Shown here one piece after another: positions 1 through 64,000 of a DNA stretch of 64,000 nucleotides (positions within the stretch are counted from its first letter, which is position 1; every line of letters starts with the position of its first letter). The DNA is from Pseudogemmobacter hezensis (GTDB lineage: Bacteria; Pseudomonadota; Alphaproteobacteria; Rhodobacterales; Rhodobacteraceae). Location: assembly GCF_013155295.1 (NCBI RefSeq), contig NZ_JABJXT010000003.1, forward strand, positions 1-64,000, written 5' to 3'. The translations under genes and the position numbers were made by a program. The notes under the pieces were generated by a model, which saw nothing but the letters and a program-made list of their open reading frames with translations, had not been told where the DNA came from and did not search any database.

Positions 1-49
1 GGTCGACATAGCTGAACAGCGATCCGCTCGCCTCGTCCGTTCCACGCAT
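1..49 (-). mobile_element. IS transposase, N-terminal fragment cut by the window edge
   Basis: Reading leftwards from an ATG at 49, the frame gives MRGTDEASGSLFSYVD and runs off the window. This resembles the N-terminus of bacterial IS transposases that begin 'MRG.D...G.LFSYV.LE.RV'. An in-frame upstream ATG at 85 would add 12 residues. Only 16 codons are visible, so the family and intactness cannot be judged. The element would end somewhere between 50 and the stop codon of the next gene at 117. Confidence 0.5.
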
Positions 50-116
50 CTTCACCACCCCGCCTAACTGCTCGGGGTGAATCATGTTCCGCGCCGCAGG
101 TCGAGCACTGACTATT

Positions 117-377
117 TCAGCGACCTGTTAGTTCCAGCACATGCTGCTCAACCCCCGGGCCAGGCGCCGCGGGCTGGGCGGTCAGGCGCGGAGCATTCAG
201 CTGCGGCGCCAGCATCTCATTCAGCTCTGCCGGCGGCAGTGGCGTATGGCCCCCCCCGGTCGCCAGTGCCGTCGCTGGTGGCGCAAAGCCTGTCAGCCTG
301 GGGCCCAGCAACATTAAAGTGCCGCCAATAAGGGTAAACAGGGCGAAAGAGACGAGGGTCAGGATCAGTTTTTTCAT
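117..377 (-). CDS. Small membrane-anchored or secreted hypothetical protein (86 aa)
   Basis: An 86-residue protein starting MKKLILTLVSFALF, with one hydrophobic N-terminal segment (about residues 3-25) that is either an uncleaved anchor or a signal peptide, followed by an Ala/Pro/Gly-rich tail. I chose the internal ATG at 377 over the upstream ATG at 479 because it places the Lys-Lys directly before the hydrophobic core. It lies downstream of a membrane-bound regulator on the same strand. Its 3' end is next to the IS fragment at the window edge, so the C-terminus could have been altered by insertion (inference). I recognise no family. Confidence 0.5.
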   Translation of the reverse strand: MKKLILTLVSFALFTLIGGTLMLLGPRLTGFAPPATALATGGGHTPLPPAELNEMLAPQLNAPRLTAQPAAPGPGVEQHVLELTGR

Positions 378-484
378 CGGGGCCACGTTGGGGATCGACA
401 CAGCAGATGCCGCGCGATTAAGCCTTTCAAAAGGCAAGAGAATGATCGTTTCCGCGCTATATGCCCAAAGTATGAACAATCCCC

Positions 485-1204
485 CTAAATCATGCGTATC
501 GTCTCTTTGCCGACCGCCAGCATATAGCCGCGCCTTGCCACTGTTTTCACCAGCAGCTCACTGACCAGCTGATTGCCAAGCGTGTCGCGCAGCCGCTTTA
601 TCCGGGTTGCGCCGGCGGCCTCTTCGCAATCGGCCTCGGGACGCCCGGATATCACCGCCTCGATCTGCGCCCCGGTCAGCATTTCATCATCCATCCGGGC
701 CTCGGCCAGCACGGAAAGCGTTTCAAGCGCCGCATCGGTCAGGGTAAATTCGAGGTCATTGATGTAAACGGCCCGCGCCTCGCGCGAGATCATCAGCGAC
801 GACACCTGGATCCCCGAGCGCTGGATCGCCCCGATCCGGCGGTTCAGCACGATGATCATCACCAGAAACACCAAAGCCGCCACCAGCAGGGCCGAGGAAA
901 ACACCAGTAAGACGAATATCACCATCCGATAGCTGCTCAGCACCTCGGAAAATGTCGTGCCAGAGCCTGCCAGGATCTCCAGCAGTTTGATCTCAGCACC
1001 CGAGCGCAGATCGTCATTCTCGACGAAGATCCGCTCGACCCGCGCGTTAAAGGCATTGGCATCGGGCAGGTTCAGGAACAAAAGCAGCGCCGCCGCGAAC
1101 AGGATCAGCACGATCGCCGCGATGCCATAGGCCACAACCCGGTTGCCCTGCCTCAGACTGTCAGTAACGAAGGAACCAGGCCCCGGCATTTGCTTTCCTT
1201 TCAT
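485..1204 (-). CDS. Membrane-bound winged-helix regulator-like protein
   Basis: 239 residues. Two hydrophobic segments (about residues 24-46 and 94-120) flank a periplasmic-looking stretch of about 45 residues. The cytoplasmic C-terminal half (about 145-239) has the pattern of an OmpR-type winged helix: a short beta start (INDLEFTLT), helices, then KRLRDTLG and a final TVARRGYML hairpin similar to the 'wing' of response-regulator DNA-binding domains. There is no receiver domain, so it would be a one-component membrane sensor of the ToxR/CadC topology, though with the DNA-binding domain at the C-terminus rather than the N-terminus. The start overlaps the end of the preceding small secreted protein by about 40 bases (an alternative ATG lies at 1189), implying translational coupling. 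Confidence 0.65.
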   Translation of the reverse strand: MKGKQMPGPGSFVTDSLRQGNRVVAYGIAAIVLILFAAALLLFLNLPDANAFNARVERIFVENDDLRSGAEIKLLEILAGSGTTFSEVLSSYRMVIFVLLVFSSALLVAALVFLVMIIVLNRRIGAIQRSGIQVSSLMISREARAVYINDLEFTLTDAALETLSVLAEARMDDEMLTGAQIEAVISGRPEADCEEAAGATRIKRLRDTLGNQLVSELLVKTVARRGYMLAVGKETIRMI

Positions 1205-1457
1205 TCAGGCCTTCCGGTCCGAAAGTTGTCAGAACATTAAGAAGCGTCCAGCCATCGGCGGCCAGGCGCGGCCTCAGCTCGGCCCCGGCCGCGCCGGGGG
1301 AGCAATTTGCCTCTGAGACCCGTGCCACACCGTAATGCAGCTGCAAAGGATCATCCTTTTTTGCCTTGTAATCGGCATAGCACTCGGCGGCGGCGGGCCC
1401 TGCCAGGGCCAGCGCCACTAAGGCGGCAAGCGTGGTCTTGATCATCTCCGACTCCAT
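1161..1457 (-). CDS. Small secreted hypothetical protein (98 aa)
   Basis: A short exported protein: MIKTTLAALVALALAGPAAA is a clear Sec signal peptide, with cleavage likely after AAA before ECYADYK. The mature part is about 74 residues with two cysteines (one directly after the signal peptide, one in EANCSPG) and could form a disulfide. The start is either the ATG at 1457 or the one at 1445, just before the signal peptide. It is followed, with overlapping frames, by the membrane winged-helix protein, so the two are probably one transcript; it could be a periplasmic partner of that sensor (inference). No family recognised. Confidence 0.6.
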   Translation of the reverse strand: MESEMIKTTLAALVALALAGPAAAECYADYKAKKDDPLQLHYGVARVSEANCSPGAAGAELRPRLAADGWTLLNVLTTFGPEGLNERKANAGAWFLRY

Positions 1458-1765
1458 CGACGGATAACTGCCCGTCCTATTTTCCCGTCCCGTTTTCGGG
1501 GTTCTGTTTATACCAGCAATCTGCGGAAAACCGCCTGGATATACAATAACCGGAAAGGTTTCAGCACTTTGTTATCTGCTATCAACGCAAATCCAGGCCA
1601 ATGTTATGCCATGGCCTGGCCCTGCTATTGTGTGACTCTGTGACCATCGTTCTGATCCGGACTGCGCGGCAGCAGGCCCGACGCCAGGCGGCTGATCCAG
1701 GCATTATCCAATCGGCACCTGCCGCGCGCGCTTTGCAAACAAAAAGACCCGCCCAGGAGGCATTC
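1458..1765. other. Divergent intergenic region
   Basis: This holds the promoters for the leftward secreted-protein/regulator pair and the rightward hypothetical gene. An AT-richer stretch is visible at about 1500-1580. I see no RNA gene, no clear palindrome and no credible small gene; the long upstream extension of the next reading frame lacks a ribosome binding site. Confidence 0.5.
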
Positions 1766-2299
1766 ATGCAGTCAGACCGGACCACAGGCTCAAAGACCAC
1801 AGGCGCGCCCCACCGCGATGCGGCTGGCGCGGATTTCGACTTTGGCAGCCAGCGTCCGGCTCGCCGCACAGGCAAACCTGGTATCATCGCGGCGCTGGTC
1901 GCTTTTGCCTTTGCGATTTCAATGTTCATGCCGCTGCCCTCAAAGGCCGAGTCGCCGCGCCGCAACGGTCATGGCGAGGTGATTGAGCTGCCGCCCGAGC
2001 CGAAATCCGGCGGATTTATCAAAAGAGATGATCGGGGCGGCGGAGCCTGGGGAAACAAAGGATGGGATCAGCCAAACTGGAGCCGTGACAAGGTCCGGGT
2101 TCCCTCGGTCTGCGCCGTGCAAATCGAAGGGCGCGATGGTGGGTTTCGCTGGTATTCCGCCAGCTGCATGCGCAATTACGGCATTCGCGGCAATCTGCCC
2201 CATAATTGCGCCCTTCAGGCCAGCATCTTTGGCCAGCGCGATCAGCTTTTCCCGGCCGACTGTCTGCGCCGGGCAGGATATGACCTGCGTAATTACTAG
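1766..2299 (+). CDS. Single-pass membrane or exported hypothetical protein with four cysteines
   Basis: 177 residues. The start at 1766 is set by a near-perfect AGGAGG at 1755-1760; the open frame extends further upstream but without any such signal. The N-terminal 36 residues are polar and Arg-rich, followed by one hydrophobic segment (about 37-57) and a polar C-terminal domain. That domain holds four cysteines (VCAVQ, ASCMR, HNCAL, ADCLR) spaced as in small periplasmic domains stabilised by two disulfides. It looks like a conserved Rhodobacterales protein of unknown role. It is transcribed alone, and the region after it contains only transposase remnants. Confidence 0.65.
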   Translation: MQSDRTTGSKTTGAPHRDAAGADFDFGSQRPARRTGKPGIIAALVAFAFAISMFMPLPSKAESPRRNGHGEVIELPPEPKSGGFIKRDDRGGGAWGNKGWDQPNWSRDKVRVPSVCAVQIEGRDGGFRWYSASCMRNYGIRGNLPHNCALQASIFGQRDQLFPADCLRRAGYDLRNY

Positions 2300-2385
2300 G
2301 TCGGGTTGGCGAAGAAGACCCTCTGCGCGTTCGGCTGTGGTTCGGGATTGGCCCTTTATGAAAGGCGATCCTGGCGCACGGCCTG

Positions 2386-2562
2386 ATGACCAACGACGAA
2401 TGGGCATCCTGTGAGGGGTTCATTCTGGCTGTCCGGCATCTGAACGGGCGTAAGCCTGCGGACCATCGACTGGTTCCGGATGGTATTTTCCGGGGTGCAC
2501 GGGTCGGTGCGCCCTGGGTGGACCTGCCAGAAGTGAGCTTTTCCCCGATCCGCAGGCCGTGA
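2386..2562 (+). pseudogene. IS5-family transposase N-terminal remnant
   Basis: A 58-codon frame from ATG 2386 to TGA 2560-2562 reads MTNDEWASCEGFI...GRKPADHRLVPDG...ARVGAPWVDLPE. This follows the start of IS5-type transposases (LTDxEWxxxEPFL, GRPxxDHRLVLDGI, ARTGAPWRDLPE). After DLPE the similarity stops, where 'FGxWxxVYxRF' would be expected. Several otherwise conserved positions have changed (for example the R in WRDLP is V). It is a decayed fragment of about one fifth of a transposase, with no terminal repeats that I can pick out. Confidence 0.7.
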
Positions 2563-2614
2563 CGGAAGCCACGATCTGACGTTCGCAGGTATTCAGGGAC
2601 GAAGAGATCAGAAC

Positions 2615-2740
2615 ATGAGGACACGCCGGGCCCATGGCAGGTTTCAAGCCCCCCCCGCGTGACGCTGAAGGCTTTGAAAGGCGGGCGCAGGGTTTCAGAG
2701 CTTGCCGTGCAATTCGTCAGGCCGCGCGTTAATCCGCGTA
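2615..2740 (+). pseudogene. IS3-family OrfA remnant, frameshifted
   Basis: From ATG 2615 the frame reads MRTRRAHGRFQAPPA and stops at 2660-2662. In the overlapping +1 frame it continues RVTLKALKGGRRVSELAVQF, which matches the IS3-type OrfA helix-turn-helix region (RVALEALKGExTVxELAxxF, then HPxQI). The two frames join at a run of C at 2648-2656, so a one-base slip in a homopolymer probably caused the break. The match fades after about 2740. The small size and frameshift mean it is non-functional. Confidence 0.55.
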
Positions 2741-2812
2741 GCCTGGCCTTGCAAACAGCATCTGTAATCTCGTTCCGGGCGCTCTGCCGGCTGATCCAGC
2801 CTCAGTGACGGA

Positions 2813-4090
2813 TCACCGTTTGTCGACCGCCAGGCTTCCATCTTTGATCACGACTTCAACGCGGGTAAGCGCGGCAAGATCCGTCAGCGGATCGCCATCT
2901 ACCAGAATCAAATCGGCAATTTGACCAGGCTCGATCGTGCCAAGGTCGTCGCGCCCAAGCAAATTACGCGCAACATTACGGGTTGCAGACAAAAGGATGG
3001 TCTTATTGTCCAGGCCCAGGCCGCTCATCACCCCGGTGACCGTGGGAACAACCTCAGGTGCAGGCAGGCCTGGCATGTCCGAGGCGAAAAGAGGGGTGGC
3101 CCCGGCAGCATACATCAGTTCGATATTGTGCTTTTGGGTCTCATATTCTTCAATGTCAGCGCTGTTCGCATGTCCTTCTGCGATGTAACGCTGATAAAAA
3201 CCAAGGGTCGCGGGCAGTGGCAGGCCGCGTTTTCCCGCTTCTGTCAAAAGCGTTCCGTCGGTGTCACGGAACAGGCTGGGGGCGTGAATAAAGCCGTCGA
3301 TCCCTGCCTCAAGCATGAATGGCACGTCCCGCGCATCCAGGTTGTGTGAGACAATGCGCTTGCCCAGCCGGTGCGCCTCGTCGATCATCGCTGAAAACGC
3401 GTCTTTTTGCAGCGTTTCCTGATTGCTTACTGCGTCAAACACCAGAACATCCGCACCGTCACTGACCAGCTTTTGTACCGACGCACGTGCCTGATCCGGG
3501 GTGTCGATGGGAAGAGAGATCCGCTCATTGCACCACGCTTTGGCAGCATCGGTATCCCCGCTGCAGGCGTAATGATTTCCCGAATGCATCAGAATTGGGC
3601 CTGAGATGAAAAGACGTGGCCCGGAAATCTCTCCGGATGCGACCTGGTCGCGCAAATTAAAAATATGCGGTGCGTAATCGATGGGCGAAAAGAGTGAGGT
3701 AATACCCTGTTCCAGATGGCTTTGCAGCCGGCCGGGCATTACGTCCCGGATATAGGCCTCTGCGGTTTCGTCGCTGGTGGCCGGATTTACGGGTGGAGAA
3801 GAATAGAAATCAAAGAAAAGATGGAAATGGGCATTGATCAGACCGGGCATCACCGTTTTGCCGCCCGCGTCAATAACAAGCGTCGCCGTTTCAGAGGTGT
3901 CGCCGATCTCAACGCCCTTAATGCGGCCATCCTCGATGATGATATTGGCGTTCTTAACGGGATCACTGCCCGTGCCATCGAAAAGAGTAGCATTGGTGAC
4001 AATAATATCTGCCGCCTGCACGGGGGCGCTTAGCATTACAGCCAGCGCGGAAACCGCCATTGCGAGGCCGGGACGGATTTTCATAATCAT
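2813..4090 (-). CDS. Exported amidohydrolase-superfamily protein
   Basis: 425 residues with a Sec signal peptide (about 1-26, ending SAPVQA). The body has the amidohydrolase plan: a small beta domain, GLINAHFHLF carrying the HxH metal pair, later His residues in IVSHNLDA and FIHAPS, the Asp of LFASDMPG, and a C-terminal return to the beta domain with GQIADLILVDGDPLTD. This is the imidazolonepropionase-like group that includes secreted peptidases and lactonases. The usual carboxylated lysine (GADxIKxx) appears replaced: the sequence reads GADVLVFDAV. Substrate unknown. The gene is isolated, with decayed IS fragments downstream and the polyol operon upstream. ATG 4084 is an equally good start. 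Confidence 0.8.
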   Translation of the reverse strand: MIMKIRPGLAMAVSALAVMLSAPVQAADIIVTNATLFDGTGSDPVKNANIIIEDGRIKGVEIGDTSETATLVIDAGGKTVMPGLINAHFHLFFDFYSSPPVNPATSDETAEAYIRDVMPGRLQSHLEQGITSLFSPIDYAPHIFNLRDQVASGEISGPRLFISGPILMHSGNHYACSGDTDAAKAWCNERISLPIDTPDQARASVQKLVSDGADVLVFDAVSNQETLQKDAFSAMIDEAHRLGKRIVSHNLDARDVPFMLEAGIDGFIHAPSLFRDTDGTLLTEAGKRGLPLPATLGFYQRYIAEGHANSADIEEYETQKHNIELMYAAGATPLFASDMPGLPAPEVVPTVTGVMSGLGLDNKTILLSATRNVARNLLGRDDLGTIEPGQIADLILVDGDPLTDLAALTRVEVVIKDGSLAVDKR

Positions 4091-4336
4091 CTACCTTTTC
4101 AGCACCATATCAACACCGCGCCAGGCTGACATATCTGCCGCAGGCAGGCAAGCTGTCAGGGCCGATCCCACAGCAATGTGACCCTGAATTGCGCGGATAA
4201 GTTGATGATAATTAAGGATGTTCTCCTGTCAGTGCTGAACCCCTGCCAATGCAGTCTGAAGCGGGAAATATGCCCAGCTGTTTTGGTATAGGGCATCTGT
4301 CGGGCAGGGCCTCAGATTTGCATCTATCCCCCCGGC

Positions 4337-5767
4337 TCAGCCCAGATATTTGCGCAGGCTGGCTTCGGTCCCTTCGGCCCACAAAAGGCGCAGCCAGCGA
4401 TCAAAGGCATTTGCAAAGGGGGCCGCGCGGGCGAGATCGCCATAGATTTCCGGCTGCGCGAGCCACTTCTCCGGCGCTGTGCGGGCCTCTTTGGCCAAAA
4501 CGGTCAGACGGTCCCAATTGGGATCGTTCGGCGCAATCAGGGCACCGCTGTCGGTGGTTCCGGCGCAGTAACGGCACCACAGCGCGGAAACCAGCGCCAG
4601 GCCTTCGGTCGGGCCACCCGCCGCCAGTGCATCCCGGACCGATGGCACGATGAACTTCGGCTGCCGGTTCGAGCCGTCAAAGCACAGCCGTCTTTCGGTA
4701 TCGGCCACTTCAGGATTGGAAAAGCGCTGCCGGATCAGCTGATAATAGGCGCCGATATCGGTATCTGGCACCGGGGGCACATAGGGGATGATCTCTTCGG
4801 CCTCGACCCGGTCCAGGAAGGCCGAGATCAGCGGGTTTGCCATCGCCTCATGCGCATATTCGATATCCATCAGCCCGCCCGGATAGGCGATAACCGCGTG
4901 CCCCCCGTTCAGGATGCGGATCTTCATCATCTCATAGGCATGGACCTGGTCGCTGAAGGTGACGCCGACCTTCTCAAGCGGCGGGCGAGCGGCTGGGAAA
5001 TTGTCCTCGATCACCCATTGGCGGAAGGGCTCGCAGGTGACGGGAACCGGGTCATCGGCCAGCCCGAAGGCTGCGGCCATGCTGCGCTCGCGCGGGCCGG
5101 TGGCCGGGGTGATGCGGTCGACCATCGCGTTGGGGAAGGCCACATTCGCATCGATCCAGGCGGCAAGATCCGGGTCTGAAAGCCGGGCCAGCCCGGTCAC
5201 CGTTGCGCGGGTGACGGCCCCATTGCCGGGCAGGTTGTCACAGCTCATGACGGTGAAAGGGGGCGTGCCTGCGGCGCGGCGCAGCTTCAGCGCGGCGATA
5301 ATGGCACCGAAGGCGGTTTCGGGCCGGGCCGGATTGGCGGCATCGGCCCTGATCGCGGCGGCATTCGCGTCAAAGCGCCCGGTGGCGGCGTCGATGAAAT
5401 AGCCGCCCTCGGTCACCGTCAAAGAGACGATGCGGATCTCAGGGCGGGCCATCGCGGCGATCAGCGCCGCATTGCCGGGCTCGACCGGAAGGAAGTCGAT
5501 CATTGCGCCGATGCGACGGGCGGTTTTGCCTGCCGGGTCCAGCTCTATCACGGTTGAAAGGCAGTCCTGCGCCAGCAGCGCGTCGCGCATCAGCGCATCG
5601 GGGGCGCGCACTCCGGCCCCAAGGATCGCCCAGTCATGCCCAAGGCCCATGTTGAACAGGTCGTCCAGATAGACCGCCATATGGGCGCGGTGGAAATTGC
5701 CAAGGCCGATATGGACGATGCCCGGCGTCAGCCGGTTGCGGTCGTAAAGGGGAAGCGAAAAGGTCAT
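4337..5767 (-). CDS. mtlK: Mannitol 2-dehydrogenase (polyol dehydrogenase)
   Basis: NAD-dependent long-chain polyol dehydrogenase that oxidises D-mannitol to D-fructose (and usually D-arabitol or sorbitol more weakly) in the cytoplasm. About 476 residues from ATG 5767. The N-terminal Rossmann part has the family motif IGLGNFHRAHMAVYLDDL. The catalytic K-x5-N-x2-H pattern is visible as KIRILNGGHAVIAYPGGL. The open frame extends 18 codons further upstream, but that stretch lies in the 3' remnant of a deleted dehydrogenase gene, and ATG 5767 sits one base after that gene's stop, as expected for the original gene junction. It is the last gene of the polyol operon. Confidence 0.93.
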   Translation of the reverse strand: MTFSLPLYDRNRLTPGIVHIGLGNFHRAHMAVYLDDLFNMGLGHDWAILGAGVRAPDALMRDALLAQDCLSTVIELDPAGKTARRIGAMIDFLPVEPGNAALIAAMARPEIRIVSLTVTEGGYFIDAATGRFDANAAAIRADAANPARPETAFGAIIAALKLRRAAGTPPFTVMSCDNLPGNGAVTRATVTGLARLSDPDLAAWIDANVAFPNAMVDRITPATGPRERSMAAAFGLADDPVPVTCEPFRQWVIEDNFPAARPPLEKVGVTFSDQVHAYEMMKIRILNGGHAVIAYPGGLMDIEYAHEAMANPLISAFLDRVEAEEIIPYVPPVPDTDIGAYYQLIRQRFSNPEVADTERRLCFDGSNRQPKFIVPSVRDALAAGGPTEGLALVSALWCRYCAGTTDSGALIAPNDPNWDRLTVLAKEARTAPEKWLAQPEIYGDLARAAPFANAFDRWLRLLWAEGTEASLRKYLG

Positions 5768-5768
5768 G

Positions 5769-5843
5769 TCAGGCCATCCGGTTGCCGCCGTCCGCGCGAA
5801 AGCGCCGGGCGGTGATGTCATCTGCTGCGTTTGAGGTCAGGCC
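5769..5843 (-). pseudogene. 3' remnant of a short-chain polyol (sorbitol) dehydrogenase gene
   Basis: The last 24 codons before the stop at 5769-5771 read GLTSNAADDITARRFRADGG followed by NRMA. This follows the C-terminus of sorbitol/L-iditol short-chain dehydrogenases (FLA...ADYIVAQTYNVDGGNWMS). In Rhodobacter sphaeroides smoS lies exactly here, between smoK and mtlK. Upstream of this piece there is no SDR sequence; the smoK gene ends 75 bases away. I infer a large internal deletion that left only the tail and the mtlK junction. Confidence 0.7.
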
Positions 5844-5883
5844 GCCGCTGTTGCGGCAAAGCCCGGTCTGATACTGGCGGGAT

Positions 5884-5910
5884 CGCCTGCATCCGTTGCG
5901 GATGCAGGCG
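5884..5910 (-). repeat. Perfect 12-bp inverted repeat after smoK
   Basis: CGCCTGCATCCG (5884-5895), a 3-base loop and CGGATGCAGGCG (5899-5910) form a perfect hairpin seven bases after the smoK stop codon. No T-run follows on the minus strand, so it is more likely an mRNA-stabilising or attenuating intercistronic hairpin than a full terminator. It also marks one edge of the smoS deletion. Confidence 0.7.
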
Positions 5911-5916
5911 GGCGGA

Positions 5917-6912
<996 letters not shown>

Positions 6913-6917
6913 TTACC

Positions 6918-7748
6918 TCACTTCACCGCGCCAAAGGTCAGGCCGCGGACGAGTTGCTTCTGGCTGAACCAGCCAAGGATCAGGATCGGCGCAATCGCCA
7001 TGGTCGAGGCGGCCGAGAGTTTTGCGTAGAAAAGCCCCTGGGGCGCCGAGAAACTGGCGATAAAGGCCGAAAGCGGCGCGGCTTTGGTGGTGGTCAGGGT
7101 GATGGTCCAGAAGGCCTCATTCCAGGCCAGGATCACGTTCAGCAGCAGCGTCGAGGCGATGCCGGGCACGGCCATCGGCGTCAGCACATAGATGATCTCA
7201 TTCCACAGGCTGGCGCCGTCCATCCGCGCGGCCTCAAGGATCTCGCCGGGGATTTCGCGGAAATAGGTGTAAAGCATCCAGATGATGATCGGCAGATTCA
7301 TCAGCATCAGCGCCAGCACAAGGCCGATGCGGGTGTCAAACAGCCCCAGTTTCTGGAACACCAGATAAAGCGGCACCATCACCGCCACGGCGGGCATCAT
7401 CTTGGTCGACAGCATCCACATCAGCAGGTCTTTGGTGCGCTTTCCGGGCACAAAGGCCATCGACCAGGCCGCCGGGATCGCAATCGCCAGCCCCAGCAGC
7501 GTCGAGCCAAGCGCGATCACCACCGAGTTCCAGAAAAACCGCGGATAGTCAGAGCGCGCCCAGACATCCTGGTAATTGGCCAGCGTCCATTCGGCCGAGA
7601 AAAGCTGCGGCGGCGTGGCGACGGCAGAGGCCTCGGTCTTGAAGCTGGTCAGGACCATCCAGAATACGGGAAAGAAGATCACCAGCGCGACCGACCAGGC
7701 GGCAAGCGTGGTCCAGAATTTGCGGCTGGGTGAGACGGCACGGGCCAT
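6918..7748 (-). CDS. smoG: Polyol ABC importer, permease (MalG type)
   Basis: 276 residues with about six hydrophobic membrane segments. The conserved EAA loop that contacts the ATPase is seen as EAARMDGASLWNEIIYVLTP. The family is the MalG side of carbohydrate ABC permeases (CUT1). It pairs with the upstream smoF product in the channel; the gap of 15 bases to smoF and the small gap to smoK indicate one operon. Confidence 0.92.
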   Translation of the reverse strand: MARAVSPSRKFWTTLAAWSVALVIFFPVFWMVLTSFKTEASAVATPPQLFSAEWTLANYQDVWARSDYPRFFWNSVVIALGSTLLGLAIAIPAAWSMAFVPGKRTKDLLMWMLSTKMMPAVAVMVPLYLVFQKLGLFDTRIGLVLALMLMNLPIIIWMLYTYFREIPGEILEAARMDGASLWNEIIYVLTPMAVPGIASTLLLNVILAWNEAFWTITLTTTKAAPLSAFIASFSAPQGLFYAKLSAASTMAIAPILILGWFSQKQLVRGLTFGAVK

Positions 7749-7763
7749 GACTGTTCCTCCGGC

Positions 7764-8636
7764 TCAGTTGTCGAGATGGCGGCCCATGCCGCGCATCAGG
7801 AAAAAGGCGATGATATTGGCCAGAACCACGGCGATGATGCCGCCAGCCGCTGCGCGACCGATGTCTTTGGCAACGATGGCCTGTTTGAAGATCATATAGG
7901 GCAGCGTGGTCGAGGCTGATCCCGGCCCGCCCTGGGTGGTGGTGTAGATCTCGCCAAAGATGCCCAGCAGGAAGATGGTCTGGATCAGGATCACGACGGT
8001 AATCGCCCGCGTCAGATGCGGCAGCACGATATAGCGAAAGCGGGCGAAGGCGGGGGCTCCGTCCATCTCGGCGGCCTCAAGCTGTTCGGAGGACAGCGAT
8101 TGCATGGCGGTCAGCAGGATCAGGGTGGCAAAGGGCAGCCACTCCCATGAGACGATGCCAATCACGGAAAGCAGCGGGTAATGTTCCAAAAACAGGATCG
8201 GATCATAGCCAAGCGCCTTTGAGGCGGCGGCGAAAAGCCCGTTTTGCGGATGCATGAACAGGTTTTCCCAGATCGAGGCCGCAACCGGGGGCATCACGAA
8301 GAAGGGCGCGATCACCAGGATGCGCAGCACGCCCTGGCCCTTGACCGGCTGGTCGATCAAGAGCGCGATCAGGGTGCCCAGCACGACGGTGATGATCAGA
8401 ACCCCGCCCACCAGCGCCAGGGTGTTGAACATCGCCAGCCAGAAATCGGGGGCGCGGAAGAACCAGGTGTAATTGTTGATCCCAACCCAGCCAGTGCGAT
8501 CCGGTGACAGCAATCGGTAAAAGCGGAACGAGAAGTAAAGCGTCATCGCCAGCGGCACGATCATCCAGACCAGCAGCAAGAGGACCGAGGGCGCAACCAT
8601 CAGCCGGGAGGCCAATCGGGTCGATTGCGTGGACAT
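7764..8636 (-). CDS. smoF: Polyol ABC importer, permease (MalF type)
   Basis: 290 residues from ATG 8636, which has a GGAG ribosome site nine bases upstream; the longer frame from 8678 lacks one. About six membrane segments. The EAA loop reads EAAEMDGAPAFARFRYIVLP. It forms the transport channel with SmoG. It is separated from smoE by a 300-base spacer with two hairpins, as is common downstream of binding-protein genes that must be expressed more strongly than the permeases. Confidence 0.92.
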   Translation of the reverse strand: MSTQSTRLASRLMVAPSVLLLLVWMIVPLAMTLYFSFRFYRLLSPDRTGWVGINNYTWFFRAPDFWLAMFNTLALVGGVLIITVVLGTLIALLIDQPVKGQGVLRILVIAPFFVMPPVAASIWENLFMHPQNGLFAAASKALGYDPILFLEHYPLLSVIGIVSWEWLPFATLILLTAMQSLSSEQLEAAEMDGAPAFARFRYIVLPHLTRAITVVILIQTIFLLGIFGEIYTTTQGGPGSASTTLPYMIFKQAIVAKDIGRAAAGGIIAVVLANIIAFFLMRGMGRHLDN

Positions 8637-8939
8637 GGGCAAATCTCCGGGATCGGGGCGCGTCAGGCCGGGGAACATAAAAGACGGCTATCGTTAAGGC
8701 GGTGACGGCGGGTGCGGATCTGGCAGCATCAGGCCCGGATGGGCGTGCGGTTGGGGGGCGTCGGGCGGGCGGATAAGGCGCCCGCCCGGTGCTTTCTGGC
8801 CTGCACGATCTTTGCGCGTCCCGGCTGTGCGGGGCGAGAGAGAGATGGCCAGAGAGAGGAGGCCAGCCATCCCCGGTGCAGGGTCAGAAAAGGCGGCCCG
8901 GGTCTGGCCCGAAAGCAAGGGCCCGGGCTGCCGGCTTTG
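8637..8939 (-). other. smoE-smoF spacer with two hairpins
   Basis: No gene is seen in these 303 bases. Two inverted repeats are readable on the smo transcript: GCCCGGG (8896-8902) with CCCGGGC (8922-8928), just after the smoE stop, and CGGGCGGGC (8762-8770) with GCCCGCCCG (8780-8788). Neither is followed by a U-run. They probably protect the smoE mRNA end and reduce read-through to the permease genes. Confidence 0.55.
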
Positions 8940-10250
8940 TTACTGAATGTAGCCCGAGGCTTCCATTTCATCGGTAACCAGCGACTGGGCCGCGCTGAGG
9001 GCCTGATCAGCGGTCCTGGTGCCTGCCAGCGCGGCCGAGAACAGCTCTCCGACCGAGGTGCCAAGGCCCTGGAACTCGGGGATCGCCACGAATTGCACGC
9101 CGACATAGGGCACGGGCTTTACGCTGGGATTGGTGGGGTCCGCGGCATTGATCGAATCGAGCGTCATCTTCGCAAAGGGCAGCTTTGCGTATTCGGCATT
9201 CTCATAAAGCGAGGTGCGGGTGCCGGGCGGCACATTGGCCCACCCCTCACGCGAGGCCACCAGCGCCAGATAGTCCTTGTTCGTCGCCCAGTTGATGAAG
9301 GTCTTGGCCGCGTCCTGCTTCTGGCTGGACGACGGGATTGCCAGCGTCCAGGCCCAAAGCCAGTTGCCACGCTTGCCAAGGCCATTGTCGGGTGCCAGCG
9401 CAAAGCCCACATCCGCCGCCACCGTGGAATCCGCCCCGGTTACAAAGCTGGCGGCGACGGTGGCATCAATCCACATGCCGCATTTGCCTTGCTGGAACAG
9501 GGTCAGGTTTTCGTTGAACCCATTGTTCGAGGCCCCGGGCGGGCCGTAGTTGTTCATCAGATGCAGGTAGGAATCCAGCGTCGCCTTCCATTCCGGCTGA
9601 TCGAATTGCGGCACCCAGGCCTCATCAAACCAGCGTGCGCCGTAGGAATTGGCCATCGCGCTGAGGAAGGCGATATTCTCGCCCCAGCCCGCCTTGCCGC
9701 GCAGACAGATGCCATAGATCCCGGCGCTTTTGTCGGTCATGGCGGCAGCGGCGGTCTCGATCTCGGCCCAGGTGGGGGCGTCGGGCATGGTCAGCCCGGC
9801 CTTCTCCATCAGATCCTTGCGATACATCACCATCGAGCTTTCGCCGTAGAAGGGCGAGGCCATCAGATTGCCATCAACCGTCAGGCCGCCGCGAATGGCG
9901 GGCAAGAGGTCATCGGCGTCATATTCGGCCGGCAGATCGTTCAGGCTGACCAGCCAGCCCTGCTTGCCCCAGATCGGAACCTCATAGGTGCCGATGGTCA
10001 TCACGTCGAACTGGCCGCCATTGGTGGCGATGTCGGTGGTGACATTCTGGCGCAGGACGTTCTCTTCCAGCGTCACCCACTCGACTTTGATATCGGGGTG
10101 TTTGGCATAAAAATCATCCATCAGACCCTGCATGCGGATCATGTCGCCATTGTTGACGGTGGCGACCGTGATGGTGGTGTCGGCCATGGCCGCGCCAGTC
10201 AGCGCAAGCGCAGCCGTTGCGCCAAACAGCGCACGAAGCGTGATTTTCAT
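8940..10250 (-). CDS. smoE: Polyol ABC importer, periplasmic binding protein
   Basis: 436 residues with a Sec signal peptide (residues 1 to about 23, ending AAMA before DTTITVATV). Family 1 extracellular solute-binding protein (MalE/UgpB class), as in the sorbitol/mannitol importer of Rhodobacter. It delivers polyol to SmoF-SmoG in the periplasm. It is the first transport gene of the operon, preceded by a candidate operator palindrome at 10284-10318. Which polyol it prefers cannot be read from the sequence; the adjacent mtlK suggests mannitol and/or sorbitol. Confidence 0.92.
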   Translation of the reverse strand: MKITLRALFGATAALALTGAAMADTTITVATVNNGDMIRMQGLMDDFYAKHPDIKVEWVTLEENVLRQNVTTDIATNGGQFDVMTIGTYEVPIWGKQGWLVSLNDLPAEYDADDLLPAIRGGLTVDGNLMASPFYGESSMVMYRKDLMEKAGLTMPDAPTWAEIETAAAAMTDKSAGIYGICLRGKAGWGENIAFLSAMANSYGARWFDEAWVPQFDQPEWKATLDSYLHLMNNYGPPGASNNGFNENLTLFQQGKCGMWIDATVAASFVTGADSTVAADVGFALAPDNGLGKRGNWLWAWTLAIPSSSQKQDAAKTFINWATNKDYLALVASREGWANVPPGTRTSLYENAEYAKLPFAKMTLDSINAADPTNPSVKPVPYVGVQFVAIPEFQGLGTSVGELFSAALAGTRTADQALSAAQSLVTDEMEASGYIQ

Positions 10251-10283
10251 GGATCTCCTCCCAGAGAAACATCAGAGAAATGA

Positions 10284-10318
10284 GTGAGCATTTAATCGCA
10301 CTATGGTCAAATACTCAC
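10284..10318. promoter_or_regulatory. Candidate operator upstream of smoE
   Basis: GTGAGCATTT (10284-10293) and AAATACTCAC (10309-10318) form an inverted repeat with 9 of 10 positions matching and a 15-base spacer. It lies 34-68 bases before the smoE start codon and between smoE and the SorC-type regulator gene, the expected place for this regulator to bind. Confidence 0.55.
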
Positions 10319-10377
10319 GCAATCATATGATCCGTCAAGCCCTATCCTTTGCCGCAGGTGCAAAGACCCTGGGGGCC

Positions 10378-11334
10378 TCAGCTTTGCGAAAGGACGGCGG
10401 TGGCGGTGGTCTCGTCGGTGATCAGGATGTTGATAATGCGGGATTTAAGCGCAGCGCGGATCGCGTTCACCTTGGTTGCACCTGCGGCAACTCCCACCGC
10501 GGGCCGCGCCAGCCCCGGGGCCACAGGCACGCCGCCGGTGCGCCGGTTGGTGCCGACATCGAGGTAGGATCCGCTCGAATCATAGACCCAGCCGGCCACC
10601 TCGCCCGCCGCGCCTGCCGCCCACATCTCTTCCAGCTCACTGCGGGTGAAAAAGCCATCGGTCAGCAGGGGCGCATCCTCGGACATCTGCCCGACGCCGA
10701 CAAAGACCACATCGGCATTGCGCGCCAGATCAACCACCCGGCGCACCGGGGGCAGAGCGTGGAAGGCGGCGTTCTCTTCGGGCGTCGGGCTGATCACCGG
10801 CACCGGCATCGGGTAATGCGGCGCGCGCACCTTATCGGCGATGCGCATGACCACGTCGAAAAAGCTGGCCGATCCGTCAGGGGAGATATTGCCGATCAGC
10901 GAGACGATGCGATGCTGCATCGCGGCCATCGGGGTCAGGGCATCAACCATGCCGCGCATCGCCCGCCCGGTGCCCAGAGCGATGACCAGCGGCTCGCTCT
11001 GGCGCAGGAAACGCTCCAGCTCGGCGGCGGCGGCGCTGGCGACGGTTGCAACCGGATCGCCGCCCTGGCCCAGCGAGGGCATCACCCGGCAGCGGATCAG
11101 GCCAAAGCGGTTGCGCAATTCGCTTTCAAGGTCCAGGCAGCTTTGCAGCCGGTGGTTAAGGCGCACATGGATCAGCCCCTCGGCCATGGCGCGGGTCACC
11201 AGGCGCTGCGCCCGCTGACGCGAAATGCCCAGCTCGGTTGCGATCTGGTCCTGGGTCATGCCGCCGACATAATACAGCCAGCCCGCGCGGGCGGCATCAT
11301 CCTGTGGGGTGGTTTCAGGCTCGGCTCGGCTCAT
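10378..11334 (-). CDS. SorC/DeoR-type sugar-binding transcriptional regulator
   Basis: 318 residues. The N-terminal helix-turn-helix reads MTQDQIATELGISRQRAQRLV (about residues 26-46). The rest is the SorC sugar-binding domain, with the conserved VIALGTGRAM and VGVGQMSEDAPLL stretches of that phosphosugar-binding fold. It probably controls the smo operon in response to a polyol or its phosphate (inference from position). Its start codon overlaps the stop of the upstream HAD gene (ATGA), so both are cotranscribed. The gene matches the regulator found beside polyol operons in Rhodobacter. Confidence 0.88.
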   Translation of the reverse strand: MSRAEPETTPQDDAARAGWLYYVGGMTQDQIATELGISRQRAQRLVTRAMAEGLIHVRLNHRLQSCLDLESELRNRFGLIRCRVMPSLGQGGDPVATVASAAAAELERFLRQSEPLVIALGTGRAMRGMVDALTPMAAMQHRIVSLIGNISPDGSASFFDVVMRIADKVRAPHYPMPVPVISPTPEENAAFHALPPVRRVVDLARNADVVFVGVGQMSEDAPLLTDGFFTRSELEEMWAAGAAGEVAGWVYDSSGSYLDVGTNRRTGGVPVAPGLARPAVGVAAGATKVNAIRAALKSRIINILITDETTATAVLSQS

Positions 11335-12050
11335 CTGGGCGTCCTCAGGGCGGGGGCCAGCGTATAAAAGCTGTTGAAATCGGCAAAACGAAGGTGGGGC
11401 CTGGCGTCATCCGGCTCGGGCGGGGTGTCTGTTCCCATATGACTGCCGCCGGTAAAGCGCCAGACCGTCATGCCTGCCGCCAGCCCGGCGCGAATGCCAG
11501 GCAGGCTGTCCTCGATCACAAGACAGGCGGCAGGGTTGGCCCCCATTCGGGCCGCCGCATGCAGGAACAGATCGGGCGCGGGTTTGCCATGGGCCACCTC
11601 ATGGGCGGTAAAGGTGACGGGGCCAAGTCGCTTCCACAGGTCCACCAGACGCAGCGACATCTCGACCCGGCGCGGGCTGGACGAGGTTGCGACGCAGACC
11701 GGCACATCCAGCGCGTCCAGCATATCCCGGACGCCAGGCATGATCTGCAGCCCGCGTTTAAAGGCGTCCAGCAGGCGGTTGCGGTAGTCCTCTTCGAAAC
11801 CATCGGGCAGGGTAACCCCGAAATCGCGGCGGATCTCGGCGATTACGGTCGGATAGCTGCGCCCCAGGAAATGCCGCGCCACGTAGGCAAGGTCAATCTG
11901 AACCCCATGCTCTGCCAGCTCCTGGACCAGCATCCGGGCGCTGATGATCTCGCTGTCGATCAGAACGCCGTCACAGTCGAGAATAACCAGCTCTGGCACC
12001 CGCCCGGGTATCAGGCCTGACGAGGCGGCGTCCTGCGCCTGCGGTTCCAT
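11331..12050 (-). CDS. HAD-superfamily phosphatase linked to the polyol operon
   Basis: 239 residues from ATG 12050, which has a GGGAGG ribosome site; the open frame continues far upstream without coding character. HAD subfamily IA with a phosphatase/phosphomutase-type cap. Motif I is ILDCDGVLIDSE, motif II VATSSSPRR, motif III Lys in HGKPAPDLFL, motif IV IEDSLPGI. It probably hydrolyses a sugar or polyol phosphate, perhaps detoxifying a phosphorylated intermediate or tuning the inducer of the co-transcribed SorC regulator (inference). Confidence 0.85.
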   Translation of the reverse strand: MEPQAQDAASSGLIPGRVPELVILDCDGVLIDSEIISARMLVQELAEHGVQIDLAYVARHFLGRSYPTVIAEIRRDFGVTLPDGFEEDYRNRLLDAFKRGLQIMPGVRDMLDALDVPVCVATSSSPRRVEMSLRLVDLWKRLGPVTFTAHEVAHGKPAPDLFLHAAARMGANPAACLVIEDSLPGIRAGLAAGMTVWRFTGGSHMGTDTPPEPDDARPHLRFADFNSFYTLAPALRTPR

Positions 12051-12690
12051 TCGCGCCTCCCGGGCTGTGATCAGAGGGGTCGCGCCAGGGCGGGGGTCTC
12101 CTGGCGTGATGCTTTGCGCAAAGCATAGCCTGCGCCGATCAGAGCCGCCAATGCAAACCCCGCCGGAGCTTTCGCGCCAGGGAAGTCCCGCCTGCAATGG
12201 TTTTGTGGCAGGCATTCGCTGCGAAAACCGCGCTGGGCCCAGGAGCCTGGGCTGGTTCCTCAGCCCTGCAGATGCGCGAAAAACGCGGGGTTCGCGCAGA
12301 GTGCTGCGATACCCCCGCGTGCGGGCCGATTTAGAACAACCAGCTTCTGCCTGCCCGCCGTCTGCCTGCCCGTCATCTGGCTGTCTGTCCGTCATCTGGC
12401 TGAACAAGGCCCGCTGCGTGACAAGGGCAGCCATCAGGCTGCCGCAAGAAAAGCACCGCCGATATTTCGCCTATGATGCAGGTGAATACGATCAGGACCG
12501 AAATCATCCGCCGCCAGGATGTTGTTCGGAGGGCTGCCTGATTGAGCCCGATGCAGGGATTGCCCGCAACCCTGATCATGCCGAAGGTATTTCAAGCCCG
12601 CTTCAGGGCCCGTTTGCGGCAGGATCTGCAGCAGAGGATATTGGAAACCAAGGGTTCCGTGCTTTTCAACATGCTATACAGGGAAAAGGT
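12051..12690. other. Long intergenic region between the HAD gene and ffs
   Basis: 640 bases without a credible gene. It contains the promoter for the leftward HAD/regulator genes. A patch at about 12343-12402 is built from short direct repeats (TCTGCCTGCC and GTCATCTGGCTG, each twice). A 68-codon leftward frame at 12373-12579 begins with a hydrophobic stretch only after several residues and has no clear ribosome site, so I do not call it. Confidence 0.4.
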
Positions 12691-12784
12691 GAGAGGCTGG
12701 ACAACGACCCAAACGGATCTCGTTACGGCTGCTTCCTTCCGGACCTGACCGGGTTGGCGAGGCGCTCGCCCGCGCCAACCTCTC
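12691..12784 (-). ncRNA. ffs: Signal recognition particle RNA (4.5S, small bacterial type)
   Basis: On the minus strand the nearly invariant SRP core GGTCAGGTCCGGAAGGAAGC is present, carrying the GGAA tetraloop and the symmetric and asymmetric internal loops that bind Ffh. The ends pair: GAGAGG at the 5' end (12784-12779) with CCTCTC at the 3' end (12696-12691), giving about 94 nucleotides, as for the Alu-less bacterial RNA. The start agrees with a promoter placed exactly upstream. It is essential for cotranslational membrane targeting. Confidence 0.95.
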
Positions 12785-12791
12785 GGCTGTC

Positions 12792-12820
12792 GATATAGCC
12801 GCGCTTGCGCTTTGGTGCAA
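12792..12820 (-). promoter_or_regulatory. Sigma-70 promoter of ffs
   Basis: On the minus strand TTGCAC (12820-12815) and TATATC (12797-12792) are separated by exactly 17 bases. The -10 box lies seven bases before the predicted first nucleotide of the SRP RNA at 12784. This is the best matching housekeeping promoter I can read in the window. Confidence 0.75.
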
Positions 12821-12879
12821 GAGGGGCTCTGCCCAAGGGACGGGGACGGGGGCGGGGCCGTCAGGGCGGGGGGATCAGA

Positions 12880-13509
12880 TCACACAGGCAAGCCGGCCAT
12901 GCGGGCGCCGCTCAGCAGGTCATCGGCGGTATGATGCGCCCAGCGGCCGCTGGGGGGCAGCACATCCCTGACCTGAACCACGGTGCATCCGGCGCGATAG
13001 CCCGCCTCGGCCCCGGGCTCGCTGTCCTCGAACACAAGGCAGCGTTGCGGGGGCAGGCCCAGGCTTTCGGCCGCCATCAGATAGGGCTGCGGATCGGGCT
13101 TTGGCTTTGTGACTTCATCGACGGTGATCAGGCTGGCAAAGGCCGGCAGGATCCCGGTCAGTTCCAGCTTGCGCAGCGCCCCTTTGCGCCCGGACGAGGT
13201 CACCAGCACCGCAGGCACCTGCAGGCTGTCCAGCAGCTGCCGGGCCCCGGGTTTCAGATCCAGCCCGGCCTCCAGATCCTCGTAAAAGACCCGGTGCAGA
13301 TCGCTTTGCAGCCTGGCAGCATCCAGATGCGGCAGGGTCTCTTGCAGCCAGCGGGTGACGGATGGCTCATCCTTGCCGATCATGCTGTGCAGGAAATCGG
13401 CATCCACCGGATGGCCGTGGTCTGCAAACACCCGCAGGTTAGAGCGCAGCGCCAGCGCCTCTGTATCCACCAGCGTGCCATCCAGGTCGAAAAATACCGC
13501 GTCAAACAT
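12880..13509 (-). CDS. HAD-superfamily hydrolase, subfamily IA
   Basis: 209 residues. Motif [13 protein letters not shown], motif II LVTSSGRKGA, motif III TKPKPDPQPYL, motif IV VFEDSEPGAEAG. The layout resembles beta-phosphoglucomutase- and phosphoglycolate-phosphatase-like enzymes; the substrate, presumably a small phosphorylated metabolite, cannot be assigned. It is flanked upstream by a nucleotidase on the same strand (81 bases) and downstream by ffs. Confidence 0.83.
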   Translation of the reverse strand: MFDAVFFDLDGTLVDTEALALRSNLRVFADHGHPVDADFLHSMIGKDEPSVTRWLQETLPHLDAARLQSDLHRVFYEDLEAGLDLKPGARQLLDSLQVPAVLVTSSGRKGALRKLELTGILPAFASLITVDEVTKPKPDPQPYLMAAESLGLPPQRCLVFEDSEPGAEAGYRAGCTVVQVRDVLPPSGRWAHHTADDLLSGARMAGLPV

Positions 13510-13590
13510 TGACTGCCCTTTCTGATGGCCGTTTCGATCGCCCTTATGGGGGCATTTGCCGGGCCATTGGTCCGCCCCGACCCTGCACCA

Positions 13591-15519
13591 TCAAAGATGC
13601 AGGCGAAAGCGCGAAAAGCCCGACTGGATCAGCCCCAGGGCCTCGGGCCGCAGGGCGCTGGCCGAAGCGGTGCGCAGTTCTGCGCCGCTGCCGCTGTCGA
13701 AAAGGACAGAGGTTCCGGGCATCGGCTCAAAGCGCCAGCCAGGGCTGAGGTCGGGGGTGATCTCTCTGGTTTTGCGGATGTAATCGGCGATGATATCGGT
13801 GCAAAGCCTGCCCTCATCCAGCACCACTCGGCCCGCCGGGCGTCTGGGGTCATCGGTGACATGGTTGTTGGTGACCAGCACCACCGGATCGTCTGATGCG
13901 ATGCGACGCCCATCGATGCGCAGATCGCGGATCCGCCCGCCCATAACCGAGGCGCCGCGCATGCCGCGCACTGTGGGCTCGCAGGACAGGTCGATGCGGT
14001 AAGAGGCCCCGACGGCGGTTTCAAAGCTGAAGGCCGGGATGCTGGGGTTGATCAGCATCTGGTCCTGCAGGCCGGGCGTGATGCGGTTGAAAAGCGCGCT
14101 GGCCATGTCGAGACGCGCCGCCAGCCCCGCCCCGGTTGTCAAAAGCGCGGTCAGCGTATTGGGGAACGGATAGAGGCCAAAGACATGACGCAGGGAAATC
14201 GGGCCTGCTGCTATATCGCTGTAATTCAGCGGCCCGCCCCGCCCGCCAGAGCGATAGGCAGAGACCAGCGACACGATGGGCACGCCAAAAAGCGGCCCCT
14301 TGCTGATGCGGTTTCTGGTGTGCCAGGTGGTGGCGCGCCCGATCAGGCGCAGCGCCTGGCTGTCGGCGATATTGGCAAACCAGGTCGAAAGCGGCTCTGT
14401 CGCGGTGCCAAGGTGCTGGCGCATCCGAAACAGGGCGGCGGCATGATCCTGGGCCAGGGCGGTGGTCAAAGGCGCGGCTGCCTCGCGGATTGCACGGGCG
14501 GGCATTCCGGCGACAGCCTCGGGGCCGTTGATCAGATGCACCTTGCTTCTGGCGACCTGCCAGCCCTGATCGGCGGGGCGCAGCCACAGGTCGATCACCC
14601 CCAGATGCGAGCCCTCATTCCCCGGCTGCACAACCGGGATCCCGGCGATATGGCCCGATTTTTCATCCACGCGCGGATCTGCGTGGATTTGTTGGTCGGG
14701 AAAGGCAAGGTGGCTATGCCCGGCGATCACCGCATCGACGCCCGGCAAGGCGGCAATCGCGGCGGCCCGCGCGTCATTTATGTCAGCGTCATCCAGCCAG
14801 TGGGGTCTTTGCTGCGCGATCCCGGTATGGGCCAGACAGACCACCAGATCGGCGCCGCGCCGCCGCAGCTCTGGCACCCAGATGCGGGCGGTTTCCTCCA
14901 TCCCGCGGATGTTGAGCCGGTCGTCGATATGGCGGGCATTCCATTGCATCGTCTCGGGCGGGGTCAGGCCCAAAAGGCCGATTGTCACCTGACGCTGGCT
15001 GCCATCGGGCAAGGCGATCATGCGCGGGATCAGCGCCACAGGGCTGACCAGGTGCTGGTCATGCAAAGGAGACAGCCCCTGCACCGTCACCACATTGGTG
15101 GCCAGCACCGGGAAGTTCGCGGCCCCCGTCGCCTCGGCCAGCCGGGAAAGGCCATAGTCAAACTCATGATTGCCAAGCGCCACCGCATCATAGCCCAGGG
15201 TGTTGAAGGCCTGGATCGCCGGATGGATCCGCCTGCCGCGCCGCGAGGCCGCGGGCTCTGTCAGCGCACCGCCCTGCAGAAAATCCCCATTGTCGAGCAA
15301 AAGCGAGGCGGGCGCCCCCTCTTGCGCCAGCCGGATCAGGCAGGCGATCCGGGCAAGACCGCTGCCGGGCAGTTTGCGGTTCGCGTAATAATCATAGGAC
15401 AAAAGCTGCCCATGCAGATCGCTGGTTGCTATAAGCCGCAAAAGGCCAGACCCCTCTGGCCGTCCGTCGTCCTGAAAGAGCGTATCGCTCTGACGCCGGA
15501 TGTCGGTTCCTGCCGTCAC
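13591..15519 (-). CDS. 2',3'-cyclic-nucleotide 2'-phosphodiesterase / 3'-nucleotidase or 5'-nucleotidase family
   Basis: 642 residues, from a GTG at 15519. The N-terminal metallophosphatase domain has the family motifs ATSDLHGQL, LLDNGDFLQG, ALGNHEFDYG and the later VIAGHSH. The C-terminal substrate domain (about 360-642, 5'_nucleotid_C type) follows, with VVLVTNNHV. In CpdB/UshA relatives this enzyme is exported to salvage extracellular nucleotides, but no signal peptide is seen: the protein starts with a polar stretch before LLRLIATSDLHG. Either the true start differs or this is a cytoplasmic form. An AT-rich GATAATGATAT motif lies about 60 bases upstream. Confidence 0.88.
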   Translation of the reverse strand: MTAGTDIRRQSDTLFQDDGRPEGSGLLRLIATSDLHGQLLSYDYYANRKLPGSGLARIACLIRLAQEGAPASLLLDNGDFLQGGALTEPAASRRGRRIHPAIQAFNTLGYDAVALGNHEFDYGLSRLAEATGAANFPVLATNVVTVQGLSPLHDQHLVSPVALIPRMIALPDGSQRQVTIGLLGLTPPETMQWNARHIDDRLNIRGMEETARIWVPELRRRGADLVVCLAHTGIAQQRPHWLDDADINDARAAAIAALPGVDAVIAGHSHLAFPDQQIHADPRVDEKSGHIAGIPVVQPGNEGSHLGVIDLWLRPADQGWQVARSKVHLINGPEAVAGMPARAIREAAAPLTTALAQDHAAALFRMRQHLGTATEPLSTWFANIADSQALRLIGRATTWHTRNRISKGPLFGVPIVSLVSAYRSGGRGGPLNYSDIAAGPISLRHVFGLYPFPNTLTALLTTGAGLAARLDMASALFNRITPGLQDQMLINPSIPAFSFETAVGASYRIDLSCEPTVRGMRGASVMGGRIRDLRIDGRRIASDDPVVLVTNNHVTDDPRRPAGRVVLDEGRLCTDIIADYIRKTREITPDLSPGWRFEPMPGTSVLFDSGSGAELRTASASALRPEALGLIQSGFSRFRLHL

Positions 15520-15794
15520 CCTGGCGCCAACCGGATCAAAAGAGGCGGTGCTGTCATTCTTCTTCTGCAGAGTAATAAAATATCATTATCAACCTAAGGT
15601 TGTCATGGGTGCAGGGTTCCTGCAAGCATTTACGTGCAGGAACCGTGCTTTATCGGGTGACCGGGGCTTTTCGCAGCCAGGGCGACATGCGAAACCTGTC
15701 TGAACAAAGCCGTCCGGCGGGCCCCGCCAAGGCGGTTGCGGCAGCACAGGGCGAAACAGGTCAGGTCCAGGGACCGGCAGCAGCGGAGCAGATC

Positions 15795-16751
15795 ATGCAA
15801 CAGGCCGATATGGTGACATTTGGCGGCACCGGGCGCGACCGGGGCCATGCCCTTCGCGCAGACCCTGCGGCGCTGGCCGCGCTTTGGGCCGAGGGGCTGA
15901 TCCTGCCGCTCTGGCGTGGGCTTGTGCTGGCCGATGATCAGTCGCTGGGCTTTGTCAGCGCAGACGCGCGTATTCTGGCGGGGGCAGATGCGGGCGGGGC
16001 GGGTCGCGTGTTTCTGGGCCTCTGGCAGGGCAGGGGGGTCTTTGCGACCGACATTTCGGCCTGGCAACCCGAAGAGGGCGTCCCCGGCGAGACGGTATTC
16101 GACGCCGGGCGGCAGCCGCATCCGCATGCCCCGGCCGGACGCCAGTTCATCGAGCTACGCCAGATCATGGCAGCGCTTGACCCCGATGAGGCCGAGATGG
16201 CGGCCACCGCCCGCGCCTTGCTGGAATGGCATCGCGGCCACCGCTTTTGCGCCAGCTGCGGCCAGCTGTCAGAGCCAGGTGGCGGCGGCTGGCATCGCAA
16301 ATGCACCTCATGCCAGCGCATGCATTTCCCGCGCACCGATCCGGTGGTGATCATGCTGGTCACCCGTGGCAATGATCTTTTGCTGGGCCGCAGCCCCGGC
16401 TGGCCCGAGGGCATGTATTCCACCCTTGCGGGTTTTATCGAGCCGGGCGAGACCGTCGAGGCCGCCGTCCGCCGCGAGGTGCATGAAGAAACCGGGGTCA
16501 TCTGCGGCCCGGTGCGCTATCTGGCCAGCCAGCCCTGGCCCTTCCCGGCCTCGCTGATGCTGGGCTGCCATACCGAGGCCGAAAGCGAGACGATCACCCT
16601 GGATCCGGTCGAGCTGGAAGATGCGCTCTGGGTAAGCCGTGAAGACATGGTCCGGGTGGTCAATGGTACGCATGAGAAGGTGCGCCCGCCCCGGGCAGGC
16701 TCGATCGCGCGCTACCTGATCGAGAACTGGCTTGCGGATCGCGGGTATTGA
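15795..16751 (+). CDS. nudC: NAD(+) diphosphatase (NADH pyrophosphatase, Nudix)
   Basis: 318 residues from ATG 15795, preceded by GGAG at 15785-15788; longer in-frame starts (15687, 15600) lack a good site. The protein has the NudC plan: a variable N-terminal domain, a zinc ribbon (FCASCGQ ... KCTSC, four cysteines), and the Nudix domain with GFIEPGE...REVHEETGV. The NudC-specific SQPWPFPASLM follows. It hydrolyses NAD(H) to NMN(H) and AMP and can remove NAD caps from RNA 5' ends. It stands alone on the plus strand. Confidence 0.93.
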   Translation: MQQADMVTFGGTGRDRGHALRADPAALAALWAEGLILPLWRGLVLADDQSLGFVSADARILAGADAGGAGRVFLGLWQGRGVFATDISAWQPEEGVPGETVFDAGRQPHPHAPAGRQFIELRQIMAALDPDEAEMAATARALLEWHRGHRFCASCGQLSEPGGGGWHRKCTSCQRMHFPRTDPVVIMLVTRGNDLLLGRSPGWPEGMYSTLAGFIEPGETVEAAVRREVHEETGVICGPVRYLASQPWPFPASLMLGCHTEAESETITLDPVELEDALWVSREDMVRVVNGTHEKVRPPRAGSIARYLIENWLADRGY

Positions 16752-17054
16752 TTAGAATGCAGGGGGAATTGCCCTGCGGCTGCCGCCTCTCTGCCCCAAA
16801 ACCGCACCAAAGCCCTGGCAGTATAACCGGGGCAAGGGGCCAGTAGCGCCAGGCGGGCGCAGGGCGGGTATTGTTGGCCGGGGCTTGGTCGGGGCATTGT
16901 CTGTCCGTGCTTTTTGGCATTACCTGTCAAAGGGATCTGTCTTTCGGGGCAGTTTCGGGCGCAGGCATTTGCCAGCAGGCTGCAACTGGGCCGCAGCAGG
17001 GGGGCCGCCGCTGAGACGACCGATGGACAGAGTATTGACGGGCAGGGTGTATAT
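16752..17054. other. nudC to SRPBCC intergenic region
   Basis: About 300 bases without a gene. A short hairpin GCAGGG (16759-16764) / CCCTGC (16772-16777) lies just after nudC and may act in termination, although no T-run follows. The rest contains the promoter region of the SRPBCC gene. Confidence 0.4.
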
Positions 17055-17525
17055 ATGAATTTTCGCGCGAAGAAGGATATCGAGGCACCGCTTGATTTCG
17101 TCTGGCAGCAGCTGACCGATTTCCCGCAATATGAGCGGATGGCCGTGCGGCGCGGTGCCGAGGTTGAGCGCGTCGATCACCTGCGCACGCCTGGTGCAGG
17201 CATGGGCTGGCGCATCCGCTTTGCCTATAAGAACAAGCCCCGCAAGGTTTTGCTGCGTGTCGTTGAAATGAGTGTCAATCAGGCGCTGGATTTCGATCTC
17301 GACAGCCCCTCGGTTGCAGGCGGGATCCGGGTGGAACTGCTGGAACTGTCGCCCCGGCTGACACGGATTTCGCTTGCTGCTGAGATACGGCCAAAGACCC
17401 TGGCGGCCAGGCTGCTGATCCAGTCGCTGCGGCTGGTTAAAGGGCGCACGCAGCGGCGGCTGGATGGGCAGATGAACAAACTGGCCCAGCTGATCGAACA
17501 GCGCCTGCGCAACGGCGCGGGCTGA
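17055..17525 (+). CDS. SRPBCC-fold protein
   Basis: 156 residues from ATG 17055 (MNFRAKKDIEAPLDFVWQQL). The opening is the typical first strand and helix of START/Bet v 1-like SRPBCC proteins, with alternating beta strands and a long C-terminal helix (about 115-156). Such proteins have a deep hydrophobic pocket and bind lipids or other ligands; no catalytic residues can be assigned. The gene is convergent with fnrL. Confidence 0.75.
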   Translation: MNFRAKKDIEAPLDFVWQQLTDFPQYERMAVRRGAEVERVDHLRTPGAGMGWRIRFAYKNKPRKVLLRVVEMSVNQALDFDLDSPSVAGGIRVELLELSPRLTRISLAAEIRPKTLAARLLIQSLRLVKGRTQRRLDGQMNKLAQLIEQRLRNGAG

Positions 17526-17530
17526 GCCTG

Positions 17531-17649
17531 CTATGGGCCTGCGAGGGGCGCGGGGCTGTCACGCCTTTTCATGGCGGTTTTTCATGGCCGCCCGGCTATC
17601 GGCCTGCCCGGCTGGGGCCGCCCGGCTATGGGTCTGCGAGGGGCGCGGG
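17531..17649. repeat. 24-bp imperfect direct repeats between SRPBCC gene and fnrL
   Basis: CTATGGGCCTGCGAGGGGCG (continuing CGGG, 17531-17554) recurs at 17626-17649 with one base changed. The segment between them contains a further duplicated GGCCGCCCGGCTAT. It looks like a small slippage or recombination product in a convergent spacer. No terminator is obvious. Confidence 0.6.
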
Positions 17650-17652
17650 CGT

Positions 17653-18405
17653 TCAGGCCGGAATGCCGCCGTCTGAATCGTCGCCCGCCTCTTCCAGTAG
17701 GCGGCGGTAATCCGGGATTTCGATCAGGCGCTTGCCGTGCAGGCGGATCACCCCGTCACGCTTCAGCGCTGAGATCTGGCGGCTGACGGTTTCCAGCGTC
17801 AGCCCCAGGTAATCGGCCATCTCTTCGCGGGTCAGCGGCAGCTCGACCGAGGCTTTTCCGGCCGTCTCGCGCAGGTTGAGCGAGGCATCGCGCCGCGCGA
17901 CAATCGCCAGCAGCGAGGCGATCTTTTCCCGCGCCGTTTTACGCCCCAAAAGCAGCATCCATTCACGGGCTGCGTCCAGCTCGTCCAGGGTCATTTCCAG
18001 CAGACGCTGCGCGACATGCGGCGTTTTGATCAGCATCTCTTCAAAGGGTTTGCGGCGGAAACAGCACATCACCAGATCGGTGGTCGCGGTCACGTCATAG
18101 GTGGCAATCGCCCGCCCCGGTCGGCCCACGAAATCCGAGGGCAGCAATAGCCCGACCATCTGGCGGCGCCCGTCTTCCAGCGTCTGGGTCAGGGTGGCGA
18201 TCCCCGAGATCACCGAAGCCACGAAATCCATCCGGTCGCCCGACCAGATCACCGTCTGGCCGGCCTCAAAGCGGCGATAATATTTCAGCTTTTCCAGCGT
18301 CTCCAGCTCTTCGCTGTCGCAACGCGCACAAACCGCCCGGTGGCGGATCGGACAACCGCCGCATTCCATATGCGGCACCAGTCTGTCCTGCAGCATCGCG
18401 TCCAC
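17653..18405 (-). CDS. fnrL: Oxygen-sensing FNR-type transcription factor FnrL
   Basis: About 250 residues. It activates microaerobic and anaerobic genes when its [4Fe-4S] cluster is intact. The N-terminus has clustered cysteines (C15, C18, C26, C29 in ECGGCPIRHRAVCARC) and a central Cys pair (DLVMCCFRRK). A cyclic-nucleotide-like sensor domain follows, then the Crp helix-turn-helix with LGLTLETVSRQISALKRDG, whose E-xx-SR recognition pattern is that of FNR. I place the start at GTG 18405 because GAGGAG lies six bases before it; ATG 18396 is the alternative. It is divergent from hemN, with an FNR box between them, as in Rhodobacter. Confidence 0.95.
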   Translation of the reverse strand: MDAMLQDRLVPHMECGGCPIRHRAVCARCDSEELETLEKLKYYRRFEAGQTVIWSGDRMDFVASVISGIATLTQTLEDGRRQMVGLLLPSDFVGRPGRAIATYDVTATTDLVMCCFRRKPFEEMLIKTPHVAQRLLEMTLDELDAAREWMLLLGRKTAREKIASLLAIVARRDASLNLRETAGKASVELPLTREEMADYLGLTLETVSRQISALKRDGVIRLHGKRLIEIPDYRRLLEEAGDDSDGGIPA

Positions 18406-18468
18406 AGCGGTCTCCTCTTTGCTGGCTTCTGCCCCAGGGACGGGCCGTTGGATCTGGCGTGCAGCCCA

Positions 18469-18482
18469 TTGATCTGCGTCAA
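18469..18482. promoter_or_regulatory. FNR box between fnrL and hemN
   Basis: TTGATCTGCGTCAA matches the FNR consensus TTGAT-N4-ATCAA in 9 of 10 defined positions. It lies 35 bases before the hemN start and about 65 bases before the fnrL start, so it can serve both divergent genes. Confidence 0.85.
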
Positions 18483-18517
18483 GGCAGGCCCGGTGCTGTC
18501 TGGCTAAGGGTAGTTGT

Positions 18518-19873
18518 ATGAATACAAATGCGCAACTCGAACGGCTGGGGCTATTTGACGCCAAAGTGCCCCGCTATACCTCTTACCCGACGGCCCCCCA
18601 TTTCAATGAGGGCGTCGGGGCGGGCCAGTTCACCTCCTGGCTGGGGCAGATCCCCGAGGGGGCGCAGATATCCCTTTACCTGCACGTGCCTTTCTGCCGC
18701 AGGTTGTGCTGGTTCTGTGCCTGCCGCACGCAGGGCACCCAATCGGAAGATCCGGTGATCGCCTACGCACAGACCCTGCGCGATGAGATCGCTCTGCTTA
18801 AGCGGTATCTGCCGAAAAACATTACACTTTCCAGGCTGCATTGGGGCGGCGGCACGCCCACGCTTTTGCCCCCGGATGAGATCCTGCGCCTGACGGATGC
18901 GATCTTCCAGGTAACACCCATGGCCGAGGGGGCCGAGTTCTCGGTCGAGATCGACCCCAATGAGGCCGATGACGCCCGCCTTGATGCCCTGGCGCGGGCG
19001 GGGATGAACCGGGCCTCGATCGGGGTCCAGGACTTCGATCCTGAGATCCAGAAAGCCATCGGCCGCGACCAGAGTTATGAGCTGACGCGCCGCATATCCG
19101 AGGGTCTGCGCGAGCGCGGTATCACCAGTCTGAACGCCGATATCCTTTATGGGCTGCCCTTTCAGGACCAAAGCCGAATCGCTGATTCGGTGCAAAAGCT
19201 GCTTTCGCTCTCGCCGGATCGGGTGGCGCTTTACGGCTACGCGCATGTGCCCTGGATGAGCCGTCGCCAGCAGCTGATCCCATCCGACAGCCTGCCGACG
19301 CCGCAAGAGCGGCTGGCGCTTTATGAGACGGCGCGGGCGCTTTTCGCCGCCGATGGCTATGATCAGATCGGCATCGACCATTTCGCCCTGCCCTCAGATG
19401 GGCTGTCAAAAGCCTGGAGGGCGGGGCAGCTGCGGCGCAATTTCCAGGGCTATACCGATGACCGCGCGGTGGCGCTGGTTGGGCTGGGGGCTTCGTCGAT
19501 CTCGCGCTTTCCCCAGGGCTATGCGCAAAACGCGCCCGCCACCGCCGCCTATACAAAGGCGATTCGTGAGGGGCGGTTCTCAGTCGCCAAAGGCCATGCT
19601 TTCGCGGGCGAAGACCTGTTGCGCGCCCGGATCATCGAGGCGCTGATGTGCGATTTCCGCGTCTCTGCCGCAGAGTTGCAGCAAAGTTTTGGCAACACGC
19701 CCGCGCAAATCGCCAGCCTGTTCCAGGCGGCCCGCGCCCGCTTTGGCGAAATGGCAGAGCTGCGCAATGGCGACCTGGTCATCCCGCCGATGGGCCGCCC
19801 GCTGACCCGGATGATTGCGCGGTTCTTTGATGAATATGACAGCGCCAAAGCGCAGCATTCGGCGGCGGTCTAA
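18518..19873 (+). CDS. hemN: Oxygen-independent coproporphyrinogen III dehydrogenase
   Basis: 451 residues. Radical-SAM enzyme that converts coproporphyrinogen III to protoporphyrinogen IX without oxygen. The cluster ligands are C60, C64 and C67 (PFCRRLCWFCACR), in the CxxxCxxC pattern of true HemN. Full length for the family, including the C-terminal HemN domain (about 350-451). An AAGGG ribosome site precedes ATG 18518. Control by FnrL through the box at 18469 fits a role in heme supply under low oxygen. Its stop overlaps the stop of the convergent glycosyltransferase gene. Confidence 0.95.
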   Translation: MNTNAQLERLGLFDAKVPRYTSYPTAPHFNEGVGAGQFTSWLGQIPEGAQISLYLHVPFCRRLCWFCACRTQGTQSEDPVIAYAQTLRDEIALLKRYLPKNITLSRLHWGGGTPTLLPPDEILRLTDAIFQVTPMAEGAEFSVEIDPNEADDARLDALARAGMNRASIGVQDFDPEIQKAIGRDQSYELTRRISEGLRERGITSLNADILYGLPFQDQSRIADSVQKLLSLSPDRVALYGYAHVPWMSRRQQLIPSDSLPTPQERLALYETARALFAADGYDQIGIDHFALPSDGLSKAWRAGQLRRNFQGYTDDRAVALVGLGASSISRFPQGYAQNAPATAAYTKAIREGRFSVAKGHAFAGEDLLRARIIEALMCDFRVSAAELQQSFGNTPAQIASLFQAARARFGEMAELRNGDLVIPPMGRPLTRMIARFFDEYDSAKAQHSAAV

Positions 19874-21093
19874 GGCACCATACCTTCCACCAGCGCGACC
19901 TGGGCGGGCAGACAGACCCGCTTCAGGTCGTATTTTTCCAACACCTGGGCACGGGCGCGGGCGCGGATCGCGTCAAAGCGCTCTGGCTCGGCCAGGCATT
20001 CGGCCAGCTGTCGCGCCCAGGCGTTTTGGTCAAAGAAATCAACCAGCAGCCCGGTCTCGCCATGGCGGATCATCTCTTCGACGGGCGCTGTGCGCGAGCC
20101 GATCACCAGCGCCCCCGCCGCCATCGCCTCGACCATCGACCAGGACAGCACGAAAGGATAGGTCAGATAGGCATGCGCCCGGCTGACCTGCATCAGGCTG
20201 AGATAGTCGTGATAGGGCAGCTTGCCGGTGAAATGCACCCGGCTGAGGTCAAGCTGGTCGCGCACCTCGTTGAGGATGCGGTCTTTCCAGCCCTTTTCGC
20301 CCTTTGGGGCCGCGCCATAGCTGACCTCATTGCCGCCAACCAGCACCACCTGGGCCTCTGGCCGCTCGCGCATCAGCTGCGGCAGCATCCGCATGAAAAC
20401 ATGATAGCCGCGATAGGGCTCCAGGTTGCGGTTCACGAATGTCAGAACCTCATCCCCCGCCTTTAGCACCTGGCCCGAGGGCAGCGTGAACTGCGCCGTC
20501 GGGTCGGGGCGGACGGCATCGGTATCAACGCCGTCAAAGATCACATCGACCATGCCGCGCAGCACGGGCGGCAGCGTCGAGGCCTGCCACTGCGTCGGCG
20601 CAAGCCCGCGATCTGCGTGCAGCAGCGCCTGCCCCAGATGGGCGGCGCGGCCCTGCGCGATCATCACCTGGTCGATGCTGGGGGGCGAGAATTCGGGGTC
20701 GAACCCCACATCCTGGCCGAGGCCGCGATAGTAGAATTCGGAATAGACCAGCAGCTTTGCCTCGGGCCAGACCTCTTTCAGAAAGAGTGTCTCGCCCCAG
20801 CCGGAATGGCCGATGATCAGATCGGGGCTGAAGCCCTCGCGGTCGCGGATGGTCAGGGCCGCGCGGGCGGCAACCACGCCGCGATCTGAATTGACGGTGT
20901 AATTGCGGCCCAGCCGGGTCACCGCCGGGTCGACGATGGCGGGCTGGAACTTATAGCGCCAGGTTTTCAGCGCGGTCTGGCGTTGGTTCACCTGATCGGT
21001 CAGCACCCGGCAGTCATGGCCGCGCCGCATCAGCTCGGGTGCGAGATGGGGGAACTGGCCGGGGAAATTCTGATGAACAAACAGGATTTTCAA
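19870..21093 (-). CDS. Family 4-type glycosyltransferase
   Basis: 407 residues of the GT-B fold. The N-terminus MKILFVHQNFPGQFPHLAPE and the C-terminal MAAGALVIGSRTAPVEEMI...ETGLLVDF (acidic donor-binding region) are typical of GT4 transferases. It would transfer a sugar from an NDP-sugar to an unknown acceptor. It starts four bases after the yejF stop on the same strand, so it is probably the last gene of the peptide-importer operon, an unusual partner. Confidence 0.82.
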   Translation of the reverse strand: MKILFVHQNFPGQFPHLAPELMRRGHDCRVLTDQVNQRQTALKTWRYKFQPAIVDPAVTRLGRNYTVNSDRGVVAARAALTIRDREGFSPDLIIGHSGWGETLFLKEVWPEAKLLVYSEFYYRGLGQDVGFDPEFSPPSIDQVMIAQGRAAHLGQALLHADRGLAPTQWQASTLPPVLRGMVDVIFDGVDTDAVRPDPTAQFTLPSGQVLKAGDEVLTFVNRNLEPYRGYHVFMRMLPQLMRERPEAQVVLVGGNEVSYGAAPKGEKGWKDRILNEVRDQLDLSRVHFTGKLPYHDYLSLMQVSRAHAYLTYPFVLSWSMVEAMAAGALVIGSRTAPVEEMIRHGETGLLVDFFDQNAWARQLAECLAEPERFDAIRARARAQVLEKYDLKRVCLPAQVALVEGMVP

Positions 21094-21097
21094 ACCG

Positions 21098-22690
21098 TCA
21101 TGCCCCTTTCACGCCAAAGGCCGCCTGCATCAGGGCGCGGGTGTAGTCGGTTTCGGGCGCTTCAAAGATCTGACGGGTCTCACCCGCCTCGATTACATCG
21201 CCCGCCCGCATCACCAGCACCTTATGCGACATGGCGCGGATGACGCGCAGGTCATGGCTGATGAAGATATAGGCCAGCCCCCATTTGCGCTGCAGATTGC
21301 GCAAAAGTTCAACGATCTGCACCTGGACCGTCATGTCCAGCGCCGAGGTCGGCTCGTCCAGCACCACCAGTTTCGGGCGCAGGATCATCGCGCGGGCAAT
21401 GGCGATGCGCTGCCGCTGGCCGCCGGAAAACTCATGCGGGTAGCGGGTCATCATCGCCGGATCCAGCCCGACCTCTTGCATGATATCGGCCACCATCTCA
21501 TCGCGGTTGCGACCAGGCTCCAGCCCGTGGACGCCCAGGCCCTCGGCGATGATCTGCGCGGCGGTCATCCGGGGCGACAGGCTGCCGAACGGGTCCTGGA
21601 AGACGATCTGCATATCGCGGCGCAGATCGCGCAGGGCCGCGCCTTTCAGCCCCGAGATATCGCGCCCCATGAAGCTGACCGCCCCTTCAGAGCCGATCAG
21701 CCGCATCAGCGCCAGCGCCAGCGTCGTCTTGCCAGAGCCGCTTTCGCCGACAATGCCCAGGGTCTCGCCGGCGCGCACGCTGATCGTTGCGCTGTTGACC
21801 GCCTTCACATGGCCGACCACGCGTTTGAAAAACCCTTTGGTGATCGGAAACCAGACCTTCAGCTGGTCGGCCGCTACTACCTGGGGCGCGGCCTGTGGCA
21901 CCGGATCGGGGCTGCCCACCGCCTCGGCGGCCAGCAGCTTTTTCGTATAGGGGTGCTGGGGGTTGGCGAAAACCTCTCGTGCGGGGCCCTGTTCAACGAT
22001 CACCCCGTTTTGCATGACGCAGACCCGGTCGGCGATACGGCGCACGATGTTCAGATCATGGGTGATGAACAGCAGGCTGAGGCCCTCGGATCGTTTCAGA
22101 TCGGCCAGCAGCTCAAGGATCTGGGCCTGGATCGTCACATCCAGCGCGGTTGTCGGCTCATCCGCGATCAGCAGTTCCGGCCCATTGGCCAGCGCCATGG
22201 CGATCATCACCCGTTGGCGCTGCCCGCCCGACAGCTGATGCGGCCAGGCGTCCAGCCGGCTTTCGGGGTCGCGGATGCCGACCTTTGTCAGCAGTTCAAC
22301 CACCCGCGCCCGCGCTTTGGCGCCGCGCAGGCCCTGATGCAACTCAAGGCTTTCGGTGATCTGCCGCCCGATGGTGTGCAGCGGGTTCAGAGAGGTCATC
22401 GGCTCCTGGAAGATGAAGCTGATATCATCGCCGCGCATCCGGCGCAGATCGGCCTCGGGCAGTTTGGCGATGTCGCGGCCCTGCCAGGAGATGGTGCCAG
22501 AGACGGTGGCGTTATCGGCCAAAAGCCGCACCGTCGACAGCGCCGTGACCGATTTCCCCGATCCGCTTTCGCCGACCAGCGCCACCGTCTCGCCGCGGGC
22601 GACAGAGAAAGAGACACCCTTCACCGCCTCGATCAGCCGCCCGTCCTGGGCAAAGCTGACGCGCAGATCCTTTACCTCAAGCTGGTTCAT
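21098..22690 (-). CDS. yejF: Peptide ABC importer, fused double ATPase (YejF type)
   Basis: 530 residues containing two full ATPase domains of the Opp/Dpp type. Each has Walker [10 protein letters not shown] (about residues 39-46 and 315-322), a signature LSGGQRQRV or FSGGQRQRI, a Walker B ([24 protein letters not shown]) and an H-loop histidine. Both sites look intact. It energises the YejB-YejE channel. Its start overlaps the yejE stop by four bases. Confidence 0.93.
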
Positions 22691-23796
22691 CTGAAGGTCT
22701 TTCTGGGGTCGAATGCGTCGCGGATGCCCTCAAAGATGAAGATCAAAAGCGTAAGCATGATGGCAAAGGTGAAAAAGGCGACAAAGGCCAGGTGGGGGGC
22801 ATGCAGATTGCCCTGGGCCTGGCGCGACAGTTGCCCCAGCGAGGGCGCGGACAGCGGCAGGCCAAAGCCCAGATAGTCCAGCATCGCCAGCGAGCCGATC
22901 GCGCCCGTCACCATGAAGGGCAGCATGGTCAGCGTGGCGACCATCGCATTCGGGAGCATATGGCGGAACATGATCTGGATATCGGGCACGCCGAGGGCTT
23001 TGGCCGCGCGGATATATTCGAAATTCCGCGCCCGCAGAAACTCGGCCCGGACCACGCCGACCAGCGCCGTCCAGCCAAACAGTACCAAAAGCGCCACCAT
23101 CAGCCAGAAACTCTTGGCCCAGATCGCGGTCAGGATGATGATCACATAGATCGAGGGGATCGAGCCCCACAGCTCGATCACCCTTTGGAACACCAGATCC
23201 GTCTTGCCGCCGAAATAGCCCTGGATCGCGCCTGCCGCGATGCCGAAAACCGCGTTCAGCGCGGTGACGATCAGCGCGAAAGTGACCGAAAGGCGAAAGC
23301 CGTAGATCACCCGCGCCAGCACATCGCGTGAGGCCTCATCCGTGCCCAGCCAGTTCTGGGCTGAGGGGGCACCGGGCGCGCGCCCGCCGGTATTGACGAT
23401 GGTGTTATAGCTGTAGGGGATCGGCGGCCAGAGGATCCAGCCCGGCTCGATCTCTTCGCCAAGGGCGGTGCCATCGGCCTTGATCTCGGCGATCAGGGTC
23501 TCGGCCTCATAGAAGCATTCCTCATTGCCGCCCGACAGGATCAGACATTCCACATCGGGCAGGGTGTAATTGGCCTCGGTCCGCAGATCGCCGCCGAAGG
23601 CCCGCTCGGGGTAGAATTTCAGGAAGGGCGTGTAATAGCTGCCCTGATAGCGCACCAGGATCGGGCGGTCATTGGCGATCAGCTCTGCCCCCAGCGACAG
23701 GATATACAGCACCGAAAAGAGGATCAGCGACCACCAGGCCCGCTTATTCGCCTTGAAATTGCGCCAGCGGCGCTGGTTCAGCGCGGAAAGTGCCAT
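22687..23796 (-). CDS. yejE: Peptide ABC importer, permease YejE
   Basis: 369 residues. One N-terminal membrane segment, a long periplasmic insertion of about 100 residues, then the five-helix DppC-like permease core with the EAA-type loop (FEYIRAAKALGVPDIQIMFRHMLP). The insertion is characteristic of YejE. YejABEF imports oligopeptides; in enterobacteria it takes up microcin C and contributes to resistance to antimicrobial peptides. Confidence 0.93.
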   Translation of the reverse strand: MALSALNQRRWRNFKANKRAWWSLILFSVLYILSLGAELIANDRPILVRYQGSYYTPFLKFYPERAFGGDLRTEANYTLPDVECLILSGGNEECFYEAETLIAEIKADGTALGEEIEPGWILWPPIPYSYNTIVNTGGRAPGAPSAQNWLGTDEASRDVLARVIYGFRLSVTFALIVTALNAVFGIAAGAIQGYFGGKTDLVFQRVIELWGSIPSIYVIIILTAIWAKSFWLMVALLVLFGWTALVGVVRAEFLRARNFEYIRAAKALGVPDIQIMFRHMLPNAMVATLTMLPFMVTGAIGSLAMLDYLGFGLPLSAPSLGQLSRQAQGNLHAPHLAFVAFFTFAIMLTLLIFIFEGIRDAFDPRKTFR

Positions 23797-24959
23797 CAGC
23801 CCGCCCTCTTTTCAAAATCAATGCGCGGATCGACCAGCACATACATGATATCCGACAGGATCCCGACCACGAGGCCGATCAGCCCGAACGCAAACAGCGT
23901 GCCGAACATCACCGCATAATCGCGCTCAAGCGCGGCGCGATAGCCCAGAAGCCCCAGTCCATCGAGGGTGAAGATCATCTCGATGATCAGCGAAGAGCCG
24001 AAGAATACCCCCAGAAACAGCGCCGGAAAGCCCGCGATCACGATCAGCATCGCATTGCGGAACACATGGCCGTAAAGCACCCGGCTTTCCGACAGACCCT
24101 TGGCGCGGGCCGTCATCACATATTGCTTGCGGATCTCATCCAGGAAGCTGTTTTTCGTCAAAAGCGTCAGCGTGGCAAAGCTGGCGATCAGCTGCGCGGT
24201 GACGGGCAGGGTGATGTGCCAGAGGTAGTCTTTCACCTTGCCGAACCAGGACAGGCTGTCGAAATTGTCAGAGGTCAGGCCGCGCAGCGGGAACCACTGC
24301 CAATAGCTGCCGCCCGCAAACAGCACCATCAATAGGATCGCAAAGAGAAAGCCTGGAATCGAATAAGCCGCGATGATGATGCCAGAGGTCCAGGTGTCAA
24401 ACGCCGTGCCATCCTTCATCGCCTTGCGGATGCCCAGCGGGATCGAGATCAGATAGGCGATCAGCGTTGACCACAGGCCCAGGGTGATCGAGACCGGCAT
24501 CTTCTCGATGATCAGATCCACGACCGAGATCTTGCGGAAATAGCTTTCGCCGAAATCGAGGCGGGCATAGTTCCACATCATGGTGCCGAAACGCTCCCAG
24601 AAGGGGATCATTTCCTTGTGGCATTCGGCGTTGCGGATGTCGGGCTTGCCGGTGAACCCGTCGGCGCAGATGATGCGGGCAAAGCCGAATTGCGCCTCCA
24701 GCTGGGCGCGGTATTCGGGCGAAAGGCCACGTGCGCCGGTATAATTGCCGTCGCCCTGGCCGCCTGCGGGGCCGCCCGTTCCGGCATCAGCGCCGCCGCC
24801 GGTGATCGCGGCGACGGAATCGCCCGATCCCTGCAGCCGCGCCTCGATCTGCTCCAGCGGGCCGCCTGGCACCACATTGGTCAGCGCGAAGTTGATCAGC
24901 ATGATGCCGAACAGCGTCGGGATCACCAGAAAAAGCCGTCGAAGAATATAGGCGCCCAA
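23796..24959 (-). CDS. yejB: Peptide ABC importer, permease YejB
   Basis: 387 residues of the DppB type: [24 protein letters not shown] is the classical first segment, and the EAA-type loop reads [25 protein letters not shown]. Between them is a Gly/Ala-rich periplasmic insert (about 45-75) that is longer than usual. One base overlaps yejE. The operon order is yejA-B-E-F and then the glycosyltransferase. Confidence 0.93.
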
Positions 24960-25024
24960 AGTGGTCTGCCTCTGTCGTGAAGAGTGTTTCGGTCGTCAGG
25001 TTTGTGCGGTCGTGAAGGGCGGGG

Positions 25025-26953
25025 TTACTGGCGCAGCGCGCCGCTGGCTTTCAGCGCCGCCTCTTTTTCCGGGTTGACCCACCACCAGCTCAGCTCGCCG
25101 GTGGCATAGGGCGGCAGCTCGGCGGGGTGCTCATACATGTCGTAATAGGCGGCCCAGGTTCCGGGCTTGTGCCACATCGGGATGCGGAATTTCTTTGCCC
25201 GCAGCACCCGGTCCATCGCGTGAACCGAGGTGGTGATCTCGTCATGGGAATCTGCCGCCATGATCACCTCGATCAGCCGATCCACCGCCGGATCCTTCAG
25301 CCCGGCCAGATTGCGCACCGAGACATCCGCCTCGGTCGAGCCAAGCCATTGTTTCAGTTCGGATCCCGGGAAGTAGCCGAACATGAAGAAGGTGCTGGTC
25401 ACGTCGAAATCATATTCCGGGTTGCGGGTGCGCACCTCATATTGCGCGGAATCGATGATATTGAGGCTGGCATCAATCCCGGCTGCCCGCAGGTTCTCGA
25501 CCAAAGGCGCGATCACCTTGTCGAGGCCGGGGCCATCATCGAGGATTTCCAGCTTCAGCACCTCGCCTTTGGCATTGCGGCGAATGCCATCTGCGCCAGG
25601 CTCCCATCCGGCGGCGTCCAGCAGGTCTGAGGCCCGGCGCAGCGCGGCGCGGTCCATCTGCCGTTCGGCACGCGAGACGGGCTGGCTATAGGGGGCGTCG
25701 GTCAGGATCGCGGCGTCCAGCAGGCCCTCATCGACCAGGGGCTGCAGGATCGCCAGCTCTTCCGCCGAGGGCGCACCCTCGGCCGCCAGCCAGGAGTTTT
25801 CCCAGAAGGAGTTGATCCGGCTGTAGCTGTCATAAAACAGCGTGCTGTTGCTCCATTCGTAATTGAACAGGATCGAGACCGCCTCGCGCACGCGGGGATC
25901 CTGCCATTTCTCACGCCGCAGGTTGAAGACCCATGACTGGCCGTTCGAGACGCCCTCTTTCGGCAATTCTTCCAGTTTGACCGCGCCGCTGGTCACGGCG
26001 GCGAAATTGTAGCCTTCGGCCCATTGGCGGGCGATATTCTCCTGGCGGAAGGTATAGGCGCCGCCCTTGAACCCCTCAAATGCGGCGTTGGATTCGCCGA
26101 AATATTCGTAGCGGATCACATCGTAATTGTTCATGCCCTTGCCGAAAGGCAGATCCTGGGCCCAGTAATCGGGGTTGCGCCGATAGGCGACCCAGGTCGG
26201 GCTGGTCAGCGGCTGCGGCACATAGGCCCCGGTGCCCAGGAAAGGCGTCAGCGAGCTTTCCTCAAGATCCATGCCCTTCGCCTCGTAATCGGCTTTTGAC
26301 AGCACGGGCAGGCCGCCCACCATCGCGGGCAGATCGCGGGTCGGCACGCCCTCGCGGAAGGTGAACTTCACCCGCAGCGGATCCAGCACCTCGACCTTCT
26401 CGACCTGAGCCTCAAGCTGGGGGCGGAATTCGGCCAGACCCTTGGTCAGGAAGATATTGTAGGAGAAAGCCACATCCTCGGCCGTCATCGGCGAGCCGTC
26501 GGAAAAGCGCACATCATCACGAAGATTGAAAATCACCCAGGCGCGGTCTTCGGGATATTCCAGCGTGGTGCACATAAAGCAGTAAGAGGTACCGATCTCA
26601 TCGGCAGTGCCGGTCAGGATGGTTTCCAGCATGATCGAGGCCCCCTGGGCCGCGCGTCCCTTGACCGAGAAGGGGTTCATCGAATCGTAGCCATCCAGCA
26701 CCGCCTGCAGGCTGATCTGGCCCCCCTTGGGCGCATCGGGGTTCACATAGGGCAGATGGGTCATGTCTGCGGCATGTTTCAGCGGGTCGGCGTTGAATGT
26801 GGCGATCCCATGCGAGACGATGACGGCTTCTGAGACGGCTTCTGCGCCACCTTCCGCGGCCCCGGTGGTTTCAGCCCGCAGCGGGGCGGCGGCCAGCAGG
26901 CACAGTGCAAAGCCGCCCGTCAAAAGCGCGCCCGCCGTCAGCGCATTGCGCAT
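25025..26953 (-). CDS. yejA: Peptide ABC importer, periplasmic binding protein (YejA-like, family 5)
   Basis: About 642 residues from ATG 26953, which starts directly at a Sec signal peptide (MRNALTAGALLTGGFALCLL, then AAAPLRA). The frame remains open to ATG 27064, giving a 679-residue form with a 37-residue polar leader; neither start has a strong ribosome site. The body is a DppA/OppA-type binding protein, with DDVRFSDGSPMTAEDVAFSY as the best family match. It is the first gene of the operon. Confidence 0.88.
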   Translation of the reverse strand: MRNALTAGALLTGGFALCLLAAAPLRAETTGAAEGGAEAVSEAVIVSHGIATFNADPLKHAADMTHLPYVNPDAPKGGQISLQAVLDGYDSMNPFSVKGRAAQGASIMLETILTGTADEIGTSYCFMCTTLEYPEDRAWVIFNLRDDVRFSDGSPMTAEDVAFSYNIFLTKGLAEFRPQLEAQVEKVEVLDPLRVKFTFREGVPTRDLPAMVGGLPVLSKADYEAKGMDLEESSLTPFLGTGAYVPQPLTSPTWVAYRRNPDYWAQDLPFGKGMNNYDVIRYEYFGESNAAFEGFKGGAYTFRQENIARQWAEGYNFAAVTSGAVKLEELPKEGVSNGQSWVFNLRREKWQDPRVREAVSILFNYEWSNSTLFYDSYSRINSFWENSWLAAEGAPSAEELAILQPLVDEGLLDAAILTDAPYSQPVSRAERQMDRAALRRASDLLDAAGWEPGADGIRRNAKGEVLKLEILDDGPGLDKVIAPLVENLRAAGIDASLNIIDSAQYEVRTRNPEYDFDVTSTFFMFGYFPGSELKQWLGSTEADVSVRNLAGLKDPAVDRLIEVIMAADSHDEITTSVHAMDRVLRAKKFRIPMWHKPGTWAAYYDMYEHPAELPPYATGELSWWWVNPEKEAALKASGALRQ

Positions 26954-27160
26954 GGGCCGGGTGGCGCACTCTGGCTGCAGGGCGATCTGCCGCACCTCTG
27001 ACCGGGGCATCTCTGCAACCCTGATCCGGTTCATTGCACCATCGCGCTTTGCCGCAGCCACCATTCGATCCCCCGGTTTTTGTCCCTAGTGGGTTTTGAT
27101 GCTAAAGCCATGCGCGCCGGGGGGAAAGGCGCGAATGCGTGACCTTTGCGCGATGAACGC

Positions 27161-27188
27161 AAAAAGGCCGCGCAAAACGGGCGCGGCC
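27161..27188 (-). terminator. Rho-independent terminator downstream of cycM
   Basis: GGCCGCGC (27166-27173) and GCGCGGCC (27181-27188) form a perfect 8-bp GC stem with a 7-base loop. On the minus strand it is followed by five U (27165-27161). It lies about 140 bases after the cytochrome gene stop and ahead of the yejA promoter. Confidence 0.8.
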
Positions 27189-27327
27189 TGATCAATATTT
27201 TCGCTTTTGCCTGGGGTCTCAGCCCCTTGCGCCGCCATCGCGCGCGATCAGCAATCCAGGGATGTGAGGGAGTGCCCTCTTCCCGTGCTGCCTGCATCCG
27301 CTGGCGGCGCGATCGCCGGATCCGCGA

Positions 27328-27852
27328 TTACTGGATCGTTGCGAGATAGGCGATCAGGTTGATACGCTCATCTTGCTTGGGCAGGCCAGCGAAGGACATT
27401 TTGGTATTCGCGGCAAAGCTTTTCGGAGCCCGCAGGAAGTGGTCCAGGTTTTCCACCGTCCAGGGCGTCCCCGCATGTTCAGCCATGGTGGTGGAATAGC
27501 CAAATCCGCCAACGCTGGCGATCGGGCGCTCAACCACGCCGTTCAGGTGGGGGCCCGTGCCGTCAACGCCGTCCAGCTTGTGGCAGGCTTTGCACTTGTT
27601 GAATACTTTCTCACCCTTGGCCGGATCTGCCGCAGCCATCAGGGCAACGTAATCGACGGCCTCTTCAGGCTCGTCGCTGGCAGCTGCCGCGCCGGTGTCG
27701 ATTGTATAGGCCTGCGCCACCTCTTCGCCATGGCCGCCGCCATGCGGAGTGGTGTCATAAAGCGCAGACGCAGCCCAGCCGCCCAGCATCAGCACCAGAA
27801 GTGCCCCGCATACAGCCCCGGTCGCCTTGGTCATCGTCATTGTGTCGAACAT
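27328..27852 (-). CDS. cycM: Membrane-anchored cytochrome c (CycM / c552 type)
   Basis: 174 residues from ATG 27852 (MFDTMTMTKATGAV), the start conserved in Paracoccus/Rhodobacter CycM; the longer frame from 27879 lacks support. An uncleaved N-terminal membrane helix (about 8-28), an acidic Ala-rich linker and a class I cytochrome c domain follow, with the heme site CKACH and a C-terminal KMSFAGLP carrying the Met ligand. It carries electrons from the bc1 complex to cytochrome c oxidase. The gene is divergent from pheA. Confidence 0.92.
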   Translation of the reverse strand: MFDTMTMTKATGAVCGALLVLMLGGWAASALYDTTPHGGGHGEEVAQAYTIDTGAAAASDEPEEAVDYVALMAAADPAKGEKVFNKCKACHKLDGVDGTGPHLNGVVERPIASVGGFGYSTTMAEHAGTPWTVENLDHFLRAPKSFAANTKMSFAGLPKQDERINLIAYLATIQ

Positions 27853-27976
27853 GTCGAACGCATCCCTTGGTCGTCTCATCGGCTATTACCCGCTTCCCTG
27901 CCTGTCTTGCAAGGTGTAGGAGCGCGACCAATCGCCTCTGAGGCGCGAAACCCGCGATTTTTCAGGAGTTCATGCC

Positions 27977-28831
27977 ATGTCCGCCACGCCCAAAGGCCCG
28001 GTTTCCGGTCTGATCGCCTTCCAGGGAGAGCCTGGCGCCTATTCGCATCAGGCCTGCGCCCAATCGCGCCCCGGCATGGATGTGCTGCCCTGCGGCACTT
28101 TCGAAGAGGTGGTCGAATCTGTCCGTGACGGGCGGGCAGAGCTGGGAATGCTGGCGGTTGAGAACTCTACCTATGGGCGTGTGGCCGATGTGCACAGCCT
28201 GCTGCCCAATTCCGGCCTGCATATCATCGACGAGACTTTCGTGCGGGTGCATGTGAACCTTCTGGGGGCCAGGGGCGCGAAGGTGGAAGACGTGCGCGAG
28301 GCGCATGGCCATGTGGTAATCCTGCCGCAATGCGCGGGATTTCTGAAAAAGCACAATATCCGGGGCGTGATCAGCTCGGACAACGCCAAAGCCGCCCGTG
28401 AGGCCGCCGAGGCCAATGACCCCGCCCACGCCGCCCTTGCCAGTGAGCTGGCGGCGGGGATCTACGGGCTGGACGTGCTGGCCCGCCACATTGAGGATCA
28501 CGCGAACAACACCACCCGCTTTCTGGTGATGAGCCGCGAGCCTGACCATTCGCGCCGTTCTGAGAAAATGGTCACGACCTTCACCTTCCAGGTCAGGAAC
28601 ATCCCGGCGGCGCTTTACAAAGCGCTTGGCGGTTTTGCCACCAATGGCGTGAACATGACCAAGCTGGAAAGCTATATGGTCGGCGGCCATTTCACCGCGA
28701 CCGCCTTCTACGCCGATGTCGAGGGCCATCCCGAAGACCCGGCCCTGGCCCGCGCCCTGGAAGAGCTGGGCTATTTCACCACCGAGCTGAATATCCTGGG
28801 CGTCTATCCGGCCGCAGGCGAGCGGCGGTAA
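27977..28831 (+). CDS. pheA: Prephenate dehydratase
   Basis: 284 residues. It converts prephenate to phenylpyruvate in phenylalanine synthesis. The PDT domain starts IAFQGEPGAYSHQACAQ and includes VENSTYGRVADVH. The C-terminal ACT domain has NTTRFLVMSR before it and KLESYMVGGHFTATAFYAD within it, the phenylalanine feedback site. There is no chorismate mutase domain, as usual in this group. A GC hairpin follows the stop. Confidence 0.95.
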   Translation: MSATPKGPVSGLIAFQGEPGAYSHQACAQSRPGMDVLPCGTFEEVVESVRDGRAELGMLAVENSTYGRVADVHSLLPNSGLHIIDETFVRVHVNLLGARGAKVEDVREAHGHVVILPQCAGFLKKHNIRGVISSDNAKAAREAAEANDPAHAALASELAAGIYGLDVLARHIEDHANNTTRFLVMSREPDHSRRSEKMVTTFTFQVRNIPAALYKALGGFATNGVNMTKLESYMVGGHFTATAFYADVEGHPEDPALARALEELGYFTTELNILGVYPAAGERR

Positions 28832-28847
28832 ATGCGCTAAATACAAC

Positions 28848-28876
28848 GCGGGCGGCCCTGCGCCGCCCGCCTGATT
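28848..28876 (+). terminator. Terminator between pheA and uspA
   Basis: GCGGGCGGC (28848-28856) and GCCGCCCGC (28862-28870) form a perfect 9-bp stem with a 5-base loop, followed by CTGATTTGTTCTT. It separates two convergent genes and may work in both directions. Confidence 0.7.
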
Positions 28877-28891
28877 TGTTCTTGCCCGCGC

Positions 28892-29737
28892 TTAATGCGC
28901 CATGAAAACAGGCACTTCGGCCCCTTCCAGCATATTGCGGGTCGCGCCGCCCAGAAGCGCCTCACGAAAGCGCGAATGGCCGTAGGCCCCCATCACCATC
29001 ATATCGGCACCGATGTCCTGGCATTGCCGCGCCAGCACCTCAGAGACGCGGGGCAGGGTTTTCGCCAGCACCGAGACCTCGGCCCGCACGCCGTGGCGCA
29101 CCAGCAGCTGGCACAGATTGCCACCGGGGTCAGAGCGTTCGGTGCCATAGGCCGAAGGATCGACCACGGTGATCACCACCTGCTCGGCGCGTTTCAGGAA
29201 GGGCAGGGCGCGGCGGGCGGCGACCATCGCCTCGCGGCTTTGGTTCCAGGCCAGCACGATCCGTTTCGGGGCCGGGTTGACCGCGCCTTTTTCCGGCAGC
29301 ACCAGCACCGGGGCCATGCCCTCAAAGAGGGCGGCCTCAAGCACGGCCTCGGCCTCGGTGCCGCGCCCCTCACCATAGGGCTGGGGCAGGACCACCAGGT
29401 CGCTGTAGCGGGCGCGGCCACCGACCAGCTCGCTTAGCGCACCCAGCTGGCAGACTGCCGAATCAAGCGACCAGCGCAGATCCTGGCCCTGTTTTGCCAG
29501 GGCGGCCCGCAGCGCCTTTTCATGGCCTGCGGCCTCTTCGCCGGCGCGCTCCATGGCGATTTGCATGATCACCGCGCCGGTGCCGACATAGGCATAGCCC
29601 AGCTGCGAGCGGTCAATCCCAAGCGCCAGCGTCTCAAGATGGGCGTCCATTTCCTGGGCGATGGCGGCGCTGGCATCGACGGCGCGGGCAAGCCCGGCCT
29701 CGGAACTGGCAATGGTAAGCAATGATTTATAGGCCAT
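28892..29737 (-). CDS. Universal stress protein, tandem-domain type
   Basis: 281 residues, about twice a single UspA domain. The second half is the better conserved: RIVLAWNQSREAMVAARRAL and the ATP-binding GAYGHSRFREALLGGATRNM (G-x2-G-x9-G-type loop). The first half is divergent. It is divergent from ccoN with two FNR boxes between, as found beside ccoNOQP in Rhodobacter. A role in oxygen-limited stress physiology is plausible. Confidence 0.88.
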   Translation of the reverse strand: MAYKSLLTIASSEAGLARAVDASAAIAQEMDAHLETLALGIDRSQLGYAYVGTGAVIMQIAMERAGEEAAGHEKALRAALAKQGQDLRWSLDSAVCQLGALSELVGGRARYSDLVVLPQPYGEGRGTEAEAVLEAALFEGMAPVLVLPEKGAVNPAPKRIVLAWNQSREAMVAARRALPFLKRAEQVVITVVDPSAYGTERSDPGGNLCQLLVRHGVRAEVSVLAKTLPRVSEVLARQCQDIGADMMVMGAYGHSRFREALLGGATRNMLEGAEVPVFMAH

Positions 29738-29821
29738 TTTCCGTCTCCTGCATGATGTCCGGGATGGGCGTCTTATGGGTCTTGCTGCAACCCAGGGTAA
29801 CGGTGCCTGTCGCGGCTGGCT

Positions 29822-29835
29822 TTGACAAAGGTCAA
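29822..29835. promoter_or_regulatory. FNR box nearer the universal stress gene
   Basis: TTGACAAAGGTCAA is a perfect palindrome of the FNR type (TTGAC-N4-GTCAA). It lies 85 bases upstream of the usp start codon and 55 bases from the second box, so it probably serves the leftward gene. Confidence 0.8.
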
Positions 29836-29876
29836 ATCAGCGGGGCGTGGCTGCGACAGATCAGCCGGGGGACTTG

Positions 29877-29890
29877 TTGACGCAGATCAA
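29877..29890. promoter_or_regulatory. FNR box of the ccoNOQP promoter
   Basis: TTGACGCAGATCAA matches the FNR consensus in 9 of 10 positions. It is 107 bases upstream of the ccoN start codon. FnrL activation of ccoNOQP is established in Rhodobacter. Confidence 0.85.
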
Positions 29891-29996
29891 GGCGCTGTGA
29901 TCGTGACTATAGGACAAGGCGTTGAAACCGGGAGTCCGTCCAGAGGCACGAATCGCCTCTGGCGCGGTCCCGGACTATAAGACGAGGGAACGCCTT

Positions 29997-31601
29997 ATGT
30001 GGGATTACGTCAAACTGATCGCGCTTGGCGCGATTGCGGTCCTGGCCGCAATCGCCGCCAATTTTGCGCGTGATCTGGCCTATCAGGTCAATGCGATCAC
30101 TGTCATGCTGGCCGCTGCCATCACCTTTATCGTGGTGCTGCGCGGTGCGGGTGAGCCGAAAATCATCAATAAAAACGAGTATCTGGATGGCGTGGTCCGC
30201 GCCGGCGTGATCGCCACCGCCTTTTGGGGCGTGGTGGGCTTTCTGGTCGGCGTGGTTATCGCCAGCCAGCTGGCCTGGCCCTGGCTGAATTTTGAATTTC
30301 TTCAGGGGATCGGCAATTTCGGGCGTCTGCGCCCGCTGCATACCTCTGCCGTGATCTTTGCCTTTGGCGGCAATGCGCTGATCTGCACCGCGTTCTACGT
30401 CGTGCAGCGCACCTGCGCCACGCGGCTGTGGGGCGGCAATCTGGCCTGGTTCGTCTTCTGGGGCTGGAACCTGATGATCATCCTGGCGGCAACCTCTTAT
30501 GTTCTCGGTGGCAGCCAGGGCAAAGAATACGCGGAACCCGCCTGGCATATCGACATCTGGATCACCATCGTCTGGGTCGCCTTCCTGGCGGTTTACGCAG
30601 GCACGGTGATGAACCGCAAAGAACCGCATATCTATGTGGCGAACTGGTTTTACCTGTCGTTCATCATCACCATCGCCATGCTGCATCTGATCAACAATAT
30701 GGCGGTGCCGATCTCGATCTTCGGCTCGCATTCGGTGCAGGTCACCGGCGGCGTGCAGGATGCGATGATCCAGTGGTGGTATGGCCATAACGCGGTGGGC
30801 TTCTTCCTGACCGCAGGCTTCCTGGGTATGATGTATTACTTCGTGCCGAAACAGGCCGAGCGTCCGGTCTATAGCTACAAGCTCTCGATCATCCACTTCT
30901 GGGCGCTGATCTTCCTTTATATCTGGGCCGGTCCGCACCACCTGCATTACACCGCGCTGCCGGAATGGGCCTCGACCCTTGGCATGGTCTTCTCGATCAT
31001 CCTGTGGATGCCCAGCTGGGGCGGCATGATCAACGGGTTGATGACGCTGTCGGGTGCCTGGGACAAGCTGCGCACCGACCCGGTGCTGCGGATGATGGTT
31101 GTCGCCATCGGCTTTTACGGCATGGCCACCTTTGAAGGCCCGATGATGTCGATCAAGGCCGTCAACTCGCTGTCGCATTACACCGACTGGACCATCGGTC
31201 ACGTTCATTCCGGCGCGCTTGGCTGGAACGGCATGATCACTTTCGGCGCGCTTTACTATCTGACGCCGAAGCTGTGGAACCGTGCGGGCCTTTACAGCCT
31301 GAGCCTTGTCTCCTGGCACTTCTGGCTGGCGACGATCGGGATCGTCCTTTACGCCTCGGCGCTTTGGGTCTCGGGGATCATGGAGGGCCTGATGTGGCGC
31401 GAAGTCGACGCCAATGGCTTCCTCGTCAACGCATTCGCCGACACCGTGGGCGCGAAATATCCGATGAACGTTGTGCGCACGATTGGCGGCCTTCTCTACA
31501 TGAGCGGCGCGATCATCATGTGCTATAACCTCTGGATGACCGTGCGCGGCCAGGAAGCGAAAGCACCTGTCAATGCCAACAACGCCATTCCGGCCGAGTG
31601 A
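29997..31601 (+). CDS. ccoN: cbb3-type cytochrome c oxidase subunit I
   Basis: 534 residues from ATG 29997 ([11 protein letters not shown]), preceded by GAGGGA; an upstream in-frame start at 29922 lacks a ribosome site. Twelve or more membrane helices bind the low-spin heme b and the heme b3-CuB centre. Recognisable ligand segments: [33 protein letters not shown] (CuB His), [11 protein letters not shown], and [15 protein letters not shown] (heme His pair). It reduces O2 to water at low oxygen. First gene of ccoNOQP. Confidence 0.96.
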
Positions 31602-31612
31602 GCGAGGGTCAA

Positions 31613-32356
31613 ATGTCCATTCTCGACAAACATAAGAAAATCGAAACCCATGCTACGCTGTTGATGGTGCTGGCCTTTCTGGTCGTTACCATCGGGGGCC
31701 TCGTGCAGATCGTGCCGCTCTTCTATCTGGAGAACACGATTGAAAAGGTGGAAGGGGTGCGCCCCTACACGCCTTTGGAACTGGCAGGTGCGCAGGTCTA
31801 TAAGAACGAGGGCTGCTATGGCTGTCACAGCCAGATGATCCGCCCGATGCGCGATGAGGTCACCCGCTACGGGCACTATTCGCTGGCGGCAGAGTCGGTC
31901 TATGACAAGCCGTTCCAATGGGGCTCGAAACGCACCGGGCCGGATCTGGCGCGGGTCGGCGGGCGCTATTCGGACGAATGGCATGTGGATCACTTCACCG
32001 ACGCCAAACAGGTGGTGCCCGAAAGCCTGATGCCGCCCTATGGCTTCCTGAAAAACAAGGTGATCGACGGGAAGTTCATCGCAGATTCGCTGAAGGCCAG
32101 CCGTATCGTCGGCATCCCCTATACCGACGAGATGATCGAGAACGCTCAGGCCGATTTCCTGGCCCAGGCGAACCCGGATGCCGATAGCTCGGGCCTCGAA
32201 GAGCGTTACGGCGAGGCCGCTTTTGGTCGCGCGGTGAATGTCAGGAACTTCGACGGCTCGCCGAAGATCACCGAGATGGATGCGCTGATCGCCTATATGC
32301 AGGTTCTGGGCACGATGGTCGATTTCTCGACCTTCACCCCTGATCCGCTGCGCTGA
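31613..32356 (+). CDS. ccoO: cbb3-type oxidase subunit II, monoheme cytochrome c
   Basis: 247 residues from ATG 31613 with GAGGG five bases upstream; a GTG at 31598 overlapping ccoN is less likely. One N-terminal membrane helix (about 15-40), then a periplasmic cytochrome c domain with the heme site CYGCH and the surrounding [11 protein letters not shown] and [16 protein letters not shown] blocks typical for CcoO. It passes electrons from CcoP to CcoN. Confidence 0.96.
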
Positions 32357-32368
32357 GGAGGAAAGACG

Positions 32369-32575
32369 ATGGAACTTTATACTTTCCTGCGCAGTGCGGC
32401 TGACAGCTGGGGACTTCTGTTCATGTTCCTGATGTTTGTCGGCGTGGCGCTCTGGGCGTTTCGCCCGGGCTCTCGCAAGACCCATGACGAGATTGCCAGC
32501 TCGATCTTCCGCAATGAGGACCGCCCCGCGGGCGATCCGGCGGATCCCCGAAACAGCCAGCGGACGGAGGCGTGA
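32369..32575 (+). CDS. ccoQ: cbb3-type oxidase small subunit CcoQ
   Basis: 68 residues: one membrane helix (about 14-33), then a cytoplasmic tail with WAFRPGSRKTHDEIASSIFR, the usual CcoQ pattern. It stabilises the oxidase complex; in Rhodobacter it protects against oxygen and takes part in redox signalling. It is 12 bases after ccoO and three bases before ccoP. Confidence 0.93.
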   Translation: MELYTFLRSAADSWGLLFMFLMFVGVALWAFRPGSRKTHDEIASSIFRNEDRPAGDPADPRNSQRTEA

Positions 32576-32578
32576 ATC

Positions 32579-33457
32579 ATGTGCGCCAAGAAGATTACAA
32601 AGGTCGAACATGAGGTTCCGACCACCGGCCATGATTGGGACGGCATCCAGGAATATGACAACCCGATGCCGCGCTGGTGGGTCTGGGTGTTCTATGCGAC
32701 CATCGTCTGGGGCATTGGCTATACGATCGCCTATCCGGCCTGGCCGCTGATCACCGGGGTAACCCAGGGGGTGATCGGCAATAACGAGCGCACCAATGTC
32801 GCCGCCGAGATCGCCGCATGGGAGGCCAGCAATGCCGGCATCCGCCAGCAGCTGGTCGATACCGATCTGAACGAAATCGGCAATGATCCGCAGCTTGCGG
32901 CTTTCGCGGAAAATGCCGGGGCGGCTGTATTCCGCACCAATTGCGTGCAATGCCACGGCGCGGGTGCGGCAGGGGTGCAAAGCCTTGGCTATCCGAACCT
33001 GCTGGATGACGACTGGCTCTGGGGCGGCACGATGGAGGCGATCCATCAGACCGTCAGCCATGGTATTCGCAACACGACCGACCCGGATGCCCGCTATAGC
33101 CAGATGCCTGCCTTCGGCAAAGATCAGCTGCTTGAGCGGCCGCAGATCGGCGAGGTGGTGGAATATGTGCTGGCCATTTCCGGCCAGGAGCATGACGCGA
33201 CCCTGGCTGCGGCAGGGGCGGGCGTCTTCGCGGATAACTGCGCCTCTTGCCATATGGAAAACGGCAAGGGCGACCGCGAGCAGGGCGCGCCCGATCTGAC
33301 CGATGCGGTCTGGCTTTATGGCGGTTCGCGCCAGGCAATTACCTATAGCGTCAACAATGCGCGTTTCGGGGTGATGCCCGACTGGGCGGGCAGGCTGTCT
33401 GAGGCCGATATCCGCGCGGTCAGCTGGTATGTCCACAGCCTCGGCGGTGGCGAGTAA
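32579..33457 (+). CDS. ccoP: cbb3-type oxidase subunit III, diheme cytochrome c
   Basis: 292 residues. An N-terminal cytoplasmic stretch with [20 protein letters not shown] (the CcoP signature), one membrane helix (about 35-55), then two cytochrome c domains with heme sites CVQCH and CASCH. It accepts electrons from CycM or cytochrome c2. The last gene of the operon, followed at once by a strong terminator; in Rhodobacter/Paracoccus ccoG would normally come next, but here it is 16 kb away. Confidence 0.96.
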
Positions 33458-33462
33458 GATCG

Positions 33463-33490
33463 AAACGGGCCCTTCGGGGCCCGTTTTCAT
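33463..33490 (+). terminator. Terminator of ccoNOQP
   Basis: AAACGGGCCC (33463-33472), a TTCG tetraloop and GGGCCCGTTT (33477-33486) form a perfect 10-bp stem followed by T-rich sequence, five bases after the ccoP stop. It marks the left edge of the accessory block. Confidence 0.92.
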
Positions 33491-34335
33491 TTGTGCCCAG
33501 GGCATGGCTGTGGTGCGGGCCCGTCTTTCGGGCACCTGCCGGGGCAGGACAGGACAGGACAGGTCAGGGCAGGGCGGAGCAGAGCGGGGAATCACCGCCG
33601 ATCAGCGCCGAGGCTGTTTCCGAATTTCGCACAGTGCGGGTTGAGTGAATTCCACCCCTGCAACCCCTAGTATATTTTCCCGTCAATCATGGCATATGGA
33701 AGGCAGAGAGGTGCTGCCCTGATGGCCGTGCTTCTTTTCCTAACGCATTATATTTTCTGGAAAATCCCCGCATTCTTCCCGGTTTTGAAAAGCGGGCAGG
33801 TCCCAAAACGACCGCGAACCTGCCCGATTTGAGACAAAAACAATAGACATCCTTGTCTGGTGTAGAGTGATGAGTAGGGCATTTGGGTGTCAGGCCGTTT
33901 TCCATATTTCGGAGATGATGCAGGCCGTGATTTCGGCGTTGATGCGCAGTCAGAGGCAGCGGGGATTGCCCTCGCTGTGCCATTTCGTTCGCGCCGGGTT
34001 GCTGCAATCAGCCAGGATTTGGCCAGTCAGGATTTGGCCAGTCAGGATTTGGCCAGTCAGGATTTCGCGGGGCGGGATTTGGCTGGGCAGGATTTGGTCG
34101 GGCGGGATTTGGTCGGGCGGGATTTGGCTGGGCAGGCATCAGGTAACCGGGCGGGGCGCGACACCATTGCCAGAGTGCCCGGCTGCCAGAATGGCAGCAT
34201 GACAAAACCCTTGCCGGACCCGGAATAGACGCCGGATCCGGAAATTTGCATGGGTCGGCTTTGGTCGGCCCGGCGACAGAATGTGACGAATGACGCAGGC
34301 AGTCTTTAATGCCGCACAAAGTTGAGAGGGCCCTC
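33491..34335. other. Low-complexity left flank of the accessory block
   Basis: About 850 bases without a gene I can support. It contains a 5-bp simple repeat (CAGGA-type, 33545-33575), an AT-richer stretch at about 33640-33860, and the 15-bp tandem array at 34013-34136. The promoter of the GTPase operon should lie in its right part, but no clear -35/-10 pair was found. Confidence 0.5.
34013..34136. repeat. 15-bp tandem repeat array upstream of the GTPase operon
   Basis: About eight copies of a 15-bp unit based on CAGGATTTGGCCAGT. The first three are identical; later copies vary to GGGCGGGATTTGGTC and similar. Because the unit is a multiple of three, plus-strand reading gives SQDLA/GRDLA pentapeptides resembling pentapeptide-repeat proteins, and minus-strand reading gives DWPNP/ARPNP. 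Neither frame has a ribosome site or a domain around it, so I treat it as a DNA minisatellite. Confidence 0.75.
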
Positions 34336-36360
34336 ATGTCCAGGGGAAACATCAGGCTGAAGCACCGGGCGGGGTTTGAAGAACTGAACCGCTATTGGAC
34401 GCGCCTGGCGGATCTGGAGAATGCTGTCGAGAACTTCCGCGAGTCCTCGCTGGCCTTCCTGGAAGAGCCGATCGAGCGCGTGCTTGACGCGATCCGTTCG
34501 TTTGAACCCTCGATCAGCGTGATCGGGCAGATCAAGGCCGGGAAAAGCACCCTGGTCAACGCGCTGATCGGTGAGACCGATCTGCTGCCCTCGGATGTGA
34601 ACCCCTGGACCTCGGTGATTACCGCGCTGCATCTGAACAGCCGTCACCGCCCCTATAAGACGCGGGCGCTTTTCCGCTTTTTCGACCAGCATGAATGGGA
34701 CCGTCTGGTCGCCACCGGCGGCCGTCTTGGCGAGATGGCCACCCGCGCCGGCTTTGAGGCCGAGGCCGATGAGGTGCGCAATCAGGTCGTGGCGATGCGC
34801 CGCACCACCGAGGCGCGGCTTGGCAAGGAATTCTCTGAGATCATCGGGGCGAACCACACCTATGCCGAGATCGATAAGAGCATCATCAACCGCTATATCT
34901 GCTATGGCGACCCGTCCGAGCTGACCGATGGGTCCGGCGACGGCGTCTATGCCGATATCACCAAGACCGCCGATCTTTACATCGATGCCGAGGGTCTGCC
35001 CTCGGGGCTGTGCATCCGCGACACGCCCGGCGTCAATGACACTTTCATGATGCGCGAGCAGATCACCCTGAACGCGATCCAGGACAGCCGGGTCTGCGTG
35101 GTGGTTCTGTCGGCGCATCAGGCGCTGTCGACGATGGATGTGGCGATCCTGCGCATCATCTGTGCCGTCGAGGCGCGTGAGGTGGTGATCTTCGTCAACC
35201 GCATCGACGAGCTGGTCAACCCAGAGGCAGAGAAGGAAAAGATCCGCCTCTCGATCCGCAACACCCTGGCGCGGCTGGGGCTGGACCAGGATATCTCGAT
35301 TCTGTTCGGCTCTGGCTATTGGGCGAATTTCGCCCTGTCAGAGACGGGAACGCTGGGCGGGCGCAGCCTGGAATCGCTGTGCAATATGGTGCCGGGCCTG
35401 AATACCGCCGACCCCGTGGCGCTGCGCGATGCCGCGTTTGAGGCCTCTGGCGTGCCTGCGCTGCACCGCCTGCTGGTGCAGCGCGTGGTTGAGGGGCCGG
35501 GCGCCGCCTTCCTGAAAGACATCGAATCCGAGATCCGGCTGATCGTCGAGATGAGCGAGGCGGTGGATTCCGCTGCCCGTCTGCGCGACGCGGGCATGGC
35601 TGTGCTGACCGTCAGCAATGAAGAGCTGCTGATGAAGGTGGCGGATTCGCTGGAAAGGGTGATGGCCGCCTTTGACACCGCCGCGGCCGAGCTGCGCGGC
35701 CATCTGGGCGAGCGGCTGACCCGCGCCCAGGAGACCTTTGTCGGCTCTGCCGTCGAGGCGCTGCAATCGCATGTCGCCGCCTTTGGCGAGACCGGATCCT
35801 GGGAACACGACCCGACCGGGCTGCGGATGATGATGCGCACCGCCTATCTTTCGGCCTGTTCCAAACTGCGCCGCGAGGGCGAAGTGGCCTTTGAGGGGGT
35901 GCTGGACGGCGTCCAGGACGTCTTGCAAAACGAGCTGGGGGTGTTCCGGAACGCCGCCAGCATCGACTTCCCCGAGCAAAAGCAGCACGCGGCCCCGACC
36001 ATTCTGGCCCGCACCCTGTCGCTGGATCTGAACGGCATCTGGTGGCAGCGCATCTGGGATACCGGGCTGACCGGGCGTTTCCTGCGCTTTGGCAATGCCA
36101 AAAAGATCGAAAAGAAATACCGGGCGCTGATCATTGATGAGACTCAGCCGCTGATCGACCATCTGCTGGCGGATTTCTTCGATCCGGCCATCGCCGCAAC
36201 GCGTGACATCGTCACCGCCTTTACCCTGGATCAGACCCGCTTTTGCGAGGCGCTTCTGGAACGCCTGCGCGAGCAGGGCCCCGATCCGGCGATGGAAGAG
36301 GATGACGATGATCGCCTGGCCCGCCTGACCGGTACCACCGTCCGGAGAATGTCGGCATGA
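34336..36360 (+). CDS. Dynamin-like GTPase, large member of pair 1
   Basis: About 674 residues from ATG 34336 (MSRGNIRLKHR), with GAGAGGG upstream; ATG 34309 is an alternative. GTPase motifs: G1 GQIKAGKST (64-72), switch I SDVNPWTSV, G3 DTPGVND (about 229), G4 NRIDEL (about 288). The C-terminal half is helical, as in bacterial dynamin-like proteins. Near the end an aromatic-rich motif (TLSLDLNGIWWQRIW) recurs in the other two large members and is a candidate membrane-contact site. No transmembrane helix. The stop overlaps the next start (ATGA). Members of this family form membrane-bound oligomers that fuse, tether or protect membranes; this one's job is unknown. Confidence 0.88.
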   Translation: MSRGNIRLKHRAGFEELNRYWTRLADLENAVENFRESSLAFLEEPIERVLDAIRSFEPSISVIGQIKAGKSTLVNALIGETDLLPSDVNPWTSVITALHLNSRHRPYKTRALFRFFDQHEWDRLVATGGRLGEMATRAGFEAEADEVRNQVVAMRRTTEARLGKEFSEIIGANHTYAEIDKSIINRYICYGDPSELTDGSGDGVYADITKTADLYIDAEGLPSGLCIRDTPGVNDTFMMREQITLNAIQDSRVCVVVLSAHQALSTMDVAILRIICAVEAREVVIFVNRIDELVNPEAEKEKIRLSIRNTLARLGLDQDISILFGSGYWANFALSETGTLGGRSLESLCNMVPGLNTADPVALRDAAFEASGVPALHRLLVQRVVEGPGAAFLKDIESEIRLIVEMSEAVDSAARLRDAGMAVLTVSNEELLMKVADSLERVMAAFDTAAAELRGHLGERLTRAQETFVGSAVEALQSHVAAFGETGSWEHDPTGLRMMMRTAYLSACSKLRREGEVAFEGVLDGVQDVLQNELGVFRNAASIDFPEQKQHAAPTILARTLSLDLNGIWWQRIWDTGLTGRFLRFGNAKKIEKKYRALIIDETQPLIDHLLADFFDPAIAATRDIVTAFTLDQTRFCEALLERLREQGPDPAMEEDDDDRLARLTGTTVRRMSA

Positions 36361-37721
36361 GACTGCCCTGGAGCCGCTCTTCCTCATCCACCCCGTCATC
36401 TGCCCCGGGCGCCGCGCCTGATCGCAGCCCCAATCCGGTGCAGCGCAAACCGCGCATCCTGATCGCGGGCGAGTTCAGCGCCGGTAAAACCCAGCTGATC
36501 ACCGGGCTGATCGGTGCAAAGGTGCTGCCGTCCAATGTCACCGCCACGGCCCTGCCGCCGGTCTGGCTGGTGCAGGGCGAGCCCGCGCTGATCCGCGTCG
36601 GCTTTTCGGGCCGGGCAGAGCCGATTGCCGATCTCATCTCGGTCGATCTGGAAAAGACGCAATATTGCGTGCTGGCGAACCCGGCGGCCTCGCTGCTGGG
36701 GATGGATATCATCGACACGCCCGGGAATTCCGACCCGAATATGTCCGCCGAGGCCTGGCAGCGCATGCTGACCTATGCCGATGCGGTGGTCTGGTGCACC
36801 AATGCAACCCAGGCCTGGCGGCAAAGCGAAAAGGCCGTCTGGCAGGCGATGCCCGCAAGGCTGCGTCAGAATGCGACGATCGTTGTCACCCATGCCGATC
36901 TGCTGAATGGTGCGGGCACGGCGGATCGCGTTATGCAGCGGGTTCAGCGTGAGGCAGGGGCGTTTTTCGACAGCTTCATCATGGCGTCCCTGCTGGATCG
37001 CACCGATATTGACCGCATCAGCGCGCATCTGCGCAATCTGTGCGGCAGCCTGCGGTTGGAAGGGGCGGCCAATCCGCTGACCGGCCAGTTCGCCGCGGCG
37101 AATCCGGTTCGCATGCGGGCCCCTGCACAAACGCCCGCCCAAATGCCCGCGCAGCCCCCCACCCGGATGCCGGCCCAAAATTCGACCCAGACACTGGCCC
37201 AGAATCCGGCCCCGACACCCGTTCAGACACCCGTTCAGACCCGCGCCGAGGTTGCCCTTCGGGCGGCCGTTCAGCCTGCGGCTTCGCATGCAGCTGTCTG
37301 GCCCGAAGAGAGCGCCGACACGCCCTCTTCGCGGATCCGCGACGCAGAGGATGAGCCGCAGGCGACGGGCGCGAAGGTGCTTCACATCATCCGGCCCCAT
37401 CGTCAGGCGACGCCGACCGCAACCGGGATCGCCGCAGGCAGCCGCATCGAAGCGCAACCTGCGGCAGCTGGCGCGGCTGCAGCGGGTCAGGGAGCGGCGG
37501 GTCAGGGAACGGCAGACCAGGGTGTGGCCCGTCAGCTTTGGAATGAGTTGAGTAAAACAGTGGATCGGTCTGATCCGGTCGCGCTTTTGTCGGCGGTTGA
37601 CCGGCTGATCGCCCGGTTGGATGCCCATCCGGATACACGGCCCGGCAATGCCGGTGGTATTGGTAATACGTTTGCCAGAGGTGCCGCCCCCAACGGCCTC
37701 TCAGCTGAGATTTACGAGTAA
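36357..37721 (+). CDS. Small dynamin-family GTPase, partner of pair 1
   Basis: 454 residues. G1 GEFSAGKT (38-45), switch I region PSNVTATALPPVWL, G3 DTPGNSDPN (about 120), and THAD (about 178) at the G4 position. The domain ends near residue 240. A long Pro/Gln/Thr/Ala-rich linker with slippage-type repeats follows (QTPVQT, GQGAAGQGTADQG), then a short predicted helix RQLWNELSKTVD near the end. The same tail helix is seen in the small GTPase of pair 3. It starts within the stop of the large partner, suggesting 1:1 coupled synthesis. Paired dynamin-like GTPases often form hetero-oligomers. Confidence 0.83.
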   Translation: MRLPWSRSSSSTPSSAPGAAPDRSPNPVQRKPRILIAGEFSAGKTQLITGLIGAKVLPSNVTATALPPVWLVQGEPALIRVGFSGRAEPIADLISVDLEKTQYCVLANPAASLLGMDIIDTPGNSDPNMSAEAWQRMLTYADAVVWCTNATQAWRQSEKAVWQAMPARLRQNATIVVTHADLLNGAGTADRVMQRVQREAGAFFDSFIMASLLDRTDIDRISAHLRNLCGSLRLEGAANPLTGQFAAANPVRMRAPAQTPAQMPAQPPTRMPAQNSTQTLAQNPAPTPVQTPVQTRAEVALRAAVQPAASHAAVWPEESADTPSSRIRDAEDEPQATGAKVLHIIRPHRQATPTATGIAAGSRIEAQPAAAGAAAAGQGAAGQGTADQGVARQLWNELSKTVDRSDPVALLSAVDRLIARLDAHPDTRPGNAGGIGNTFARGAAPNGLSAEIYE

Positions 37722-37730
37722 GGACCTGTT

Positions 37731-39851
37731 ATGCAAATTGCACCGAACCAGCGCCAGGAACTGAATTTCCTTCGTGACTCGCTCGACGGCATCGACAAGG
37801 TCGTTGGGCGTGAGATGCGCCAGCCCTTTCGTGATCTGCGCAACCGTCTGGATGCATGGGCGGCGAAGGTTGCGGTCATCGGCCAGGTAAAGGCCGGGAA
37901 ATCGACATTTCTGAACGCCTTCCTTTACAGCCATGACTTTCTGCCCTCGGATGTGAACCCCTGGACCTCGGTGGTGACCAATATCCGGGTCAATATGCCC
38001 GGCGACCCGATCATGGGCGCGAAGTTTGAGTTTTTCGGCCAGAAAGACTGGGATGAGGTTATCAATGGCGACAGCCGTATCCGCAAACTGACCGAACAGC
38101 TGCTGCCGGGCTTTGACACCCAGCTTTTGCGCAAGCAAAGCGATGAGATGCGCCAGCGGGCTGAAAACCGTCTGGGCAAGCGCTATGCCGATCTCCTGGG
38201 CACGGTGCATGACTATGATTATGTCTCGTCGGATCTCTTGAAAAGCTATGTCTGCGCCGGGCCCGATGATGAGGCCGATACCGATGCGGCCGGGCGTTAC
38301 GCGATGCTGACCCGGGTGGCCAATGTCTATATGCGCCTGCCCGAATTCCAAGTGCCGACCATCATCACTGACACGCCCGGGGTCAATGATCCCTTCCTGG
38401 TGCGCGACGAATTCACCTGCCGCAGCCTTGATAAATCGGATGTATTCGTGATCGTTCTCTCGGCGCATCAACCGCTGACCGAGGTCGATATCGCGCTGAT
38501 CCGCATCCTGGCGAAACAGGACAACAAGGACGTTCTGGTCTTTGTGAACCGCATCGACGAGCTGGATGACTACGACAGTGATGTGCCCCGGGTGATCGAC
38601 GATGTCACCCGCCGTCTGTGCGGCGCGATCCCGGACATTGATTTCACCATCGTCGCGGGATCGGCCTGGATGGCGGATCTGACGCTGCAGGACGGGCCCG
38701 AGGCCGAGGCAGATCGGGCCGCGCTGGATGACACCCGTCTCGCCCGTTATATCCACTCGCGCTATGGCTATCTGCCCGATGACCGCTGCGAGCGGCTGAT
38801 GCTGGCCTCTGGCATGCGCGATGTGAAAATGGCGCTGTCGCAGGTGATCGACCAGGGGGTGGGTCGCCACCAGATGGCTCAGATCAAGGCCGATATCCGG
38901 GCCGAGCTGAATGGCGCCCTGTTCGTGGCACGCCGCGAGCGGGCCTCGCTGCAGACCCAGGCCGGTTCGGTGAACAGCGATGTCGCTAATATGGCGATCG
39001 AGGATCTGCAGGCCGAAATCGACGCCATCCGCAAAGTGCAGACCGAGCTGGAGGGCCATGTCGAGAACGCCGAGGCGCAGATCGAGAAAGTGCTGACCAA
39101 ATCCTGGTCGCGGCTGGAAACCCGGATGATCGGCGCGATTGAAAGCTTTATCGAGGATCAAAAGCCCGAATTCGAGGCCCGGATCATGTCCGGAAAGCTG
39201 CGGGGCGAGCCTGCGAAAGCGGTGGATATCGAGCTGTCGCCGCTGCAGCGTATCATGGAAAAAGAGCTGTCGGCTGCCTGGAAAAACTCGCGGGCGGGGA
39301 CTGATGTGGTGCTGTCCAATGGGCTGTCTTCTTGCCAGCAGACCATCAAAGACCGCTTTCAGGACCGGACAGAGGGCATCAGCCTTTCCGATCTGCCCTA
39401 TGATGAGTTCGCCTCGACGCTGACGCTGGCCAAGCGCTCTATGCGGGTCAATCTGATCGCCAATCGCAACTGGGCCTTCTGGCGCAAATCCTCGATCAAC
39501 CTCGAGAAAAGCCTGGCCGCGCTGCGGCTGATCGCTGCCGAAGAGCTGCGCCCGCCGATGGAGAAGATCCTCGCGGCCTTCAACGAGGCCCAGGTCGAAC
39601 GCGCCAGCGCCGGGATCGACCGGATCCGCGTGATGCTGCGCATGTTCGAGGTCTCGCTGAACGAGCGGGTTCATCGCCTGAAGAAAGACATGGTCGAATT
39701 CGAGATGGTGGTGAATGACGCCGACTTCCGTCGCCGGATCGTGCATCGCCTGCAAAGCCAGATGGAGGTGCTGGAGCGCCGCCTGATCAATCTGTCGGCG
39801 GTCGAAAGTGCCCTGGCGCAATCCGAAGTTGCCAGTGCCGTTGCAGCCTGA
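37731..39851 (+). CDS. Dynamin-like GTPase, large member of pair 2
   Basis: 706 residues. G1 GQVKAGKST (51-59), switch I SDVNPWTSV, G3 DTPGVND (about 214), G4 NRIDEL (about 273). The middle part has a long helix with coiled-coil character (about residues 415-460, rich in Glu/Gln/Ala). The counterpart of the aromatic motif is SMRVNLIANRNWAFWRKSS (about 566-584). It is 10 bases after the pair 1 small gene. The three large members share the same plan but differ widely outside the G domain, so they look like old paralogues rather than recent copies. Confidence 0.88.
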   Translation: MQIAPNQRQELNFLRDSLDGIDKVVGREMRQPFRDLRNRLDAWAAKVAVIGQVKAGKSTFLNAFLYSHDFLPSDVNPWTSVVTNIRVNMPGDPIMGAKFEFFGQKDWDEVINGDSRIRKLTEQLLPGFDTQLLRKQSDEMRQRAENRLGKRYADLLGTVHDYDYVSSDLLKSYVCAGPDDEADTDAAGRYAMLTRVANVYMRLPEFQVPTIITDTPGVNDPFLVRDEFTCRSLDKSDVFVIVLSAHQPLTEVDIALIRILAKQDNKDVLVFVNRIDELDDYDSDVPRVIDDVTRRLCGAIPDIDFTIVAGSAWMADLTLQDGPEAEADRAALDDTRLARYIHSRYGYLPDDRCERLMLASGMRDVKMALSQVIDQGVGRHQMAQIKADIRAELNGALFVARRERASLQTQAGSVNSDVANMAIEDLQAEIDAIRKVQTELEGHVENAEAQIEKVLTKSWSRLETRMIGAIESFIEDQKPEFEARIMSGKLRGEPAKAVDIELSPLQRIMEKELSAAWKNSRAGTDVVLSNGLSSCQQTIKDRFQDRTEGISLSDLPYDEFASTLTLAKRSMRVNLIANRNWAFWRKSSINLEKSLAALRLIAAEELRPPMEKILAAFNEAQVERASAGIDRIRVMLRMFEVSLNERVHRLKKDMVEFEMVVNDADFRRRIVHRLQSQMEVLERRLINLSAVESALAQSEVASAVAA

Positions 39852-39864
39852 GGCAGGGGGACCC

Positions 39865-41049
39865 ATGGAGTGTGATCCTCCCCTGTTCAAACAGATGGCC
39901 GATGCTGATTTTGATGCGGATCATCCCGCAGACGCCGATCCCGTCCCGGCGGCGCCGCCGGGCCTTGGGCAGCCTTTGGCGGAACGCGCCCCGCGCAAGC
40001 CGGGCATTGATCTGCAGGTCGTCGTCTGCGGCGAGGTCAGCTCTGGCAAGTCGACGTTGCTGAACACGCTTTTGCTTGGTCGGATGCTGCCCGACAATCT
40101 GGGCGCGGCAACCCGCCCCGGCGTGGTGGTGACGGGCGGCGGCGGTGAGATCGGCTGCTGGCGTCAGGATGAAGAGACCCTGACCCCGATCACCGATCCT
40201 GAGGCATTGCGTGATGCCGCCCTGATCCATGTTGCAACCGATCTGCCGCATCTCGACGGGATCGAGCTGATCGAGATGCCGCTGACCACCGCCGAGGCAA
40301 TAACCGCGCAGGATCTTGAAACGGTTCGCAACGCTGACGCGCTGATCTGGGTCACCATCGGCTCGCAGGCCTGGCGGCTGACCGAGCGCAGGATCCTGGA
40401 CGAGCTGCATGCAGTCCGCCCGGCCCGTGGCCTGATTGTGATTTCCCGCGCCGACAAGCTGCGCAATGAGGTCGATCGCGACAAGATCATCGAGCGGGTT
40501 CGCTGTGAAGCCGCCAGCTATTATCCCGACGTGATGTTTCTGGGCGCGTCGCGGCAGGCGCTGGAGGCGGCCGCCAGTTCGGATTTGGCATGGGCGGGCA
40601 TTGGCGGGTCGGATCTGGCTTTGCGCCTGATGGCCTGGCGCGAAGAGGTTTCGCCAATGGATGTCGTGCCGGATGTCGTTTCGAACCCGGCCTCTGGGCT
40701 GACGCAGCCGGCAGAGCGGGCCTCTGGCCTGGGGCCGCCGCAGGAAGCGGGGCTTCCGGCCTCATCCCTGGCCGCGCCGTCCCGGGTGGCGGTGGCAAAG
40801 GGCGCTTTGTCGGGGGTTGGCGTGACGGGGGTTGGCGTGACGGGGGCGCTGACAGAGGTTTTGGCCGAGGTTTCGGCGGGTGGCGGCGGGGCAACCGGCC
40901 CGGTTGAGTTCACTTTGCCTGCGGGCCTGTCGCGGCTGCCCACCCGGCAGGCTGCAAATGGCACAAATGCCGAAAGCGGAAAATCTGAGGCCGGTCACCG
41001 AAAATCCACCTTCGATCCACAAATTTTCCACAAACTGAGAACAATTTGA
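39865..41049 (+). CDS. Small GTPase-like protein of pair 2 with degenerate G3 motif
   Basis: 394 residues from ATG 39865, preceded by AGGGGGA. G1 is intact (GEVSSGKS, 56-63) and the G4 position reads SRADKL (about 195), but the G3 motif DTPG, expected after LIE at about 136, is replaced by EMPL. Hydrolysis or switching may therefore be altered. Switch I also departs from the other small members (NLGAATRPGVVV). The C-terminal half is low-complexity, with GVGVTG duplicated by an exact 15-bp DNA repeat. It lacks the LWNEL-type tail helix of pairs 1 and 3. It may be a regulatory or structural subunit of its large partner. Confidence 0.75.
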   Translation: MECDPPLFKQMADADFDADHPADADPVPAAPPGLGQPLAERAPRKPGIDLQVVVCGEVSSGKSTLLNTLLLGRMLPDNLGAATRPGVVVTGGGGEIGCWRQDEETLTPITDPEALRDAALIHVATDLPHLDGIELIEMPLTTAEAITAQDLETVRNADALIWVTIGSQAWRLTERRILDELHAVRPARGLIVISRADKLRNEVDRDKIIERVRCEAASYYPDVMFLGASRQALEAAASSDLAWAGIGGSDLALRLMAWREEVSPMDVVPDVVSNPASGLTQPAERASGLGPPQEAGLPASSLAAPSRVAVAKGALSGVGVTGVGVTGALTEVLAEVSAGGGGATGPVEFTLPAGLSRLPTRQAANGTNAESGKSEAGHRKSTFDPQIFHKLRTI

Positions 41050-41267
41050 GTCGCATCGGAAGGAATGATTCCGTGACGACCCTGTCGGGTCTCGTGTCAG
41101 TTACGATTTTTCGGCGCAGTTAAGCGCCAGACAATTCGGCAACCGCGAGTATCGCACAGCCCTGTCACCAATCCTCTTTTCGTGACGAACCGGCGGACGC
41201 GCCCGACGAGGGCGTGCTCGCATGTGAGCCGCGTTTTGTGTGCTCCTGCAAAAGGGAGAAATGGTTT

Positions 41268-43451
41268 ATGACGGGTGGGATGACGAGCAGGGGCGGCGCG
41301 ACCGAAGGGGCTGTTGAAGAGGCACCGGAAACGGATCGGGCGCAGAACCGCTATTTGCTGCGCCACGGGTCAGAGCTGATCGGGCCGTTTTTCCACACGC
41401 TGGACACTTTGCGCGACACGGTTGCGGAACAGGCCGAAACGGCCGATCCGGCAATGGGCAAGAAGCTGTCGGCGCTGGCAAAGAAGATCGACAACTTCGA
41501 GGCCTCGGTCACGCTGGTGGGCCAGGTGAAGGCGGGTAAGACCTCGCTGGTCAATGTGCTGTCGGGCAATGTCGGCCTGCTGCCATCGGATGTGAACCCC
41601 TGGACCTCGGTGGTCACCTCGCTGCATATCAATTCGCGCAGCAATACCGTTAAAACCCGCGCGCAGTTTCGGTTTTTCGACGACGGTGAATGGAATAAAA
41701 TCGTGCGCGGCGGTGGCCGTATCGGCGAGCTGGCCGGGCGGGCCGGGGCCGATGAGGACCTCGACAAGCTGCGCGCCCAGATCGAGACGATGCGCGACAC
41801 CGCGCGTCGCCGCCTGTCCTCGAGCTTTGAGGCGCTTTTAGGCAAGACCCATAAATACGGCTATGTCGACCGTGAACTGATCGAGCGCTATGTCTGCCTT
41901 GGTGACCCCGACGAGCTGGAGCTGAACCCCAAAAGCCAGCAGGGCCGCTTCTCCGATATCACCAAATCGGCCGATATCTGGCTGGATCGCCCTGAGCTTC
42001 CCGGCACCTATCTGTTCCGCGACACGCCCGGGGTGAACGACACTTTCCTTGTGCGCGAACAGATCACCATTCAGGCGCTGCGCGGATCCAAGGTCTGCGT
42101 GGTGGTGCTTTCGGCTCATGAGGCGCTGAACACCACCGATCTGGCGCTTGTGCGGCTGATCTCGAATTATGAATCGCGCCAGGTGATCCTGTTTGTGAAC
42201 CGCATCGACGAGCTGGCCCAGCCATCGGCGCAGGTGGCAGAGATCCGTGACAGCATTACCCAGACCCTGAAATCCTACAGCCGCCTGAAGGGGGCCAGCG
42301 TGGTTTTCGGCTCGGCGCGTTGGGCGGAAATGGCGCTATCGGGGGACCTGGAGGGCCTGGATGAGGATGCCCGCGCCGCGCTGGATGACTGGACGGCCAA
42401 TAGCGGTATCGCCGCCGATGCCGATCAGATGGCCCATCTGTGGCACCTGTCGGGCGTGCCCGCGCTGATGCATACGATCAATGAGCGGATCATCGAACGC
42501 TCTGGTGCCCGCCACCTTGAGGCGGTGCGCGCTGCGCTGTCGAATATCACCAGCGCCATGGCGGCGCGTCAGGCGCTGGCGGCGGGGCGTGATACGGCCG
42601 GGCGGCTGGCAAAGCTGGATCCGGCGGTGCTGCGCCAGGAGCTGGCGGATCTTGGCACCCGCGCAAAGCAAAAGCTGGATGAGACGCTGGCACGGCTTGA
42701 GAATGAGCTGGCCCCGGCGCTGGCCCAGGTGCAGGATGACTATGTGAACCGCGCCACAGAGGCTCTGGGCGAGCATCTGCGTCAGGGCAATGGCGGCGAC
42801 AGCTGGACCTTCAATTCCTCGGGTCTGCGCCTGGTGTTGCGCACCACCTATGACCGCTTTTCGGCCCGCGCCCGCGCACAGGTGGAATCGGTCTTCTTTG
42901 GCGCATCCTCGGATCTGGGCGGGGTCTATATCGGCACGCTTGGCCTGGAGATCGACGGTTTCCATATCGAGCCGCCGCAGGTGCCAAAGGCCCCGCCGCC
43001 AATCGTGCTGGGCAAGACCATCGCTGTCGATCTGGGGGGCAACTGGTGGAAACGCTGGTGGCAGCGCCGCAAGGATCCGGCCAATCTGGCGGGCGAATAT
43101 CGTGACCTGATCGACGCCGAAATCGGCTCGGTCATCCAGGATCTGAAAGAAAACCAGCTTTCCGAAGTGTTCGGCGAGATGCGGCGCGTGTTCGACGAAT
43201 TCCTCGCCGAGCAAAGCGAGACGGTGCTGGATCTGCTGCGCCAGGCGGTCGAGCATGATGCGGCCGCTGGCGCGGGGGATGACGCCGATCAGGCCGCAGG
43301 CGCAGGCGATCCGACCGATACGCGCGATTTTACAACGATTATCAACGGGGTGCTGGGCAATTTCCGCCTGACCGAAGCCCCGGAAGAGCCGCAGTCCGAA
43401 GACGAGGGCAGCGACACATTTGAACTGCGTAAAGTGGTGGGAGGGTATTGA
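41268..43451 (+). CDS. Dynamin-like GTPase, large member of pair 3
   Basis: 727 residues from ATG 41268, with GGGAG at 41254-41258. G1 GQVKAGKTS (85-93), switch I SDVNPWTSV, G3 DTPGVND (about 252), G4 NRIDEL (about 311). The helical region includes two stretches with coiled-coil tendency (about 450-510). The aromatic motif TIAVDLGGNWWKRWW is the strongest of the three. The tail is acidic. A 218-base gap separates it from pair 2 and may hold a second promoter. It is the closest relative of the pair 1 large protein by motif spacing. Confidence 0.88.
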   Translation: MTGGMTSRGGATEGAVEEAPETDRAQNRYLLRHGSELIGPFFHTLDTLRDTVAEQAETADPAMGKKLSALAKKIDNFEASVTLVGQVKAGKTSLVNVLSGNVGLLPSDVNPWTSVVTSLHINSRSNTVKTRAQFRFFDDGEWNKIVRGGGRIGELAGRAGADEDLDKLRAQIETMRDTARRRLSSSFEALLGKTHKYGYVDRELIERYVCLGDPDELELNPKSQQGRFSDITKSADIWLDRPELPGTYLFRDTPGVNDTFLVREQITIQALRGSKVCVVVLSAHEALNTTDLALVRLISNYESRQVILFVNRIDELAQPSAQVAEIRDSITQTLKSYSRLKGASVVFGSARWAEMALSGDLEGLDEDARAALDDWTANSGIAADADQMAHLWHLSGVPALMHTINERIIERSGARHLEAVRAALSNITSAMAARQALAAGRDTAGRLAKLDPAVLRQELADLGTRAKQKLDETLARLENELAPALAQVQDDYVNRATEALGEHLRQGNGGDSWTFNSSGLRLVLRTTYDRFSARARAQVESVFFGASSDLGGVYIGTLGLEIDGFHIEPPQVPKAPPPIVLGKTIAVDLGGNWWKRWWQRRKDPANLAGEYRDLIDAEIGSVIQDLKENQLSEVFGEMRRVFDEFLAEQSETVLDLLRQAVEHDAAAGAGDDADQAAGAGDPTDTRDFTTIINGVLGNFRLTEAPEEPQSEDEGSDTFELRKVVGGY

Positions 43452-44911
43452 TGGAAAACGGGCAGGACAGAGAACGTTTCGTCTCGGCCGCACAGCTGAA
43501 CCGACTGGCCGACTGGAGCATGCGCAAGCCGGTTATCGCGCTGATGGGCGAATTCAGTGCCGGTAAATCGACGCTGATGAATCTGCTGATCGGCCAGAAT
43601 ATTCTGCCGACCCAGGTCACCGCCACCCGCATGCCGCCGGTCTGGCTGCGCTATGGCGAGGGCGAGCCCTATCTGGTTGACCATGCGGGCAATCACCATC
43701 CGGTGGACCTGAGCGATCAGGCCTCGATCCCGTTGGCGAACACCAGCTATATCCGGCTGTTTTGCAAGGCCGAGATCCTGCAGCATTGCGATCTGATCGA
43801 CACGCCCGGCATCTCAGACCCGAATATCAAGGTCGAAAACTGGATCCGCACCATCCGCTATGCGAATGCGGTGATGTGGTGCACCCATGCGGGCCAGGCC
43901 TGGCGCGAAAGCGAGCGCGGCGCCTGGGAGGCGCTGCCAAAACGGCTGCGCCAGACCTCTATTCTGCTGGTAACGCGCAAAGATAAGATCACCTCGGAAC
44001 TGGATCGCCGCAAGATCGAGCGGCGGCTTGAGCGCGAGACCCAAAGCCTGTTCAACGCCCGGATGTTCATCTCGCTGACCAATGCCATCAAGGCCCGCCA
44101 GTCGGGTGACACGGGGGGCTGGGCCGACAGCGGCGCGCAGGATTTCTCGGAAATGCTGTCGAAGATTGTCGAGGGCGTTTCGGTGCAGCGCAGCTTCCTG
44201 ATGGCACGCTATACGCTGGGTACTGCTCTGGCCGATGCGGCAGCACCTGTCGCGGATAGGGCGCCGATCATTGCTGAAGCCGTGCCTGCCGCCGCAAGCG
44301 GGACCATTCATGAGATCCGCCCGACGGTGGTTGAACTGCCGGTCGGCCTGATCCCGACGGTTCCGTCTGAAAGCGATCTTTCGGGGGCCGATCTGGCCGG
44401 GGTTCTCAGCCAGAAAGAGGCCGCGCCACAGCCGGATGAGGCAGCCGTGGCAAGGCCTGCGCCGGAAACCACTGGCGATGATCTGTCGCTTGGATGGGCG
44501 CCAAAGCCGAAGGTTGATCTGAACAGCTATCGTCTCAAAACGCCGGTGACTGAAAAGCCTGATTCAGAAGCAATGCGCCGCGTTGATCTGAATAGCTATC
44601 GCCTGATTGATCCGGCGCTGCGCCCTTCATTAGCGGCTGATAATGCAGTCATTGCAATCAATGGTGATATTAAGTCGGATTCAGATCAACCAAAAGTTGT
44701 TGATGATGCGGGTGATATTGGTGTCACTGTGGGTATTTCCCAAAATAATCGCCAAAACGAAGTAGACAGAATACGAGAAATCTGGGAACAACTGAAACAG
44801 CAGTACGATATCTGGCAAACGCCCAGCCTTGTTGCCGCCTTCGGGCAGCTTCTTGGTGAGAATGGTCTGAATGACCGCAAAGAGGCGCAAAGACGGGTAT
44901 CAATCAGATAA
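43451..44911 (+). CDS. Small dynamin-family GTPase, partner of pair 3
   Basis: 486 residues; the ATG overlaps the stop of the large gene (TGATG). G1 GEFSAGKS (33-40), switch I PTQVTATRMPPVWL, G3 DTPGISDPN (about 117), and a TRKDKI motif in the G4 position (about 175). After the G domain comes a linker in which the octapeptide VDLNSYRL occurs twice about 26 residues apart, then a tail helix REIWEQLKQQYD similar to that of the pair 1 small GTPase. The last 300 bases are visibly more AT-rich than the rest. The repeated octapeptide looks like a docking motif (inference). Confidence 0.83.
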   Translation: MENGQDRERFVSAAQLNRLADWSMRKPVIALMGEFSAGKSTLMNLLIGQNILPTQVTATRMPPVWLRYGEGEPYLVDHAGNHHPVDLSDQASIPLANTSYIRLFCKAEILQHCDLIDTPGISDPNIKVENWIRTIRYANAVMWCTHAGQAWRESERGAWEALPKRLRQTSILLVTRKDKITSELDRRKIERRLERETQSLFNARMFISLTNAIKARQSGDTGGWADSGAQDFSEMLSKIVEGVSVQRSFLMARYTLGTALADAAAPVADRAPIIAEAVPAAASGTIHEIRPTVVELPVGLIPTVPSESDLSGADLAGVLSQKEAAPQPDEAAVARPAPETTGDDLSLGWAPKPKVDLNSYRLKTPVTEKPDSEAMRRVDLNSYRLIDPALRPSLAADNAVIAINGDIKSDSDQPKVVDDAGDIGVTVGISQNNRQNEVDRIREIWEQLKQQYDIWQTPSLVAAFGQLLGENGLNDRKEAQRRVSIR

Positions 44912-45008
44912 TAATAACGGCAGGCATTGAATTGAACCTCGTGAAAAGATTCACTCAGGCTTGCTGAGGGGTTTGCGCAATTGCGCAGATCATCGCAACG
45001 AATTTTTT

Positions 45009-45037
45009 GCCCGCACACCCGCAGGGGTGATGCGGGC
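45009..45037 (+). terminator. Stable hairpin after the GTPase operon
   Basis: GCCCGCACACCC (45009-45020), a GCAG loop and GGGTG-A-TGCGGGC (45025-45037) form a 12-bp stem with one bulged base, about 100 bases after the last GTPase stop. No U-run follows on the plus strand, so termination efficiency is uncertain. Confidence 0.5.
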
Positions 45038-45078
45038 TTAGCCCAAAGTTAGCCAGTAGCCAACAGAGCCAGTGTTAA

Positions 45079-45654
45079 GTGATTGATTTGTTCGGTATAG
45101 GACGGGTGCCGCAGCTGCCCCAGGAAAGGCCAGAGGCGCCTTCGGACTATTTCGGGCCGGCCAATTTCACCTGGCTGTTGCGTGGCTTGCTGGGCGGAAT
45201 GCCACAGCCAGGCTATTTGCGCGCATTTGATGATGATGCAGACGCGATCTCCCGGATGGGGGTGACGACAGTTGTCACCCTGACCGATGAGTGGCGCATG
45301 CCCGAAGAGCATTTTCTCTGCCACGGCCTGCGAAATGTCTATGTTCCAATTCCCGATATGGCGCCGCCTGAAATGGATCAGGCTGTTGCAGTTTGCGACG
45401 AGGTCGCCGGGATTATTGAAAATGGGGGCAGTGTTGCGTTCCATTGTCGTGCCGGACGGGGACGTACCGGCACAATGCTTGCCGCAATGCTGATTTGGTA
45501 TCGCCTGGAATTTGACACAGCGATCCGATTGATAAAGGCAGCAAACAAAAACTGGATCGAGTCTGACGCTCAGATGTCATTTCTCGAGCAGTTCTCACAG
45601 ATGCTTCTGAATGGTTCAGTTGTATCGAAATCCGAAGGCGGCTCCTGGGCATGA
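45079..45654 (+). CDS. Dual-specificity/tyrosine phosphatase-like protein
   Basis: 191 residues from a GTG at 45079. The cysteine-phosphatase active site HCRAGRGRTGT (CX5R plus the following Thr) is intact at about residues 121-131. The general acid is probably an Asp in the loop VTLTDEWRMPE or PIPDMAPPE. The N-terminal WLLRGLLGGMPQPGYL is typical of DSPs that act on phosphotyrosine, phosphoserine or phosphoinositides. It follows the GTPase genes on the same strand. A possible role is reversal of phosphorylation on a GTPase or lipid head group (inference). Confidence 0.85.
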   Translation: MIDLFGIGRVPQLPQERPEAPSDYFGPANFTWLLRGLLGGMPQPGYLRAFDDDADAISRMGVTTVVTLTDEWRMPEEHFLCHGLRNVYVPIPDMAPPEMDQAVAVCDEVAGIIENGGSVAFHCRAGRGRTGTMLAAMLIWYRLEFDTAIRLIKAANKNWIESDAQMSFLEQFSQMLLNGSVVSKSEGGSWA

Positions 45655-45744
45655 TAAAGGCCATTAACCGCCACTTCGGGCCGGAAACTACCTGGGGTGG
45701 GTTTTATACACCCCTTATGTCTTTAAGAGGGTAAAGGAAGTAAA

Positions 45745-46146
45745 ATGTCACTCGACAAAGCTCTGCAAAACGCCATGTCAACGATCCCCGAGTGCCTCGC
45801 CTCCGGCTATGTCGATATGGAAACCGGGATGCTTCTGGGCATCTTCACCGTCGACTCCCATCCGCAAGAGGTGCTTGATACCCTCGCCGCTGCGACCGCT
45901 GATCTTTTCCAGGGCTCGTCGGTTGTGCAAATTGAGAATATCTTCAAAAAAGCACGCGGCACCAAATCGGATAACCATTACTTCAATGAGTTTCTGATCT
46001 TCTCGGAAAACCTTATCCACGTTTTCATGCGCACCAAGCGCTATCCCGGCCACGTGACCTGCTTCGTCTGCCGCAAAAGCGCAAACCCCGGCATGGTGCT
46101 TACCAAGGCCCGCATGTCGCTGGACGCAGTCACCAGCGCTGTCTGA
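45745..46146 (+). CDS. Roadblock/LC7-like small protein
   Basis: 133 residues with an AAAGGAAG ribosome site. Predicted order is helix, two strands (SGYVDMETGMLLGIFTV), helix (PQEVLDTLAAATADLF), three strands (FLIFSENLIHVFMRT, HVTCFVCRKS, ANPGMVLTKARM) and a last short helix. This is the roadblock/LC7 order, as in MglB. Such proteins dimerise and regulate small GTPases; bacterial MglB is the GAP of MglA. Its place next to six GTPase genes supports a regulator role, but the fold call rests on pattern reading only. Confidence 0.6.
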   Translation: MSLDKALQNAMSTIPECLASGYVDMETGMLLGIFTVDSHPQEVLDTLAAATADLFQGSSVVQIENIFKKARGTKSDNHYFNEFLIFSENLIHVFMRTKRYPGHVTCFVCRKSANPGMVLTKARMSLDAVTSAV

Positions 46147-46157
46147 TGCAACTGGCC

Positions 46158-46186
46158 AGGCCTGCCCCGCAGATCGGGGCGGGCCT
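46158..46186 (+). terminator. Hairpin after the roadblock-like gene
   Basis: AGGCCTGCCCCG (46158-46169) and CGGGGCGGGCCT (46175-46186) form a 12-bp stem with one G-T pair and a 5-base loop, 11 bases after the stop. It has no U-run, so it may be a Rho-assisted end or an mRNA-stabilising element. Confidence 0.5.
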
Positions 46187-46344
46187 GACCGTCGGCGGCG
46201 GATGACCGCTGGCCGACACAGGCGGGATCTGTGTAATGGGTAATTGTGTAGCCGAATATGTGCCTCAGCGGTGCGGCCTGCCCGCGACCGAGTGGCCGAT
46301 ACTGCTTTGCGCAGGCCTGTTTCGCCCGTTGATCGGGGGCTGAG

Positions 46345-47646
46345 ATGGCGGATCCGATCCTTGTGGTCGAGGGCCTCTGTGTCCGCGCAAAGGGCCGGAT
46401 CATCTTTGACGGGCTGGATTTTGCCTTGCCTGCAACCGGGATGACCGCCCTGATGGGGCCGGTTGGAACCGGAAAATCCTCTTTAATAAAATGGCTTTGT
46501 GCGCGGGCAGAGCCTGCAATCTATAAGATCGAATATCGCCGGGCGGATTACTTTTTTGCCCCACTGACGCGGCGCAACCGCCCGCTTCTTTATGCGCAGC
46601 GCCAGGCAAAGACCGTTGAACAGATGTTCACTTTGCTAAGCCTGCATCTGAAATCGAACCCCGCGCTGATCTGCATTGACGAAATCACCGCCGACCTTGC
46701 CCCCGCCGACAGCGAAAGGGTGATGGAGCGGCTTTCGATCATGGCCCGCTCGCGGGCCTTGCTGGTGGTCAGCCATAATCAGCAGGAGGTGCGTGATTAT
46801 GCCGATCACGTCATGCTGGTTGCCGGGGGGCGGATGCAGGAATTCACGCCTGCCCGCCAGTTTTTTGAGACGCCGCAGACCGATGCCGGGCGGCAATTTG
46901 TCGGCTCGGGCTGGGTGGTCACCCGCGAGCCCGGCACGCCAGACCACCATCTCAGCGCGGAAATGCGCGAGCTGCCCTTTGATCTGACGATCGAGCCTGT
47001 CGGCGGCAATGACCGGCTGCTCTCGCTTTGCGGCGGCAAGCTGTTCTTGCTGGATCTGGAGGCTGACGGCGCGCTGCCCCCGGGCGTTGTCCCCGGGGCG
47101 GCAGAGATCAGCGCGTTGATCTGCCTGCCAGGAGTGCCTGCCACAGGAGTGCCTGCCACAGGGGCGCTGACCTCGACCGGCCTGACCTCGACCAGCCTGC
47201 CCGCGGTGCGGTTGCCTGATGCGGGCCCGACAGGTGATTTCGCGGCTGACAGGGCCCGGATCGCTTTGCTGCGGGCGCGGATGGCGGCGGGCGGCAGCCC
47301 GGCGATCCTGCGCTGCGGCAACCATCATGAGGTCGCGCGCCTGGTCGCGCTTTTGCTGATTTCAATGCAGGTTTCGGCCGATAAGGCCTCTGACATGGCG
47401 GCACGGCTTTTGGGGCTGCCTGCGCTGGATGTCGAAACCGAGCAAGAGCTTTGGGATTTCGAACTGGCGCAGGATCTGGCGCAGGATCAGATGCCCGCGC
47501 CGCCGGATCCGCCTGCATCGCATGGCGCGCTGGCCGCTGCCCGCCAAAGCGCGGCAAAGTCCTCTGCCATTCCGGCGCTGCCCCCGGGCGCCGTCACACC
47601 CGTCGTGCCCATCCCCCGGCGGAATTTGTTCATTCGCAAGGTCTGA
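46345..47646 (+). CDS. ABC-type ATPase fused to a degenerate phosphatase-like domain
   Basis: 433 residues. The N-terminal 210 residues are an ABC ATPase: Walker A GPVGTGKSS (about 36-44), Walker B ALICIDEIT, H-loop VVSHNQQEV, and a PstB-like end. The LSGGQ signature is missing: the stretch before Walker B reads AKTVEQMFTLLSLHLKSNPA. There is no membrane segment and no permease nearby. The C-terminal part (about 225-400) aligns in order with the DSP phosphatase two genes upstream, ending in a segment ILRCGNHHEVARLVALLLIS in which CX5R is broken. I read it as an ATPase fused to a pseudophosphatase. The linker has short duplications (GVPATGVPATG). Confidence 0.68.
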   Translation: MADPILVVEGLCVRAKGRIIFDGLDFALPATGMTALMGPVGTGKSSLIKWLCARAEPAIYKIEYRRADYFFAPLTRRNRPLLYAQRQAKTVEQMFTLLSLHLKSNPALICIDEITADLAPADSERVMERLSIMARSRALLVVSHNQQEVRDYADHVMLVAGGRMQEFTPARQFFETPQTDAGRQFVGSGWVVTREPGTPDHHLSAEMRELPFDLTIEPVGGNDRLLSLCGGKLFLLDLEADGALPPGVVPGAAEISALICLPGVPATGVPATGALTSTGLTSTSLPAVRLPDAGPTGDFAADRARIALLRARMAAGGSPAILRCGNHHEVARLVALLLISMQVSADKASDMAARLLGLPALDVETEQELWDFELAQDLAQDQMPAPPDPPASHGALAAARQSAAKSSAIPALPPGAVTPVVPIPRRNLFIRKV

Positions 47647-47696
47647 GCCCGAAGCATAGGCCAGACCCATCCCAGCACGTTTGTCAGGAGCAGGAA

Positions 47697-48311
47697 ATGA
47701 AAGACCAGGTTGAAAGCAAATGTCCGTTCGGTTTCGGTGGCGGTTCCGCTGCGACAGAGACCTCTGGCCAGCCCGCTGCAGCACCCGGTGAGGCCTATCG
47801 CCATATGGGAATGACCCCTGGCATGAACCGCGACAAACTGCCGGAACTGCTGCGCGAACCGATTGAGGAAGGGGCCGAGGGCCTGGCCACCGGGCGCTGC
47901 CTCTGCGGCAAGGTGACGTTTAAGATCAAACAGCCCGTCTCGATGGTCTTCGCCAATCATGACGCCACCTCGCGCCGCCGCTCTGGCGGGGTTTCGCTGA
48001 CCATCATGCTGCGCGCGACCAGCACCGCCTTTTCAGGCTGGGGCAGCCTGGTGAATTACCAGGTCTCTGACCGCGAGGTCTCGTGCTTTTGCCGGATCTG
48101 CGGCACCCCGGTGCTGACCCGCTATCTGGCCCCCGAGGCGATGACGGGGATGATTTCGCTGCAGGTCGGCGTGTTGGACAGCACCGAGGGGCTGCGCCTT
48201 GCCGCCGATATCAGCCATGATGAAAAGCCGGATTTCTACGCCTTTGCCGGCGAGCGCCGCGTGATCAACTCGACCGAGCTGGAAGGCATGTTCAGCGGGC
48301 CGCGCGGCTGA
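47697..48311 (+). CDS. GFA/CENP-V-family zinc protein
   Basis: 204 residues from ATG 47697 with AGGAGCAGG upstream. The core (about 64-200) has the zinc-binding cysteines of the glutathione-dependent formaldehyde-activating family: CLCGKVTF near the start and CFCRICGTPV about 60 residues later. The N-terminal 60 residues are an extension with a CPFGFGGG start. Members bind zinc and some act on glutathione adducts; the actual reaction is unknown here. The gene lies 50 bases after the ATPase fusion. Confidence 0.8.
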   Translation: MKDQVESKCPFGFGGGSAATETSGQPAAAPGEAYRHMGMTPGMNRDKLPELLREPIEEGAEGLATGRCLCGKVTFKIKQPVSMVFANHDATSRRRSGGVSLTIMLRATSTAFSGWGSLVNYQVSDREVSCFCRICGTPVLTRYLAPEAMTGMISLQVGVLDSTEGLRLAADISHDEKPDFYAFAGERRVINSTELEGMFSGPRG

Positions 48312-48477
48312 GAATAAGCCTCTGGCAGACCCATGCCTGTGCCCGGTTCGGATGCGCGGACCGGGCATTTTCATATCCGCCCGCTGCCTGACAAATATGG
48401 CGCCGGATAGCTGCCGGGGCTTTGCAATCTAGACAAAGCATTAAGAACTCTGTGGTCTTATCAGCCCAGGCAGTAAG

Positions 48478-49551
48478 GTGAGGCTGGGCTTTGTCGCCCC
48501 CTGGGGGATGGGCGGATTTGCGGCACAGGACAGTGATTTAGCGTTATCCGGCTTTTCAGCCGATGGCGGCTTTTCAAACGGATGTGGCCCGATGGTTCAG
48601 AATGCAGGCGCAGATGCGGAAATCCCCAGGGAGCCAGAGATCCCCAAGGAAATCCTGTCCTCTATGCTTTTGAAAATGTTCGAGTTTGCGCCGATTGCCA
48701 TGTCGATCAGCACCAGTGACGGCAATGCGTCGCGCTATTTGCTGGTCAATAAGGCCTATCTGGATCTGACCGGCAACAAATGGGAGGATATTTCCGGCGT
48801 GCAGCTGACCGATGCGGCCGCCATTCAGACCCCGGATTTCATCCGCCGCCATCAGACGCTGGAAGAGGTGGGGGCCTATGTCGGCGAAGAGGTCAATATC
48901 CGCCATGTTGACGGAACAATCCTGCCGACGCTGATCACCTGTCAGCGAACAATCGTGGATGGGATCAACTATGATCTTGAAATCATTGTTGATATTTCCA
49001 GCCGTGTGAAAGAGCAATATCGCCAGATCTCGCAACTTCTGGATCTGGCCTCGACCGATCCGATGTCCGGCCTGCCCAATCGCCGCGCTTTTGAGGGGCA
49101 GCTGGCGCAATATATGGCGCAGCCGGGCGGCAGCCTGATCCTGGCCTATGTCGATTTCAACGGCTTCAAACAGCTCAATGACACGCGCGGCCATGCCGCC
49201 GGGGATGAGGCGATCCGGATCATCAGCGGGCGGATGAAATCCTATCGGCGGCAGTCGGATTTTGTGGCGCGGATCGGCGGCGATGAATTTGCCCTTATCC
49301 TGCGCCCTGAAAATGCCATGTCCGACGCCACTCTGATCACCCGGTTTGAGCGGATTTTCCAGCCCTTCATGCTGGGCGAGGCAGAGATCACGCTGGGGGC
49401 CTCGGTCGGGCTGACCAGTCTGCAGCCTGGCGACACGGCCGAAACCCTGCTGCATCGCGCCGATCAGCTGATGTATGCAGCAAAGCGCGCGCGCACCCGC
49501 GATGGGGTGTTTGTCTGCAGCGATCGCAGCTCCGCCCGCGCATCTGGCTGA
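48478..49551 (+). CDS. PAS-GGDEF diguanylate cyclase
   Basis: 357 residues from GTG 48478, or 319 from ATG 48592; neither start has a strong ribosome site. A PAS domain (about 60-175, with FAPIAMSIST and YLLVNKAYLDLTG) is followed by a GGDEF domain (about 190-345) with an intact active site RIGGDEFALI, DPMSGLPNRRAFE and the conserved YVDFNGFKQLNDTRGHAAGD. It should make cyclic di-GMP in response to a signal bound by PAS. No RxxD inhibitory site is visible directly before GGDEF. No membrane segment. It is the last gene before the ccoG promoter. Confidence 0.88.
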   Translation: MRLGFVAPWGMGGFAAQDSDLALSGFSADGGFSNGCGPMVQNAGADAEIPREPEIPKEILSSMLLKMFEFAPIAMSISTSDGNASRYLLVNKAYLDLTGNKWEDISGVQLTDAAAIQTPDFIRRHQTLEEVGAYVGEEVNIRHVDGTILPTLITCQRTIVDGINYDLEIIVDISSRVKEQYRQISQLLDLASTDPMSGLPNRRAFEGQLAQYMAQPGGSLILAYVDFNGFKQLNDTRGHAAGDEAIRIISGRMKSYRRQSDFVARIGGDEFALILRPENAMSDATLITRFERIFQPFMLGEAEITLGASVGLTSLQPGDTAETLLHRADQLMYAAKRARTRDGVFVCSDRSSARASG

Positions 49552-49636
49552 CAGGTCGCAAGCCGTCGCCGCCCGGATGCGGCATTTGCGCACTGTGACG
49601 ATGGGCGAAGTCAAACCTGTATCCGGGATGGGATAA

Positions 49637-49650
49637 TTGACCCAGGTCAA
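49637..49650. promoter_or_regulatory. FNR box of the ccoGHIS promoter
   Basis: TTGACCCAGGTCAA is a perfect FNR-type palindrome (TTGAC-N4-GTCAA) 61 bases upstream of the ccoG start. It gives ccoGHIS its own oxygen control, independent of ccoNOQP. Confidence 0.85.
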
Positions 49651-49710
49651 AGCCGGGCAAGGGCCTGTCTGCGATACCATGACAGCAACCCGATTTTCGG
49701 AGCCATCGCC

Positions 49711-51147
49711 GTGTCCACATCCGACGCCAACCCGCCGAGCCTTTACGCGGCGCGTGAGCCAATCTTCCCCCGCCGGATCAAAGGCCATTTCCGCACCGCG
49801 AAATGGTGGATCATGGCGGTGACCCTGGGCATTTACTATATTCTGCCGTGGATCCGCTGGGATCGCGGCCCCAATCTGCCCGATCAGGCGGTCTTGCTGG
49901 ATCTGGGCAATCGTCGCTTTTTCTTCTTCATGATCGAAATCTGGCCGCATGAATTTTACTTCGTGGCGGGCCTTCTGATCATGGCGGGGTTGGGCCTTTT
50001 CCTGTTTACCAGCGCCGCAGGCCGGGTCTGGTGCGGCTATGCCTGCCCGCAGACCGTCTGGACCGACCTTTTCATCCTGGTCGAGCGATGGATCGAAGGC
50101 GACCGCAACGCCCGCATCCGTCTGCACCGCAGCAAATGGACCGGCGAAAAAATCCGCAAACGGGCCGTGAAGTGGACGGTCTGGTTCCTGATCGGCCTCG
50201 CCACCGGCGGGGCCTGGATCTTCTATTTCACCGATGCTCCGACGCTTTTGCGCGATCTTCTGACTTTTCAGGCGCATCCGGTTGCCTGGATCACCATGCT
50301 GATCCTGACCATGACCACCTTCCTTTTCGGTGGCTTCATGCGCGAGCAGGTCTGCATCTATATGTGCCCCTGGCCGCGCATCCAGGCCGCGATGATGGAT
50401 GAGGAAACCATCACCATCGCCTACCGCGACTGGCGCGGAGAGCCGCGCGGCAAGCAATCGGTCGCGGGCAACGGCGACTGCATCGACTGCATGGCCTGCG
50501 TCAACGTCTGCCCGATGGGGATCGACATCCGCGACGGTCAGCAGCTGGCCTGCATCACCTGTGGCCTTTGCATCGATGCCTGCGATGAGGTGATGACCAG
50601 GATCGGCAAGCCGCAGGGGCTGATCGGCTATCTGGCCCTTACGGACGAAACGCGTGAACGTAAGGGCGAGCCTCCGATCCCCACCTGGCGCCATGTGCTG
50701 CGCCCGCGCACCGTGCTTTACACCACGCTTTGGGCGGGCGTGGGGATTGCGCTGGTCGTGGCCCTGTTCCTGCGCAGCCCGCTGGATGTGAACGTGACTC
50801 CGGTTCGCAATCCGACCTTTGTGATGCTGTCGGACGGCACGATCCGCAACACCTATGAGATCCGCCTGCGCAATATGGAGGGCCAGGCCCGCTGGTTCAG
50901 CTTTGCCGTCGATGGCGTCTCGCCACTCGCCCTGTCGGTTGAGGGCGGGCAAAACGCCCGGATCGAGGTGGCGGCCAATGAAACCGCGCATGTGCGCCTT
51001 TACGTCACCGCCGCGCCCGGCACCGCAGCCGCCACCACGCCGCGCAGCGAGATCCGCCTCTGGATCGAGGGTGCTCCGGTGCCCGGTATCAAAGACACCA
51101 CCGACCGCGTCGCCAAGGATACGGTCTTTAACGGCAAAGGTAGCTGA
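49711..51147 (+). CDS. ccoG: cbb3 oxidase assembly protein CcoG, polyferredoxin
   Basis: 478 residues from GTG 49711, with GGAG eight bases before it. About five membrane helices. Cys motifs: WCGYACPQTVW in the membrane part and a soluble diferredoxin insert with CIDCMACVNVCP and CITCGLCIDACD, binding two [4Fe-4S] clusters. The C-terminus is a periplasmic Ig-like domain. It reduces copper for delivery to the CcoN CuB site. First gene of ccoGHIS (rdxBHIS in Rhodobacter). Confidence 0.95.
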   Translation: MSTSDANPPSLYAAREPIFPRRIKGHFRTAKWWIMAVTLGIYYILPWIRWDRGPNLPDQAVLLDLGNRRFFFFMIEIWPHEFYFVAGLLIMAGLGLFLFTSAAGRVWCGYACPQTVWTDLFILVERWIEGDRNARIRLHRSKWTGEKIRKRAVKWTVWFLIGLATGGAWIFYFTDAPTLLRDLLTFQAHPVAWITMLILTMTTFLFGGFMREQVCIYMCPWPRIQAAMMDEETITIAYRDWRGEPRGKQSVAGNGDCIDCMACVNVCPMGIDIRDGQQLACITCGLCIDACDEVMTRIGKPQGLIGYLALTDETRERKGEPPIPTWRHVLRPRTVLYTTLWAGVGIALVVALFLRSPLDVNVTPVRNPTFVMLSDGTIRNTYEIRLRNMEGQARWFSFAVDGVSPLALSVEGGQNARIEVAANETAHVRLYVTAAPGTAAATTPRSEIRLWIEGAPVPGIKDTTDRVAKDTVFNGKGS

Positions 51148-51188
51148 TCTTTGCGGATCGGCCGCCATAAAGGAACGGAGACAAGGCG

Positions 51189-51740
51189 ATGAATGGTTTC
51201 ACTGCGGCGCTTGCCGGGCGGGAATTCCTCTTGTTTGTGCCGCTGGTTTTTCTGGTTGTCGGCCTGGGCCTGTGGCTTGGCCGCCGCAGGCTGACCGGGG
51301 GGCGGGTGCTTTTCGCGGTGCTCAGCTTTTTCGGCATCGTGACGGCGGTGAATGTATTCATGGCCTATAAGGCGGTCTCGACCTTCCCCGGCCTTGAAGT
51401 GCAAAGCTCTTACGTCGCGGGGCGCGGCTTTGATGGCCGCCGCGACGCGCAAGAGGCGCTTGGCTGGCAGCTGGAACAAACCTACAGCCCCGGCACAATG
51501 GCGCTGCGGATCACCGATGCCAGCGGCACCCCGGTCGAGGCAAAGGCGATTGAGGCTTTGATCGGCCGCGTCACCATCGCCCGCGACGATCAGACGCCCG
51601 AATTCATCTGGCAGGGTGATCGCTATGAGGCCGCAGTCGAGCTGGGCTCGGGCGAATGGATGATGAAGGTTCAGGCCATCGCGCAGGACGGCACCCCGTT
51701 CGAGCGCAGGCTGGATTTTGTGGTCGCGCCAAGGGGGTAA
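51189..51740 (+). CDS. ccoH: cbb3 oxidase assembly protein CcoH
   Basis: 183 residues, FixH family. Two N-terminal hydrophobic segments (about 10-28 and 42-62) and a periplasmic beta-rich domain ending WMMKVQAIAQDGTPFERRLDFVV, the typical FixH end. It takes part in maturation of the oxidase. Six bases separate it from ccoI. Confidence 0.92.
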   Translation: MNGFTAALAGREFLLFVPLVFLVVGLGLWLGRRRLTGGRVLFAVLSFFGIVTAVNVFMAYKAVSTFPGLEVQSSYVAGRGFDGRRDAQEALGWQLEQTYSPGTMALRITDASGTPVEAKAIEALIGRVTIARDDQTPEFIWQGDRYEAAVELGSGEWMMKVQAIAQDGTPFERRLDFVVAPRG

Positions 51741-51746
51741 CACAAG

Positions 51747-53972
51747 ATGAGCATTGCAGCAGGCAATCTTAACACCCGCTCCGAAAGTCTTATCCCGGAA
51801 AGCCCCGGCGGCATTTCGGCCTGCCCGGCCTGCGTGGTTGCCCCTGCCGCCGCCGATCTGGCGCGGGTGGTCCGGGATGCGCGGATCGTGCTGTCTTTGC
51901 CTGCCGCCCATTGCGCGGAATGTATCTCGACGGTTGAAAAGGCGCTGCAGGCGGTGCCCGGTGTGCGCTCGGCCCGGCTGAATCTGACGCTGAAACGGGT
52001 CTCGGTTGACGCGGGCCCCGAGATCGCGCCCGCCGATCTGGTCGCGGTGCTGGACCGCGCCGGATATGAGGCGCATGAGCTGGATCCCGGCCTTCTGTCG
52101 GTGACGGAAACCGACCGCCAGGGGCGTGATCTGCTGATGCGGATGGGGGTGGCCTTCTTCTCGATGATGAATGTCATGCTTCTGTCGGTCGCGGTCTGGT
52201 CCGGGGCGGATGGTGCGACGCGCGATATGTTCCACTGGATTTCCGGCGCGATTGCGCTGCCGACGGTGGTGTTTTCCTCGCAGCCGTTTTTCAAAGGCGC
52301 CTGGCGCTCGCTGAAGGCGGGGCGGCTGGGGATGGATTTCCCGATCAGCCTGGCGATTGTGCTGGCCTGCTTCATCTCTATTTTCGAGACGATCAATTCT
52401 GGCCCGCATTCCTATTTCGATGCCGCCGTGATGCTGACCTTCTTCCTGCTGATCGGTCGCTACCTTGACCACCGCACCCGCGCGATTGCGCGATCCGCCG
52501 CGCAGGAACTGGCCGCGCTTGAGGTGCCCCGTGCCACCGTTTTGCAAGACGGCACCGAGGTTATCCGCCCGATTTCCGAGGTCATTCCCGGCGATCTGGT
52601 GCTGGTGCGACCGGGCGGGCGGATGCCGGTGGATGGCGAGATCGTCGCGGGCGCATCCGAGATCGATCGCAGCCTTCTGACCGGGGAAACCCTGCCCGTG
52701 GCCGCCCATCCCGGGGCGCTCGTCTCGGCGGGTGAGGTCAATCTGACCGGGCCGCTGACGGTGCGGGTGACGGCGGCGGGCAAGGACAGCTCGCTGCATC
52801 AGATGGCCGATCTGGTCGCCGTGGCCGAGGCGGCAAAGACCCGCTACACCTCGCTGGCCGAGCGGGCGGCGCATGCCTACTCGTCGATCGTGCATGTTCT
52901 GGCGGGCGTCGCTTTCACGGGCTGGCTGATCTATACCGGCGGCGATTTTCGTATGTCTGTCAATATCATGGCGGCGGTGCTGATCATCACCTGCCCCTGT
53001 GCCCTGGGCCTTGCGGTGCCTGCGGTGCTGACCTCGGCCTCGGGGCGACTGTTTCGCAAGGGGCTGCTGATCAAGGATGGCACGGCGCTGGAACGGCTTT
53101 CGCAGGTCGATACGGTGGTCTTTGACAAGACGGGCACGCTGACCCTGGGCCGCCCGGTTGCGACCAATTTCGACACCCATCCCCCGGCCGTGGCCGAGGT
53201 GGCGCTGGCGCTGGCCGGGGCCTCGTCGCACCCGCTTGCCATGGCGCTGGCCGAGGCGGCACGGGTCGCAGGTCTGCGCCCCGCCCGGGTCGAGGACATT
53301 CGTGAGATGCCCGGCTACGGCGTCGAGGGGCTTTGGAAGGGCAGGGTGGTGCGCCTTGGCCGCGCAGAATGGTGCGGGGCAGAACCCGGTGCCGGGACGG
53401 CAACATGGCTTTCCACTGGCGACAGCCCGGCCCGCGCCTTCACTTTCCACGACCGTCTGCGCCCCGGTGCCGCCGGGCTGGTTGATGCGCTGAAGGCGGA
53501 TGGCAAGCGAGTCGTTTTGCTGTCGGGCGACACCCCGCCCGCCGTTTCCGCGCTGGCCGCAGAGCTAGGCATTGACGACTGGGCGGCTGGCGTTCTGCCT
53601 GCTGAAAAGGCCGCGCGGGTGCGTGATCTGAAGGCGGCGGGCGGCCATGTGCTGATGGTGGGCGACGGGTTGAATGACACGGCGGCACTGGCCGAGGCCT
53701 ATGTCTCGATCTCGCCCGCATCGGCGCTGGATGCGGCGCGGGCGGCCTCGGATATCGTGCTTTTGGGCCAGGATATCGCGCCGATTGCCGATGCGCTGCG
53801 GATTTCGCGTCAGGCCTCCAGGCGAATTGTCGAGAATTTTAAGATTTCTGCAGGCTATAATGTGATCGCAGTGCCGCTGGCGCTGTTTGGTATGGCGACG
53901 CCACTGGCGGCGGCGCTGGCGATGTCTTTGTCATCGGTGACGGTCTCGCTGAACGCGCTGCGGCTGAAATAG
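51747..53972 (+). CDS. ccoI: Copper-exporting P1B-type ATPase CcoI
   Basis: 741 residues. N-terminal metal-binding domain with CAEC (in PAAHCAECISTVEK) and a preceding CPAC, then eight membrane helices with the copper site CPC in ITCPCALGLAVP. The phosphorylation motif is FDKTGTLTLG, and the hinge is MVGDGLNDTAALA. It loads copper into the periplasm for assembly of cbb3 oxidase. The end is overlapped by nothing; ccoS follows after 10 bases. Confidence 0.95.
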   Translation: MSIAAGNLNTRSESLIPESPGGISACPACVVAPAAADLARVVRDARIVLSLPAAHCAECISTVEKALQAVPGVRSARLNLTLKRVSVDAGPEIAPADLVAVLDRAGYEAHELDPGLLSVTETDRQGRDLLMRMGVAFFSMMNVMLLSVAVWSGADGATRDMFHWISGAIALPTVVFSSQPFFKGAWRSLKAGRLGMDFPISLAIVLACFISIFETINSGPHSYFDAAVMLTFFLLIGRYLDHRTRAIARSAAQELAALEVPRATVLQDGTEVIRPISEVIPGDLVLVRPGGRMPVDGEIVAGASEIDRSLLTGETLPVAAHPGALVSAGEVNLTGPLTVRVTAAGKDSSLHQMADLVAVAEAAKTRYTSLAERAAHAYSSIVHVLAGVAFTGWLIYTGGDFRMSVNIMAAVLIITCPCALGLAVPAVLTSASGRLFRKGLLIKDGTALERLSQVDTVVFDKTGTLTLGRPVATNFDTHPPAVAEVALALAGASSHPLAMALAEAARVAGLRPARVEDIREMPGYGVEGLWKGRVVRLGRAEWCGAEPGAGTATWLSTGDSPARAFTFHDRLRPGAAGLVDALKADGKRVVLLSGDTPPAVSALAAELGIDDWAAGVLPAEKAARVRDLKAAGGHVLMVGDGLNDTAALAEAYVSISPASALDAARAASDIVLLGQDIAPIADALRISRQASRRIVENFKISAGYNVIAVPLALFGMATPLAAALAMSLSSVTVSLNALRLK

Positions 53973-53982
53973 GGGAAACGCG

Positions 53983-54144
53983 ATGGAGATCCTGGGGATT
54001 TTGATTCCGGTTTCGTTGCTGATGGGCGGCGTTGGTCTGGTCGCTTTCATCTGGGCGATGCGGGCGCGACAGTTCGACGACCCAGAGGGCGATGCGAACC
54101 GTATCCTGACCAAAGACTGGGATGATCGCCCGCGCCCCGACTGA
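53983..54144 (+). CDS. ccoS: cbb3 oxidase maturation protein CcoS
   Basis: A 53-residue protein from ATG 53983 to TGA 54142-54144. One membrane helix (about 4-26, ending FIWAMRARQFDD) and a short acidic tail, EGDANRILTKDWDD, exactly the FixS/CcoS pattern. Needed for cofactor insertion into CcoN. GGGGAAA precedes the start. It closes the operon in front of a strong terminator. Confidence 0.93.
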   Translation: MEILGILIPVSLLMGGVGLVAFIWAMRARQFDDPEGDANRILTKDWDDRPRPD

Positions 54145-54169
54145 TGCGCGGCCTGAACGGTCTGAACTG

Positions 54170-54203
54170 AAAAGCCCCGACAGAGTGATCTGTCGGGGCT
54201 TTT
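54170..54203. terminator. Bidirectional terminator between ccoS and dacA
   Basis: AAAAGCCCCGACAGA (54170-54184), a GTGA loop and TCTGTCGGGGCTTTT (54189-54203) form a perfect 15-bp stem with A-run and T-run at the ends, so it works in both directions. It serves ccoGHIS and the convergent carboxypeptidase gene. Confidence 0.93.
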
Positions 54204-54237
54204 CGTATTCTTCCTGAAATCAGTCTGTCGGGCTGGG

Positions 54238-56289
54238 TTACACCGGGCCCATGGTTTCGCAGGCCATGCCACGCGCGCGCAGGCGGCGGCAGGCCAGATC
54301 GGCCTGATCCTCGGTCAGCCCCAGGAAAGAGGCGCGGTATTTGCCGCCTCTTTGGGTGACCTTGCGCATACCCTGGTCCAGCGTGGCGCTTTCGGCCAGA
54401 GCGGTGCGCAAAAGTGCGCGCTGCGCCTCATCCTGCGAGGTATAGGCCCCAACGGCCACACCAAAGCTGCGCCCGCCTGAGGTTGATTTCGAGACGACGA
54501 CCAGTTCCTCGGGGACAGTTTCTGCGACGGGTTCGACGGCCGCAACCTTTGCGACGGGCTCAAAAATCGGCGCGCGGCGCACCGGAGCGGCTGGCTCGGC
54601 CACCACGGCGCGGGCATCGGCTGCGACAGTCTCGACTGCGGTCAGCCCGCCCCCGAACCCGCTGGGAACCGGCAGCTCCGACATCACTTCGGGCGCGATA
54701 TTGTCGGCCTCGGCAAGCAGGATCTCTTCGGCAGGGGCGACGGTTTCGTAGACCGGGGCGGCCTCGGCAACCATCGGCACGGTTTCGGTTACGGGCGCGG
54801 CATCGGGTGCGACGGCCGGGCGCGTCAGATGTTCGGGGCGCGGCATCGGGCGCAGCGAGGCCAGCGCCATATCGACGGCAGGTGCTGCCTCCGGGGCGGT
54901 TTCGGCAACGGTCGGCGCAGGCGTTTCGGCAGGCGGGGCACCGGCGGCCAGCGCCATGGCCTGGGCCTCAAAGCTGCCAGAGGCGGCTGCAACTGCAGTT
55001 GCCGTCTGATCTGCGACAGGGGCGGGCGCATCCGTGGCCAGAGCGGCGATCACCTCATCGACGGCTGCCGGATCAACCAGCGATTTTCCGGCACCCGGAT
55101 GGGCACCCGCATCGGCTGGCGCATCAGCTGATGCCAGCTCCAGCGCCTGGGCCTCGAACGTGCCGGGCGGAGGCGGCGGGGCGGATGCCTCGGCCAAAGC
55201 CGATTCGACACCTTCTGCGATTGCCGCAGCCAGCGCATCGGGAACCTGGGGCGCGGCCTCTGCCAGCAATACCTCAGGTGCTGCATTGCGATCGGGGCGC
55301 GGTTTCGGCCGTGGCGAGGTCAGCACAGCGCCAGAGACGCGCACAGTTTTGGCCGCGCTGCCGGGCGCATTCGGCGTGTCGACAGCGGCGGGCGGGGCCT
55401 CGGCCAGCAGATCGGCGCCCTGAATCGCAGCGGCATTCGGGCGGCTTTCGCGGGTGCCACTCTTGGCGAGGCCAAAGCCCTTGTTCATCAGCTCGACCAT
55501 TTTGGCGTTGCGCTGCGCCGTCGATGTGCCACCGAACACGGTCGCAATGATGCGCTTGTCGCCGCGCTTGGCCGAGGCGGTCAGGTTAAAGCCCGCAGGC
55601 ACCGTGTAGCCGGTCTTGATCCCGTCAGCGCCCTCATATCCATCCAGAAAACGGCTGTTGGTGTTCACGACCTTGGCGATGCCGGCATCAGCGGTGCGGC
55701 GCGAGAAGATGTTGTAAAACTGCGGGAAATCATAAAACAGATGCCGCCCCAGCAGCGTCATGTCACGCGCGGTCGACAGATGGCCCGGCGCAGTCAGACC
55801 ATGGGCGTTCTTGAAGGTGGTGTTGCGCATGCCAAGTGCCCGCGCGGTGCGGGTCATGCGGCTGGCAAAGGCGGCCTCGGATCCTGCAATGTGGTCGCCA
55901 AGCGCGGCAGCGGCGTCATTGGCGGATTTGATCGCGGCGGCACGGATCAGATAGCGGACCTTGATTTTCTGCCCCGGCTTCAGCCCCAGACGTGAGGGCG
56001 GCTGCGCGGCAGCATGTTTCGACACCGTTACCACCGTATCCAGCGACATGCGGCCCGCCTGGATTTCCTGGAAGGTGATGTAAAGCGTCATCATCTTGGT
56101 CAGGGACGCCGGGTGCAGCTTTGTATCTGCGTTTTGCGACCACAGCTCTTCGCCGGTGCGCGCATCCATGATGATCGCCGCAAAAGGTGCTGCATGCGCC
56201 GGAGATGGCGTCACCACTGGAGCGATCAGCGCAAAAAGCGCCAGAAATAGCGTTACGTTGCGGAAAAACCGCCCGATTAGCGATGCCAC
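54238..56289 (-). CDS. D-alanyl-D-alanine carboxypeptidase with C-terminal SPOR domain
   Basis: 683 residues. Signal peptide 1-33 (ending AHA). Penicillin-binding domain of the DacA/PBP5 type with all three active-site motifs: SLTK (S62, K65), SAN (122-124) and KTG (in DGIKTGYT). A very long Ala/Pro/Glu-rich linker (about 290-600) follows, then a SPOR domain (about 605-683, VAVGAYTSQDEAQRAL) that binds denuded glycan strands at the septum. It trims the pentapeptide end of peptidoglycan in the periplasm. It is transcribed alone. Confidence 0.93.
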   Translation of the reverse strand: MASLIGRFFRNVTLFLALFALIAPVVTPSPAHAAPFAAIIMDARTGEELWSQNADTKLHPASLTKMMTLYITFQEIQAGRMSLDTVVTVSKHAAAQPPSRLGLKPGQKIKVRYLIRAAAIKSANDAAAALGDHIAGSEAAFASRMTRTARALGMRNTTFKNAHGLTAPGHLSTARDMTLLGRHLFYDFPQFYNIFSRRTADAGIAKVVNTNSRFLDGYEGADGIKTGYTVPAGFNLTASAKRGDKRIIATVFGGTSTAQRNAKMVELMNKGFGLAKSGTRESRPNAAAIQGADLLAEAPPAAVDTPNAPGSAAKTVRVSGAVLTSPRPKPRPDRNAAPEVLLAEAAPQVPDALAAAIAEGVESALAEASAPPPPPGTFEAQALELASADAPADAGAHPGAGKSLVDPAAVDEVIAALATDAPAPVADQTATAVAAASGSFEAQAMALAAGAPPAETPAPTVAETAPEAAPAVDMALASLRPMPRPEHLTRPAVAPDAAPVTETVPMVAEAAPVYETVAPAEEILLAEADNIAPEVMSELPVPSGFGGGLTAVETVAADARAVVAEPAAPVRRAPIFEPVAKVAAVEPVAETVPEELVVVSKSTSGGRSFGVAVGAYTSQDEAQRALLRTALAESATLDQGMRKVTQRGGKYRASFLGLTEDQADLACRRLRARGMACETMGPV

Positions 56290-56476
56290 GTCGCCGATCC
56301 TTTGCCTGTTTCGGACCCCGATTTTTTTGGGATCTCAATTCTGCCTCAGCAATCAGGCTAACACAGAGGGCTGTGCCGGAAAACCCGTAAATTTCAAGGG
56401 TTTTACACCAAAAGTTTATCTTGTTGCGCCCGGGTTTCACCAGGCCATATCCAGGGTGATTCTGCCCTTGCCACCG

Positions 56477-57184
56477 CTATTGCCTGGGGGTGCCGGTCAG
56501 CTGCATCACCAGGGCGGGCAGGTGCGAAAGGTCTGGCAGGTGGCGATAACGCGGATTTTCCACCGGCTCATCGGCGGAATCCAGCTCCCATGCGGGGCCA
56601 TTTGGCACATGCACGCCCCAGGCCCCGGCATCCAGCGCCGCCACCACATCCGAGCGCATCGAGTTGCCGGTCATCAGCGCCGCGCCTGCGCCCTGGCCAT
56701 GCTGATCGAAGATGCGGCGATAGACCTCAGGGGTCTTTTCTGAGACGATCTCGACCGCGTCAAAGCTGTCGCCAAGGCCGGATTGCGCCAACTTCCGCTC
56801 CTGGTGAAGCAGATCACCCTTGGTGATCAGGATCAGGCGGAACTGGCCGGAAAGCGCCTCGACCGTCTCACGCGCATGGGGAATCAGCTCGACCGGATGG
56901 TCCAGCATCGCCCGGCCTGCGCCCAAAAGCTCGGATATCACCGATGCGGGAACGCGGCCCTCGGTCACCTCGATTGCGGTCTCGATCATCGACAGGGTGA
57001 AGCCTTTCACCCCATAGCCATAGACGCCGATATTGCGCCGCTCAGCGGCCAGAAGGCGCTCGTGCAGTTGGTGGGGATCGCTGTAATCGCGCAGAAGATC
57101 GGTGAAATGCTCCTGGGTCAGGCGAAAGAAGGCCTCGTTTTGCCAAAGCGTATCATCGGCGTCGAAACCGATTGTGGTGATCAT
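56477..57184 (-). CDS. HAD-superfamily hydrolase of the YjjG type
   Basis: 235 residues. Motif I FDADDTLWQNE with the DxDDTLW variant, motif II LITKGDL, motif III Lys in SEKTPEVY, motif IV TGNSMRSDVVAAL. YjjG relatives dephosphorylate nucleotides and similar compounds. Substrate here unknown. It is divergent from clpS. Confidence 0.83.
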   Translation of the reverse strand: MITTIGFDADDTLWQNEAFFRLTQEHFTDLLRDYSDPHQLHERLLAAERRNIGVYGYGVKGFTLSMIETAIEVTEGRVPASVISELLGAGRAMLDHPVELIPHARETVEALSGQFRLILITKGDLLHQERKLAQSGLGDSFDAVEIVSEKTPEVYRRIFDQHGQGAGAALMTGNSMRSDVVAALDAGAWGVHVPNGPAWELDSADEPVENPRYRHLPDLSHLPALVMQLTGTPRQ

Positions 57185-57334
57185 TGCTGCGGTTCCCGGA
57201 TCGTGCCCTGTAACTGGCCTGTTTGCATCAAAGCAATCTTAACGGTTATGTGGCTCTTTTCGTATTCAGAAAAGCGACTATATTCCTGTCACTTTTGATC
57301 CTGTGCGAATCCCTGCAGAAAGCGGAGGCATGAT

Positions 57335-57691
57335 TTGACCCATACCCCCCTGACCCTGTCAGACCAGCAAGATGGTCCGGGTGCCGGCGGTCCGGGTGAG
57401 GACACCTCGCTGCTGGCCAAGCCGAAACCAAAGACCCAGCGGCCGCCGCTTTACAAGGTGCTGCTGCTGAATGACGACTACACCCCGATGGAGTTCGTGG
57501 TTCACATCCTGGAACGTTTTTTCGGCATGAATCACGCCCAGGCCTTTGACATCATGCTGGTGGTCCATAAGAAGGGCCTCGCGGTGGTTGGCGTCTTTTC
57601 CTTTGAGGTCGCAGAGACCAAGGTCGCCCAGGTGATGGATTTTGCGCGCCGTCATCAGCATCCGCTGCAATGCACGATGGAAAAAGAATAG
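57335..57691 (+). CDS. clpS: ClpS adaptor of the ClpAP protease
   Basis: 118 residues. It recognises N-degron residues and delivers them to ClpA. Core motifs: [23 protein letters not shown], the Asp pair that binds the N-terminal amine and the Met and Val residues of the binding pocket, and the later [19 protein letters not shown]. The start is TTG 57335, with GGAGG (57324-57328) six bases upstream. An ATG at 57330 lies only one base after that site and reads a stop after two codons. Confidence 0.93.
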
Positions 57692-57721
57692 ACGCGCAAA
57701 CGGGCGCGACAGAGGCGGATC

Positions 57722-58723
57722 ATGCGAGCATCACGGATTGAACTGGCCCTGGAAGAGGGCCTTTTTGCGCTTCCCGAGACGGGGCAGATCGCGGTTTTCC
57801 GCCCGCATCAGGGCGATGATCTCTCGGCCCTGCCGAAAGATCGGGTCGTGGTGCTGACAGGGTTCCGTCCCGACAGCGATTATTTCAAAGCCCGGGGCTA
57901 TCAGGTCGAAAGCGCTGCGCCAGCGGGGGCGGCCCCCTATGCGGCGGCGCTGGTTTGCCTGCCGCGCGCACGCGATCATGCGAAAGCGATGCTGGCCGAA
58001 GCTGCGGTCCGGGTTGCGCCTGGCGCCACTGTGCTGGTTGACGGGCAAAAGACCGACGGAATTGAATCAATTCTGAAAGATCTGAAGCCCCGCGTCGCCC
58101 TGTCTGGCGCGATCTCAAAGGCGCATGGCCGTATCGCGGCTTTTGCGGCGGGGCCAGAGCTTGCCGATTGGGCCGATCAGCCGCGCCAGGTTGAGGGCGG
58201 CTTCATCACCCGCGCCGGGGTGTTCTCAGCGGATGGGCCGGATCCGGCCTCGGTTCTGCTGGCCGAACATCTGCCCGAAAAGCTGGGGCCGAAGGTGGTC
58301 GATCTGGGGGCGGGCTGGGGCTATCTTTCGCGGGCGATCCTGGCGCGTGCCAGCGTCAAACGGCTGGATCTGGTCGAGGCAGAGGCGCTTTCGCTGGAAT
58401 GTGCCCGCCAGAACATCGACGATCCCCGCGCGAATTTCCATTGGGAGGATGCGACCGCCTTCCGCCCCGCCAATCTGGCCGAGACGGTGGTGATGAACCC
58501 GCCCTTCCATATCGGGCGCAGCTCTGATCCGACGCTGGGCATTGCCTTCATCACGGCGGCGCGGCGGATGCTGGCCCCGGATGGGGCGCTCTGGATGGTG
58601 GCCAACCGCCATCTGCCCTATGATGAGGCGCTGACGACCCATTTCCTTGAGGTCGAGACCGTCGTGCAGACCAATTCCTTCCGCGTGATCCGCGCCATCA
58701 AGCCGCGCCGCCAGGCCCGTTAA
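57722..58723 (+). CDS. rsmC: Class I rRNA methyltransferase, RsmC type
   Basis: 333 residues with a two-domain plan: a decayed N-terminal methyltransferase-like domain and a C-terminal catalytic domain with the SAM motif VVDLGAGWGYLSRAIL and the amino-methyltransferase motif NPPFHIG. RsmC methylates G1207 of 16S rRNA (m2G). It starts 30 bases after clpS, probably the same transcript. Confidence 0.88.
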   Translation: MRASRIELALEEGLFALPETGQIAVFRPHQGDDLSALPKDRVVVLTGFRPDSDYFKARGYQVESAAPAGAAPYAAALVCLPRARDHAKAMLAEAAVRVAPGATVLVDGQKTDGIESILKDLKPRVALSGAISKAHGRIAAFAAGPELADWADQPRQVEGGFITRAGVFSADGPDPASVLLAEHLPEKLGPKVVDLGAGWGYLSRAILARASVKRLDLVEAEALSLECARQNIDDPRANFHWEDATAFRPANLAETVVMNPPFHIGRSSDPTLGIAFITAARRMLAPDGALWMVANRHLPYDEALTTHFLEVETVVQTNSFRVIRAIKPRRQAR

Positions 58724-58754
58724 GGGCGGCGGCCCAGCCAGATCCGAGGCCAAT

Positions 58755-59567
58755 ATGTCCTTTTCCCTCTCCGGCAAGACCGCCATCGTAACCGGGGCCG
58801 CCAGCGGCCTGGGTCTCGCCATCGCGCGGCATCTGATCGACAAGGGCGTGCGCGTCATGCTGGCCGATTCCGATGAGGCGCGGCTGACGGCCGAGATGGG
58901 CGAGGCGGCGCAGGGCGACGGCCCGGTGCGGCTGTTCCCCGGTGATCTGACGCGCAAGCTGACGCTGGTGAACCTGGTTTCGGCCACGGTTGAGGCCTTT
59001 GACCGGATCGACATTCTGGTCAACGCCGCCCGCCGCTGCCAGATATCCGAGGTGCTGAACCCCGAGGCCGATCATGTCGAGGCGCTCTGGCAGCAAAATG
59101 TCCTCTCGACGCTGCGGCTCAGCCAGCTGGTGGCGAAGCGGATGATCCAGGTCGCCGAGGCGGCCGATCACCCTGAGCCCGGTGCCATCGGCTCGATCAT
59201 CAATTTCTCATCGGTGGCGGCGGTGCGGGTGCAGCCGGAACTGCTGGCCTATTCGATGGCCTCGGCCGCGGTTGAACAGATGACCCGCACACTGGCCGTG
59301 GCGCTGGCGCCCAAAGGCATCCGGGTGAATGCGGTTTCCATCGGCTCCGTGATGAGCGCCAGCCTGCAACTGGCGCTGAAGGAATCGCCTGATCTGCGCG
59401 AGCGGATCGAAAGCGGCACGCCTTTGGGGCGGATCGCGGCCCCGGATGAGCTGGTCGAGACGATCCAGTATCTGGCGGCAGATGCCTCACGCTTTGTGAC
59501 GGGGCAGGTGCTGGTGGTTGATGGCGGGCGCGGCCTGCTGGATGCGGTGGCCGCGCCCGCGTTCTGA
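58755..59567 (+). CDS. Short-chain dehydrogenase-like protein lacking the catalytic lysine
   Basis: 270 residues. The cofactor motif VTGAASGLGLAIA (TGxxxGxG) is intact and the conserved NNAG is changed to VNAARR. The active-site Ser (NFSSVAAV) and Tyr (AYSMAS) are present, but the YxxxK lysine is replaced by Ser (Y-S-M-A-S). The C-terminus VTGQVLVVDGGRGL is normal. It may bind NAD(P)H without classical SDR catalysis. It follows rsmC by 31 bases on the same strand. Confidence 0.85.
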   Translation: MSFSLSGKTAIVTGAASGLGLAIARHLIDKGVRVMLADSDEARLTAEMGEAAQGDGPVRLFPGDLTRKLTLVNLVSATVEAFDRIDILVNAARRCQISEVLNPEADHVEALWQQNVLSTLRLSQLVAKRMIQVAEAADHPEPGAIGSIINFSSVAAVRVQPELLAYSMASAAVEQMTRTLAVALAPKGIRVNAVSIGSVMSASLQLALKESPDLRERIESGTPLGRIAAPDELVETIQYLAADASRFVTGQVLVVDGGRGLLDAVAAPAF

Positions 59568-59609
59568 GGCCCAGTTCTGAGGCTTGGTTCTGGGGATCAG
59601 TTTTGGGGC

Positions 59610-60254
59610 TTATCCCTGTTCCGCGACCAGCCAGGGCAGTTCGGCGAAATCGGAAAACCGGGCGGTTTGCGGCAGATCCTGCGCGGGCGATTTGCGATAG
59701 CCCTCGGTGTAAAGCAGGAAGGGCAGGTCTGCGGCCAGCGCCGTATCGGCGTCAACCTCACTGTCGCCGACAAAGATCGCGTGATCCGCGCCCAGCTCTG
59801 CCATGCAAAGGCGCAAAGGGGCCGGGTCGGGCTTTAGCGCCACCCGCCCGCCGCCGACGATCGACTGAAACCAGGGCGTCAGGCCCATCTGGTCCAGCAC
59901 CAGCCGCGCCGCGCCCTCGGGTTTGTTGGTGCAGATGCCCAGCGGATGCCCAGCCTGGGCCAGCGCCGCCAGGGCCTCTGTCACGCCGGGGTAAAGCCTT
60001 GTGCGCAGGGTGGGCTCTGCCTCATAGGCGGCGGCGGTGGCCTGGAAAAGGCGCGGATGCGCGGCCGCATCAAGGCCACGCGCCTCAATGCCGCGCTGCA
60101 CCAGATTGGCCATGCCCTTGCCGATGAAAGAGGTCACCGTCGGCAGATCAAAGGGCGCGACGCCCTCAGCCGCGAAGGCGCGGTTCAGCGCCGCCTGCAG
60201 ATCGGGCACTGAATCGACCAGGGTGCCGTCGAGGTCGAAAATGACCGGGGTCAT
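59610..60254 (-). CDS. gph: Phosphoglycolate phosphatase
   Basis: 214 residues, HAD subfamily IA. Motif [21 protein letters not shown] is the canonical Gph opening; [10 protein letters not shown], the Lys of ALKPDPAPL and [12 protein letters not shown] complete the site. It removes 2-phosphoglycolate formed in DNA repair and, in carbon-fixing bacteria, photorespiration. Overlaps the rpe stop by four bases, an arrangement common in bacteria. Confidence 0.9.
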
Positions 60255-60943
60255 TCGCGTGCGGCCTCGGCCACGGCCCGCAGAGCGCTGATGTTTGCGG
60301 CATAGGGCGCGGGGTTTTTCACCGAGCCACCGCTGAACACGGCCGAGCCTGCGACCAGAACATCCGCCCCGGCTGCGACAACCAGCGGCGCTGTTTCCGT
60401 GGTGACGCCGCCGTCGATCTCGATATGGATCGGGCGGTCGCCGATCATCGCGCGCAGACGGCGGATCTTTTCCAGCTGCGAGGTGATCAGCTTCTGCCCG
60501 CCAAAGCCCGGGTTGACTGTCATCACATTGATCAGCTCGATCTGGTCCAGCAGATATTCGACCCCCTCGATCCCGGTGGCGGGGTTGATTGCGATCCCGG
60601 GTTTGACCCCAAGTGCGCGGATCGTCTGCAGGCTGCGATGCATATGCACCCCGGCCTCAAGGTGGACAGAGATGAAATCGGCCCCGGCTTTGGCGAAAGC
60701 CTCAAGATAGGCATCGACCGGGGAGATCATCAGATGGACATCCATCACGCCCTTGATATGCGGGCGGATCGCGGCGCAGGTGGCCGGGCCAAAGGTGATA
60801 TTGGGCACGAAATGCCCGTCCATCACATCGACATGCACCCAGTCGGCGCCGGCGGCCTCGATGGCTTCACATTCGGCACCGAAATTTGCGAAATCGGCAG
60901 AGAGGATCGAAGGGGCGATTTTGATCGCACGCGAGAAGCTCAT
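60251..60943 (-). CDS. rpe: Ribulose-phosphate 3-epimerase
   Basis: 230 residues, TIM barrel. Start region [15 protein letters not shown], the metal site [16 protein letters not shown], and [10 protein letters not shown] and [13 protein letters not shown] are all conserved. It interconverts ribulose 5-phosphate and xylulose 5-phosphate in the pentose phosphate and Calvin cycles. Cotranscribed with gph. Confidence 0.96.
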
Positions 60944-61050
60944 GATGCAGGCCTTTCAGCTGGGGATTGTGGCTGCAATAGCCGCAATCGGGGGGGCGTT
61001 CCAGTGGGGCCCGCTCCAATGGCGGAACTGGTCCCCGTGGAGTTGGTGGC

Positions 61051-61908
61051 CTATGCCATACGCCCCATCTGGCGGCGGATGCGGCGGGCCTGGTCCAGCT
61101 CGGCGTTGATGGCGCCCCCGGCCAGGATCGCCCAGACCGAAAGGTAAAGCCACATCATCAGGATCACCGCCGCCCCGATCGAGCCATAGATGCGGTTATA
61201 ACTGTTGAAATTCTCCAGATAGAGCGAGAAGCCCATCGACACACCCGCCCAGGCCAGCGCCGCAAAGATCACCCCGCCGGAAAACCAGCGAGAGCGCTCA
61301 TTGCGGGGCACATTTGGGCCGTAGCGGAACAGGATCGACAGGCAGACCAGCACCAGCAGCACCATCGCAGCCCAGGGCAAAAGCCGGGTCAGCCGCGGCG
61401 CGATCTGGTCCAGCGGCACCCAGGACAGCATCACGGGCACGATGACGATGGTGGCCAGCGCCCCGATCAGCGCCGCAATCAGCGAGAGCGTCAGCAGGAA
61501 ATCACGGGCCATACCACCCAGCCACGAGCGCGGCACCGCGCGATGCACCACATCCAGCCCCTGGACCAGCGCGGACACCCCATTGCGGGCCGAGTAAAGC
61601 GCAACCAGCAGCGACAAAAGCGTGGCCCAGCCCAGCGTGGTGCGCGGCGCATTCACCAGCCCCATCACCTGATCGTGGATCAGACTGCTGGCATCGGGCG
61701 GCAAAAACCGCTCAGCCACCTGCAGATAGCCCGCAATCACCACCGGATCGGCCATCATCCCCCAGATCGCCACCACCGCCGCCAGCCCCGGAAACACCGC
61801 AAACATCGCGTAAAAGGCCACGCCCGCCGCGACGAGGCCGAAATGCCCGTCGCCCATCCGCTCGGTCACGGCAGTTATGAAGTGCCAGATTTTGCGCAGC
61901 AGTGTCAT
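61051..61908 (-). CDS. YihY/BrkB-family inner membrane protein
   Basis: 285 residues with about six membrane helices. AAGVAFYAMFAVFPGLAAVV and VHRAVPRSWL are typical of the YihY family (once called ribonuclease BN). Function unknown; some members are linked to envelope stress. It lies upstream of rpe on the same strand with a gap of about 107 bases. Confidence 0.88.
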   Translation of the reverse strand: MTLLRKIWHFITAVTERMGDGHFGLVAAGVAFYAMFAVFPGLAAVVAIWGMMADPVVIAGYLQVAERFLPPDASSLIHDQVMGLVNAPRTTLGWATLLSLLVALYSARNGVSALVQGLDVVHRAVPRSWLGGMARDFLLTLSLIAALIGALATIVIVPVMLSWVPLDQIAPRLTRLLPWAAMVLLVLVCLSILFRYGPNVPRNERSRWFSGGVIFAALAWAGVSMGFSLYLENFNSYNRIYGSIGAAVILMMWLYLSVWAILAGGAINAELDQARRIRRQMGRMA

Positions 61909-61998
61909 ATGGGGGGTCGCCTGAATTGTTGTCGGGATGGTGGTCGGGGGCCTGTCCGGGGTGTGATTGGGGTGTGATCGGGGTCTGGTCGGCCTGGG

Positions 61999-62958
61999 CT
62001 ATTCCCGGATCCATGCCGAGAAATCCGCATCCGGTGGCATGGCGCGCGCGCGGGGCGAGATCAGCGACCGCTCGCGCTTTTGTGGCAGCGTTCCGGGGCC
62101 TGTCAGAACCCCCAGCCGGTTCAGGTAGTCGGGCAGATAGCCGGGCAGGATCAGGCTTTTGTCCAAAGGCAGGCCGGGGGTCAGCTCGCGGGCCAGCCGC
62201 CAGACCACGGTAACGCAATTCGACAGAGCGGTGTTATACCAGGCGGGCGCGGCGTTCAGCTCATTCCCCAGCTCTACATAGCTGAGGAACACCGCCCGCA
62301 GCTGCGCGGGCGTCAGATCCAGCGGGTAAAGATGCACCTCTTCGCCCCGCGCCACCGCCCGCCATTGCACGATATCAGCCTCATCCGCTGCAATCAGCGA
62401 CAGCTCGAACTGGCGGAAAAAGCCACCAAGCGCCGAGAACTTCTCGCCCTTTTCGCGGCGGATCTCGACCGAGAAGGTCAGCGGATCGGCATCGGCAAAG
62501 CGAAAGCTGACCAGCAGATGCGCGATCATCGGGTTGCCCCAGGATGAGGTGATCATATCTGCGCCGGTGAGTTTCGTCAGATCGACCACGCGGCTGGTCC
62601 AGGCCTCTTCAGCCTCGGTCGCGCTTTGCCAGCGAAAGCTGCGGATATTGTCGAGCCGGACAATATCGCCCTCGACCTGGCCCTTTACGATGCGGGAAAC
62701 ATCGCGGGCCCAGTCGCGGTCCTGGCGCGGCTGCATGCTGAAAAACCACAGCAAAAGCACAGCCGTCAGGGTGAAAAGCGCGATCCAGCCAAAGCCCGAC
62801 CCCCAATTCGTGCCCAGCCGCGCCCAGGCAACCAGCGCGACCGCAACCGCCAGCCCGGCCAGCGCATAGGGCCGCGCCTGCGCGAACTGCACCCAAAGCG
62901 CAGCTGCGCCCCAGGCAGAGATCAGGGCCAGGATCAGCCAGAACAGCACTGCTTTCAC
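61999..62958 (-). CDS. DUF4105 membrane protein
   Basis: 319 residues. Three hydrophobic segments near the N-terminus (about 4-22, 30-46, 57-74), then a periplasmic domain of about 240 residues whose pattern ([29 protein letters not shown], the [12 protein letters not shown] Cys region) matches DUF4105, related to Lnb N-terminal domains. Cys and His residues suggest a papain-like or NlpC-like fold; activity unknown. Its start overlaps the ubiG stop by four bases. Confidence 0.8.
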
Positions 62959-63707
62959 CGCTTAACGCTCGTCGTTACGTAATTCACCGAAAGGTCGCGC
63001 GAAGACAGGCTCCAGCGCCAGGAGATGGGGTTGAATACCATCCCCTTGCGGTCCACCGGGTCAAGGCCTGCGCGGCGGATCAGGTCATAAAGCTCATCGG
63101 GCGTGATGAATTTCGCCCAGTCATGGGTGCCTTTGGGCAGCCAGCGCATGATCCACTCGGCACCGATAATCGCCATGGCAAAGCTTTTGGCGTTGCGGTT
63201 CATGGTCGAGCAGATCATCAGCCCGCCCGGTTTCAGAAGCTGCTGGCAGGCGGTCAGATAGGCCAGCGGATCGGCGACATGCTCGACCACTTCCATATTC
63301 AGCACCACGTCATAGCGCTCGCCGGCCTCGGCCAGCGCCTCGGCGGTGGTGTGGCGATAGTCGATCTTCAGCCCCGAGGCCTCGGCATGCACCCGCGCCA
63401 CCGGGATATTGCGCTCGGCGGCATCGGCCCCGGTCACATCGGCCCCCAGCCGCGCCATCGGCTCTGACAAAAGCCCGCCACCGCAGCCGATATCCAGGAT
63501 GCGCAGCCCCTCAAAGGCCTGCGGTGCGGTCAGATCCCGGCCGAACTCGCCCGCGATCTGGGTGGTGATATAGTCCAGGCGGCAGGGGTTCATCAGGTGC
63601 AGGGGGCGGAATTTGCCCTTTGGATCCCACCATTCCTCGGCCATGGCCTGGAATTTTGCCACCTCGGCGGGATCGACGGTTCCGGTGGTGGCGGCAGCGG
63701 CTGACAT
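62955..63707 (-). CDS. ubiG: Ubiquinone biosynthesis O-methyltransferase
   Basis: 250 residues. SAM-dependent enzyme that does both O-methylation steps of ubiquinone synthesis. Motif [27 protein letters not shown] and the [15 protein letters not shown] and [10 protein letters not shown] segments are those of UbiG. Family length. It is divergent from the proline iminopeptidase gene. Confidence 0.95.
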
Positions 63708-63756
63708 CTGATGTCCTCGTTCGACTTTGCGTTTCTTCCACGTTATATAGACCGCA

Positions 63757-64000
63757 ATGGATCAGAGATCAGGACAAAAACGCGCAAGCGACTTCCTTTA
63801 CCCGCCGATCGAGCCTTTCGATCAGCGCATGATGGATATGGGCGACGGCCATCAGGTCTATGTCGAGCAATGCGGCAACCCCGCAGGCATGCCGGTTTTT
63901 GTCTTTCACGGCGGGCCGGGCGGCGGCTGCAGCCCGCTGATGCGGCGCTATTTCGATCCGGCGTTCTTTCGCGTTGTGCTGTTTGATCAGCGCGGCTGCG
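63757..64000 (+). CDS. pip: Proline iminopeptidase, 5' part
   Basis: 81 codons from ATG 63757 to the window end. [20 protein letters not shown], then VYVEQCGNP, the oxyanion-hole motif [19 protein letters not shown] and LFDQRGC are the hallmarks of the alpha/beta-hydrolase proline iminopeptidase (S33). It releases N-terminal proline from peptides. The catalytic Ser, Asp and His lie beyond the window. Confidence 0.92.

Follow-up and report, generated by a model that had tools for sequence, protein, structure and literature searches.

The closest described relative of the locus reported here is the tandem dynamin-like protein (DLP) pair of Campylobacter jejuni, CjDLP1 and CjDLP2 (5owv, 5oxf), which are encoded by adjacent genes in an operon that also contains an HcpA-like beta-lactamase, according to the part of PMC6104087 available to us. 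The assembly that characterises a heterotypic pair of this type is a 2:2 tetramer that tethers membranes. The same part of that paper describes Bacillus subtilis DynA, which shares the bacterial dynamin family with the proteins studied here, as two DLPs fused in one protein. Nostoc BDLP1 (2j68, 2j69) and the LeoABC set of enterotoxigenic E. coli are further points of comparison, as is the MglB/MglA system of Myxococcus and Thermus, in which the Roadblock protein MglB regulates the Ras-like GTPase MglA. In eukaryotes, Roadblock proteins and dynamins both act at membranes. We know of no Roadblock protein or phosphatase associated with DynA.

We analysed a window of 64,000 nucleotides from Pseudogemmobacter hezensis that, unlike the Campylobacter jejuni locus, holds three dynamin pairs together with a Roadblock-fold protein, a phosphatase and an ATPase. 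Six GTPase ORFs on the + strand alternate between large (L) and small (S) members, all present as the sequence-only reading had described them: L1 (34309..36360; 683 aa, with an alternative start at 34336), S1 (36357..37721; 454 aa, with a low-complexity tail), L2 (37731..39851; 706 aa), S2 (39808..41049; 413 aa, with an ATG at 39865), L3 (41214..43451; 745 aa) and S3 (43448..44911; 487 aa, with an ATG at 43451). The stop and start of L1/S1 overlap by 4 bases (ATGA), and those of L3/S3 by 4 bases with a TTG start or 1 base with the ATG start; the gap between L2 and S2 is 13 bases if the ATG at 39865 is the start of S2. This spacing agrees with the earlier description of pairs 1 and 3 as overlapping and pair 2 as 13 bases apart. 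The interval 34336-44911 given there does contain the six genes, but its limits do not hold, as the L1 ORF opens at 34309 and the unit runs beyond 44911. Likewise, the pairs were seen correctly but the phosphatase, Roadblock and ATPase genes of the same cluster (45079-47646) were overlooked. Promoter and terminator scans of the cluster were near shuffled expectation and were left unused. Full-text searches of a partial literature library found no published account of a triple dynamin-pair cluster; the parts of PMC7159879 and PMC11237479 available to us mention dynamin 0 times, and that of PMC7016017 4 times, on EHD/sarcalumenin.

All six array proteins exceed the Pfam gathering score for Dynamin_N, confirming dynamin-family membership, and the G-domain motifs previously named for large and small members are readable in the translations. 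For the large proteins the Dynamin_N E-values are 3.1e-15 (L1), 1.2e-15 (L2) and 7.3e-10 (L3). Residues invariant across 74 L sequences include P-loop K76, G78 and K79, the D238-TPGVND motif, and N297, R298 and D300. A profile of the L family matched CjDLP1 best among PDB sequences (E 1.3e-14), followed by BDLP1 (1.8e-12) and, more weakly, CjDLP2 (4.1e-5). We folded L1 alone with AlphaFold2 (mean pLDDT 86.2); the model has four long stalk helices (382-427, 437-492, 503-543 and 590-654) and, between stalk helices, a tryptophan-rich loop at 578-583 that is a candidate for the membrane-binding tip (paddle), in which the aligned W583 is found in 68 of the 74 L sequences. Foldseek returned 26 matches to this model at E <= 0.001 with DLPs leading the ranking, among them BDLP, SynDLP, IniA, CjDLP1/2, LeoA (4aur), mitofusins and MxB. 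Nostoc BDLP1, second by sequence, is the best structural match (2j69, E 3.3e-11), although the TM-scores of the L matches are moderate (only 0.47 with BDLP). The model and the Foldseek ranking thus uphold the assignment of L as dynamin-like with a bacterial DLP fold. We conclude that L is, as judged from sequence and predicted structure, a BDLP-type bacterial dynamin-like protein with a G domain, a long helical stalk and a tryptophan-rich loop.

The small proteins also match Dynamin_N (E 5.4e-8 for S1, 1.7e-8 for S2 and 2.0e-12 for S3), and S1 has recognisable G1 (GEFSAGKT), G3 (DTPG) and G4 (THAD) motifs. The best match of the S profile in the PDB is CjDLP2 (E 1.5e-17, against 1.4e-5 for CjDLP1), limited to S profile positions 31-220. 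Given that L and S each find their best counterpart in a different member of the Campylobacter pair of solved structures, each L-S pair parallels that pair. However, S1-S3 are 413-487 aa long, as compared with 614 aa in the Campylobacter pair, and their tails are short or of low complexity; from length, profile coverage and tails, no helical stalk of their own is evident. Hence, the description of all six proteins as dynamins stands for family membership but not for S as full dynamins: each S is a G domain of the dynamin family that ends in a variable tail. In S2 the G3 motif DxxG is replaced by EMPL, and G3 is missing from all 32 S proteins of the L2/L4 type, so that S2 may be unable to hydrolyse GTP. 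The C-terminal tails of L2/L4-type S proteins were also compared with three Roadblock groups (hhalign probabilities 94.6, 27.7 and 0.8); the idea that S ends in a Roadblock domain was rejected, since one group of the three gave a match and the S2 tail of the window shows no such domain, and it is a lead only.

An S gene comes after L for 126 of 140 long L genes, and L and S distances are strongly correlated (r 0.93, 123 pairs). Across 28 multi-pair loci r is 0.90, whereas 2000 within-locus swaps averaged 0.12 and never exceeded 0.52; the L-S co-variation also partly reflects a division into two old types. In the L tree, the proteins of each array position (1, 2 or 3) group in a supported clade of their own that spans genera, with no apparent homogenisation, and the order L1-S1-L2-S2 is preserved in many genera. 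Other genera show the identical gene order, so the arrangement is more than chance, and conserved order and position-specific clades rule out unrelated neighbours for the array as a whole. With each L co-varying with its own S, the co-occurrence check bears out the suggestion that the three pairs are not chance neighbours, and we conclude that each S is the cognate G domain of its L.

Complete triple arrays occur in this window, in Mesobacterium and in two MAGs. Of 196 genomes of the order Rhodobacterales, the present one among them, 72 have such genes, mostly as single or double pairs and usually with a Roadblock gene; no single or double pairs were seen beyond the order. A Roadblock-family ORF is present at 81 of 97 loci, and 47 loci have the arrangement S-L-S-R. 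Kinase (STK) and PP2C genes are found at 48/97 loci and an FHA-like ORF at 49/97, a kinase-FHA-PP2C module being added at most Roseobacter loci. Within the genus, 6 of 12 other genomes are positive. Four congeners retain L1-L3 but have lost S2, and S3 is broken in three of these; PTP, Roadblock and full ATPase genes were not found at their examined loci, and locus L026 keeps an ATPase-like remnant of 54 residues. Loss of S2 and decay of S3 while L1-L3 are kept argues against an obligate six-subunit machine, so that the multi-subunit machine proposed earlier is not one that needs all six parts. The same decay, together with the wide spread of single pairs, is what would be expected if the array were a stack of old, partly redundant duplicates, each pair working alone and none contributing to a joint machine. 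The genome also carries two further pairs, L4-S4 and L5-S5, that stand alone on contigs C36 and C2 (L4 is of the same clade as L2, at 54% identity). Nevertheless, we regard independent pairs as a doubtful explanation, since gene order is held across many genera, the position-specific clades are not homogenised, and each array shares one Roadblock/PTP/ATPase set.

This shared set lies immediately downstream. PTP (45079..45654, + strand; 191 aa) is a dual-specificity-type phosphatase (Pfam PF22785, E 2.2e-21) with an intact HCRAGRGRTG signature. It is present in four of 390 genomes of the order (own included), in every case adjoining L, S, Roadblock and ATPase genes. RB1 (45745..46146, +; 133 aa) is not matched by any Pfam model at E <= 0.01, and a search of PDB sequences with its family profile brings up no Roadblock (best IC140, E 0.86); its assignment therefore rests on fold. 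The AlphaFold2 model (pLDDT 88.8) gave 114 Foldseek matches at E <= 0.001, with Roadblock, MglB and Ragulator proteins in the leading ranks (Roadblock 3kye, E 6.6e-8), and an HMM built on 43 roseobacter Roadblocks picks up RB1 (E 1.6e-13). We conclude that RB1 is, by its predicted structure, a Roadblock/LC7-fold protein. Like MglB, it is encoded beside GTPase genes, but these GTPases are dynamins. The putative Roadblock proteins RB4 and RB5 (contigs C36 and C2) are 70% identical; neither has a BLAST match to RB1, and an HMM of their group misses it. The ABC-like ATPase (46345..47646, +; 433 aa; ABC_tran E 7.9e-6) ends in a domain that resembles PTP (hhalign probability 97.7) but lacks the catalytic signature. 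Its orthologues adjoin PTP/Roadblock genes at loci L033, L041, L136, L137 and L138, and PTP-Roadblock (L041) and S-PTP-Roadblock (L033) fusions each have the ATPase next. Across this bacterial order, which is ecologically important, Roadblocks and dynamins are encoded in common operons and, together with a phosphatase, even within one polypeptide.

On balance, we lean towards the cluster being a regulated bacterial dynamin system. Membrane remodelling is its likely function, and we infer that the dynamins are under Roadblock/phosphatase control. L and S would form hetero-oligomers on the model of CjDLP1/CjDLP2; the aromatic loop would bring L onto the inner membrane, where GTP would drive tethering, tubulation or sealing. 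A Roadblock dimer could serve as a platform or as a GTPase regulator for S or L, and assembly could be switched by phosphorylation through the phosphatase or, in roseobacters, the kinase-FHA-PP2C set. The three pairs would then be specialised versions, co-assembling or answering different signals, rather than interchangeable copies. A more specific form, in which the three pairs co-assemble into a signal-gated coat or tether, with the Roadblock platform setting the GTPase cycle and the phosphatase or kinase-FHA-PP2C module acting as switch, is put forward tentatively. If true, this would be the first case of a dynamin system regulated by a Roadblock protein, with a logic that parallels Roadblock scaffolds on eukaryotic endomembranes. 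The cluster offers a tractable route to what regulates bacterial dynamins and why cells need several diverged pairs.

The sequence-only reading also raised an anti-phage role, which is possible but gains no support from the genomic context at the window. Such a defence, anti-phage or abortive, would have the dynamins holding or sealing the membrane of an infected cell and postponing lysis; the precedent is DynA, for which this is reported (PMC8844932), with a role in phage resistance and membrane protection. The patchy presence in genus and order and the plasmid-borne copies (18 records) fit such a system. So do the PADLOC results, in which L matches the LeoA and LeoBC models in part (E 2.5e-10 and weaker), the ATPase matches mad3 in part (1.1e-12) and the roseobacter kinase matches kinase models. 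However, what PADLOC finds is partial and of a generic-domain kind. The LeoABC gene set differs from ours, and from the full MADS set the cluster proteins give only mad3 (ATPase) and mad8 (L1, L3) besides generic-domain matches, a mad2-like match lying 10 kb away (57722-58723). The window cluster is flanked not by recognised defence genes but by what we take to be cco-like/cbb3-oxidase genes. L was found in none of 50,697 phage records and, in a pattern-limited search, not in viral contigs, leaving a phage or provirus origin unsupported. We consider an anti-phage role unlikely.

The flanking genes, which recur around the arrays of three congeners, could instead indicate a system tied to low oxygen or nitric oxide, with a part in shaping or repairing the respiratory membrane. 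A ferredoxin-reductase gene, read by eye, follows pair 3 at loci L030 and L039. We consider this role very improbable, as P. bohemicus and further loci have the genes at other genomic sites, and FNR-like boxes occur upstream of ccoN whereas the ccoP-L1 interval has none with up to one mismatch. FNR control of the cluster itself was rejected, no box being found upstream of L1. Also in line with a respiratory link is a recurrent GFA-like protein with an N-terminal CPFGFG (47697..48311, +; 204 aa; Pfam GFA E 5.5e-11 for a longer ORF), which is possibly an accessory of the cluster and has homologues at examined loci of eight other genomes.

ORF calls (+ strand, 34309-44911) bore out the positions of six genes proposed in the sequence-only reading, and all six proteins scored above the Pfam Dynamin_N cut-off, in agreement with the dynamin-family identity assigned there. 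The alternating order of large (L) and small (S) genes, L1-S1-L2-S2-L3-S3, with an overlap or short gap within pairs, was likewise upheld by the ORF coordinates and by the bases themselves. The family is already known: these are bacterial dynamin-like proteins (DLPs), which are usually paired. What appears to be new to us is the stacking of three specialised pairs and their tie to a Roadblock protein and phosphorylation; a full-text literature search with partial coverage yielded no description of the three stacked specialised pairs, the Roadblock tie or the phosphorylation tie.

An AlphaFold2 model of L1 (alignment of 74 sequences; mean pLDDT 86.2, pTM 0.82) shows neck helices and a G domain, along with four long helices and a tryptophan-rich loop (578-583), whose W583 aligns with a tryptophan in 68 of 74 L sequences. 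The top Foldseek matches of this model in the PDB were Nostoc BDLP (TM-score 0.47), SynDLP, IniA, the Campylobacter jejuni pair CjDLP1/2 and LeoA. By sequence profile, the best solved-structure match of L was CjDLP1 (1.3e-14; CjDLP2, 4.1e-5) and that of S was CjDLP2 (1.5e-17; CjDLP1, 1.4e-5). The S proteins consist of a G domain followed by a variable tail, with no stalk evident from sequence. All 123 paired S carry G1; the G3 motif DxxG is missing from all 32 S of the L2/L4 type (L4 belongs to a further pair of the same genome), including window S2, which has EMPL, and is kept in the other 91.

Of 140 L genes encoding at least 560 residues, 126 are closely followed by an S gene. L and S distances correlated with r 0.93 across 123 non-duplicate pairs (maximum of 2000 permutations, 0.11) and r 0.90 for the 60 pairs in 28 multi-pair loci; swapping S within these loci gave a mean r of 0.12 and a maximum of 0.52. 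The correlation partly reflects an old split of two pair types, and hence indicates that partners stayed together rather than implying contact.

Three genes follow the array on the same strand: a dual-specificity-type phosphatase (PTP; 45079-45654; PF22785, E 2.2e-21), RB1 (45745-46146), with a modelled Roadblock fold, and an ABC-like ATPase (46345-47646). All six PTP orthologues have the signature HC[RHK]AG[RHK]GRTG. RB1 had no match in a Pfam search, and its family profile found no Roadblock among PDB sequences; the model of RB1 (pLDDT 88.8) aligns with structures of Roadblock/LC7 proteins and MglB (3kye E 6.6e-8; TM 0.70-0.77), and an HMM built solely from 43 roseobacter Roadblocks detects it at E 1.6e-13. 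The C-terminal part of the ATPase resembles phosphatase in a single hhalign comparison (probability 97.7) and is missing the phosphatase catalytic signature; LSGGQ was not found in the ATPase. PTP and Roadblock form one ORF in locus L041, and S, PTP and Roadblock one 615-residue ORF in L033, each followed by the ATPase. Both come from metagenome assemblies, which leaves a small chance of assembly error, although the two records are separate. A search of 390 genomes of the order found PTP (E <= 1e-20) in 4, counting that of the window; in the other three (L136, L137, L138) it lies alongside L, S, Roadblock and ATPase. We lean slightly towards the array being a regulated membrane-tethering or sealing system, and infer its regulation solely from gene order and the fusions.

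Complete six-gene sets were found in the window, Mesobacterium pallidum (L030) and two Rhodobacterales MAGs (L039, L041); L030 is out of order in our 97-locus architecture listing because an ORF start was extended. A rapid maximum-likelihood analysis of 90 L proteins placed first-, second- and third-position members in separate clades, with SH-aLRT as the support measure, no bootstrap and some long branches flagged; the third-position clade (8 entries) had an SH-aLRT of 100. The array is decaying in four congeners (L026/L107, L027/L106, L108, L109), all of which keep three L genes: S2, internally deleted, has no full match in any and is reduced to its last codons, S3 is fragmented in three, and the L2 match of L109 is split over two frames. 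The fetched loci of these congeners yielded no PTP, no Roadblock and no full ATPase; L026 has an ATPase-like match of 54 residues. S3 and the GFA-like gene of P. bohemicus are separated by unrelated ORFs.

With the window's own genome counted, L was found in 10 of 30 genomes of the relatives search, 72 of 196 of the order sample, and, with four candidates scored per genome, 2 of 241 of the class sample and 5 of 249 of the phylum sample, the rest of these all being of the same family; in the relatives search, 6 of the 12 other genomes of the genus carry it. No genome of the 196-genome order sample besides the window's own had three L genes in one place. A named-genome scan confirmed at least 548 candidates, of which 80 were retained; the matches listed are from Rhodobacterales, including Neomegalonema (order checked). 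L occurs in 18 plasmid records and was not found in phage records.

The 97 loci analysed, among which L106 and L107 are duplicate fetches, include 81 with a Roadblock-family ORF (R) by an HMM with RB1 itself among its seeds, and gene orders include S-L-S-R (47), R-L-S-L-S (12) and S-L-S-R-L-S (6). Kinase (STK) and PP2C families are both present in 48 of the 97; for the 50 loci L056-L105 the figure is 47. An FHA-like ORF is present in 49 of the 97, and the kinase, FHA and PP2C identities were checked with Pfam on one locus and against the annotation of two plasmids. A Ruegeria plasmid combines both styles (L-S-Roadblock-F5-L-S-kinase-FHA-PP2C). In roseobacter loci the gene after the Roadblock encodes F5 (L094:13347-14147 and homologues), of ~260 residues and without a Pfam match; F5 occurs in 45 of the 97 loci and is missing from the window cluster. 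Upstream of L in roseobacter loci is a second small P-loop protein (L094:8617-9843), with weak P-loop matches only in Pfam and an S-profile match in homologous loci. The window's own genome has further L-S pairs on contig C36 (L4-S4; L009:5863-10122, - strand), adjoining clpP/clpX-like genes, and contig C2 (L5-S5; L010:11364-15224, + strand), with a recombinase-like ORF nearby by eye; each probably has a small Roadblock-like protein.

The array is flanked by genes that we take, by reading, to be ccoNOQP and ccoGHI, a position common to three congeners. FNR-like boxes at <=1 mismatch numbered 5, against a shuffle mean of 1.3; one lies upstream of the ccoN-like gene and none upstream of L1 at that threshold. 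Between the ccoP-like gene and L1 is a 15-base tandem repeat of 8.5 copies (34009-34136). A GFA-like protein with N-terminal CPFGFG (47697-48311) recurs beside clusters in eight other genomes. By eye, a ferredoxin-reductase-like gene lies directly 3' of pair 3 in L030 (20028-21773) and L039 (20729-21937), the latter also with a Roadblock. A partial PADLOC mad2 match (57722-58723; E 1.1e-18) lies 10 kb from the cluster.
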